36,924 nt of DNA, taken from IMG/VR virus record IMGVR_UViG_3300025120_000200, positions 1 to 36,924 of that record. One strand, written 5' to 3'. A program made the translations under genes and the position numbers. Below are positions 1 to 36,924 of this stretch, piece by piece. The notes beneath the pieces were generated by a model, which saw nothing but the letters and a program-made list of their open reading frames with translations, was not told the origin of the DNA and did no database searches. Source of the DNA: a virus. Numbering within the stretch: the stretch's first letter is position 1; each line of letters starts with the position of its first letter.

Positions 1-3000
1 ATGGCCTGCAGATCCTAACTTCTTTGCTATTGTGAGTGTGAGTTGTGGTCCATCTGCTTGTGTTATGAATTCAAAAGAAGATGTTGCGTTGGATATGTTC
101 AAGGAAGACAAGGATACAGTCTCAGTGTACTGCGATCCTTTCTGTCCAAACTCAAACGTCCAATCGGTACGATCACCTCCTATACCACTAATAGTAGTAC
201 GTACATCTCCAGTGATTTTGTATCTCACATCCTTAACAGATGCATCCTGTCTTTCGCTAAAAAAGCTATCGAGGTTTATGGATCCAGTGAAAGTACCACT
301 TGTACTGTTGTAGAAGTTTAATCCATTCCAAGGACCGCCTCCTCCAGCACCATCAACTCCACCCCTAGATCCACTCAACTGCCAAAACGTTTGTGTATTG
401 AAAGGAGAGGCGTAGGGTGTCGTACTGCTATATGAGCTTGATATTCGTAAGCCATAGCTTGTGAGCCATTCGTTTTGTAATGCTCCTGCCGAAGATGACA
501 TTTGGTAAAACACACTCGAAGTGTAGTAATCTTCCAACGCTTTATAGTTCCAGATATCTTTGTTAAACTTAAAATTGCTTGGAGAGCTTCGCTCACTCAA
601 TCTACCAATTTCGATTGTAGGATTAAGAGCTTCCCAATCGTCATAACGGCTAGCTGTTACATATGTTAATGTTCGAGGATCACTACCACTGGAAAGCCAC
701 GTCATGTATATGTACTTTGATCCTAGATCTCGTGAATTCCATCCTGCACCATTTACTCCTAAATCAATAGCTGGTCCAGTTACCATCTCAAAGATAGAAC
801 CAGTTGGAACGCCGGTCATATCAATTGGAGGTGTAGTTTCGGCTACTACACCATACACTCCTGATGTAACTGTGGCTATTTCTATTGACGCAGTGTTTTG
901 ACTTGGTAATAATTCTTGAGCTGTTCCTTCTAATACTAAATAATCGGCCAAATCTCCACCTATAGTAGCCTCGGCTACATAATGAGATAATGGTTCGTTA
1001 GTTGGATCTTCTACCTCTCCTGATGGAGGGAATATTGTTTCTGGTCGTAGATCAAGTGAAGAAGTTAATAACAAATCTTCCGCTACCGGAAGTGCTGTTG
1101 GCAGCTTGCTACGCTCTAATATAGTAGGCTCTATTAATAATCCAGTTTGTGTATTTGCTCTATAAGGTACAAATTGTTTAATAAGTTTAAAGAGTGCTGC
1201 ATTGTAGTGTTGCAACAATCTAATATATTCCATCGGCTTATTTGTGCCTTTGTATTTTTTAGAATATTCTCTTGCTAACGCTTGCAAATCAGTATAATCG
1301 TCTAAGGGTAGTTGAGAAGGATTTCCTATGTAATCATCAATACTAATTCCACCAAACTGTTCTGCAATATCTTGATTGACTTCGTTTGTTGGTGATAAGA
1401 ATACTCCTAATTTAGAGCTGTCCGGAGGATTGTTATCGGTCAACGGCTTCTCTGCTTTAGTGTCTCTGAATAATTGTTCACCAGCTAAAGTGGTGTTATC
1501 AATTCGTATCTTTGTGGAGATACTTCTGTTGGCTCCTAAATCAGGCCATTCCAAAGAATTTTGCTCAATTACATCGTAATAAGCTGAAGTAGCTATATTG
1601 TAAAATGAAGCAGATGGTTGTACTGTGTTTTGATTTGGATGTTGCGAGTTGAAGCTTGAGGTTGCTGGATAATCACTATTCAGTGGCTTCTTATTATCAG
1701 TACCTAGTGTTAGTCTATAGAGTAGTGTATCAAAGCTTGAAGTGCTGCCCGTAAAGACTCCGTCTGTGTTACCTTGGAAGCTTGTTGGAGTTAGTGTGTG
1801 ATTATCAAGAATACCATCTTGCAATTCTGACGACCACATTCTAAACTCTTGGATGCTTCCTGACAGAAGATCCATCGAATGAGAGTCAGTTAATGCATAA
1901 CTTCCAGATCCAGGTATCCATAAAGATCCACTATTAAGGAAGCTGTGATTGTATGACGAAGAAGTATTGCCATCAATAAACAACGAAGCTGTAGTGGTTG
2001 AAGTTACTTTGTTGTATCGTGATGTTTTAACAATTAGGGTATATGTTTGATCGCTACCACTAATTTCAGTTTGATTCTCTCTTCGTAATGCTACATGATG
2101 CCATCTCGTATCTTGATCTGTGTATGCGTCTTCTGTGTCTGTATCGTATATGGAGGAGCTTACGCTAGCAGTAGCCCAACCTTGACTACCACTCAAAAAG
2201 ACTCCTATGTGTTTTCCGCTACCACTCTGAAATGCTTCAATTTTCCATTTACCAGGAACCTCCATGATTTTTTGGTTCTTGGTTTGACTGTCAGCCATCC
2301 TGACACGCATCTCAACAGTTTGTGCGACTTTGTTGCTACCGCTTAGAGGTTGCCATGCTACCTTTAACTGCTGTGCTGGATTGCCAGAGGTTTGTCCGTT
2401 GTATCCTGCAACAAATGCATAATAGAATCGATCATAGACGAGATCAGATTTCTTATCAAAACCTCCTTCATGTCCTCCGTATTCTTTTATTCGTAGAATT
2501 GTGTCTGGAATACCAAAACAATTAATTAAAGCCCTAAGACATCTTTCGGTTCCTTTAGTCTTTACAAGATAGGGAAGATTATTTATGAGACGCTTCCACG
2601 TCTCTTTCATAGTGTCGGATGTGTTTGTTTGATAGGCCGTATTTACGCTTCCGGTTACATCTGTTCCCAAAGCATAATTCCATAAGTCATCAATAGCAGC
2701 ACCATTTTCAAACTCAAATCCTAAGTTTTGTCCGACTAAATATAATAAATCCTTACTTAATCCAGCAGACAATTCTTGACTCTTGTTATACTTGTTTGTG
2801 TACTCGTCTATGTATGGAATAATATCATCAAAATAATGTCCAGCTAATCTTACAACTTGATTAAAGGTTTCATTATTGACATCCTCGCTTATGTGTGATG
2901 GTATGTTTTTTGATAAAGCGTCACTGTTTTCTAAGTCGTACATGCTAGCAGAGCTTATGGCTCCTGCATACCACTCAGATGCTTCGGAGGAAGTATAAGA

Positions 3001-4323
3001 TAGGTTTACATATGGTTTAGTGGAATTTGACTTAGGCCAAGTTGTAGGGTAAAACTCACCGTAAGAGCTGCTTTCGTAGCTTGAAGATTCATAATAAAGG
3101 TAACGCTCGTATGAATCAAAGCCTCCTATAATTGCGCTTTTGCGTTTTATGTTAGTTGCTACATTGCCAGTAAAAGCTGTACTAGCTGAAGCTGCTGAAT
3201 TAGGTAGTCCGTTGAGTTCGGTCGTTAGTGTTGCTATTCTTGCATCATACGATTCGATTAATCTTAACTTATTGTTAAAGTTAAATAATCGAGCTTCAGC
3301 GCTACTATATGTTATAAAGTTTTTATACTTTCGAAAATCTTGATTAATACTTATGTTCTCTACCAACGAGCTGCTAACTAAACGATCTTGCAGTTGATAG
3401 TATACACTGTTTGCTGAGCCAGTATTGGTGCCTACTAAGTTGTCTTTATCTTTATACTCGGTAGTAAACCCAGTATTAATCTTTGCTAGTATATCAAAGT
3501 TAGGTCCTGCAATCTCTATTGTTCTAGGAGCTAAATCAGGAGGTGTGAGTACTATGTTGGAGTTGTAATCTGTACTAATCTCCTGCGCCATCCAAAGCTC
3601 ATCTCCCACAATAACAGTAGCTGGTACTGGTGCTGCAAGTTTTACAATTATACTGTAAGGAGCAGAGTTTATTGTGAATTTGTCTTGGACATAATCAAAT
3701 ACTGGAAAGGATAGATTGGCGTCTTTGAATAAGAATAGATTACTAAGTACTTGGCTTTTGGGTGTTACAAATAATCCATTTTGGAATTGCTCCAAAAAGC
3801 CTCCATTATCCAATACTGATGATAATACTGGTCGTAGTCTTATCTCCAATCCATTAGCACTTATCTCTTGAACAACTACCTTATGTCCATCTCCAGATCC
3901 TAATATGTTTCTGTGAAACTTGTATGATGGATTGTATTGTCCAGCAATGTATCCTAACTCTTGTATGTCTTCTTCAACATTTAGTCGAATAGTAGGATTG
4001 GGTGATGGACTCGTATCTAAACTCTTCTGTTCTCCTCGTATTGTTGGATTAACTACTGTCCATTCGGATACACGATAGTTTGTACCTAAATAAGAATCAA
4101 CAGCATTAAAAAGATCTAACCGAACAACATCATTTGGATAGCTAGTTACAGCTTGCGTTTTAGCACCAAATGCAGGAACAGGAGGAACTGCCTGTTGCGG
4201 GGTAAGTGGGTTTGTGGCTGCGGTCACAATCGGTACCTCAACTAGCTGCTTTGGCGTATTCCGCCCCTCAGAGCTCTTAAAGCCTACCTTCTTTGTTGTT
4301 GTCTGTTTTGGATTATATGCCAC
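1..4323 (-). CDS. Giant LamG-domain virion structural protein (3' end outside window)
   Basis: This reading frame is open from a GTG start at 4323 to the left edge, giving at least 1,441 residues without a stop; the true C-terminus is missing. The product starts (M)AYNPKQTTTKKVGFKSS. Residues about 660-850 look like a LamG/concanavalin-like jelly roll, with the typical WHHVALRRE strand, a TASLFIDG strand and an IQEFRMW strand. Just before it is a conserved-looking stretch, LPYLVKTKGTERCLRALI then GIPDTILRIKEYGG, of a kind I recall from large structural proteins of marine T4-like phages. Ser/Thr/Gly-rich beta segments make up the rest. The gene follows the wedge operon and has its own upstream motif, so a baseplate-periphery or receptor-binding role is likely. 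GTG is chosen because no in-frame ATG lies near it and it sits 16 nt below the motif. The structural class is well supported; the exact role is inferred. Confidence 0.8.
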   Translation of the reverse strand, partial: MAYNPKQTTTKKVGFKSSEGRNTPKQLVEVPIVTAATNPLTPQQAVPPVPAFGAKTQAVTSYPNDVVRLDLFNAVDSYLGTNYRVSEWTVVNPTIRGEQKSLDTSPSPNPTIRLNVEEDIQELGYIAGQYNPSYKFHRNILGSGDGHKVVVQEISANGLEIRLRPVLSSVLDNGGFLEQFQNGLFVTPKSQVLSNLFLFKDANLSFPVFDYVQDKFTINSAPYSIIVKLAAPVPATVIVGDELWMAQEISTDYNSNIVLTPPDLAPRTIEIAGPNFDILAKINTGFTTEYKDKDNLVGTNTGSANSVYYQLQDRLVSSSLVENISINQDFRKYKNFITYSSAEARLFNFNNKLRLIESYDARIATLTTELNGLPNSAASASTAFTGNVATNIKRKSAIIGGFDSYERYLYYESSSYESSSYGEFYPTTWPKSNSTKPYVNLSYTSSEASEWYAGAISSASMYDLENSDALSKNIPSHISEDVNNETFNQVVRLAGHYFDDIIPYIDEYTNKYNKSQELSAGLSKDLLYLVGQNLGFEFENGAAIDDLWNYALGTDVTGSVNTAYQTNTSDTMKETWKRLINNLPYLVKTKGTERCLRALINCFGIPDTILRIKEYGGHEGGFDKKSDLVYDRFYYAFVAGYNGQTSGNPAQQLKVAWQPLSGSNKVAQTVEMRVRMADSQTKNQKIMEVPGKWKIEAFQSGSGKHIGVFLSGSQGWATASVSSSIYDTDTEDAYTDQDTRWHHVALRRENQTEISGSDQTYTLIVKTSRYNKVTSTTTASLFIDGNTSSSYNHSFLNSGSLWIPGSGSYALTDSHSMDLLSGSIQEFRMWSSELQDGILDNHTLTPTSFQGNTDGVFTGSTSSFDTLLYRLTLGTDNKKPLNSDYPATSSFNSQHPNQNTVQPSASFYNIATSAYYDVIEQNSLEWPDLGANRSISTKIRIDNTTLAGEQLFRDTKAEKPLTDNNPPDSSKLGVFLSPTNEVNQDIAEQFGGISIDDYIGNPSQLPLDDYTDLQALAREYSKKYKGTNKPMEYIRLLQHYNAALFKLIKQFVPYRANTQTGLLIEPTILERSKLPTALPVAEDLLLTSSLDLRPETIFPPSGEVEDPTNEPLSHYVAEATIGGDLADYLVLEGTAQELLPSQNTASIEIATVTSGVYGVVAETTPPIDMTGVPTGSIFEMVTGPAIDLGVNGAGWNSRDLGSKYIYMTWLSSGSDPRTLTYVTASRYDDWEALNPTIEIGRLSERSSPSNFKFNKDIWNYKALEDYYTSSVFYQMSSSAGALQNEWLTSYGLRISSSYSSTTPYASPFNTQTFWQLSGSRGGVDGAGGGGPWNGLNFYNSTSGTFTGSINLDSFFSERQDASVKDVRYKITGDVRTTISGIGGDRTDWTFEFGQKGSQYTETVSLSSLNISNATSSFEFITQADGPQLTLTIAKKLGSAGH

Positions 4324-4339
4324 CTATTGTGCTTTTTAT

Positions 4340-4347
4340 ATAAATAG
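4340..4347 (-). promoter_or_regulatory. Candidate late promoter motif, copy 1
   Basis: The coding strand reads CTATTTATATAAAAAG, ending 16 nt above the GTG start of the giant LamG gene. The 16-mer is one mismatch from a perfect palindrome. It lies in the 45-nt gap after the preceding gene. It is one of six copies, all in front of gene starts. Confidence 0.55.
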
Positions 4348-4368
4348 TTGTGTTAATTAATTTACGTA

Positions 4369-6870
4369 TTAATCTTCTGCAGGTTCATCAGATTCAGGTA
4401 AGCGGGTTTCATCTTGATCTATACCCTCTTGATCAATAGATAATGCTCCAAACTGTCTATTTTCTTTATTAGTAAATCTGTCTGATTTTGGGTTAGTTTG
4501 GTTATCTTCTATCAATGTAGATTCATTGTAAGCTTCTTTCAATACTTCCACTGTATCGGTATCTGGTTCCGGTGATACTGGAAACTCACCCGGTTGAATG
4601 AGTGGGTATTCAAAAGGTGTAGACCTGAAAAAGCCGAGTGTTGGTTTTGGTGTTGCGTTCCATAAAGGTTGTTGAACAGCCTGCTTTGCTAATCCAGCAA
4701 CAGTTGAGTTGGCTGGAGGAATAGTGTATGTTGTGTGTTTCTTTGATGCAATATCTCGGTTAGGTATCAATAACAACTTCATACTAGTGATTGCACATCT
4801 CGGCTCTCCATATGCATAGTAGGGATTAATTGAGGCTGCTGTAACACCTCCATCAACGCGGTGTAGACTATTATATATATCACTCTGATTCCATCCTTTG
4901 GCTTTAGGAGATGAGTCAGTACGTGCTGGTGAATTGTTTGTAAACGAAACTTCTATAGTCACATCCCTTGTGCCATTAGGTAGATCCAAATCTGTTCCTA
5001 CAGCAAACCATGCTTGTGGTGTAGAGTTTGTTGTAATACCAAAGCCTTGAGCTGTGTCTGAAGTTGTGTTTGAATACCAGTCGTTTGGCGGAGTACCTTG
5101 CCTTTTCCACGTATCTGTAGGATATTGACTATCTCTGTACAATTCACCATATCTCTTCATTAAAAACGTCATGTTGGTATCTTTAATGTCATTCGTCTCG
5201 TAAGCTGCTTTGTTTGAGTTCCATCCGTTATCATCTATAACATTCTTGTGAAGTAATCCAGTTGGGTTGTTCTCGCTACCTACTGTTACTTTGTAGAATG
5301 TGTTGAGGTTTGTGTAAGTTTGTCCAAAAACTCTTATAGGACATTCTGGAGATTTGGAGTTTGTAAAAAACATATAAAGAGGAAACAACATTAAAGATAT
5401 GTCGATCTTCTCCTTAACTGCCCACAGATTCATAGCATCTGGACCTTTTAGGATTTCTTGTTTATTTTGGTTTCCATTCAGATCAAAGCAAGTAATCTTT
5501 ATCGATGTAGTATCGTCAGCGTATGGTATGATGTCGATTCCTTTGGCTCTCTCAAATGGTATTTTTGCTACTGATGTTGGATCTGTCATCCACTTTTTAT
5601 AGGTCTCAAAGTCGTGAACCAACCAAGGCTTTTCAGCAATGTTTCCATTCTCATCAGTGTATCTAATTTTGTATCTACTCAAAGCGATTGCTATGTATGA
5701 AAAGAACTGAACGGTCATATAATCAACACCTCCTACTTGACCATCTATCATGCCAGCTCTCTCGCTTAGGTTTACTGCTTGCTTAAATGTGACAGTATCT
5801 ATATCTTCAAAACTTATAAGATCTCTTGTGAAGTAGCTTTTAGGCTTGCTGCCAATTTTAAGTTCTTCTGATAGGTTTATGAAACCTTGAAATGCTCCTC
5901 TGTTACGATTGTAGCGATCCATGTAATTTACGCTGGGGAAGAATCCTTGTGGTGATCTGTTTATTTTTCCTCCTAAACTATCATCAAACATTGTAATATC
6001 TTCATTTGGAATGATACTAGATCTTTGTTTTATGTTTGTGTACTTATACCAAGTTGGAAACTTATCTAGCATTGCTGGAGAAGTGTCTATTGTTAGGTTT
6101 AAAAAGTCTGGTCCTACTTGATCTTTCCAGTACTGATATCCGTTGTAGAAAAGTTGTTCTCTAGTTGTTTGTGTATTGAACTTAAATATTTGAGGTGGGA
6201 AGTATTCGAATCCGGTATTAGTTTGGTATGGATTCCCAATGTATCTAGTCATTGTGTTAGGATTGTATGCTCTCGAAACATTGCTAACTACTGCTTTAAC
6301 TTTACCAGTATTATCGGTCCAACCATCTAATCCACCCTCACCATCTCCATTTTGTAGAAGATTTGTATAGAGGTTTGAGTCGGCATCTATATCTACAACT
6401 TGTAGTGTAAACGGAACGCTAGTTGTAACTCCAAACTCATTTGATACCTCACAAACATACTCACCGTCAATTAATCCGGTACACTCATCCTCACTATATT
6501 CTATCTCGGGAGATCCCATTCCGTTGTTTTGGTTGTTTATGTTGAACAACGATTGTCCGTCTTTCTTCCAGATAAAGGATAGGTTAGATGTGTCATTTAT
6601 GTTGTTTACATTGGAAGGATCAACACAATATAAAGTCCATTTTACCCTCGTACCTTGTCGCACGGTGAATGTGTCTATAACGGGATTGACACTCTTCATA
6701 GTGAGATCTCCATTCGCATCCTTAGATGCCCATGTCAGTTGAACAAAGTTACGAATTGGATGTGAAGTGATAACAGGAGGTCTTGGGTTGTTGGGAAGTA
6801 AGGAAAAGTCACCAACACGCAATGCGTCATCTGGCGAGGCTGTTTGTGTTTTTACATCTTGCTTTTTCAT
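4369..6870 (-). CDS. Ig-domain baseplate/tail structural protein, 833 aa
   Basis: This is a large, probably virion-surface protein. Residues about 45-160 form an Ig-like beta sandwich: a VKWTLYC strand, the core FIWKKDG tryptophan, and the diagnostic DGEYVCEVSNEFG near the end. After it comes NLLQNGDGEGGLDGW, which matches the position and pattern of NLIQNPNGTVDGELSTNNW in the upstream neighbour. The rest is Asn/Thr-rich beta sequence ending in an acidic, Glu/Asp-rich tail. Its ATG overlaps the upstream gene stop by 4 nt (ATGA), so the two are translationally coupled. The shared Ig-plus-NLxQN order indicates that the two genes are paralogues, and phage Ig domains usually mediate weak surface or glycan contacts. 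I could not match it to a numbered T4 gene. Confidence 0.75.
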   Translation of the reverse strand: MKKQDVKTQTASPDDALRVGDFSLLPNNPRPPVITSHPIRNFVQLTWASKDANGDLTMKSVNPVIDTFTVRQGTRVKWTLYCVDPSNVNNINDTSNLSFIWKKDGQSLFNINNQNNGMGSPEIEYSEDECTGLIDGEYVCEVSNEFGVTTSVPFTLQVVDIDADSNLYTNLLQNGDGEGGLDGWTDNTGKVKAVVSNVSRAYNPNTMTRYIGNPYQTNTGFEYFPPQIFKFNTQTTREQLFYNGYQYWKDQVGPDFLNLTIDTSPAMLDKFPTWYKYTNIKQRSSIIPNEDITMFDDSLGGKINRSPQGFFPSVNYMDRYNRNRGAFQGFINLSEELKIGSKPKSYFTRDLISFEDIDTVTFKQAVNLSERAGMIDGQVGGVDYMTVQFFSYIAIALSRYKIRYTDENGNIAEKPWLVHDFETYKKWMTDPTSVAKIPFERAKGIDIIPYADDTTSIKITCFDLNGNQNKQEILKGPDAMNLWAVKEKIDISLMLFPLYMFFTNSKSPECPIRVFGQTYTNLNTFYKVTVGSENNPTGLLHKNVIDDNGWNSNKAAYETNDIKDTNMTFLMKRYGELYRDSQYPTDTWKRQGTPPNDWYSNTTSDTAQGFGITTNSTPQAWFAVGTDLDLPNGTRDVTIEVSFTNNSPARTDSSPKAKGWNQSDIYNSLHRVDGGVTAASINPYYAYGEPRCAITSMKLLLIPNRDIASKKHTTYTIPPANSTVAGLAKQAVQQPLWNATPKPTLGFFRSTPFEYPLIQPGEFPVSPEPDTDTVEVLKEAYNESTLIEDNQTNPKSDRFTNKENRQFGALSIDQEGIDQDETRLPESDEPAED

Positions 6871-9800
6871 CTTCCAATTGGGTTACCATAATCGAGTGCA
6901 GGATTATCTGCATCTAATGTTATGTATTCTTTTTGCACCTTTATATTTTGTACTATGTATTCAACGTTTCTTGAGCTATCATCTCCTCTAAGTGGAGTAC
7001 CAATATACTCTTCTGTGTATATTACCTCATCACCACTCAAGGCAGTATCAAAGCCTCTTATCCTTTGAGCTTGTGGAGCTGGTCTTACACCATATAGACA
7101 CACCCTATAGCTCGGATCAAGTTCTAGAGATCCACTCACATCAATAACGGGAATACCTAATCCACCTTCACTTCTTGATAGTCTTAAAAATTGCTCTGGT
7201 AATGGCACTCTTGCCGTTGAAGCTTCTGATCCAGCCACCTTTTCTATATCTACTACTACCGGTCTCATTGTCGAATCTCGCAAGCCATACACTCTTGTTC
7301 CAGCTATAGATTCATTATCTTCTGGTCTTAATCCTTGAACAGCAAATGCTATTTTTGCAGTTGGACTTGCTAATTCATTAATTTCTGACTGTGTTGGATA
7401 TTCTGTTTTATCGTAGCTAGGTAGTCTTAGCACACCTCCTAAGTTTGGAGTTTTGTGTATAACAGCTTCGTCAGCTTTCATATCTAGATAATAGTTGTCG
7501 ATCATATATAAACTGTCAGGAGATCCTAAATCTTCGTTTGTGTTATGGACTCCTATAGTTACAATAAATCTACTCTCTTGTTGCCAATCTTGGGTTTGTT
7601 CTTCCATGTTAGGTTTGAAGAATTCACCAAAAAGATCGGAGTTCCATGCGTCTATGTAGGTGGTGTAATCCAATTCGGAACCTGGAACAGCCCAATGTTT
7701 GTATTTTTGCTTGGTAAATTCTGGAACAGATCCACTGTTATATACGGCTAGTTTATCTTCATCTCTCAATGTGTACCATGTTATGGGAAACTTTGGAGCA
7801 ACGGGACTAGGTCCTATGAGGCCTTTGTCTAGGATTTTGTCATGCAGTTGTGTGTATCTAAATCCTTTATGTATGTCTCCGTCCGCATCATTTGGTACTG
7901 CATACAATGGAGACGCTATTCCGTTTGTTGGCGACATGCCATTGAAAAGGCCACCTGGAGGGGTTGTCATTAGGTTTGCACTAGTCTTCACTTTTGGTGC
8001 TACCGGCAGGACTGTTTGTGAGCTTGGTAGGAATGGGAATAAACCTGGAACGTATTGTTCAGTGTCTTTTGTTGTGTCAGATTGTGAGGGTTTATAACTC
8101 TCAACAAGTATGTTAATCTTTGGTTCTTTGTTTAACCCCTCTGTCATAGCAAACGTAAGATCTAGCGCCATAGTTTCTGTATCAGCCAGCCCTCTAACGT
8201 CTGCAATTGGACCTTTTACTAACCCTTGTACTCTATTGTTTTTAGCAAACATATTCTCGACTTCTGATTCTACCTGAGTTCGTTTGGTGCTGTTGTAGGG
8301 TATGAGGGCTAAGTTAAATCCAGATGCAAATGCTTTGGATAGAGGCGATCTTGAAAATCGACTTGGAGAGGTTTCAGGCCATATAGCTTGTTTTCCTTCT
8401 GAATCAATTGATCGGTAGTTGTCTTCTATTACTTTGTATATCTGTTTTGATTCTTTAGGTTCACTAGAAAAGTCGTCAGGTTGTGCGCGTTGATATGTTC
8501 CTTGCCAGCTAGGATAAGAGTATACACCTCCAGATAGTTGATCGACAGGCAATCCATATCGTGTCTGCTGTTGAACATAACCTAAACCACCTTTTGTTTC
8601 GATTGTGAAACTGATTCGTATTTTTGTAGTTCTTGGGTTGAGGAAAGGTATAACGATCTTATTGAATTCTGCGTATTGACCATAAGCATATCTGTCTGCT
8701 TTATTTTTTTGCAGTTCATCCATTACAAATAGATGCTGATCACGTCTGTCTCCTCGACTCTCTTTCCAACTAAAGCTTATATCACTATCATCTAGTGTGT
8801 CGGTATATTTTTGGTCGTAGTAGTTTGCTAATCTTTTATTCCATGGATCAAATGTTCGTTGCAATTTAACTCGCTCGTTACCTGACCTATCGAGACTTAG
8901 TAACTTTGTCTCGTTGTTGTATTCTTGAATATCAACATACAGCGTTTCTTCCACTGAACCGCCTCCCATTAGAAAAAAGTTCTCAAAACTCACTCTAGGT
9001 TCTTGACTGTTGTAGTTGTTTATATCCGAAACTTGATCGGGTGTTATAATTGGAGCAGCTGGTATGTAATTATGTATAGCCATTCCTAAGTAAAAGGAAA
9101 CCACAGCTCGTACACCATTAATACCATATACAGATCCGTTAATATGGTTATGTATTTCAGTTACGTCAACATCTTGATAAGCTGACACTGTTCTAGAGCC
9201 TCCGTTGTATATGTAATCGTGGTTTGTTTTTGTAAAATACGATTGAAGGCTTTTTAACGGACTGTTTTGTAGAGGACCGCGTTTAAGTTGATATGGTCTT
9301 GGGTTCAACATCTCGTGAGTCCATCTAAAATCAGGATTCATTGGATCGATAGCAATACGCTTATCACGCATACCATCGGTTGTTGGATCTATTCTTCTTG
9401 AATGTAAATCACCACCTACTGTTAGCCAGTTGTTTGTACTAAGCTCTCCGTCAACAGTACCGTTAGGGTTCTGTATGAGATTGTTGTAGAAGAAACTATC
9501 AACATCTGAGTTGAACACCTCTAACGTGGCACTTCCTCCGTCCGTCGTACCTATATCATTAGACACTACAACTCCATACGTTCCAGCGTATTGAGCGCAC
9601 ATGTTAGTAATAGTTAGTGTATTGCCTTTTACAGTTCGAGATGCTCCCAACTCTTGTATGGTGTCGTCAGACACAATGCTTTCGCCATCAACTGTCCATC
9701 TATATGTCAATCCTGTCTTAGGTGGGATTATCTCTAATAGCCCATTCTCAACATTATACACATCAGGTTGCTCTGCTTGTATCCTCAACACAAGAGTAGT

Positions 9801-10196
9801 TTTTGTGTGTACTTTTATGGTACCATCAGGAAATTGAAACATAAACTTACCCTTGTCTGCATCATTTGCTGCAGAGTAAGGTAATATTTGTGGAGTAGAC
9901 GCTTTGGATAATGGTGCTGTTATTATTGGCGGTTTGTTTGCTAATACTGGAAGTAGATCATATTCGGTATCATTTTCGTTTAGCTCAGTATTCAGAGTAG
10001 GGGTTGTTAAAGGATCTGAGTTTCTAGTTTCTCTATTAGATGCAGCAACTATCACTTCGGAGTTTGGTTCATGCTGCTTACCAGTCATTAATACCCCAGA
10101 TGGCATCTTATGAAAGAAGCCAGTGTAAGGTCGGTCAGTTAGTGTAACGTACTCACCGTCCTTCGCATAGAATATGTTTTCTTGATTGTATTCCAT
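6867..10196 (-). CDS. Ig-domain baseplate/tail structural protein, 1,109 aa
   Basis: This is the larger of two adjacent paralogues. An Ig-like domain lies at about residues 105-230: the TYRWTVDGE tryptophan strand, then LTITNMCAQYAGTYGVVVSN, the usual end of an I-set domain although the second core cysteine is replaced. It is followed by NLIQNPNGTVDGELSTNNW, matching the smaller paralogue. The remaining 850 residues are beta-rich with many Tyr, Asn and Pro and no enzyme motif I recognise. The gene comes after gp6 and the 373-aa protein in the wedge operon and overlaps the next gene by 4 nt. A role in the baseplate periphery or proximal fibres is inferred from position and domain type. There is no signal peptide, which fits an assembled virion protein rather than a secreted one. 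Confidence 0.75.
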   Translation of the reverse strand: MEYNQENIFYAKDGEYVTLTDRPYTGFFHKMPSGVLMTGKQHEPNSEVIVAASNRETRNSDPLTTPTLNTELNENDTEYDLLPVLANKPPIITAPLSKASTPQILPYSAANDADKGKFMFQFPDGTIKVHTKTTLVLRIQAEQPDVYNVENGLLEIIPPKTGLTYRWTVDGESIVSDDTIQELGASRTVKGNTLTITNMCAQYAGTYGVVVSNDIGTTDGGSATLEVFNSDVDSFFYNNLIQNPNGTVDGELSTNNWLTVGGDLHSRRIDPTTDGMRDKRIAIDPMNPDFRWTHEMLNPRPYQLKRGPLQNSPLKSLQSYFTKTNHDYIYNGGSRTVSAYQDVDVTEIHNHINGSVYGINGVRAVVSFYLGMAIHNYIPAAPIITPDQVSDINNYNSQEPRVSFENFFLMGGGSVEETLYVDIQEYNNETKLLSLDRSGNERVKLQRTFDPWNKRLANYYDQKYTDTLDDSDISFSWKESRGDRRDQHLFVMDELQKNKADRYAYGQYAEFNKIVIPFLNPRTTKIRISFTIETKGGLGYVQQQTRYGLPVDQLSGGVYSYPSWQGTYQRAQPDDFSSEPKESKQIYKVIEDNYRSIDSEGKQAIWPETSPSRFSRSPLSKAFASGFNLALIPYNSTKRTQVESEVENMFAKNNRVQGLVKGPIADVRGLADTETMALDLTFAMTEGLNKEPKINILVESYKPSQSDTTKDTEQYVPGLFPFLPSSQTVLPVAPKVKTSANLMTTPPGGLFNGMSPTNGIASPLYAVPNDADGDIHKGFRYTQLHDKILDKGLIGPSPVAPKFPITWYTLRDEDKLAVYNSGSVPEFTKQKYKHWAVPGSELDYTTYIDAWNSDLFGEFFKPNMEEQTQDWQQESRFIVTIGVHNTNEDLGSPDSLYMIDNYYLDMKADEAVIHKTPNLGGVLRLPSYDKTEYPTQSEINELASPTAKIAFAVQGLRPEDNESIAGTRVYGLRDSTMRPVVVDIEKVAGSEASTARVPLPEQFLRLSRSEGGLGIPVIDVSGSLELDPSYRVCLYGVRPAPQAQRIRGFDTALSGDEVIYTEEYIGTPLRGDDSSRNVEYIVQNIKVQKEYITLDADNPALDYGNPIGR

Positions 10197-10206
10197 GCTT
10201 TGTGTT

Positions 10207-11328
10207 TTAATTTCGTTCTACCTTAAATATGAAATTGTGGTCTCGTATCTCGTAGCTTACACCATCATCTTCGGGTACTTTAATTAGAAGTCTGTAGTAT
10301 CTCTCAGGTTGAAAGCTATCTAAGTGTAATCTAAAGAACGAGCCTTTGTTGTTTGAGGCAAGGTATGTGTATTCTGAGAATGGTATTACTGATTCATCAG
10401 ATCCTGCATAATACACAGCGTATTGTGATCCAGTTGGTAGTCTGTATGAGTCCAGAAATAGGGAAGCTGTTTGGTATGCTAACGCTGGATATCTGTATCG
10501 TGGTGCAAAGACAAACTTGGGTCTAGAAGTCTCCTTGTAAGATTCTCGTAGGTTTGTACAAACTAAATTATAATCCTCATCTGTGTCTAAAACGTCTAAT
10601 GATCCAGTATTAGTTTGATAGTTAGATTCGTCATACCTCGCTTCGAGTACTGGTGAATATATTGTATGAGTTTCCTTACTGTAGAAGCTTAGGTTATTAA
10701 ACTTGGCTAGCGACCCTTCGTCGGCGTCGGTCTTCTTTATAATGAATCCGTTGAAATCAACAGAACCGCTTTGCACTTTACGTATGATGTCAGTAACATC
10801 CATATCGACGTCAGTGGATTGGTAGCTGTAAGATTCAGAAGCTTCGCATGACGTGTACCAAGTTGCACCTCCTGGATTAATTGTAAATGATCCGGTTGAG
10901 TTAAGGGCGTAGGATCCCGTTTTCCATGAAGTTTCTGGACTAGTTAATCCATCTCTATAATACCAACTACAACCCTCTGTTGATGCTGGTGTCGTTCCTT
11001 TTTTGCCTATACCCATATTCCAAGATTGGGACACAGGAAAGGCTTGTAGTGTATAAGCCAGAGGAATTTCGGAGGCATCTGTAGCGTATAGTCTCAAGCC
11101 AAAGTTGAATAGATTTGGATCATACCCTAAATCCACAATACTCTTTGATACATTAGTGTAATCAAAATCGATCATGATTCTTGAGTTGAAGCTAGAAGTC
11201 TCTGCTGCGCCAGTCGATCCAGTAGCTGCTGTCTTTGTTATCTCCAATATTTGATCCATTCCAGTATTTGTAGCTGGAGAGCTCTCATATATTGTTGTGT
11301 CTTTCTTTGGGTAGAATCTTAAAATCAT
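10207..11328 (-). CDS. Putative beta-sandwich structural protein (DNRLRE-like start)
   Basis: This 373-residue protein lies 1 nt after the gp6 gene and 10 nt before the large Ig protein. Its N-terminus, RFYPKKDTTIYESSP then TNTGMDQILEI, resembles the opening of DNRLRE-type beta-sandwich domains, which start with a D-T-x-[IV]-x-x-x-x-P-x-x-N-x-G pattern. VDMDVTDIIRKVQSG at about residues 170-185 fits the V-T-x-x-V-x-x-W-x-x-G element of that fold. The second half is another beta-rich domain ending in VSYEIRDHNFIFKVERN. Placement right after gp6 argues for a baseplate wedge accessory or adaptor protein. The domain assignment is by eye and moderate; the structural role from context is stronger. 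Confidence 0.65.
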   Translation of the reverse strand: MILRFYPKKDTTIYESSPATNTGMDQILEITKTAATGSTGAAETSSFNSRIMIDFDYTNVSKSIVDLGYDPNLFNFGLRLYATDASEIPLAYTLQAFPVSQSWNMGIGKKGTTPASTEGCSWYYRDGLTSPETSWKTGSYALNSTGSFTINPGGATWYTSCEASESYSYQSTDVDMDVTDIIRKVQSGSVDFNGFIIKKTDADEGSLAKFNNLSFYSKETHTIYSPVLEARYDESNYQTNTGSLDVLDTDEDYNLVCTNLRESYKETSRPKFVFAPRYRYPALAYQTASLFLDSYRLPTGSQYAVYYAGSDESVIPFSEYTYLASNNKGSFFRLHLDSFQPERYYRLLIKVPEDDGVSYEIRDHNFIFKVERN

Positions 11329-11329
11329 A

Positions 11330-13270
11330 TCAATAGTTTACTACTCGTCCTTTTATATCTTTAGATGGATATTTTACTTCAAAAATCATTGGATCTAAGC
11401 TTGGGTATAATATTCCGTTTTTTGTTGCCTCTTTTATGCCATATGTAATGTTACTGTATCCTGCACTCGAATCGTTGAGGTTGTTTATTGTAACGCTTGT
11501 CACAGTTTGTACGCCTGGCTGCTGAAGAAGTAAATTGTAAATATCACTATACTGTATAGGTTGACTTATCTGCCATTTATCTATAGCAAAGAAGTCTTCT
11601 ACAGCATTAACACATGCAAGTAGTACTTCGTTTGCATTACGATCTCGCAGAGGTATAATGTCAAAACTCACTTCAATGTTCACAATAAATGCATCACGTA
11701 AATTGATACTATCTGTCAGCATTCTATATTGAGATATGTAAGTTTTGAGATTTTCTTTTACTGCTTGATTTGTCGTTGTTATATTTTTGTTAGCATCATA
11801 TCCTAAAAGGTACATGTTCATAGCTAGTGGATTTGATACTGTGTCATTTACATCACTAGTCAATAGATTGTTTTGCTCATCTGGTGTAATGAAAACCTTG
11901 ACTACACTTCCAAACTTAGGTGGCATTGCCAATGCTCTAATCATATAATCGTCTCTAGTTACTGCTCTGTTTTGTGAGGCAAGTTGTTTGAGTGCATTCT
12001 GTCTAACCTCTTCTAAAGTTTCTTGCGATCTTCCACCGATGGCGGGTTTTGGGTTGTTACAAGCTATTGAGTTAAGTACTGTTGAATTTAATATTCCGGT
12101 ATCTGGAAAACCTTTAGTTGTTGTATCAACCGCTGTTAAGTTTGTTATTTGATCACTTCCTACATTTGTTCTTGTACCACCCCCTACTAAATAGGTTACA
12201 GTTAGTGTTGTGTTTGATGGTGCTATTCCATAGGCTTTTGTTATACCTGGTGAGTTAGGATCAATAGATTGATCTATGTCAATTTTACCGGTTGGTAAAT
12301 TTAATCCAATGTTTTCTGGTGTTGGTAGTAAGTCTTCATCAGCCGATGTACTTATTCCACTACCAAATTGTATCTCAATACCATCGTCAAGTATGCGTGT
12401 GACAAAACGTCTTGGTGTCTTTTTGAGTTTTAGTAGGTATGGAATCTCGTCGCTGTATACTGCAGCGTCTGGATCATTTAAGGCTGTGTTTGTTATTTGC
12501 TCAAACACTGTATCTTGTGCTAAGTAGGGAACTTCAGTCCAAATGTTTCCGTCTGAATCTACTATGGAATCGATTCCAATATAATTAGGTGTGTTTACAT
12601 CGTTGAAAGGAATCTTAAACTTGTAAAACTTCTGAACACCTACTACATCTTCTTCTTGTGTTAGTAGTGTAGCAGAAACTGCTTTAGCAGATTTTTTAGC
12701 TAAATAGTATTCAGGATTTCCTGTTGTATCAATACTGTATACAGTGTACTCTATGGGGTCGTCTGCTGTGTTTATTGAGAAGTCAACAGCTTCTTGTATA
12801 TAAAAATTTACGACATCACTTTCGTTTGCACTGTACTCATTATCTCCAATTAATCGAGTTAAGGCAGCTTGTGCTTGCATTCCAGGCTGAATCTTTAAAG
12901 CGTATCGTGTATCAGGTTTTGCATTCTCACCAGTTCCAGTAGCAGGCATTAATTGGAAAATATCCAAATCCACACTTGACGGAACACTCACTTTAGGCTG
13001 ATATCCCATTGCAGCTGCGATTGCTAACACATTCCTACGCTCTGTGGCTTGTAATAATTGAGATTCTTTAAACTGTGAATCAATGTAATAGTTTAATGTA
13101 TCTCCTACATAAGCCATCAACTCTAGAAACATCATTCCAGGTGACGCTTCGTTAAAGTCGTTATAGGTGTTTGGGTAGTAGTTTTTAACAAACTCAACTA
13201 AACCCTGCTTGATAGTATCAAAGTCTCTTCCTAAGTATTCTATTTTTTTTGATGTATCAGTTTGAGGCAT
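11330..13270 (-). CDS. 6: Baseplate wedge protein gp6 (baseplate J-like)
   Basis: This is the T4 gp6-type baseplate wedge subunit; in T4 gp6 dimers form the continuous inner ring of the baseplate. The length of 646 residues matches T4 gp6 (about 660). The N-terminus carries the family signature: YLGRDFDTIKQGLVEF, then YNDFNEASPGMMFLELMAYVGD, split here as YNDFNEASPGMM and FLELMAYVGDTLNYYID. ERRNVLAIAAAMGYQP follows. The middle holds a baseplate-J-like core with GRSQETLEEVRQNALKQLAS and RAVTRDDYMIRALAMP, the typical elements around the J-domain helix. The C-terminal part has the IQYSDIYNLLLQQPGV element seen in baseplate J proteins. It sits 1 nt after gp25, the same functional pairing as in other contractile phages. 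Confidence 0.93.
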   Translation of the reverse strand: MPQTDTSKKIEYLGRDFDTIKQGLVEFVKNYYPNTYNDFNEASPGMMFLELMAYVGDTLNYYIDSQFKESQLLQATERRNVLAIAAAMGYQPKVSVPSSVDLDIFQLMPATGTGENAKPDTRYALKIQPGMQAQAALTRLIGDNEYSANESDVVNFYIQEAVDFSINTADDPIEYTVYSIDTTGNPEYYLAKKSAKAVSATLLTQEEDVVGVQKFYKFKIPFNDVNTPNYIGIDSIVDSDGNIWTEVPYLAQDTVFEQITNTALNDPDAAVYSDEIPYLLKLKKTPRRFVTRILDDGIEIQFGSGISTSADEDLLPTPENIGLNLPTGKIDIDQSIDPNSPGITKAYGIAPSNTTLTVTYLVGGGTRTNVGSDQITNLTAVDTTTKGFPDTGILNSTVLNSIACNNPKPAIGGRSQETLEEVRQNALKQLASQNRAVTRDDYMIRALAMPPKFGSVVKVFITPDEQNNLLTSDVNDTVSNPLAMNMYLLGYDANKNITTTNQAVKENLKTYISQYRMLTDSINLRDAFIVNIEVSFDIIPLRDRNANEVLLACVNAVEDFFAIDKWQISQPIQYSDIYNLLLQQPGVQTVTSVTINNLNDSSAGYSNITYGIKEATKNGILYPSLDPMIFEVKYPSKDIKGRVVNY

Positions 13271-13271
13271 A

Positions 13272-13715
13272 TTAATAAGTTGTTTGTTCTGGGTTGTCTG
13301 CGTTTACTGTAACATCTATTTGTCTTGTATCAAATTCGTTTCCAATTAAATTTATGCTTAATTGAATTCCTACTTGGTTTGGATTGGTATCCGAACTGCC
13401 TATTATGAGTTTTGAGATATTAATATAAGGTAGCTGGTGTTTAAAGCTCTCTCTAATCTGTTCCTCCATAACTTCTACAAAATCATCGGTAGCGTTATCG
13501 AATAGTACACCTCTAAGGTTGCATCCAAAAGTAGGCCGCATAGGTCTTTCGCCATGATTTGTTAGAAGTAAGTTTTTGGCGTTAGCTACTGCTGCGTCTA
13601 GGCTGGTGTATGTTGAGGTAAACGTAGAACCAGCGTATGAGCCAATAGGAATAGCTAATCCTATTGCTACATCGGTTTCAAAATCTAATGCTGGTTTGTT
13701 TATCTCAATCGCCAT
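13272..13715 (-). CDS. 25: Baseplate wedge protein gp25 (GPW/gp25 family)
   Basis: This is the small wedge protein that joins the sheath initiator region to gp6 in contractile tails. It has 147 residues, close to T4 gp25 (132). Family hallmarks are AVANAKNLLLTNHGERPMRP, followed by TFGCNLRGVLFDNA and an EEQIRESFKHQLPYI helix; the (R/E)R-x-x-(R/M)P-x-F-G-x-x-L core of GPW/gp25 proteins is intact. The start codon overlaps the stop of the upstream gene by 1 nt (TAATG type), and the stop is 1 nt before gp6. The family was originally called lysozyme-like, but enzymatic activity is not expected. Confidence 0.93.
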   Translation of the reverse strand: MAIEINKPALDFETDVAIGLAIPIGSYAGSTFTSTYTSLDAAVANAKNLLLTNHGERPMRPTFGCNLRGVLFDNATDDFVEVMEEQIRESFKHQLPYINISKLIIGSSDTNPNQVGIQLSINLIGNEFDTRQIDVTVNADNPEQTTY

Positions 13716-14137
13716 TATCTATTGTATTTTTTATCGTGTATTGCTTCTGCTGACTTCATAATTGATGAGTAGTCTTTAACAAAAGCGTCTGTTCCAGATG
13801 GAGGCATAGCTGTCTGTTGGCTAGCCATATGTCCAAATCCTTGTGCTTGATCAGCTGTGAATTGTGGTGCCATATCTGGATATGCACCGTCATCACCAAG
13901 TGGAGCTGCTTGACCACTTCTCATGGCATTTGCGGTTTCCATTAATATTCCATCCAAACTAGCATTTCCAGTCTTATGAATTGGTTGCTGAGTTACTGGA
14001 GCATGTGTGGTACTCTGTATGTCTTTAATGGGTTGTTTGTTTGTTTTTAGTGCTTCTCGTAACTCTTGTCGTATAACTGTTCGCACTTCTTTTCTGATAA
14101 TCTCCTTTAGGAGTTTTGCAAAATCTACTGCTTTCAT
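13715..14137 (-). CDS. Small helical protein at head of wedge operon
   Basis: This 140-residue protein is not recognised. The first 30 residues form one strongly charged amphipathic helix (FAKLLKEIIRKEVRTVIRQE), followed by a Gln/Pro/Thr-rich linker and a Met/Ala/Gly-rich segment with MAPQFTADQAQGFGHMASQQ. The C-terminus is lysine-rich. It is the first gene after a promoter-like motif and overlaps the gp25 gene by 1 nt, so it is probably co-expressed with the baseplate wedge. The terminal helix suggests a small adaptor or assembly factor, but nothing in the sequence proves this. Confidence 0.6.
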   Translation of the reverse strand: MKAVDFAKLLKEIIRKEVRTVIRQELREALKTNKQPIKDIQSTTHAPVTQQPIHKTGNASLDGILMETANAMRSGQAAPLGDDGAYPDMAPQFTADQAQGFGHMASQQTAMPPSGTDAFVKDYSSIMKSAEAIHDKKYNR

Positions 14138-14156
14138 AATAATAGTGTTGTTTTAT

Positions 14157-14164
14157 ATAAATAG
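14157..14164 (-). promoter_or_regulatory. Candidate late promoter motif, copy 2
   Basis: The coding strand reads CTATTTATATAAAA in the 35-nt gap between the coiled-coil gene and the wedge operon, ending 19 nt above the ATG at 14137. A canonical T4-type TATAAATA also occurs in the sense direction at 14174-14181, overlapping the stop codon of the upstream gene, so this gap could hold two elements. Confidence 0.55.
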
Positions 14165-14172
14165 GCATGTTT

Positions 14173-17100
14173 TTATTTATACCCTACAAATGGGAAGGGT
14201 GGTATTCCAGTTGCCGGGTTTGGAATACATAATCCGTTTATTGTCGCTAGTTGCAGTTCAAAGTTACGGGCTAGCTCTCTAACAGCTGCTGCTGTTCCTT
14301 CTATTCGACCATCAACTGTTAGTTTTTTAAAGGGGGTAGCAGTAAATACTTGAAAGGTTGCTCCGGCTGAGTTCTGCCATACAGCTCCGGTCCAAAACAA
14401 TGCTGATGCTATGTTATAAGCTATTGATTGAGGAATAAGGTCGTTCTTTAGTTTTTTATTTAGGATTGCATCTAACCTATCATTAAACTGTTTCTTCTCC
14501 TTATCTAGACGCTCTTTAATATCTTTTTTTATTTTAGAGGTTACCTTGTCGATCTGCACTTTTACAAAAGTTTCAAACTTTGCTACTAATTTCATAATCT
14601 CTTGAATTACTAAAAGAATCACAGAGCCTCGACCTTCGTTTAAGACTTTATACATCTTTTTCATAGACTCATATAATTTAGAATCGCCTAATCTTGCCTT
14701 AGCTTGGTCTTGTTGTTTCTTCCTAGCTTCACGTATATCATTCACAGTTGATGTTATAGCTCCTTGCTCCTCGATTCCAGTTCTTGGTTGTGTAGGTGTG
14801 TCGTCTAACTCAATAACTCCTATCATTTGTGCTAGCAGTTTTTGTACCTTTTTGAGGTATTTTTGTTCGATGTTGATGAGCATTGGCAGGAAGGAGGTTG
14901 ACTTGAGTACTTCAGACATCGCTTCTCCTTGCATAGAAGTTTTAATTTTCTGAAGTGTTGATATAAGCCCTTTGCTGTTAGATGGTGATGATGCAAAAGC
15001 TTCAATTATACCTACAACTCTTTGGTAAGACCTATCCGCTGCGTTTGTTAGAGATATTGATCCAACATCTAATTGAACTCTCTGTTGTAGGTTGCTGACA
15101 TCGAGCTTTAACTCATCAACAAATCCCGTAACACCTTCTTTAACTTTTCCAGCCGGACCAAGTGGTGTTTCGCTCATCCCTTTAATGATCAGTAATGCTA
15201 TACTTACAAATTGTTCGATCTGCTTCAGAGTATCAATCTCTTTTAGCATAATTTTTTTATCCTCTTCTTGCTGTTTGTAAATTGGACTACTTGAAGGTAC
15301 TCCTACAGTGAAAAAGTCGAATTTAGAATTGGCTATCTTTCTTAGAGGTTGTTCGTTTTTTGAAGAGGAAAAGTCGCCCTTACCTAAATTGACACCTACT
15401 GTAGCTGCGTTCTTTGATAATAAGACTCCTGCTGATACCTTCTTTTGTGTTTGTTCAATCTTCGTTTTATATTGATTGTAGGTCTCTTTTTTCTCTGCTA
15501 TTGCAGCTCTTCTAGTTTCAACATCCTTCAACTCTTCCGGAATGGGTAATGAGTTGATGATCTTTCTTTCAATGTCTTTTGCAATAACCTTTGCTTTAGC
15601 AATCTGCTTATTGGTAAAGTTTTCAACTTTCTTTAGCTGCTTATCCATAAAAGCCTTAATGCGTGCTAGTAGTATATCTAACTTTTTTAGTACCGAAACA
15701 AGTGTAGCTTTCGGTCGTGTAGATTTTGATCTTTCTTTCTTGATACGCTTGAAATTCTTTATAGGAGGAATACCTTCAAACTCCTGCATCGTGTTTATTA
15801 AGCTAAAGAACTGCTCCTCTAATGCATATATTTTACCTTCCATCTGATCATACTTGGTATCAGTTTTTTCTAGGACTTTTCGGATCTCAAGAAAGTCTAT
15901 AGTTAGCGGTCCTATTGCTTGGTTGATAGGAGTGTATAAGTCTTTTAAACCTTGCTGCGACAAGTAACTTCTCAAACCACTACTTGGCTTTTCGGGAGAT
16001 AAATCTATACTTGAGGCGTTGGTAAGATTGCTCTTGGTACGTTCTTGTATTGATTCAAATTGTGTTTTTAAATCATTAATTTGAGTTATTACATCGTCTT
16101 TTAATTTTGTGCCTGCTTGCAGCAACGCTGAACTGTCTTTTGCTAGAGTACCAACTAACTTAACGTTTTTTTGTGTCTTCTTTATTGTTTCCTCGTTCTC
16201 TTTTTTTAACCGCTTAACATCATCAACATACTTCTTGAATAGCTTTTTTCGTTCAGATTGCTTTTTGCCATTAGCAATTTCATTAACTTTTTGAGCAATA
16301 AGATCTTCTATTCTTTTCTTTTCACCGTCAAGCTTTATTTTTATATTCTCTTTTTGAATCTGGACTTTCTTTTCTAGTTTTCGTATTTGAGGTTCAATAT
16401 TGTATCTGATAAATTGTATGGCTTTGATTGCTTGCTCAGCTTGCTTGATCTTCGGTCCGTATTTTTGTTGAGCATTGTTCTTATCCATCATAAACGTAAT
16501 AAGAAGGTCTCCAAAATTCTCAGGCTCAAGCATTGTTACAACAATCTTAACTATCTTTTGTGCGGCTGCTTTTAGTCGCTGTTGAATATATCTTTGAGTT
16601 TGGTTTGGATTAGATGTGACACGATTAGCCTCTTCTATATATTTAGTGACTTTTAGAATGTTGTTGTATGTTTGACGAATCTCATTAGGTGAAGACACTT
16701 TAAACTCCAGGTTCGTTATTGTGTTTATTACTGAAGCTTCTTCTGGAAATGCATCTTCAAATTTTATATTTACATTAATGTCAGATTTAGCTATTTCTTT
16801 TATCTCTTCACCTACACTAATCAAGTCAGCTTTATAAGCTATGAACATCTCCTTAGCCATGTCTCCTAGCTGCTTTATGTTGGCAGGTAGCTCTTTAACT
16901 TTGTCTTTTAACTCTTTAATGAGTTTGATTTGTGCTTGTATTTTTTCTTTTTGAAACTTTGCTTTTTTTATAACACCCTCGAGTGCCTGCTTTTTAAGTT
17001 CTAGATTTTGTTTGTTCAATAACAATTCCTTACCGTTGAAGTAAGCAAATATCGCTTTATTGAATCTTAAATTGTTAGGTTCGTTGAAGGGTTTTTTGAA

Positions 17101-17313
17101 GCTGTCGCCTGGGCCTGTACCGACTGGAGCAGGTGCTCCTGATGCTGCTGGTGATGGTAAGGTTGGAGGAATTCCGACTGGAGCTCCCGTCTCTATCGTC
17201 TTAACATAGTACTTAGTTATACCATCACAAAACTCACCCACATCTTTAAAATTTCCGTTTTTAAGATCGTTTAGTAATGGTTGTACAAATGTTAATTCAA
17301 AGTTAATAGGCAT
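14173..17313 (-). CDS. Very long coiled-coil tail/baseplate protein (possible tape measure)
   Basis: The protein has 1,046 residues from the preferred start; a frame extension gives an ATG at 17334. I prefer the internal Met at 17313 (MPINFELTFVQPLL) because it starts 4 nt after the upstream stop, whereas the longer form would overlap it. After a Pro/Gly/Ala-rich segment near residue 70, most of the chain is Lys/Glu/Gln-rich helix with heptad character, for example KKAKFQKEKIQAQIKLIKEL and DEKKRIEDL-type stretches. No clear membrane segments are visible. The final 100 residues are different: globular, with FWTGAVWQNSAGATFQVFTA and a Pro-rich end. The gene sits between the tail lysin and the wedge genes. 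A tape measure or hub-associated rod is possible; usual tape measures have hydrophobic patches that I do not see. Confidence 0.65.
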   Translation of the reverse strand: MPINFELTFVQPLLNDLKNGNFKDVGEFCDGITKYYVKTIETGAPVGIPPTLPSPAASGAPAPVGTGPGDSFKKPFNEPNNLRFNKAIFAYFNGKELLLNKQNLELKKQALEGVIKKAKFQKEKIQAQIKLIKELKDKVKELPANIKQLGDMAKEMFIAYKADLISVGEEIKEIAKSDINVNIKFEDAFPEEASVINTITNLEFKVSSPNEIRQTYNNILKVTKYIEEANRVTSNPNQTQRYIQQRLKAAAQKIVKIVVTMLEPENFGDLLITFMMDKNNAQQKYGPKIKQAEQAIKAIQFIRYNIEPQIRKLEKKVQIQKENIKIKLDGEKKRIEDLIAQKVNEIANGKKQSERKKLFKKYVDDVKRLKKENEETIKKTQKNVKLVGTLAKDSSALLQAGTKLKDDVITQINDLKTQFESIQERTKSNLTNASSIDLSPEKPSSGLRSYLSQQGLKDLYTPINQAIGPLTIDFLEIRKVLEKTDTKYDQMEGKIYALEEQFFSLINTMQEFEGIPPIKNFKRIKKERSKSTRPKATLVSVLKKLDILLARIKAFMDKQLKKVENFTNKQIAKAKVIAKDIERKIINSLPIPEELKDVETRRAAIAEKKETYNQYKTKIEQTQKKVSAGVLLSKNAATVGVNLGKGDFSSSKNEQPLRKIANSKFDFFTVGVPSSSPIYKQQEEDKKIMLKEIDTLKQIEQFVSIALLIIKGMSETPLGPAGKVKEGVTGFVDELKLDVSNLQQRVQLDVGSISLTNAADRSYQRVVGIIEAFASSPSNSKGLISTLQKIKTSMQGEAMSEVLKSTSFLPMLINIEQKYLKKVQKLLAQMIGVIELDDTPTQPRTGIEEQGAITSTVNDIREARKKQQDQAKARLGDSKLYESMKKMYKVLNEGRGSVILLVIQEIMKLVAKFETFVKVQIDKVTSKIKKDIKERLDKEKKQFNDRLDAILNKKLKNDLIPQSIAYNIASALFWTGAVWQNSAGATFQVFTATPFKKLTVDGRIEGTAAAVRELARNFELQLATINGLCIPNPATGIPPFPFVGYK

Positions 17314-17317
17314 AAAA

Positions 17318-19207
17318 TTATAATTGAGAACCAAGCCAAGCTAACGCTTGGAAGTGGTTTTTGCCACTTGGTGTGTTTGTACCTCCCGATATTCCAGCTT
17401 GTGATAATATTCCTTTTCCTCTACCATTAGATGGTCCCGTTATTACATTGTTTGCAGGTAGACCATAATTGCTTACTGCCTGGGCAACTGCTTGAGCTGT
17501 TCCACCGCCAGCACCGCTTCCATTCCAAGGTTCAACAATATATAATTGACTTCTCGAGAATCCATAATTTTTCATCGCTGAAGCCATTTGTTTAGCATAC
17601 TTAGCACCTGCACTAAATAATACAACTGGGCCTCCTCCGTTTGCTTTAACAGCTGCTGATGCACCATTAAAATTGTCTTTTGTAAATGCTGATACAGCAC
17701 CTTTAAATCCTTCTTTGAAGAAATTTATCTGACCAGCATGTGATACATCTGTAGTGAGTCCTGTGATTAGAATAGCCTTTTCACCTCCACCTGATGATGA
17801 AGCACCACCTCCAGATGTTCCTGATGCTCCTTGAAGACCTGAGTTACCACCTCCAGTTGGGATTTGGTTTAATCCAAGATCAGCATACCACAAGTTAGAC
17901 TCCTTATTTGCTTTTACAGCATAAGGTCCATTTGCAGCCTTACTAGGAATGTACTCAAAGTGCCACTCCTCGTTACTTACCGTTCTGACAAAGCCAAACT
18001 TGTGTGCGTTAAATGCAACCCACTTATACACAGCGTCATTTAATACTCTACTAAAGAACTTACGACTTCCGGTATTGAAGTCTAATGCAACACCATTACC
18101 GTGTTTTGATACTCCTGGAGGAGCAGTTGGCGCTTTAAACTGACTCGATCCTGCGTAAAATATAAATGCTTCATCTCCTGACTTTGATCCAAATTTACCA
18201 CTTACCGTCTTAGAGGCTGGATAGCTAGACTTCCATCTCCCTTTATCTCTCCTTAAAGACTCCTGTGTTGTAAACTTACCAGTCTTACCACTTGCTGATG
18301 TCCATCTCGCTGAGTTACCAGTTGCTGGTCTGAAGGCAGAATTTACGCTGAGTGTTATGCCGTCTCGTTTTGCTGCTGCTTTCATTTTAGTATATGCTGT
18401 GGCTGCATCCTTAGTACAACACTGACTACTAACTCTGTAAAGAGTGGTAAACTTGTTACCGGCATTATCTGATACTGGGGTTGTTAACTGTACTGGATCT
18501 AGATCACCCGCTACTGGATCTTTTGCTTTAGCAACTTGATCAGTTGTTAGTCTTATAGAGGAAGCAGGGATTGCTGTTTGTTGAAATTTATTGACGAGTT
18601 TTACTATTCCACTTTTTGTTTTACCTTTTTCTTTTACTGTTGAAAATCCTACAAAATATAATGCATAATCTTCATACAAAGTCATACCATAAAGCAGCGC
18701 GTTAGATGACAACCACTTCTTTACAGCAACATCAAACTCAGAAACCATTAATATTCGTGCGTGTCGTCTTGGGTCTAGATCCGTTGTATTAGGTACTGAG
18801 TATACAGAAGACTCTCCTCCAGCTGAACGGAATGGTTCGGCTAATGGTGGGTCAAAAGCACCTTTTGCTTTGGTAGCGCAATCATTTAAGTATGCTTCTA
18901 CTTTATTAAAATCTACTTGAGCTGCTCCAGTAGCTACGTCTGCAATTGAGGTAGCTGGATCTAATGCATTTGATAGTGTGGGGTCAAAGGAGTCAATTCC
19001 GTCTGGAGCTTCCACCCTATACTCAGGTCGTAATTTTGTTCTAAGATCATCTACAACTTCAAACTTAGATAGGTAGCTAGGTTTTAATGAGAGTGTTTGG
19101 GATGTTGTTTCTTGAAGCTTTGCATTCATCGCTTCAAAGTATTGTTGAGCTTCAGTCAATATTACTGAGTCTCCAAATTGTGATAGTTTTCCTTCTAATG
19201 ATGCCAT
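17318..19207 (-). CDS. Tail-associated lysin: M15 (VanY-type) peptidase with C-terminal hydrolase-like domain
   Basis: This 629-residue protein has three parts. Residues 1-250 are a phage-specific structural region. Residues about 255-425 match M15B D,D-peptidases: NSAFRPATG (291-297 region), the zinc motif SKHGNGVALD with His369 and Asp376, and EEWHFEY with His416 as third ligand. It would cut peptide crossbridges of the host peptidoglycan during infection. After a Gly/Ser linker (about 451-475) comes a second domain, KAILITGLTTDVSHAG, VVLFSAGAKYAKQMA, LYIVEPWNG, whose strand-turn-helix spacing resembles an alpha/beta-hydrolase or SGNH-like fold with Ser at the VLFSAGA turn; that part is tentative. 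There is no signal peptide, and the neighbours are hub and spike genes, so delivery on the baseplate is more likely than a role in lysis. Confidence 0.82.
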   Translation of the reverse strand: MASLEGKLSQFGDSVILTEAQQYFEAMNAKLQETTSQTLSLKPSYLSKFEVVDDLRTKLRPEYRVEAPDGIDSFDPTLSNALDPATSIADVATGAAQVDFNKVEAYLNDCATKAKGAFDPPLAEPFRSAGGESSVYSVPNTTDLDPRRHARILMVSEFDVAVKKWLSSNALLYGMTLYEDYALYFVGFSTVKEKGKTKSGIVKLVNKFQQTAIPASSIRLTTDQVAKAKDPVAGDLDPVQLTTPVSDNAGNKFTTLYRVSSQCCTKDAATAYTKMKAAAKRDGITLSVNSAFRPATGNSARWTSASGKTGKFTTQESLRRDKGRWKSSYPASKTVSGKFGSKSGDEAFIFYAGSSQFKAPTAPPGVSKHGNGVALDFNTGSRKFFSRVLNDAVYKWVAFNAHKFGFVRTVSNEEWHFEYIPSKAANGPYAVKANKESNLWYADLGLNQIPTGGGNSGLQGASGTSGGGASSSGGGEKAILITGLTTDVSHAGQINFFKEGFKGAVSAFTKDNFNGASAAVKANGGGPVVLFSAGAKYAKQMASAMKNYGFSRSQLYIVEPWNGSGAGGGTAQAVAQAVSNYGLPANNVITGPSNGRGKGILSQAGISGGTNTPSGKNHFQALAWLGSQL

Positions 19208-19212
19208 GTTAC

Positions 19213-20178
19213 TTAGTTTATTGGATCGCCATAAAGTGGTGATGATGGTGAGTCGTAGTATCCAGGAATCTCTGCTAGTGGATTAGTTACTGGGTTTGGT
19301 GGTGGCGCGTCTCCTCCAGCTGTACCGGTAAAGGTTCCACTCACTGTTCCGGTTAATGTTCGAGGAGGAACATAATCTTTTGCCTTCTCTTTGGCTATCT
19401 TTACTGTCTTCAGTCTTTCCTCATCAATTGATTCGTGACTTAATCCATCTATATAACCATAGTTACTCAGCAGTTCTGGCAATCTTACTTTTAGTAATTC
19501 AAACTCTGCTAATGATGATGGTTGAAATACACCATTGCCGAGAGGGGTGGCTATCTCAGAATTCTCTAAAGTTACTATAAGGTCTTCGAGAAAGTTTAGA
19601 AGTTTTAATCCTAACGGTAAAGGTTCGTATAGTTCATCTGGTGTTGCATCACCTACTGAATCACCCGGATTTCTAGCTTTATTGGTGTCAACATCAATCT
19701 CTTCTCCTCTATTCGGAACACCGATAAACACTTGTTGGTGGCCAAATAAAGTTACAGATGTCCCTGAGTCAATATTAACTTCGTTAGGAGAACCAATAGC
19801 AACACCCTTCTCTCCAAATAACATAGAGTAGTCGTTCTTTGAGTTTATGACTACACGATCACTGTTTAAAAATATACTACCACCAGCTGCATCTGGTACG
19901 AATGTATTCTTTCCACTACTATCAATCCCTAATTGCACATCTACAGAAGGGTCTGCTGCCGTTGCCGTAACGGTTGCATCAAATGTTGTATCCGTTTCCT
20001 CTTCAAACGATAACGCTAAGACCGCATCTTGATACTTGCCAAGATCGATAGAGAAGGTTCCAGTGAATGTGCCTTGTAATGGTTCAGTAGGACCAGGTGC
20101 ACCGGGTGCACCGGGTGCAGTGAGTCCTCCATTCTGGGATACTATTTGTTTTATCGAATCGTAAGTATACTCTGCCAT
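19213..20178 (-). CDS. Baseplate spike-like protein with GTFTGTF repeats
   Basis: This 321-residue protein is probably part of the membrane-piercing spike. Near the N-terminus is a short collagen-like stretch (APGAPGAPGP), then LQGTFTGTFSIDL. Residues about 100-155 show short alternating strands typical of a beta-helical or needle segment (GSIFLNSDRVVINSKND, then LFGEKGVAIGSPNEVNI and VTLFGHQQVFIG). A helical part follows, and near the C-terminus there is LTGTVSGTFTGTAGG, echoing the first repeat. The start overlaps the upstream stop by 1 nt. It lies between the unknown 374-aa protein and the tail lysin, in the cluster that begins with the OB-fold hub protein. I did not see a PAAR motif or an HxH iron site. 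Confidence 0.6.
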   Translation of the reverse strand: MAEYTYDSIKQIVSQNGGLTAPGAPGAPGPTEPLQGTFTGTFSIDLGKYQDAVLALSFEEETDTTFDATVTATAADPSVDVQLGIDSSGKNTFVPDAAGGSIFLNSDRVVINSKNDYSMLFGEKGVAIGSPNEVNIDSGTSVTLFGHQQVFIGVPNRGEEIDVDTNKARNPGDSVGDATPDELYEPLPLGLKLLNFLEDLIVTLENSEIATPLGNGVFQPSSLAEFELLKVRLPELLSNYGYIDGLSHESIDEERLKTVKIAKEKAKDYVPPRTLTGTVSGTFTGTAGGDAPPPNPVTNPLAEIPGYYDSPSSPLYGDPIN

Positions 20179-21302
20179 CAGTCTCCTATATTAAGTTTGA
20201 AGGTGGTTGCTAATGCTCCACCCATCGCTCTAAGCCTATCACCACACTTTGGAGAATACTTAAACTCAGATTGTGCGTTTAAATGAACACGCTCATTAAT
20301 TATGATCAACATGTTGACAAGAGACTTTGGGTTTGTGAAAAACCTATCAAACCAGCCTTGATAAAAATCTTTATTTGGACTAGTCTTTTGTGCTTGTAGC
20401 CATTTGTACTGAGCTTGTATTGCGTCTGTACAGCATCTTAAACTCAATACATCGTGCGATTGTTTAGTGTTGTTGAACTCAAAAACATTAGAGTCAAATG
20501 GGAAAGTCTTAAAGGTTTGTTGTTCGGCTGCTGAGATTCCTCTAGCGTTTAGAGCGTTATCACCACCTAACCATCCAATCATCATATTAAAATAACCTAG
20601 ATATGAGTTAAGGTTTCCTGCAGTTCGTAATGGTCTACCTAGATTTGGATTATTGCCAAACTGACTAATCCACCAAACCTTAGCAGCTTGCTCTGTTGTA
20701 AATAGCTTGCTTAGAATCTCTTTCCGCTGATCTGGTCTGAAACCTGGAGAGTACTCATCGAATCCTAACACTTCAGAGGTAAATGCTGTGGCAGCGAAGA
20801 ATGATCTGTTTCCAAGCAGGTCTTGCATTACATTATTGTAAGCTCGATATAAAGGTTTAAAGTATCCTTTTTGTGGTGCAAAGCTGCGATTGGTTTTCTC
20901 TATCTTGATATTACCACGACTGTTGAATACAGTCTTTAAGGCAACCCCTCTCATCGATGATAGCTCTGCATCGTTGGGATGATCTATCAAAGCAACGTCC
21001 ATATCTTGAATACTAGGCCACCACACTCCATTCACAATCTCCCACATTGTTCCAGGATCGATTCTATCTATATTTTCATCTTGGTAGCGTTTCTTCTCTG
21101 ATTCTACTAACAACTTTACTTGCTCGTTAATAACATCCTTTGGTGCTGCATCATCACCTACAATATCATCTCGATACGTTGCCCAGAAGTTTGAGTTCTC
21201 TCCAGCAATTATACGAAACACCCACGCTCTTGCCAGCTCGTCTCCTTTGTCGAGGATTTCTTTTTCGAATTCTAGCATGCTAGATTTATTTACTACTCCC
21301 AT
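20178..21302 (-). CDS. Unknown baseplate-region protein, 374 aa
   Basis: I do not recognise the family. The sequence is globular with mixed helices and strands and is rich in Trp and Phe, for example MWEIVNGVWWPSIQDMDV and AAKVWWISQFGNNPNLGRP. There is an unusual adjacent cysteine pair in LSLRCCTDAIQAQYKWLQ and a Cys in KCGDRLRAMGGA near the end. No signal peptide or membrane segment is seen. The gene sits 11 nt after the OB-fold hub gene and overlaps the spike-like gene by 1 nt, so it belongs to the hub/spike operon and may be a hub component or tail-tube terminator. That role is inferred from position only. Confidence 0.6.
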   Translation of the reverse strand: MGVVNKSSMLEFEKEILDKGDELARAWVFRIIAGENSNFWATYRDDIVGDDAAPKDVINEQVKLLVESEKKRYQDENIDRIDPGTMWEIVNGVWWPSIQDMDVALIDHPNDAELSSMRGVALKTVFNSRGNIKIEKTNRSFAPQKGYFKPLYRAYNNVMQDLLGNRSFFAATAFTSEVLGFDEYSPGFRPDQRKEILSKLFTTEQAAKVWWISQFGNNPNLGRPLRTAGNLNSYLGYFNMMIGWLGGDNALNARGISAAEQQTFKTFPFDSNVFEFNNTKQSHDVLSLRCCTDAIQAQYKWLQAQKTSPNKDFYQGWFDRFFTNPKSLVNMLIIINERVHLNAQSEFKYSPKCGDRLRAMGGALATTFKLNIGD

Positions 21303-21313
21303 ATCAAATTTTG

Positions 21314-22471
21314 TTAACCACCAAAGCCACTCAAGTCAGTATCACCTTCACTATAAAACGAGTTGTATCCTGAACTAGGGTTATCTGTTGGTTCTGCTGC
21401 ACCGTCAACTACTTCGTCAGTGTTTATTACTTCTTCTGGAGCTGCTGGTTCAGCTGTGCTTTCATCTTTTAAATCATCTCCAATATTTGCTTCCTTGGGT
21501 GCTGTTTTATTTTCACCACTCCTAGCACTCTCTCCGTCTTTTGCTTTGTTGGCTGCTTTACCAATATCCGTCTTAACCTCAATACCGTAGGTGTTGGCCC
21601 ATGAAGCTAATGGATGTGCCTTCTTTCCTTTGTCTGGTACAGCTAACTCTAATGGTATTTGTTGTGTAGATGTCATGTAAAGTGAAGATGCATCCTCTCC
21701 CATAGCTTCTTGTCCAAATCCATCCGTATCTAAGTTATCAAAAGTACCCTTATCATTATCTACCCTCATGAGTATGATTGGATCACCAGGCGCACCTTTC
21801 TTTCCTTCAGCCCACTCTTGATCTCTAACTTCACTATCAATAGGTGTACCAGAAAACCTAATGCTTCCCCCAAACCTTCCTTGCAATATAAAATCACCCT
21901 CATTGAGTGCTAATTGTTTATGTACTTGAGGTTTTCCGTTAGTGCTTTTAAATGATTCTAAGTTTTTTATCTTTTTGTCAAATCGCTTTGATAACTCAGC
22001 AACGGATCTAGATCCAGGTAAAAATGGATTAATGTTAGCTGGATCTATTCCTATAAAGGGAGCTGTGTTTTGTGTTATATTGGCAGTCATACCGATTACT
22101 GCTCCATAAAAAGTTTCAGACTTCATTTGAATATCTGGTCCTTCTAATTTACTAGACTTTGCTTGAAATATCAACACCTGCTCTCCAGGTAGAGGTACTT
22201 TGAAATTGCTTCGATCCATTGGAACGGCCTGCTTTGATAGCAAGGCTTCCATGAAGCTAAAGGAGCTTCCTCCTGGAGAAGCAAACGCATCTCTATAAAA
22301 GATCGTTCCTATTATTCTATTCTCTTCTGGATTGTATTGTGGATGTTTATCGTCTAAGATTACATCTAAGACATGCCCTACTCCTGATCTATTAAATGGT
22401 AACCATGGTTTGACTGGCACCGGAGGAGCCGGTGGTTTCATTGCGCCAAATAATCCACTGAAAAATCCCAT
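21314..22471 (-). CDS. Baseplate hub OB-fold protein (gp5 N-terminal-like)
   Basis: This 385-residue protein resembles the OB-fold part of T4 gp5, which connects the hub to the spike. GVGHVLDVILDD begins the barrel, followed by IIGTIFYRD, the VPLPGEQVLIFQA strand pair and FYGAVIGMT. Further on, GDFILQGRFGGSIRFSGTP and PGDPIILMRVDN form the repeated strands I associate with hub/spike proteins of marine T4-like phages. The last 100 residues are acidic and low complexity, rich in Ala, Asp, Glu and Pro. Unlike T4 gp5 there is no lysozyme domain; the lytic domain here is carried by the separate M15 protein two genes downstream. Gap to the upstream gene is 2 nt. Confidence 0.75.
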   Translation of the reverse strand: MGFFSGLFGAMKPPAPPVPVKPWLPFNRSGVGHVLDVILDDKHPQYNPEENRIIGTIFYRDAFASPGGSSFSFMEALLSKQAVPMDRSNFKVPLPGEQVLIFQAKSSKLEGPDIQMKSETFYGAVIGMTANITQNTAPFIGIDPANINPFLPGSRSVAELSKRFDKKIKNLESFKSTNGKPQVHKQLALNEGDFILQGRFGGSIRFSGTPIDSEVRDQEWAEGKKGAPGDPIILMRVDNDKGTFDNLDTDGFGQEAMGEDASSLYMTSTQQIPLELAVPDKGKKAHPLASWANTYGIEVKTDIGKAANKAKDGESARSGENKTAPKEANIGDDLKDESTAEPAAPEEVINTDEVVDGAAEPTDNPSSGYNSFYSEGDTDLSGFGG

Positions 22472-22473
22472 AT

Positions 22474-22815
22474 CTATCCTTTATCTAATAAGTCTTGTGC
22501 TGCATCCATTAGTTGCTGCTTTTCTGCCTCAGACAACATACCATCATCAGTATTTGTGTTCTTTGCGCTGGAAACTAATAATCTCTGCACAATTGCGGTC
22601 AATTTAACCAGATTATCATCGTTTTTTACTGAAACCTCTAGGTACTCTTTCACAAGAGGTACCATCATTGAAGCATCCGTCATATTACGAATCATAGGTT
22701 TGAGTTGATTGATTAACTCTGTAATCTGCTTTTCCTTCTTTTTAGTGTTATTGTATATATCAGCTAAAAGGTCAGAAAAGTTCTTATCATCAAATAATGG
22801 TGAATCTTTATCCAT
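22474..22815 (-). CDS. Small helical protein, first gene of hub operon
   Basis: This 113-residue acidic protein is predicted by eye to be all helix, with KKKEKQITELINQLKPMIRN and LVKLTAIVQRLLVSSA segments. There are no cysteines and no membrane segment. It is the first gene after a promoter-like motif and precedes the OB-fold hub gene by 2 nt. A role in hub or tail assembly is plausible from position. I do not recognise the family. Confidence 0.6.
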   Translation of the reverse strand: MDKDSPLFDDKNFSDLLADIYNNTKKKEKQITELINQLKPMIRNMTDASMMVPLVKEYLEVSVKNDDNLVKLTAIVQRLLVSSAKNTNTDDGMLSEAEKQQLMDAAQDLLDKG

Positions 22816-22828
22816 AATGCCTTTTTAT

Positions 22829-22836
22829 ATAAATAG
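22829..22836 (-). promoter_or_regulatory. Candidate late promoter motif, copy 3
   Basis: The coding strand reads CTATTTATATAAAAAG, identical over 16 nt to copy 1. It lies in the 35-nt gap upstream of the hub operon, ending 13 nt above the ATG at 22815. Confidence 0.55.
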
Positions 22837-22850
22837 GTGAAAAGTAAGTT

Positions 22851-23096
22851 TTACGAAACTCCTCTACTCTCAATATCCTCTAAGTAGGCATATAGCTTTT
22901 TGATGCGAATGCCTGCTGTCCAAGCAATTCTGTTTTCGTAAAATCCTAATTCTGTTAATTTTTCTTCTATACCTGGTTCAAGTGAGTCAAACTCAAAAGC
23001 GTGGAGATTAGGTACACCATTGCATACATCCTCCCACGCTTTTATTTCTTCTAAGATGAAGTTGTGAATAAACGGTTTTGATACATTGATTAACAT
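22851..23096 (-). CDS. Small unknown protein downstream of the sigma factor
   Basis: This 81-residue protein is not recognised. It has a FIHNFILEEIKAWEDVC helix, an acidic centre and WTAGIRIKKLYAYLEDIE near the end. It starts 4 nt after the stop of the gp55-like sigma factor gene and is the last gene of that transcription block. A regulatory or co-factor role next to the sigma factor is possible (T4 uses gp33 as gp55 co-activator), but no sequence similarity supports this. Confidence 0.55.
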   Translation of the reverse strand: MLINVSKPFIHNFILEEIKAWEDVCNGVPNLHAFEFDSLEPGIEEKLTELGFYENRIAWTAGIRIKKLYAYLEDIESRGVS

Positions 23097-23100
23097 ACTA

Positions 23101-23838
23101 TTATACTTCGTATATTTTGTCCTTTGGAATGTATCCTTTTTCTAAGAAGTCGCTGTACATCTTCTTCCAACGTAATCTCATATCCTTCACTACCTTTGTA
23201 ATTTGTTGAGTATTTGCATTAGTCATTTCGCGTATATAAACATACAAAGCTTTCTTGTTAAAGATTTCAATTCTATCACGCTTTCTAAACAACTCCAACA
23301 CAGCTTCAGCTAATCTCTGGTCTCTTTCTTTTTTGTAATACAAATTAACCTTATCATCCCAATAACCTAAATATTGGTCAAAGAATTTTTCTAAATCTGG
23401 ACCTTCTTGATCAGCTGTAGGTGTTGTGTCAGCAATCTCCATAGATAGGTCATAATCAATTCTTTTAGTTTCGATTAACTTCTTATAGTTCTTTCTATTT
23501 TTAAGGATGCAGTAATTCTTTGCTATCATACTAAAATAACTAAACGCTTTGCTGCCTTTCTCAGGTTTAAACTTACACAACTTTTCGCACAAAAAAGAAA
23601 CGACTTCGTGCTGCACCTCATGCAATGGAACATTATCAGTGTAATAAAACTTAAAAGTGTGAATGATATTTTCAACCAACTTTTCCATTGGCTTTCTTAT
23701 CTCTCTTTCGTATATTCTGCTCTTTACTTCCGTATCTTCTGTAGCGTTGTATTCAATAATTGCCACATCAACTTCGGGACCAAAATACTGTTTCTTACTT
23801 TTTCTCGCTCTTCTTTTCTTCTTTGGTGCTGTCGTCAT
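23101..23838 (-). CDS. 55: Late-transcription sigma factor, gp55-like
   Basis: This 245-residue protein is a phage sigma-70-family factor of the T4 gp55 type, which directs host RNA polymerase to late promoters. The diagnostic region-2 segment is MEKLVENIIHTFKFYYTDN, then LHEVQHEVVSFLCEKLCKF and KGSKAFSYFSMIAKNYCI, where aromatic residues contact the melted -10 element. A basic N-terminus (KKKRRARKSKK) and a C-terminal basic helix (VVKDMRLRWKKMYSDFLEKG) flank it. The start overlaps the upstream membrane-protein gene by 44 nt; the next Met is at residue 51, inside the conserved region, so the annotated start is kept. The product probably recognises the CTATTTAT motif found before six genes in this window. 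Confidence 0.88.
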   Translation of the reverse strand: MTTAPKKKRRARKSKKQYFGPEVDVAIIEYNATEDTEVKSRIYEREIRKPMEKLVENIIHTFKFYYTDNVPLHEVQHEVVSFLCEKLCKFKPEKGSKAFSYFSMIAKNYCILKNRKNYKKLIETKRIDYDLSMEIADTTPTADQEGPDLEKFFDQYLGYWDDKVNLYYKKERDQRLAEAVLELFRKRDRIEIFNKKALYVYIREMTNANTQQITKVVKDMRLRWKKMYSDFLEKGYIPKDKIYEV

Positions 23839-24139
23839 CAGTTGTAATATATTTGTTAATAAAGTTGTTTAATTCTGTAGTTGTTTTATTTATCTCTTTA
23901 AATATGAATCCTGTTTCATCGTCTGCCTCAAAGGAGCCCAAACGATCAACATCTTTCATGCGTTTATATGCGTTGTTAGTACGGAGTGCTGTAACTGACA
24001 GCATTCTCACATACAACTCCAAAAAAGCTTCTAGTTTTGAAACTTTCCTTAATTGAATGTACAGTAGCCATAAAGTAATGGCTAATGCTGTTGATAAGAT
24101 TGTTATTGCTACTATCATACTACTTAAATAATTGATCAA
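23795..24139 (-). CDS. Small membrane-anchored protein overlapping the sigma gene
   Basis: The 114-residue protein has one N-terminal transmembrane helix (MIVAITILSTALAITLWLLY), then a cytoplasmic helical region and a charged tail (DDDSTKEEKKSEKK). The 3' end overlaps the sigma factor gene by 44 nt in another frame, and its start overlaps the HD hydrolase gene by 20 nt. Such deep overlaps suggest tight coupling and constrain both sequences. No family is recognised. Confidence 0.6.
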   Translation of the reverse strand: MINYLSSMIVAITILSTALAITLWLLYIQLRKVSKLEAFLELYVRMLSVTALRTNNAYKRMKDVDRLGSFEADDETGFIFKEINKTTTELNNFINKYITTDDDSTKEEKKSEKK

Positions 24140-24863
24140 ACGTGTTTTTCAAATTATCTTTATCTGAATCTGTAATACTTCCTTTCTTCTTAGCTGCCTT
24201 CTTTTCTGGAAAGGTAACTACTGGTTCTTCTTTCATCATGTTGGATTCGATCTTCGATGCCATCATATCAGCTTGATGTAGTACGTAAGGCAAGTTGGTA
24301 CGTAAAGCACTGTCTGGATTCCAACTAACATAATAAGGCTTGTTTGCTTCTTCATACATACCATCGTGAAGCTTAATACCAAACCACTCGTTATCTGAGA
24401 TCTTGATACCTCTATCATATAGAAGCTTTAACCCTCTATCTGGAACAGTCATAAAAGAATTGACTGGATTGTTTGTGTACAACTTTCCTTGATTTTTTCT
24501 ATGCCAATCAGATGGGTTATGAATGTATTGCTCTGCATCTTCAGAACCTATCTTTCCTAGATCATGGTTTAGAGCAGCAAATATTAACTCTTCTGTAGTG
24601 TAGTCTTTGGTTGCACCATGCTTACTCCAAAGCTCATCTACATCTAATGCACACTCCATAACACGTATAACGTGATCAACATAACCACCAATAAAACAAT
24701 TGTGGTAGTGAGCTGTACCTGAGGCAGGCATCATCATAATACGCTCTTCGTGATCTAAGTATAACTGCTTTAACTTTTCCTTTCTATCTCCTGTGACATA
24801 CTTGTCTATAAAAGATAGAAACTTTTTGTAATTTTCTTGTAACTCTTCTGCTGTATAATTCAT
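24120..24863 (-). CDS. HD-domain phosphohydrolase
   Basis: The 247-residue protein belongs to the metal-dependent HD superfamily. Ligand motifs are visible: His52/His54 in TAHYHNCFIGG, His64 in YVDHVIRVME, the defining His100-Asp101 in NHDLGKIG, and later IKLHDGMYEE and LHQADMMASK. HD enzymes hydrolyse phosphate esters such as dNTPs, (p)ppGpp or cyclic nucleotides; the substrate cannot be told here. The C-terminal 40 residues are a Lys/Asp-rich extension. The start overlaps the zinc-ribbon gene by 4 nt. In phages these enzymes often adjust nucleotide pools or signalling nucleotides; which applies here is open. Confidence 0.8.
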   Translation of the reverse strand: MNYTAEELQENYKKFLSFIDKYVTGDRKEKLKQLYLDHEERIMMMPASGTAHYHNCFIGGYVDHVIRVMECALDVDELWSKHGATKDYTTEELIFAALNHDLGKIGSEDAEQYIHNPSDWHRKNQGKLYTNNPVNSFMTVPDRGLKLLYDRGIKISDNEWFGIKLHDGMYEEANKPYYVSWNPDSALRTNLPYVLHQADMMASKIESNMMKEEPVVTFPEKKAAKKKGSITDSDKDNLKNTFDQLFK

Positions 24864-25279
24864 AACTGTTTACTTAACTTTTTTAACTGTGTTTCTAATT
24901 TACGTCTATATGTAACGCGTTTCTCTTTTTTGATTTGTTTTTTTATTTTACTGATATTAACTAAAAGCTCTTGACGATCTCTTTGCTTTTGAGCTTTAGT
25001 TCTCGTATCCTTCTTTGTTTCTTTTCTGGGAGTTGGCTTTAATGTTCCTTTAAGCTTAGGCTGCTCTTCTCCTTTATGATATACTGTTCCGTTCTCATGA
25101 ACAAATACTTTCATAAACTTCCATCCTCTATGGAATCCTGAAGGTTTTTTAGGCTTAGGAAGATCGTTTGGATCCCACATTTCTCTAACACAGTGAGAGC
25201 ACATTTTTAACTTAGTACCAGGAGTAACATAATCCCTATACTCTATTGTTCCGCAACTTTGGCATTCTATTTCTTGCAT
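24860..25279 (-). CDS. Zinc-ribbon protein with basic C-terminus
   Basis: The 139-residue protein begins with a four-cysteine zinc-binding site: CQSCG at residues 6-10 and CSHC at about 27-30, spaced 18 residues apart. The middle is WKFMKVFVHENGTVYHKGEE, and the last 60 residues are a highly basic helix pair (KAQKQRDRQELL, KKQIKKEKRVTYRRKLET). This combination suggests a nucleic-acid or RNA polymerase-binding protein, fitting its place in the same block as the sigma factor. The function is inferred; the zinc site is clear. Confidence 0.7.
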   Translation of the reverse strand: MQEIECQSCGTIEYRDYVTPGTKLKMCSHCVREMWDPNDLPKPKKPSGFHRGWKFMKVFVHENGTVYHKGEEQPKLKGTLKPTPRKETKKDTRTKAQKQRDRQELLVNISKIKKQIKKEKRVTYRRKLETQLKKLSKQL

Positions 25280-25337
25280 ACGTTTCTACTTATGTGACTG
25301 TTATAGTAGTAACTATACACCTTTTTTTCCAAAAATG

Positions 25338-25784
25338 CTAATTCTCGTGATATGGCTGGAAAGGGAATACGGTCCAAGTTAGAGCAAACCACAAAAACAC
25401 ACCTTCGACTTTGCGTTTTGTTATGTAGTAAGGAAGTGATCCGTGCTCAATAAAATCTAGATCTAAAGATTTTTGAATTGATTTTTTATTTGGACTAACA
25501 TATATGATAATATCAAACGCGTTTAAAACCATTACATCATGATCTTCGTCAAGTTCATCTAAGTGATCTGCAATGTGATCGTATAAACACAACTCTTCAC
25601 GCAAGTATTCAAAATCTAACTTTTTTTCATTACGATCAAAATGCCACATCCATTCCGCTTTAATATCGTCAAAATTCTTTACGATACCAATTGGTCCATG
25701 TATAGTTGAAGCAGCCTTTTCAATCTGCTCACCAGCTTTTGATATAAAGCCGTTACTTACTAGTGCGTTGTAGTGATTATTCAA
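25338..25784 (-). CDS. Unknown acidic protein, 148 aa
   Basis: No family is recognised. It is acidic in the middle (YDHIADHLDELDEDHDVMVL), with aromatic-rich ends (AEWMWHFDRNEK and GVFLWFALTWTVFPFQPYHE). The hydrophobic C-terminal stretch is too short and broken to call a membrane helix. It starts 2 nt after the small membrane protein gene and precedes a 58-nt gap, so it is co-transcribed with its neighbours. Confidence 0.55.
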   Translation of the reverse strand: MNNHYNALVSNGFISKAGEQIEKAASTIHGPIGIVKNFDDIKAEWMWHFDRNEKKLDFEYLREELCLYDHIADHLDELDEDHDVMVLNAFDIIIYVSPNKKSIQKSLDLDFIEHGSLPYYITKRKVEGVFLWFALTWTVFPFQPYHEN

Positions 25785-25786
25785 AT

Positions 25787-26056
25787 CTACTTTTTCTTTT
25801 TAGGTGAACGTCTTGTTTTTTTAGCGCGGAGAGCTTTTGTTGGAGCTTCTTCTTTTCCAACGTTGTGAACATATTGGAGAAGAGACTCTCTTGTTTGCTC
25901 TAACTTCTTCAGCTTAGCAAAAGTTTTGTCTCCCCATTGTTGTAAGACGTTTACTTTGAGTTGTAAATCATCCCGTTGTCTAATTTTCTTAGTTAAGAGT
26001 ATTGCTAGTGTAATATTAATAGCAACACTAAGTATTAAAAGTGTAGTAAGTAACAT
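25787..26056 (-). CDS. Small single-pass membrane protein
   Basis: This 89-residue protein has a clear N-terminal transmembrane helix (LLTTLLILSVAINITLAILL) and then a coiled-coil-like segment (QRDDLQLKVNVLQQWGDKTF). The C-terminal tail is very basic (KALRAKKTRRSPKKKK). The positive tail predicts that most of the protein is cytoplasmic. Its function is unknown. It follows a 92-nt gap downstream of the fibre-like gene. Confidence 0.55.
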   Translation of the reverse strand: MLLTTLLILSVAINITLAILLTKKIRQRDDLQLKVNVLQQWGDKTFAKLKKLEQTRESLLQYVHNVGKEEAPTKALRAKKTRRSPKKKK

Positions 26057-26148
26057 AGTATAGTTTGTTTTAAATGTTAATGTATAACCTTAATATCCCA
26101 ATTATAATCCAGAAAGTCAACAGTTTGACGAACTTTTTTTGAACATTT

Positions 26149-27294
26149 TTAACCAATATCCCATAGATTTAATTGATTTACCTTGCCAGAAAAGAGGTAT
26201 CGTCCTGCAGAGTATGGTGTAAATTCCCAATAATCAGCTTTGTATAGAGCAGAGGTGTGAGAATTATTTCTAATATAATTACCACTTCCAGTGTGTTTTG
26301 AATTGTAAGGTGTTGGTTCTCCTTCAGAGAATAGTTGTTGACTTGTAAAGCCATTAAGCGTAGTAGCTTTAAAACGAACCGCTACATTACTACCCACATT
26401 TGTAATTGGTGACATTAAGAATCGATATGTGCCTATATCTGTGCTTGGCAATGTTATGTCGATTGAATTTGAGTTAGTACTAGCATCAATAACATGTAAT
26501 GCTCCAGCAACTAAAGAACCGCTCAAGTCAGCTGCCGCTGAGTTGTTTAAACTAACAACATGAGGTTGATTTAATCCTCCACTCCAATCTTGCGCACCAC
26601 TCGCGCTGATTATTCCTAAAGATGCTGTCTGTGTTGTTATTGTTTTTGAGTTTGGATTAAAGCTAATTCCATTAGAAATATTTACTCCATCATTTCCAGA
26701 GGTTGCACTTCCAAAGTGTACATAGAAAGTAGCGTCAGTTGTGGTACCAGTTATGGCTACGTTTGTTGCATTTGTTGCCGTTCCTACAGCCCCATCTACA
26801 TTACCTCCCTCAACATAGGAAGCCGTCCCTGAACTTCCAATTAAGAAAGAAGCTGTTGCTACACTCATTGAGGATGTTTGTGCATTAACTATAAAAGATG
26901 CTGTTGCACTATTTGCTACTACATTTGCTGTTTGAGCGTAAGAAGATAAGTCTTGATCACCAGTATTTGTACCAGATGTGGTTCCAGTGAAGTTAGAAGC
27001 AGAAATTGCACCTGAGGCTGTTACGTTAGCTGTAACAACTAACGATCCAGTAATCTGTGCGTTACCGTTATGAGTGCCATCCCATTCAGCAGTTACTCCA
27101 GTTATGTTTGTTCCGTCTCCAGTAAAAGATCCAGTAAAAGATCCAGTAAAAGATCCAGAGTGTGATCCATCGAATTGTCCAGATGCAGAAACTTCTGTAG
27201 CTGCTGTACCATCTAATGCATCGATAATACGCGTAATGTGATCCGCGTCAATTGTGGAGGTATTTGTAATACCAGTTTTAGAAATATAGGCCAT
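26149..27294 (-). CDS. Fibre-like repeat protein with GSFTG repeats
   Basis: This 381-residue protein is Ser/Thr/Ala/Gly/Asn-rich, typical of trimeric phage fibres or fibrous structural proteins. After a 40-residue head (YISKTGITNTSTIDADHITR) comes SGSFTGSFTGSFTGDGTNIT, encoded by perfect 12-bp DNA repeats. Beta-rich repeats follow (NATNVAITGTTTDATFY, ASGAISASNFTGTTSG). The C-terminal 110 residues look globular, with SIDITLPSTDIGTYRFLMSP and WEFTPYSAGRYLFSGK, as in a tip domain or decorating domain. There is no signal peptide. It has its own upstream promoter-like motif and is separated from the other baseplate genes, in line with a late, abundantly made virion protein. The adsorption role is inferred. 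Confidence 0.7.
   Translation of the reverse strand: MAYISKTGITNTSTIDADHITRIIDALDGTAATEVSASGQFDGSHSGSFTGSFTGSFTGDGTNITGVTAEWDGTHNGNAQITGSLVVTANVTASGAISASNFTGTTSGTNTGDQDLSSYAQTANVVANSATASFIVNAQTSSMSVATASFLIGSSGTASYVEGGNVDGAVGTATNATNVAITGTTTDATFYVHFGSATSGNDGVNISNGISFNPNSKTITTQTASLGIISASGAQDWSGGLNQPHVVSLNNSAAADLSGSLVAGALHVIDASTNSNSIDITLPSTDIGTYRFLMSPITNVGSNVAVRFKATTLNGFTSQQLFSEGEPTPYNSKHTGSGNYIRNNSHTSALYKADYWEFTPYSAGRYLFSGKVNQLNLWDIG
27119..27154 (-). repeat. Three perfect 12-bp tandem repeats
   Basis: The + strand reads CCAGTAAAAGAT three times in a row, at 27119-27130, 27131-27142 and 27143-27154. A fourth degenerate copy follows at 27155-27166. The repeats are in frame and encode GSFT units in the fibre-like protein, so slippage would change its length by four residues without a frameshift. 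Confidence 0.9.
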
Positions 27295-27311
27295 TTACGT
27301 ACGTGTTTATT

Positions 27312-27319
27312 ATAAATAG
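27312..27319 (-). promoter_or_regulatory. Candidate late promoter motif, copy 4
   Basis: The coding strand reads CTATTTATAATAAA in the 37-nt gap upstream of the fibre-like gene, ending 17 nt above its ATG at 27294. Confidence 0.55.
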
Positions 27320-27331
27320 CTTGGAATCTAA

Positions 27332-27844
27332 TTAAACTTGAAAAATTGAGTCACTTAATCTTCCTAAACCATCTGGATGATCCATTCCATAACCGAATAC
27401 CCATTCATCTTTAATAGTGTATCCGCAAAAATTCAGATGAAGAGGATTAGTTTCTCTCTCAAGCAATGCAGCTTTGTAAACGCGTTTAGCTCCTCTATCG
27501 TAAGCGAGTTTTTCTAAGTATGCCATAGTGCTTCCAGAGTCGACAATGTCATCTATCAACCAAACATCCTTATCAGTAAGATCAATTTTCCAATCTTTGT
27601 ATAGATCAATCTCACCTCTAGCCTGACCTTTGTATGAAGCAACTCCTACGCAATCAACATAAGCATCGAATAGTAGGTTTTTAGCAACATCTTGAAAGAA
27701 TGTAATACCTCCTTGTAGGATGGGTGTTAGTACTGGATATATCTCATTTGGTGGATCAGCGTTCGGATAAAGGCTGTTCATCATATCCGCTAACTCTAAA
27801 ACTTTATCCTCTATTGCAAGAGGACTGAATAGTATTTTTTCCAT
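27332..27844 (-). CDS. Hypoxanthine-type purine phosphoribosyltransferase
   Basis: The 170-residue protein transfers phosphoribosyl groups from PRPP to a purine base, most likely hypoxanthine or guanine, for purine salvage in the cytoplasm. The PRPP-binding loop is intact at residues 94-107 (VWLIDDIVDSGSTM), with the paired acidic residues. An upstream PILQGGITFF segment matches the first PRT loop, and WVFGYGMDHPDGLGR near the C-terminus corresponds to the purine-specificity element (VGYGLDY in bacterial Hpt). Length is typical for bacterial Hpt (about 175-180). It would recycle bases from degraded host nucleic acid. It lies between a presumed virion-associated protein and the fibre gene, an unusual place for a metabolic gene. 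Confidence 0.82.
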   Translation of the reverse strand: MEKILFSPLAIEDKVLELADMMNSLYPNADPPNEIYPVLTPILQGGITFFQDVAKNLLFDAYVDCVGVASYKGQARGEIDLYKDWKIDLTDKDVWLIDDIVDSGSTMAYLEKLAYDRGAKRVYKAALLERETNPLHLNFCGYTIKDEWVFGYGMDHPDGLGRLSDSIFQV

Positions 27845-27867
27845 ACACCTAATATACGAAAATTATA

Positions 27868-28254
27868 TTATACTTTCAACTTTTTTCCTGATGTTTTGAA
27901 GTTAAATTTACGCATGACTGTTTTGGATATCAAGTCAAGTTTTTTGGTTCTAGGATTGAATCTGAGTACGAATGGTACGTTGATATTAGATTCCATATCA
28001 GTGATTACAGCTTCTCCACTAGCTCCCAAACTCTTTATCTCTTGTCCGTGATCTTCATATGTTTTTGTGAATAAATCTTCAATCTCCTCGGGCTCTATTG
28101 ACTTAGTGTTACGTATATCGTTAACTCGATCCATAAAGTGTCTTGTAAACTCTATATCAATCCCAATAGCAGCAAACATCTTATCTAAGTACGCTTCGAC
28201 TTCATCTAACTCAGCCTGATTTACCGACTCTAATATTTGTTGTAATTTAATCAT
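27868..28254 (-). CDS. Small protein with capsid-targeting-like N-terminus
   Basis: The 128-residue protein begins MIKLQQILESVNQ, closely similar to the starts of the two genes just upstream. The rest reads FTRHFMDRVNDIRNTKSI, a helix bundle with EPEEIEDLFTKTYEDHG, then VPFVLRFNPRTKKLDLISKT and a basic end (VMRKFNFKTSGKKLKV). The arrangement faintly recalls small RelE/BrnT-like folds, but I cannot confirm that. The start overlaps the 57-aa gene by 8 nt. An internal head protein is one possible role, given the shared N-terminal tag. Confidence 0.6.
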   Translation of the reverse strand: MIKLQQILESVNQAELDEVEAYLDKMFAAIGIDIEFTRHFMDRVNDIRNTKSIEPEEIEDLFTKTYEDHGQEIKSLGASGEAVITDMESNINVPFVLRFNPRTKKLDLISKTVMRKFNFKTSGKKLKV

Positions 28255-28420
28255 CTTTAACTTGTATAATAATTTTATCGTCTACTCGCTTTATGGTAAA
28301 GTTAGAAGGTAATACGTTTGTAACATACTGTTCATAGAAAGCGTTACGATCAAAATCAAGCTTTTTAGGAACTTCAGCTTTAACATAGCCAGGCGGCATT
28401 ATATCTTTAAGCTTAATCAC
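28247..28420 (-). CDS. 57-aa GTG-start protein
   Basis: A GTG start at 28420 overlaps the stop of the upstream gene (AAGTGATTAAG), and the frame runs to a TAA at 28247. The product begins (M)IKLKDIMPPGYVKAEVPK and ends FTIKRVDDKIIIQVKDD, so it fills a stretch that would otherwise be an odd 160-nt gap. The MIKL start matches both neighbours, which supports translation. It overlaps the next gene by 8 nt. Function is unknown; the C-terminal part looks like one small beta hairpin domain. Confidence 0.65.
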   Translation of the reverse strand: MIKLKDIMPPGYVKAEVPKKLDFDRNAFYEQYVTNVLPSNFTIKRVDDKIIIQVKDD

Positions 28421-29289
28421 TTATCTGTAGTAGTCTCTATAATAACTCGTATCTTTGGCTCATAGCCTTGTGGTAGTTTGTTTACTAATCCCTTAAACGA
28501 AGAGTTACCAGCATCATGCCTAAACTCAAATTTCAAATTACTAAGATCCATCATCACTTGTGAAGATGTTGTAAAGCCAAAACTATTCTCTCGTCTATAT
28601 GGATTCATCCACTTATCACTATCGTGCTGCTTTGACAAAGCGTCTAATACCTGCTCTTGAGACGATATATCTGACAATGCGTCATAAGCTATCTGCTGTC
28701 TCGATAAAGAAGACTTTCTCTTCAGTCCTCCAGTATAGCCAGTATCTGGATATTCGACTCCATGATTGGTTCTCGTTACTACTTCATCCGAACCTACTCG
28801 CTTTATGATTGGAACATGTTGCGTTGTCATTTCAATAATATAGCTGTGCGTAGCATTTGACACAATTGTAAGTCCTTTTACACCTACATCGTCCTCATCA
28901 TCTCCTCTAAAATTAATCACCGATCTCATAGATTGTGACAATTTACTCTGCTGTAGAGCGGTTCTGATCTTTAATCCATCATAAGAAGGCTTACCATTTT
29001 TACCTTTTTTTGCCTTATCTTTAGCTAAATCACCCTCTTTTTCGTCAAATCCAACCATCAATGAAGCATTAACGACACCAATACCTTTCTCATTCATGCC
29101 TTCACTCCAATCAGTTAAAACATCTCTCATATACACCATCTCTACGCCATTGACAATTTCGTGGATTACTTCGAGATCTGGAGCATACATTCTATCACGA
29201 TTCTTTGCTAAAACCACATTACCATCAACACGGCAGCGTGCAATAACACATTCATTTAATTCTGCGAGAAGATTACGTAATTTTATCAT
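28417..29289 (-). CDS. Ntn-hydrolase, C45/C59-like (penicillin acylase / acyltransferase fold)
   Basis: The 290-residue protein resembles N-terminal-nucleophile hydrolases of the acyl-CoA:6-APA acyltransferase (C45) and choloylglycine hydrolase (C59) group. Cys13 (ELNECVIARC) would be the nucleophile; RVDGNVVLAKNRDRMY gives the dG-x-x-x-x-(R/K)N-x-D pattern about 15 residues later, and SEGMNEKGIGVVNASLMVG is the typical G-x-N-E-x-G-(I/L)-x-V strand. SNATHSYIIEM and VVTRTNHGVEYP are further family-like elements. Maturation would require removal of the first 12 residues (MIKLRNLLAELNE), which resemble a T4 capsid-targeting sequence. The substrate is not known; an amide in the host envelope or an acylated signal are options. 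It is the first gene after a promoter-like motif. Confidence 0.72.
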   Translation of the reverse strand: MIKLRNLLAELNECVIARCRVDGNVVLAKNRDRMYAPDLEVIHEIVNGVEMVYMRDVLTDWSEGMNEKGIGVVNASLMVGFDEKEGDLAKDKAKKGKNGKPSYDGLKIRTALQQSKLSQSMRSVINFRGDDEDDVGVKGLTIVSNATHSYIIEMTTQHVPIIKRVGSDEVVTRTNHGVEYPDTGYTGGLKRKSSLSRQQIAYDALSDISSQEQVLDALSKQHDSDKWMNPYRRENSFGFTTSSQVMMDLSNLKFEFRHDAGNSSFKGLVNKLPQGYEPKIRVIIETTTDK

Positions 29290-29302
29290 GATATGCTTTC
29301 TA

Positions 29303-29310
29303 ATAAATAG
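29303..29310 (-). promoter_or_regulatory. Candidate late promoter motif, copy 5
   Basis: The coding strand reads CTATTTATTAGAAAG in the gap after the holin gene, ending 13 nt above the ATG of the Ntn-hydrolase gene at 29289. Confidence 0.5.
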
Positions 29311-29321
29311 TCGGTTATTTA

Positions 29322-29723
29322 TTACTTCTCTTTGTGTTGATCTATCTTTTTAAGTATATTTGCGAGAAGATCTATTTTTATCCAACCACTCAGTGATGCA
29401 TTCTTTAATGCACTAACTATTTGGAATATTAAGAAAGGCACAATGACTGTTTCACTAAGCCATGAAGTTCCAGCGAATCCTTTTTCGATCGATAATAAAG
29501 CTCCTAATATGACTAACCATAATACTAGCGTTCTCAACACTTTGATTGCTTTATAAGTTCTAAACCCCTCTCTTTTAACTCCTGCTACAATGCCAAAGAA
29601 GCCGTCTAATAGAACAACGAAAGCTACTGACAGAAACTGCTCAGCATTATCTAGGGCAAGTCCTAAGAAATAGGAACACAAAAAGGTGCACGCAGACACT
29701 GTTGTTATTATTGAAGTTTTCAT
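29322..29723 (-). CDS. Phage holin (toxin-secretion/phage-lysis holin type)
   Basis: From the preferred start the protein has 133 residues with three or four hydrophobic segments: MKTSIITTVSACTFLCSYFL, FLSVAFVVLLDGFFGIVAGV, LRTLVLWLVILGALLS and IVPFLIFQIVSAL. The LLDGFFGIVAG-K-R element between helices is typical of the phage_holin_4 family. It would form lesions in the inner membrane at the end of infection and release the endolysin. An upstream in-frame ATG exists at 29765, but the Met at 29723 gives the standard ATGA coupling with the stop of the endolysin gene, so I prefer it. Endolysin and holin therefore form one lysis pair. Confidence 0.82.
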   Translation of the reverse strand: MKTSIITTVSACTFLCSYFLGLALDNAEQFLSVAFVVLLDGFFGIVAGVKREGFRTYKAIKVLRTLVLWLVILGALLSIEKGFAGTSWLSETVIVPFLIFQIVSALKNASLSGWIKIDLLANILKKIDQHKEK

Positions 29724-30637
29724 AAAGCTTTGAGCATTTCTACTAATTCTGGTTGAGGAAAGCAATCATACTTATCCTTTCTAACGGATGTGTGAGACCA
29801 TAAACCAAACTGTTTAGCGTTATAGGCATCTTCGTTAAACTCAAATGCGTCTTTAGGATGTACTCCTTCTTTTAACAGCTTTGGGATCCCATTTACTAGA
29901 TCCATTTTTGGATATATATCTTTGAGGTGCAAGATTAGCAATCTCAAACTCTCAATCTGCTTATCTGAATATGCATGCCAATATTGGTGTCCTCTAAACT
30001 TATAACCTAGATCACATACGAATTCTGGCTTAACTTCTGTATTCACATAAGTATAATACTTGTCTCCTTTTTTTGTCAAGTACCCAAAATTGTTAAGTTC
30101 AACGCCACCAGACATTTTAGAGATCTTAAAATTACCTACTTTACCTAAGTGCCATCCTAAGTAGTTATTAGGAAAACACTCTACAACTACACCATCATAT
30201 TTAGCTTCCTTACCCTTGACGTTTGTTCCACCGATACAGTATTGAGTAGCAACTCTACCTCTCTTATCTCTATTCCAATTACTCACAGTGTTAAAAGGAT
30301 TATCCCAACCTGCTGTGTGATGTATAAAGAATCCTAAAGGTTCAATCTTACCATAGTCTCTCACGTACTCATCTTTATCTAAATACTGCCGAGTAATGTT
30401 TAACCCGTCCTTGGTAGTGTATTCTGCTTCTGTAGCTGAATCAGCTGAATCAGTGTCGATACCAGCAGCCTCCCACGTAGCAGGACCTACTACACCATCA
30501 GCAGTTAATCCATTCTTCTTTTGCCATGCAATAGTTAATTTCTCAGTACCTGCACCAAATATTCCATCAGCTGGTGTACCTATTACCTTTTGCCATTCTT
30601 TAACTTCCGACCCTCGGCTTCCTTTCTTTAACAACAT
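29720..30637 (-). CDS. Endolysin: peptidoglycan-binding domain plus N-acetylmuramoyl-L-alanine amidase
   Basis: The 305-residue protein has an N-terminal PG_binding_1 domain (residues 1-60: GSRGSEVKEWQKVIG, ADGIFGAGTEKLTIAWQ, ADGVVGPATWEAAGI) and an amidase_2 catalytic domain (about 95-300). Zinc and catalytic residues are visible: His106-His107 in GFFIHHTAGW, His163 in LGWHLGK, and His282 with Asp291 in GLWSHTSVRKDKYD. It would cut the bond between MurNAc and L-Ala. There is no signal peptide, so export depends on the holin encoded directly downstream. The insertion between the first and last zinc ligands is longer than in T7-type amidases. Confidence 0.9.
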   Translation of the reverse strand: MLLKKGSRGSEVKEWQKVIGTPADGIFGAGTEKLTIAWQKKNGLTADGVVGPATWEAAGIDTDSADSATEAEYTTKDGLNITRQYLDKDEYVRDYGKIEPLGFFIHHTAGWDNPFNTVSNWNRDKRGRVATQYCIGGTNVKGKEAKYDGVVVECFPNNYLGWHLGKVGNFKISKMSGGVELNNFGYLTKKGDKYYTYVNTEVKPEFVCDLGYKFRGHQYWHAYSDKQIESLRLLILHLKDIYPKMDLVNGIPKLLKEGVHPKDAFEFNEDAYNAKQFGLWSHTSVRKDKYDCFPQPELVEMLKAL

Positions 30638-30647
30638 ATTTTATTTT

Positions 30648-30977
30648 TTAAAAATTACTCATTATAGATTGATCAATAAACTCTTGCAAATCCTCTTGCT
30701 TTGCATCTATCTCCATCATAATATTAGCTTGATATCTTTTTTTCTCCTCACCATCAACAAATATTATTATAGTAGGTACTACTACTATTTTATACTTTGT
30801 TTTTAGTTTAGGATATTTAGTAAGATCATAATACTTAACACTACAATCTGATAATTTTGTAAGCCAAGTTACTTTGTGGGGTTTGTTCCAAGAAGCATTG
30901 AAATGTTTAACAACTACCTGAGAATATGCAGTAGCTGTCAATAATGTACTCAACGCAATTGTTAGTAGTAATTTCAT
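30648..30977 (-). CDS. Secreted thioredoxin-fold protein lacking CxxC
   Basis: The 109-residue protein has a signal peptide (MKLLLTIALSTLLTATAYSQ) and then a compact thioredoxin-like fold: a VVVKHFNASW strand, KYYDLTKYPKLKTKYKI and the cis-proline turn VVVPTIIIFVDGEEKKRY. In the place of the active-site C-x-x-C the sequence reads W-N-K-P-H-K, so both redox cysteines are replaced by Asn and His. The mature protein should be exported to the periplasm but be redox-inactive, suggesting a binding or chaperone function. It lies between the membrane coiled-coil gene and the endolysin gene. The fold assignment is by motif and fairly confident. Confidence 0.72.
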   Translation of the reverse strand: MKLLLTIALSTLLTATAYSQVVVKHFNASWNKPHKVTWLTKLSDCSVKYYDLTKYPKLKTKYKIVVVPTIIIFVDGEEKKRYQANIMMEIDAKQEDLQEFIDQSIMSNF

Positions 30978-30982
30978 AGCCT

Positions 30983-31276
30983 CTATCTTAGTTTGTCAAT
31001 TTTTTCTTCAATACGTTTCATGTCCTCTTTGAGTTCTGTAACGTCCTCTTGAGTCGTCATAATAGTGCTACGTATCATTTGATCTTTCATATCGAACTCC
31101 ATACGTGTTACTTCTGGATCTGGTGGGGGAGGAATTACTGGTAGTTCTTTTGCTTCTTGTATATCTGCTTGCAGTGCAAACCACATCCCCACGACCGTCG
31201 CAATTGCAAATGCAATCGCTATCAGAGTCTTTATACTTACGTTAAAACCTGTGTCTTCATTCAGCTCCTTTCCCAT
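30983..31276 (-). CDS. Membrane-anchored coiled-coil protein (spanin-like topology)
   Basis: The 97-residue protein has one transmembrane helix (SIKTLIAIAFAIATVVGMWF), a short Pro-rich linker (PVIPPPPDPE) and a C-terminal coiled coil (DVTELKEDMKRIEEKIDKLR). With a short cytoplasmic N-terminus the coiled coil would be periplasmic, which is the topology of an inner-membrane spanin. The gene is near endolysin and holin, but no lipoprotein partner (o-spanin) with a lipobox is seen next to it. The spanin role is therefore only a possibility. Confidence 0.6.
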   Translation of the reverse strand: MGKELNEDTGFNVSIKTLIAIAFAIATVVGMWFALQADIQEAKELPVIPPPPDPEVTRMEFDMKDQMIRSTIMTTQEDVTELKEDMKRIEEKIDKLR

Positions 31277-31278
31277 CC

Positions 31279-32343
31279 TTAAAAAATTATGTAATTGACA
31301 CCAACACTAAAGTTATGCCAACTACGATTCCAGTACTTGTTATACTTGCCCTCTAGGAACATCCCTAGACTCTTATTTAACTTGTAACCGAAAATTAATC
31401 CTCCAGAATAGTCAATCCATTGACCACTATTGAAATTATGATATGAGTATTCGCTGTCTGTTTTTAGATGCACTGGCATCAAGTTAGCCCATGAGTGTAT
31501 CCAAAAGTTTTTAGTGTAATGATAGAAATCAAACCCAATAACAAGTGAATAATTCCATTGTGCAGGTAAAGCACTTCGTTCTTTTTCTGTATATTCTGCT
31601 AGTATGGTTGGAACCACAACTGCTTCCCACACCTGAGTGTTCTCAGCTGCCACCGCTCCTTCTGGATCAAGATATGTAACACCACCATCACCATCAAACT
31701 CAATTGAGTAGCCTTCTTCTAATGCAAGCTGTGTATAGTGTAAACTGCCATTTGAAAGTAGCCATTTATCTAATGGATTGTATCCATACGGTTCAGATAT
31801 ACGCTGTACTGCTCCAATATTAAATGAAAGCTTATCACCTATTTTTTGTCTAAACCTTTCTGATGACTCAAAATACTGAATATCTGCAAGTCCATCTTGT
31901 ACGTATTCTACTTTAGCTATCCATCGATTAGCTACATATCGCAAAAAGTAATCTTGATTGAAAAATATAGTTCCTTGCTGTCTTGTTAAGTCTGCCTCAA
32001 ATAGAAATTCAAAGCCATTGATCTTACCAATAGTAGCAGCATCTCCGTACGATTTCTCAGTGCCATCATAGAAAACATTAGCTCTATTCTCATAACCAAA
32101 TCTAGCTATCTTTCTCACTCCTAAAGCTATTGAATAATCAAAAGGAGTCTTTTCGGTAAAGGTTTCTAATCCATCTGTAACAGAGAATACATCTACATCT
32201 GATACAGAGTTACCACCAGTTACGGCACCATAAAATGTAGAGTACTTAACTAGTTTTTTTAAGCTTTTAGAAAAATTAGAAGATTCTTTCTGACTTAATA
32301 GAAGTGTCGGTATTAATAAGAATATTAGTAATAGCTGTTTCAT
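31279..32343 (-). CDS. Outer-membrane beta-barrel protein
   Basis: The 354-residue protein starts with a signal peptide (MKQLLLIFLLIPTLLLSQ) and continues with repeated amphipathic strands rich in aromatic residues, for example ARFGYENRANVFYDG, WNYSLVIGFDFYHYTKNFW and SWHNFSVGVNYIIF. It ends in an aromatic residue, as expected for a barrel recognised by the BAM complex. It should insert in the host outer membrane. The start overlaps the stop of the T9SS-tagged gene by 4 nt, and the stop is 2 nt before the next gene, so these are co-translated. Possible jobs are superinfection exclusion by masking a receptor, outer-membrane weakening at lysis, or a partner for the secreted neighbour. A phage gene for such a barrel is uncommon. 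Confidence 0.75.
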   Translation of the reverse strand: MKQLLLIFLLIPTLLLSQKESSNFSKSLKKLVKYSTFYGAVTGGNSVSDVDVFSVTDGLETFTEKTPFDYSIALGVRKIARFGYENRANVFYDGTEKSYGDAATIGKINGFEFLFEADLTRQQGTIFFNQDYFLRYVANRWIAKVEYVQDGLADIQYFESSERFRQKIGDKLSFNIGAVQRISEPYGYNPLDKWLLSNGSLHYTQLALEEGYSIEFDGDGGVTYLDPEGAVAAENTQVWEAVVVPTILAEYTEKERSALPAQWNYSLVIGFDFYHYTKNFWIHSWANLMPVHLKTDSEYSYHNFNSGQWIDYSGGLIFGYKLNKSLGMFLEGKYNKYWNRSWHNFSVGVNYIIF

Positions 32344-34739
32344 TGTTTGATAATTCTTTTAGTGAATCTTTTTCCTTCGTGAATCAGTGTTAGAAGATAC
32401 ACACCGTTTTCATACATACCCAATTCTAAGCGATTATCATGGCCTGCTAAGATTAGTTTACCCATCATGTCTCTCAACTCATACTCAAAGGATAAGTGTG
32501 TTTCAATATTCACTGTATTATCTGTTGGGTTTGGATATACAATAATTCCATTTATATCCATCTCATCAAGACCGACAGATGGCCAGCCATCAGCACAGTA
32601 ATCATACATGGCTTGGCATGAAGCATCCCATTCGTTTTCGCAACAAAAAACATCTACATCTATTACCCAAGCGTAGCATCCATCATTCAACCAGTATGGA
32701 TTACCAGGTCCACCAACACATCCCGCATCATATAAACAAGCAGATGAATCAGATACATTTGCTAATGGATCATAATTATATGCATTTGGATCTGTACACC
32801 CAGTTAACGGAAGTATACAAGTACCATTATCGGTATTTGCTAATGGATCATAGTTTAGAGCGGTAGAGTCTATACATCCAAAAATTATCGGAACACAAGA
32901 TCCGTTGTCTGTATTTGCTAAAGGATCATAATTAAATGATGTAGGATCCATACAACCATATACTACTGGAATACAAGACCCATCGTCTGTGTTAGCGTTT
33001 GGATCATAGTTAAATGAAGTTGGATCAGTACATCCATATATTGGATAGATGCATGTCCCATTATCTACATTTGCATTTGGGTCATAGTTTAGAGATGTTG
33101 AGTCGGTACATCCAAAATATATACAAGATCCATCATCAATGTTTGCAAGTGGATTATAGTTGAATGAAGCTGGATCCATACATCCATATACTGTTGCAAT
33201 ACATGAACCATCGTCCACGTTTGCATTTGGGTTATAGTTGAAAGCTAAGTCGTTTGTGCATCCTTGAATTACTGGAATGCATGATCCGTCATCAGTATTG
33301 GCTAAGGGGTTGTAGTTAAATGATGTAGAATCCATACATCCAAACACTTTAGGTTCACAAAAATCTCCACAAAAGGGTAGTGCTGTGTAAGTGTTCCAAG
33401 TAGGAGATTCAAATGGTTGTAAAGCTCCTTGACCATTATTTGCAAATGGATTAACACCTTCTTCTAATAAAACAACACCATCTGCATTTTCTAATGTAAA
33501 GGAGTTGTGCCAAGTTTGAAATTCAACTTGTGCTGGAGGTTGTTGAGGTCCACCAACTTCAAAGTAATATACTGTAACAGGCTTATCTGTATCTAATTGT
33601 AATGAAAAGGTTTGGCTAGAAGCACCCGGACCCATTGTGTATGTCCAAGTGTTTGATCCTTGAGCAATTCCTAAATATGAATTACCCCAACCATCGCTAG
33701 CATCATCTTCAATTGTTAATGTGTAGTCGCATGTAGGAACAATGGCTTGCATAGTCGCTAATGGATCGTAGTTAAATGCAGCTGTATCAATACAACCATA
33801 TATATGAAGGTTTGCGCAGGTACCATCGTCTTGTGTTGCTAGTGGATTAAACTCTTGATAAGCAGAATCTGTACAACCTAAAACTGGGGCTACTCCACTA
33901 CATGAAGTACCATTCACTACTCCTGAGTATGCTGTAGATCCAAAGTTAGGATCAGGTAATCCCCATAAAATGTTACCATTACAATCATATATAACAACAT
34001 TACCATCTACGGTACCACCAGTTGTTGATCCAGCTAATCCGTCTCCATAAGAGTCGTTAAAAACCAACTCTCCACCTGCAGCAGGAATACAAGTAGTGTA
34101 TGTAAATGTTTGTCCTATATCGTTAAATGTGTAAGTACCTTGTGCAATATTAAATAGTAAATTTCCGTTAGATTGATCTACAAACAACCAAGATGTCTCA
34201 CCTGGATAGCTGTCTAAGGTCACCTCAATAGTTACTTCAAACTCCCCTGGAGGGCATGCACTGACACCAGTATTAACACAAGATCCATCATCTGATGTTG
34301 CCCATGGATTATAAGATATAGAGTTTGGATCTGTGCATCCGCTTATGCATGAATATGGTGTATATGTTATTGTATCTGATTGTGATCCGTTAGCATAGTT
34401 TATGACCAAATAATGCTCTACAGACCAGTTTGGTGGCATATTAGGTGTTCCAGCGAATAAACCAACGCTACTATACGTTTGACCATATGGGACGTTGTAT
34501 GGATAAGTGAATGGTCCAAATCCTGCTGCGTTTGAATATTCTATAGAAACAACATCTTCATTGCAATTAGTAGTGTCATTCCACCACTCATATATAATAA
34601 GTGTTTGACTCCCTCCACTAATACACTGTTGAAAAGCATTAGTGCTGTCAAAACTACAAGGTGTTTGAGCGATCGATAGAATTGGTAATAAGACCGCTAA
34701 TATAAACGTACTAAAACTCTTCGTTAGAAACTTCATCAT
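32340..34739 (-). CDS. Secreted cysteine-repeat protein with T9SS sorting domain
   Basis: The protein has 799 residues from the preferred start. An ATG at 34796 extends it upstream, but Met-Met at 34739/34736 directly precedes a signal peptide (MKFLTKSFSTFILAVLLPIL, cleavage likely after SIAQ). The body has eleven copies of a cysteine unit, G-C-(T/M/I)-D-x5-NY-(D/N)-P-x-A-N-x-D-(D/N)-G-(S/T)-C, eight of them in tandem. Two beta-rich segments lie between units, and a CCENEWDASC cluster follows. The last 75 residues are a type A T9SS sorting domain: GIIVYPNPTDNTVNIE, LRDMMGKLIL, GMYENGVYLLTLIHEGKRFT, KRIIKQ. The product should cross the outer membrane through host T9SS and be attached to the cell surface or released. 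The gene start overlaps the upstream gene by 29 nt. Confidence 0.85.
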   Translation of the reverse strand: MMKFLTKSFSTFILAVLLPILSIAQTPCSFDSTNAFQQCISGGSQTLIIYEWWNDTTNCNEDVVSIEYSNAAGFGPFTYPYNVPYGQTYSSVGLFAGTPNMPPNWSVEHYLVINYANGSQSDTITYTPYSCISGCTDPNSISYNPWATSDDGSCVNTGVSACPPGEFEVTIEVTLDSYPGETSWLFVDQSNGNLLFNIAQGTYTFNDIGQTFTYTTCIPAAGGELVFNDSYGDGLAGSTTGGTVDGNVVIYDCNGNILWGLPDPNFGSTAYSGVVNGTSCSGVAPVLGCTDSAYQEFNPLATQDDGTCANLHIYGCIDTAAFNYDPLATMQAIVPTCDYTLTIEDDASDGWGNSYLGIAQGSNTWTYTMGPGASSQTFSLQLDTDKPVTVYYFEVGGPQQPPAQVEFQTWHNSFTLENADGVVLLEEGVNPFANNGQGALQPFESPTWNTYTALPFCGDFCEPKVFGCMDSTSFNYNPLANTDDGSCIPVIQGCTNDLAFNYNPNANVDDGSCIATVYGCMDPASFNYNPLANIDDGSCIYFGCTDSTSLNYDPNANVDNGTCIYPIYGCTDPTSFNYDPNANTDDGSCIPVVYGCMDPTSFNYDPLANTDNGSCVPIIFGCIDSTALNYDPLANTDNGTCILPLTGCTDPNAYNYDPLANVSDSSACLYDAGCVGGPGNPYWLNDGCYAWVIDVDVFCCENEWDASCQAMYDYCADGWPSVGLDEMDINGIIVYPNPTDNTVNIETHLSFEYELRDMMGKLILAGHDNRLELGMYENGVYLLTLIHEGKRFTKRIIKQ
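32736..33341 (-). repeat. Eight tandem cysteine-unit coding repeats
   Basis: Eight units of roughly 22-26 residues are encoded in tandem, each beginning G-C-x-D or G-C-T-N and ending D-x-G-(S/T)-C or similar. The DNA copies are diverged (for example GGATCATAGTT versus GGGTTATAGTT on the + strand), so they are old duplications. The Asp/Asn pattern in N-x-D-D-G-S resembles calcium-binding loops of thrombospondin type 3-like repeats; that is an inference. Three further units lie upstream in the protein, interrupted by other domains. Confidence 0.85.
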
Positions 34740-35052
34740 TCTTACTATTGTTACTTTTTTTGTTACTAAACACTTTGCCAATCTCTGCGATTCCAAAGCT
34801 TCCTAATGTTACGATCAAAAACGAATCGTATATAAACTCCGAAATAACTAAGTGTTTACCAGCAACACCAGTCACAATATCCACCGCAGCAAAAATTGCC
34901 ATCATACCGAAAGAGAGAAACCCAACTATTGTTTTCTCATTAATACCGTTATCGTCTTTAAAAATGTCTCTGAAAGCCATAAGTTTTCTTTTTAAGAACA
35001 TCGTTGTTCTCGAAACCTTTATAGCATTATATAACCTTTTAAAGATGTCCAT
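34711..35052 (-). CDS. Two-helix membrane protein (holin-like)
   Basis: The 113-residue protein has two predicted transmembrane helices (TIVGFLSFGMMAIFAAVDIV and FLIVTLGSFGIAEIGKVF) separated by about 15 residues, with a basic N-terminus and a hydrophilic Asn/Lys/Glu tail. This resembles small class II holins or related phage membrane proteins. The start is uncertain: the ATG at 35052 is only 7 nt below the promoter-like motif, while the Met at 34980 (MAFRDIFKDDNG) would give a 79-nt spacing. It is the first gene of the envelope/lysis block and overlaps the T9SS-tagged gene. A second holin elsewhere in the block (29322-29723) raises the chance that this one has another role. Confidence 0.65.
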   Translation of the reverse strand: MDIFKRLYNAIKVSRTTMFLKRKLMAFRDIFKDDNGINEKTIVGFLSFGMMAIFAAVDIVTGVAGKHLVISEFIYDSFLIVTLGSFGIAEIGKVFSNKKSNNSKNDEVSNEEF

Positions 35053-35059
35053 GTTAATA

Positions 35060-35067
35060 ATAAATAG
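35060..35067 (-). promoter_or_regulatory. Candidate late promoter motif, copy 6
   Basis: The coding strand reads CTATTTATTATTAAC directly after a hairpin terminator and 7 nt above the ATG at 35052. Terminator followed by motif marks a transcription-unit boundary. The short spacing means a near-leaderless transcript or a later start codon. Confidence 0.5.
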
Positions 35068-35069
35068 CT

Positions 35070-35103
35070 CCTAAAAATAGAAAATGCCGGAAAGACCGGC
35101 ATT
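35070..35103 (-). terminator. Rho-independent terminator
   Basis: A perfect 8-bp stem (35083-35090 with 35096-35103) closes a 5-nt loop; the coding strand reads AATGCCGG, TCTTT, CCGGCATT and then TTCTATTTTT. The GC-rich stem stands out in AT-rich DNA and the tail is T-rich. It lies 21 nt after the stop of the 230-aa gene and directly before promoter-like motif copy 6. Confidence 0.8.
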
Positions 35104-35124
35104 AACTTTGTAGTGTTTATTGTA

Positions 35125-35817
35125 TTATAATATATACTCTTCGTTGTCAAATGCACTCTTAACCTCACGCACATCTTCCATAAAATATGCCCGTTTTTCA
35201 CCGGATAATTGCTTGGAAATGTGAGAGATAAGCGCAGTACTCGTCTTGAACTTTTTTGTGATTTTTTCATCAAATCCATGGATCTCAGCCACTTCACAAA
35301 TGGTGTTTAGAATGCCAGAATCTAGCGCATTTTCTGTGATTTCAGCCATGACATCTTGAGCATCAAAAAGATCTTTTAAGAAGCTTTTGAAGGTAGGATC
35401 TGTTGTTTTTAATTGTGGAAACTCTTGCTGAACTTTACCTAAAAATTCGTTAAAATCACTCGATTCATCCGCTAAAATGTCTAATTCTGAAAAGGCTCCT
35501 TCGTCTAGTTTCATAGCATATCTACCTAGGTTTTCTTTAAGATCATCCTTACGCATATACCCTTGAACAACTGTACGAGGATTGGCTATACTCTTCATTT
35601 TATCAAGAAATTTCAGTCTTTCACCTAACACGTTTTGCATGAGTTCTATCGTTTCAGAATCGTACTCATCATTGACATATGCAACGAATTCCTTAGCTGT
35701 GAATTTAGGTGCAGATGCTTCATTAACCGACTTATACGTCTTTACTTCTTCCTCAACGATAGTACGGATTTTTGATACCTCTTCGTTTACGATACTACTT
35801 ATATCTGCTTTTTTCAT
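35125..35817 (-). CDS. Acidic helical protein, 230 aa
   Basis: I do not recognise the family. The N-terminus is a charged helix (SSIVNEEVSKIRTIVEEEVK), and the remainder is acidic and mostly helical (AKEFVAYVNDEYDSETIELM, ALDSGILNTICEVAEIHGFD). There are no membrane segments and no signal peptide. It is the last gene before the terminator at 35083-35103 and follows the preceding gene by 1 nt. Its composition fits a scaffold or internal head protein, and the preceding small genes carry capsid-targeting-like starts, but this is inference. Confidence 0.6.
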   Translation of the reverse strand: MKKADISSIVNEEVSKIRTIVEEEVKTYKSVNEASAPKFTAKEFVAYVNDEYDSETIELMQNVLGERLKFLDKMKSIANPRTVVQGYMRKDDLKENLGRYAMKLDEGAFSELDILADESSDFNEFLGKVQQEFPQLKTTDPTFKSFLKDLFDAQDVMAEITENALDSGILNTICEVAEIHGFDEKITKKFKTSTALISHISKQLSGEKRAYFMEDVREVKSAFDNEEYIL

Positions 35818-35818
35818 A

Positions 35819-36160
35819 TTAATATTTTCGTATTACCATTTCACCTTGAGCTCCTTTGAACACTCCTTCTTTCCACATATTAGAAAGCATAATTGACAAA
35901 CGCGTTCCTTTTTGAATGTGAGTAGTCAATGCTTCAGCTAGTGTTTTTTCAAACGTGTTTATGCTGTTTGGAGAAGCTATCATGTCTGGATTAATTTGCA
36001 ATCCTGCAATTTGTAAAGCTTCCATAATTTGACTAATGGTCACTTCCATTGTCATAATAATCTTATCTTCTGGATTCCAATTTTGTGCCTCATTAACAAA
36101 TGGATTGTTAATAGCAGCTAGTTCCATTAATCGTTGTTTTGTTGTTTTCATTTTTTTCAT
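35819..36160 (-). CDS. Small protein with RLMELA-type N-terminal tag
   Basis: The 113-residue protein starts MKKMKTTKQRLMELAAINNP; the Met at residue 4 is an alternative start. The RLMELAAI segment is nearly the same as RLMEIAGL in the upstream neighbour. The core is EDKIIMTMEVTISQIMEALQ, a helix pair, and a basic end GEMVIRKY. The gene lies 2 nt after its neighbour and 1 nt before the 230-aa gene. Function is unknown; a head-associated role is suggested by the tag. Confidence 0.55.
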   Translation of the reverse strand: MKKMKTTKQRLMELAAINNPFVNEAQNWNPEDKIIMTMEVTISQIMEALQIAGLQINPDMIASPNSINTFEKTLAEALTTHIQKGTRLSIMLSNMWKEGVFKGAQGEMVIRKY

Positions 36161-36162
36161 AA

Positions 36163-36519
36163 TTAGGAAAATTCATCAAATAGATCAATAACAGCTTTAT
36201 CTCTAACACTATCATCCTTGTCGTCTTCAAAGTAAGGACCTTCGTAATCACTATCACCTCTAAGCTCAACCTCGCCCTCATGAGATTTGCCTGCTGCATC
36301 CATATAGATGAATTCTATCTTGGTACCCCTAGCATACTTGTCTTCAGCCATCTCTAATGCATCAGCATACACATCACTATCTAATTCCTGACCGTTAGGA
36401 AACTGCATATCGCTATTTCCATTATCCATACGTGTGACTAAGATTGTGTTTGGTTGGGCTACTGCCTCTTTGAGACCTGCTATCTCCATTAACCTCTTTC
36501 TGTTAAAGTATTTATCCAT
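36163..36519 (-). CDS. Small acidic protein with RLMEIA-type N-terminal tag
   Basis: The 118-residue protein begins MDKYFNRKRLMEIAGLKEAV. A beta-strand core follows (NTILVTRMDNGNSDMQFPNG, TKIEFIYMDAAGKSHEGEVE), and the C-terminus is very acidic (FEDDKDDSVRDKAVIDLFDE). No family is recognised. The basic tag on an acidic body resembles small internal or scaffold-associated proteins. It is 2 nt before the next gene. Confidence 0.55.
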   Translation of the reverse strand: MDKYFNRKRLMEIAGLKEAVAQPNTILVTRMDNGNSDMQFPNGQELDSDVYADALEMAEDKYARGTKIEFIYMDAAGKSHEGEVELRGDSDYEGPYFEDDKDDSVRDKAVIDLFDEFS

Positions 36520-36529
36520 TTTTTTATAT

Positions 36530-36853
36530 TTACGCGTTTATGTCTCCAAAGTATTCTATCGCAATTGCAATAACATCTTCAATGTTTTCATCAGTCAACT
36601 TATCCAACTCTTGATCAGATAAAGGCTTTCCACTTTTATCCATAGCAGACTCAATATAAGCTTCTGCAGTACCATCATCAGGCCCAGCGTTTGGATCAAG
36701 TCCACCAATCTTCAATGTTTCAATATCTAAGTTAGGTGCTAGCTTCTTTAAGTTGTCAAACACACGTGCGTGTGGATCTAGTGCTATCTTTGAGAGATCA
36801 ACAGCTCGTTCTTCTTTTAGAACGTGTAGAGGTATAAGGTTCTTTAATTTCAT
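36530..36853 (-). CDS. Small acidic protein with MKLKNL-type N-terminal tag
   Basis: The 107-residue protein begins MKLKNLIPLHVLKEERAVDL, similar in pattern to the MIKL starts at 28-29 kb. The rest is acidic and helical, ending LTDENIEDVIAIAIEYFGDI. A central GGLDPNAGPDDGTAEAYIES stretch is loop-like. The ATG overlaps the stop of the upstream partial gene by 3-4 nt (ATGA). Function is unknown. Confidence 0.55.
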   Translation of the reverse strand: MKLKNLIPLHVLKEERAVDLSKIALDPHARVFDNLKKLAPNLDIETLKIGGLDPNAGPDDGTAEAYIESAMDKSGKPLSDQELDKLTDENIEDVIAIAIEYFGDINA

Positions 36854-36924
36854 AATATAGCAACTAATCGTTTATGTCCTTCTTCTGCTTCTGGCTTATT
36901 ACCAGCCTTCAGTGCATCAATAAT
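36850..36924 (-). CDS. Partial CDS, C-terminal 24 residues only
   Basis: A reading frame enters from the right edge and ends in TGA at 36850, coding AGNKPEAEEGHKRLVAIL at its end. The stop overlaps the ATG of the next gene (TTATGAAA), the same coupling seen across the window, which supports it being a real gene. Too little is present to name it. Confidence 0.55.
   Translation of the reverse strand: MIDALKAGNKPEAEEGHKRLVAIL

Follow-up and report, generated by a model that had tools for sequence, protein, structure and literature searches.

The window, a stretch of 36,924 nucleotides of viral DNA (IMG/VR record IMGVR_UViG_3300025120_000200), carries an intact ORF for a protein of 290 amino acids that starts with MIKLRNLLAELNECVIARC (also MIKLRNLLAELNECVIARCRVDGNVVLAKNRDR). 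A tag of 13 residues, MIKLRNLLAELNE, precedes a cysteine that is predicted to be the nucleophile of an Ntn hydrolase, and the predicted mature protein would be without residues 1-13. Downstream of this gene are two further ORFs with MIKL tags in overlapping order, and the 3' end of the first of these overlaps the second. The features are listed in Table 1.

Table 1. Coordinates of the Ntn-hydrolase gene, its N-terminal features and the tagged neighbours in the window. A slash marks the bond that would be cut.
Feature	Position	Strand	Basis or remark
Ntn-hydrolase ORF, putative zymogen, 290 aa	28417..29289	-	ORF call, AlphaFold2 model, fold search
Capsid-targeting-like tag MIKLRNLLAE, residues 1-10	29260..29289	-	Hydrophobic at 4, 7 and 8 and E10, as in the T4 CTS
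Second (L/I)-x-E site, LNE, residues 11-13, abutting Cys14	29251..29259	-	
Cys14, predicted N-terminal nucleophile (codon 29250-29248)	29248..29250	-	Invariant in 175/175; opposite known catalytic Cys
N30-R31-D32-R33, Asp element at Cys+18	29191..29202	-	Invariant in 39/39; aligned to N-x-D of cellular C45
57-aa ORF, MIKLKDIMPPG..., tagged, without clear (L/I)xE	28247..28420	-	GTG start overlaps the stop of the Ntn gene
128-aa tagged neighbour, MIKLQQILES..., tag end I-L-E/S	27868..28254	-	

In IMG/VR, 182 relatives of the protein were found, and an alignment query retrieved 428 related stretches in one scan. Family members are currently annotated as "hypothetical protein", and PHROGs holds no family for the window protein. 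Two isolated and cultivable Chryseobacterium phages, MA9V-1 and MA9V-2, carry family members; a search of viral contigs with an MA9V query and its own patterns found no relatives. A sister contig (G001) aligns with 58% of the window at 79% nucleotide identity. The family is a large phage family whose hosts are apparently Bacteroidota. The host of the window phage is probably also a Bacteroidota bacterium, since the MA9V phages have Chryseobacterium as their host and the window encodes a T9SS sorting domain. This type A domain (TIGR04183 7e-10, PF18962 4.6e-8) forms the C-terminus of an 818-aa phage protein (32340-34796, minus strand), for which the type IX system of Bacteroidota may provide a route to the host surface. 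The sole match in GTDB genome contigs, from Aminobacter (L102), was rejected as a cellular homologue because it is a chance match to KNRDRIY in an unrelated protein.

Fold and family of the encoded protein

The initial annotation had staked its assignment on the alpha-beta-beta-alpha Ntn fold, and this fold was found in the AlphaFold2 model built on the family alignment (pLDDT 85.3, pTM 0.87) as well as by Foldseek and VIA-align. The top Foldseek matches were the precursor and mature forms of isopenicillin-N acyltransferase (IAT), CV2077, bile-salt hydrolases (BSH) and penicillin V acylase (PVA), and VIA-align gave the model Z values of 20.6 for NAAA, 19.4 for acid ceramidase, 19.3 for IAT and about 17 for BSH. 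Residue 14 is the first aligned residue in most of the VIA-align rows, where it faces Cys126 of human NAAA, Cys143 of ASAH1, Cys103 of IAT, Cys2 of BSH and Cys1 of PVA. This cysteine is kept in every one of the 175 relatives whose N-termini were extracted, and it always stands behind a cleavage-type site or directly behind Met. Given the fold matches, the superposition and the alignment of the C45 profile, Cys14 is very probably the Ntn nucleophile. The initial annotation had picked the same residue and called it Cys13; its identity stands and its number does not, since the tag is 13 residues long.

Profile searches place the protein near the C45 enzymes. The window protein scored 19.7 bits (7e-4) against the Pfam AAT family PF03417, under the gathering score of 23.2 bits, which a fusion member (L011) clears with 23.8 bits. 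Against the NCBIfam C45 model NF040521 it scored 37.1 bits (2.2e-9), under the curated cut-off of 85 bits; this model is matched by 38 of the 41 aligned members, the best at 2.5e-15. Profile-profile comparison with cellular C45 enzymes (E 1.3e-5) aligned Cys14, N-x-D, GMNE, TNH and the S/R region, and the C45 motifs are all present (N-x-D at about Cys+18, GMN, TNH and S..R). The K-N-x-D and G-M-N-E-K-G elements that had been read from the sequence at the outset do occur in the protein, the first as K-N-R-D, and are invariant or nearly so among the relatives. A PDB search with the single window sequence gave no match, and a PDB profile search returned chance matches only, such as isocitrate dehydrogenase and flavodoxin. 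The family assignment is firm because relatives were added, as the window sequence alone is sub-threshold. Sequence comparison and model together support the gene product as a cysteine Ntn hydrolase of the NAAA/acid ceramidase/IAT/BSH fold, with a predicted activity as amide/acyl hydrolase or acyltransferase. With ceramides, N-acylethanolamines, penicillins and bile salts all among the substrates of its structural neighbours, the fold does not point to one substrate, and naming a host lipid, signal or peptide that is N-acylated would be guesswork.

The N-terminal tag and the site before Cys14

The capsid-targeting sequence (CTS) of T4 has 10 residues, of which positions 4 and 7 serve targeting and positions 8 and 10 serve processing, and Asp at position 10 blocks processing and not targeting (PMC9026906). 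The T4 protease gp21 cuts after L/I-X-E (PMC9026906). With about 10 residues, hydrophobic residues at 4 and 7, L/I at 8 and E at 10, the putative targeting sequence MIKLRNLLAE matches a T4 CTS in its geometry, and it marks a cluster of predicted cargo genes. On the sister contig (G001, locus L093) eight close genes at 8609-14438 encode different proteins, mostly of hypothetical function, with M(I)KLxxIL-x-E tags, and the Pfam matches among them are HAD-like DUF2608 and DUF5872. N-termini with strict T4 geometry were counted at 10 against 0.96 expected in G001, 8 against 1.0 in G120 and 4 against 1.0 in MA9V-2, which has the T4-like start MKNFFSFINEA; the enrichment is weak in G004 (4 against 2.2). 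The window was excluded as an informative row of this census because the Ntn start was missed, probably through the calling of an internal start. In the surroundings of the Ntn gene, 49 loci together gave 48 CTS-like starts on the same strand and 3 antisense, the antisense count being an imperfect control because phage genes are co-oriented.

The slot equivalent to the 57-aa ORF of the window holds a 332-aa ORF in G001 (157129-158127), suggesting a swap of cargo genes. The G001 gene at 10457-11215 encodes YHYTSYSRAIDIVKSGKL after its tag and recalls, by eye, ADP-ribosyltransferase-like proteins, for which Pfam gave no support.

The window tag has two candidate sites, LAE at residues 8-10, which is the usual tag end, and LNE, which abuts Cys14. 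The second had been pointed out in the initial annotation as an (L/I)-x-E site directly before the cysteine, and the relatives confirm it: after clustering at 85%, P1 is Glu in 62 of 62 propeptide-bearing members. Clustering at 75% gives Glu at P1 in 36 of 36, with Leu or Ile at P3 except for one Met and one Phe and with P2 free; under laxer clustering a few members have Val at P3. Positions P4-P6 are not conserved across the family propeptides. Against the background of these propeptides (Glu 7.3%, Leu plus Ile 22.7%), chance would place (L/I)-x-E directly before Cys in about 1.7% of cases. The observed Glu in 62 of 62, with Leu or Ile and rarely Val, Met or Phe at P3, excludes chance. Glu10, the tag end, is not conserved: L008 has Asp there and L009, L010 and L018 lack it, but the site next to Cys is always kept. 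This indicates that selection is on the bond that frees the cysteine. In L114 the tag end and the Cys-adjacent site coincide (MIKLIDLLKE/C). The motif alone is not sufficient, since it also occurs within the mature domain as I42-H43-E44.

The length of the propeptide varies from 4 residues (MINE/C, MLNE/C) through the 13 of the window to over 300, and in fusions whole domains of 94 to over 300 residues lie ahead of Cys (L011, L012, L021, L071). Where the Ntn domain is fused behind other domains, as in L011, L103-L108 and L071, the (L/I)xE/C junction is kept in a polyprotein-like arrangement. L011 also has a weak match to DUF5872, as does one of the tagged cargo proteins of G001.

Five members (85% clustering) have no propeptide and start exactly with Met-Cys. 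A requirement for a free N-terminal Cys would predict just such a start when the propeptide is lost, and in these members Met aminopeptidase would expose the cysteine. In a tree of 67 sequences the Met-Cys forms fall within the clade of members with a propeptide, a placement that requires two changes.

Possible routes to a free N-terminal cysteine

A prohead protease of the S77 family was found above the Pfam cut-off in 10 of 16 and 13 of 14 searched records, or 22 of 29 distinct records; the sister contig and the two complete MA9V genomes are among those that have it. The S77 gene was not found in the window, where the record is a 36.9-kb fragment, and we infer an S77 protease for the window phage from the sister contig. 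In MA9V-1 and MA9V-2 (L277, L278) the S77 match lies within a very large open frame of 1213-1349 aa, and the ORF concerned in MA9V-1 is annotated as prohead core protein serine protease (PMC10537231). The MA9V-1 paper presents SDS-PAGE only, and the words mass spectrometry are absent from both MA9V papers.

It is likely that the protein is packaged as a zymogen and that the prohead protease exposes its N-terminal nucleophile. The observations in support are the fold, the position of the nucleophile, the conserved site, the geometry of the tag, the tagged cluster and the presence of S77 in relatives. Residues 1-10 would act as a capsid-targeting sequence that carries the zymogen into the prohead core, like the T4 internal proteins and Alt. 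A gp21-type S77 prohead protease would then cut after Glu13 (L-N-E/C), and possibly also after Glu10 (L-A-E/L). Across the Ntn superfamily the enzymes are established to rely on a free alpha-amine at the nucleophile, and the cut at E13/C14 would make Cys14 N-terminal and create the catalytic centre. The active enzyme would ride in the head, enter the next host cell with the DNA and there hydrolyse some N-acyl or amide substrate. The building of the capsid would probably both pack the enzyme and switch it on before injection. We also lean towards a broader reading, in which capsid maturation is the activation switch and the prohead protease the convertase that creates the catalytic N-terminal Cys, the hydrolase having no activity in the cell that produces it and working only once it is in the virion and in the next host, and in which lineages have toggled between this route and exposure by Met aminopeptidase. 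The Met-Cys members occur in phages that also encode S77, so packaging would not be obligatory for the family and the enzyme could also be activated in the cytoplasm. Against packaging, several members have a propeptide of 4 residues (M-I/L-x-E), and the packaging of these members is unexplained because this is too short for a known CTS.

Self-cleavage, in which Cys14 of the folded precursor attacks the Glu13-Cys14 bond, is the main alternative. Activation would then not need the prohead protease, although head targeting may still be the role of the tag. The fold and profile relatives are autoproteolytic (NF040521 is named "autoproteolytic", and precursors of IAT, ASAH1 and NAAA are among the top matches), a hydrophobic P3 could fit the enzyme's own acyl pocket, and the 4-residue propeptides (MINE/C) resemble short self-removed propeptides with no room for a known targeting tag. 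Additionally, the self-processing Cys-Ntn enzyme PurF has Glu at P1 in all propeptide-bearing sequences sampled, so Glu at P1 alone proves nothing. However, the PurF junction is x-(D/E)-E/C with H, K, R, N or Q and never Leu or Ile at P3 in the sample, whereas the phage family has a free P2 and Leu/Ile at P3, in exact agreement with the specificity of gp21. In the sample of cellular C45 enzymes the junction is G/C, whereas the propeptide-bearing phage members are all Glu-Cys, which makes Glu at P1 a change peculiar to the phage family. The phage site, as read from the alignments, matches neither PurF nor cellular C45 and matches gp21. In addition to encoding S77, the phages have this motif in the tags of many other proteins, and the MA9V Ntn site (FINE/C or FLNE/C) resembles the tag ends of the same phages (FINE/A, FINE/S). 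Self-cleavage as the activating step is unlikely on this evidence. The family alignment, the census of tags, the S77 genes of relatives and the comparisons with PurF and C45 support the removable tag with a prohead-protease-type site that had been proposed from the sequence.

It is very improbable that the tag is a packaging tag cut at Glu10 only, with later maturation by host or phage proteases or an enzyme that works uncleaved. LAE at 8-10 is the usual tag end in the sister proteins, but Glu10 is not conserved and Glu13 is, the propeptide-free members begin exactly with Met-Cys, and the use of the nucleophile's alpha-amine also speaks against such a cut. An ordinary late cytoplasmic enzyme with a fortuitous or translational hydrophobic N-terminus, for which the tagless Met-Cys members in S77-bearing phages could be cited, deserves hardly any credence, as the same tag is found on unrelated neighbours far above expectation (including the eight G001 genes) and no propeptide-bearing member lacks the site next to Cys.

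Comparison with known systems

The phage family shares with C45/AAT (PF03417, NF040521) the fold, the Cys nucleophile with Asp at +18, and the GMNE, TNH and S-x-x-x-R elements. It differs in having Glu rather than Gly before Cys and in the window protein scoring under the NCBIfam cut-off; the phage propeptide is short and very variable, whereas C45 has a self-cleaved segment of roughly 90 residues, and the phage form was found here only in phages. NAAA and acid ceramidase gave the highest Z values, with the nucleophile superposed, but these enzymes are lysosomal and self-activated with a long alpha subunit and share 13-16% identity with the phage protein. PurF, likewise a Cys-Ntn enzyme, also has a short propeptide that ends in Glu, but it belongs to an unrelated subfamily and is self-cleaved, with an acidic P2 and a polar P3.

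T4 gp21 trims targeting tags and shell proteins. The phage Ntn protein resembles the T4 internal proteins and Alt in the ten-residue geometry of the tag, the predicted (L/I)xE cut, the S77 protease present in most relatives and the logic of an injected enzyme (PMC9026906). Alt and the internal proteins are not Ntn hydrolases, unlike the window protein, and the T4 cut removes a targeting tag, whereas the cut in the phage Ntn protein would also create the catalytic residue. For a C45-like Ntn hydrolase as capsid cargo, with activation apparently delegated to the capsid protease, the open-access literature searched on capsid targeting of phage CGH, penicillin acylase or Ntn enzymes gave no report of such an arrangement, and Ntn hydrolases go unmentioned in the polyvalent-protein paper. 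If the proposal is true, building the active site of a cargo enzyme by a gp21-type cut would tie the timing of the enzyme to head maturation, shield the producing cell from the action of the enzyme it makes, and offer a ready readout for the time and place of prohead protease action. The idea is directly testable because the family is abundant and is present in the cultivable MA9V-1 and MA9V-2.

Other genes of the window were noted as well. A VanY-type D-Ala-D-Ala carboxypeptidase domain (2.2e-16) lies in a 629-aa protein near baseplate-like genes (17318-19207, minus strand), and a hypoxanthine phosphoribosyltransferase-like gene (27332-27844, minus strand; TIGR01203 2.6e-27, below cut-off) is found directly downstream of the tagged genes.
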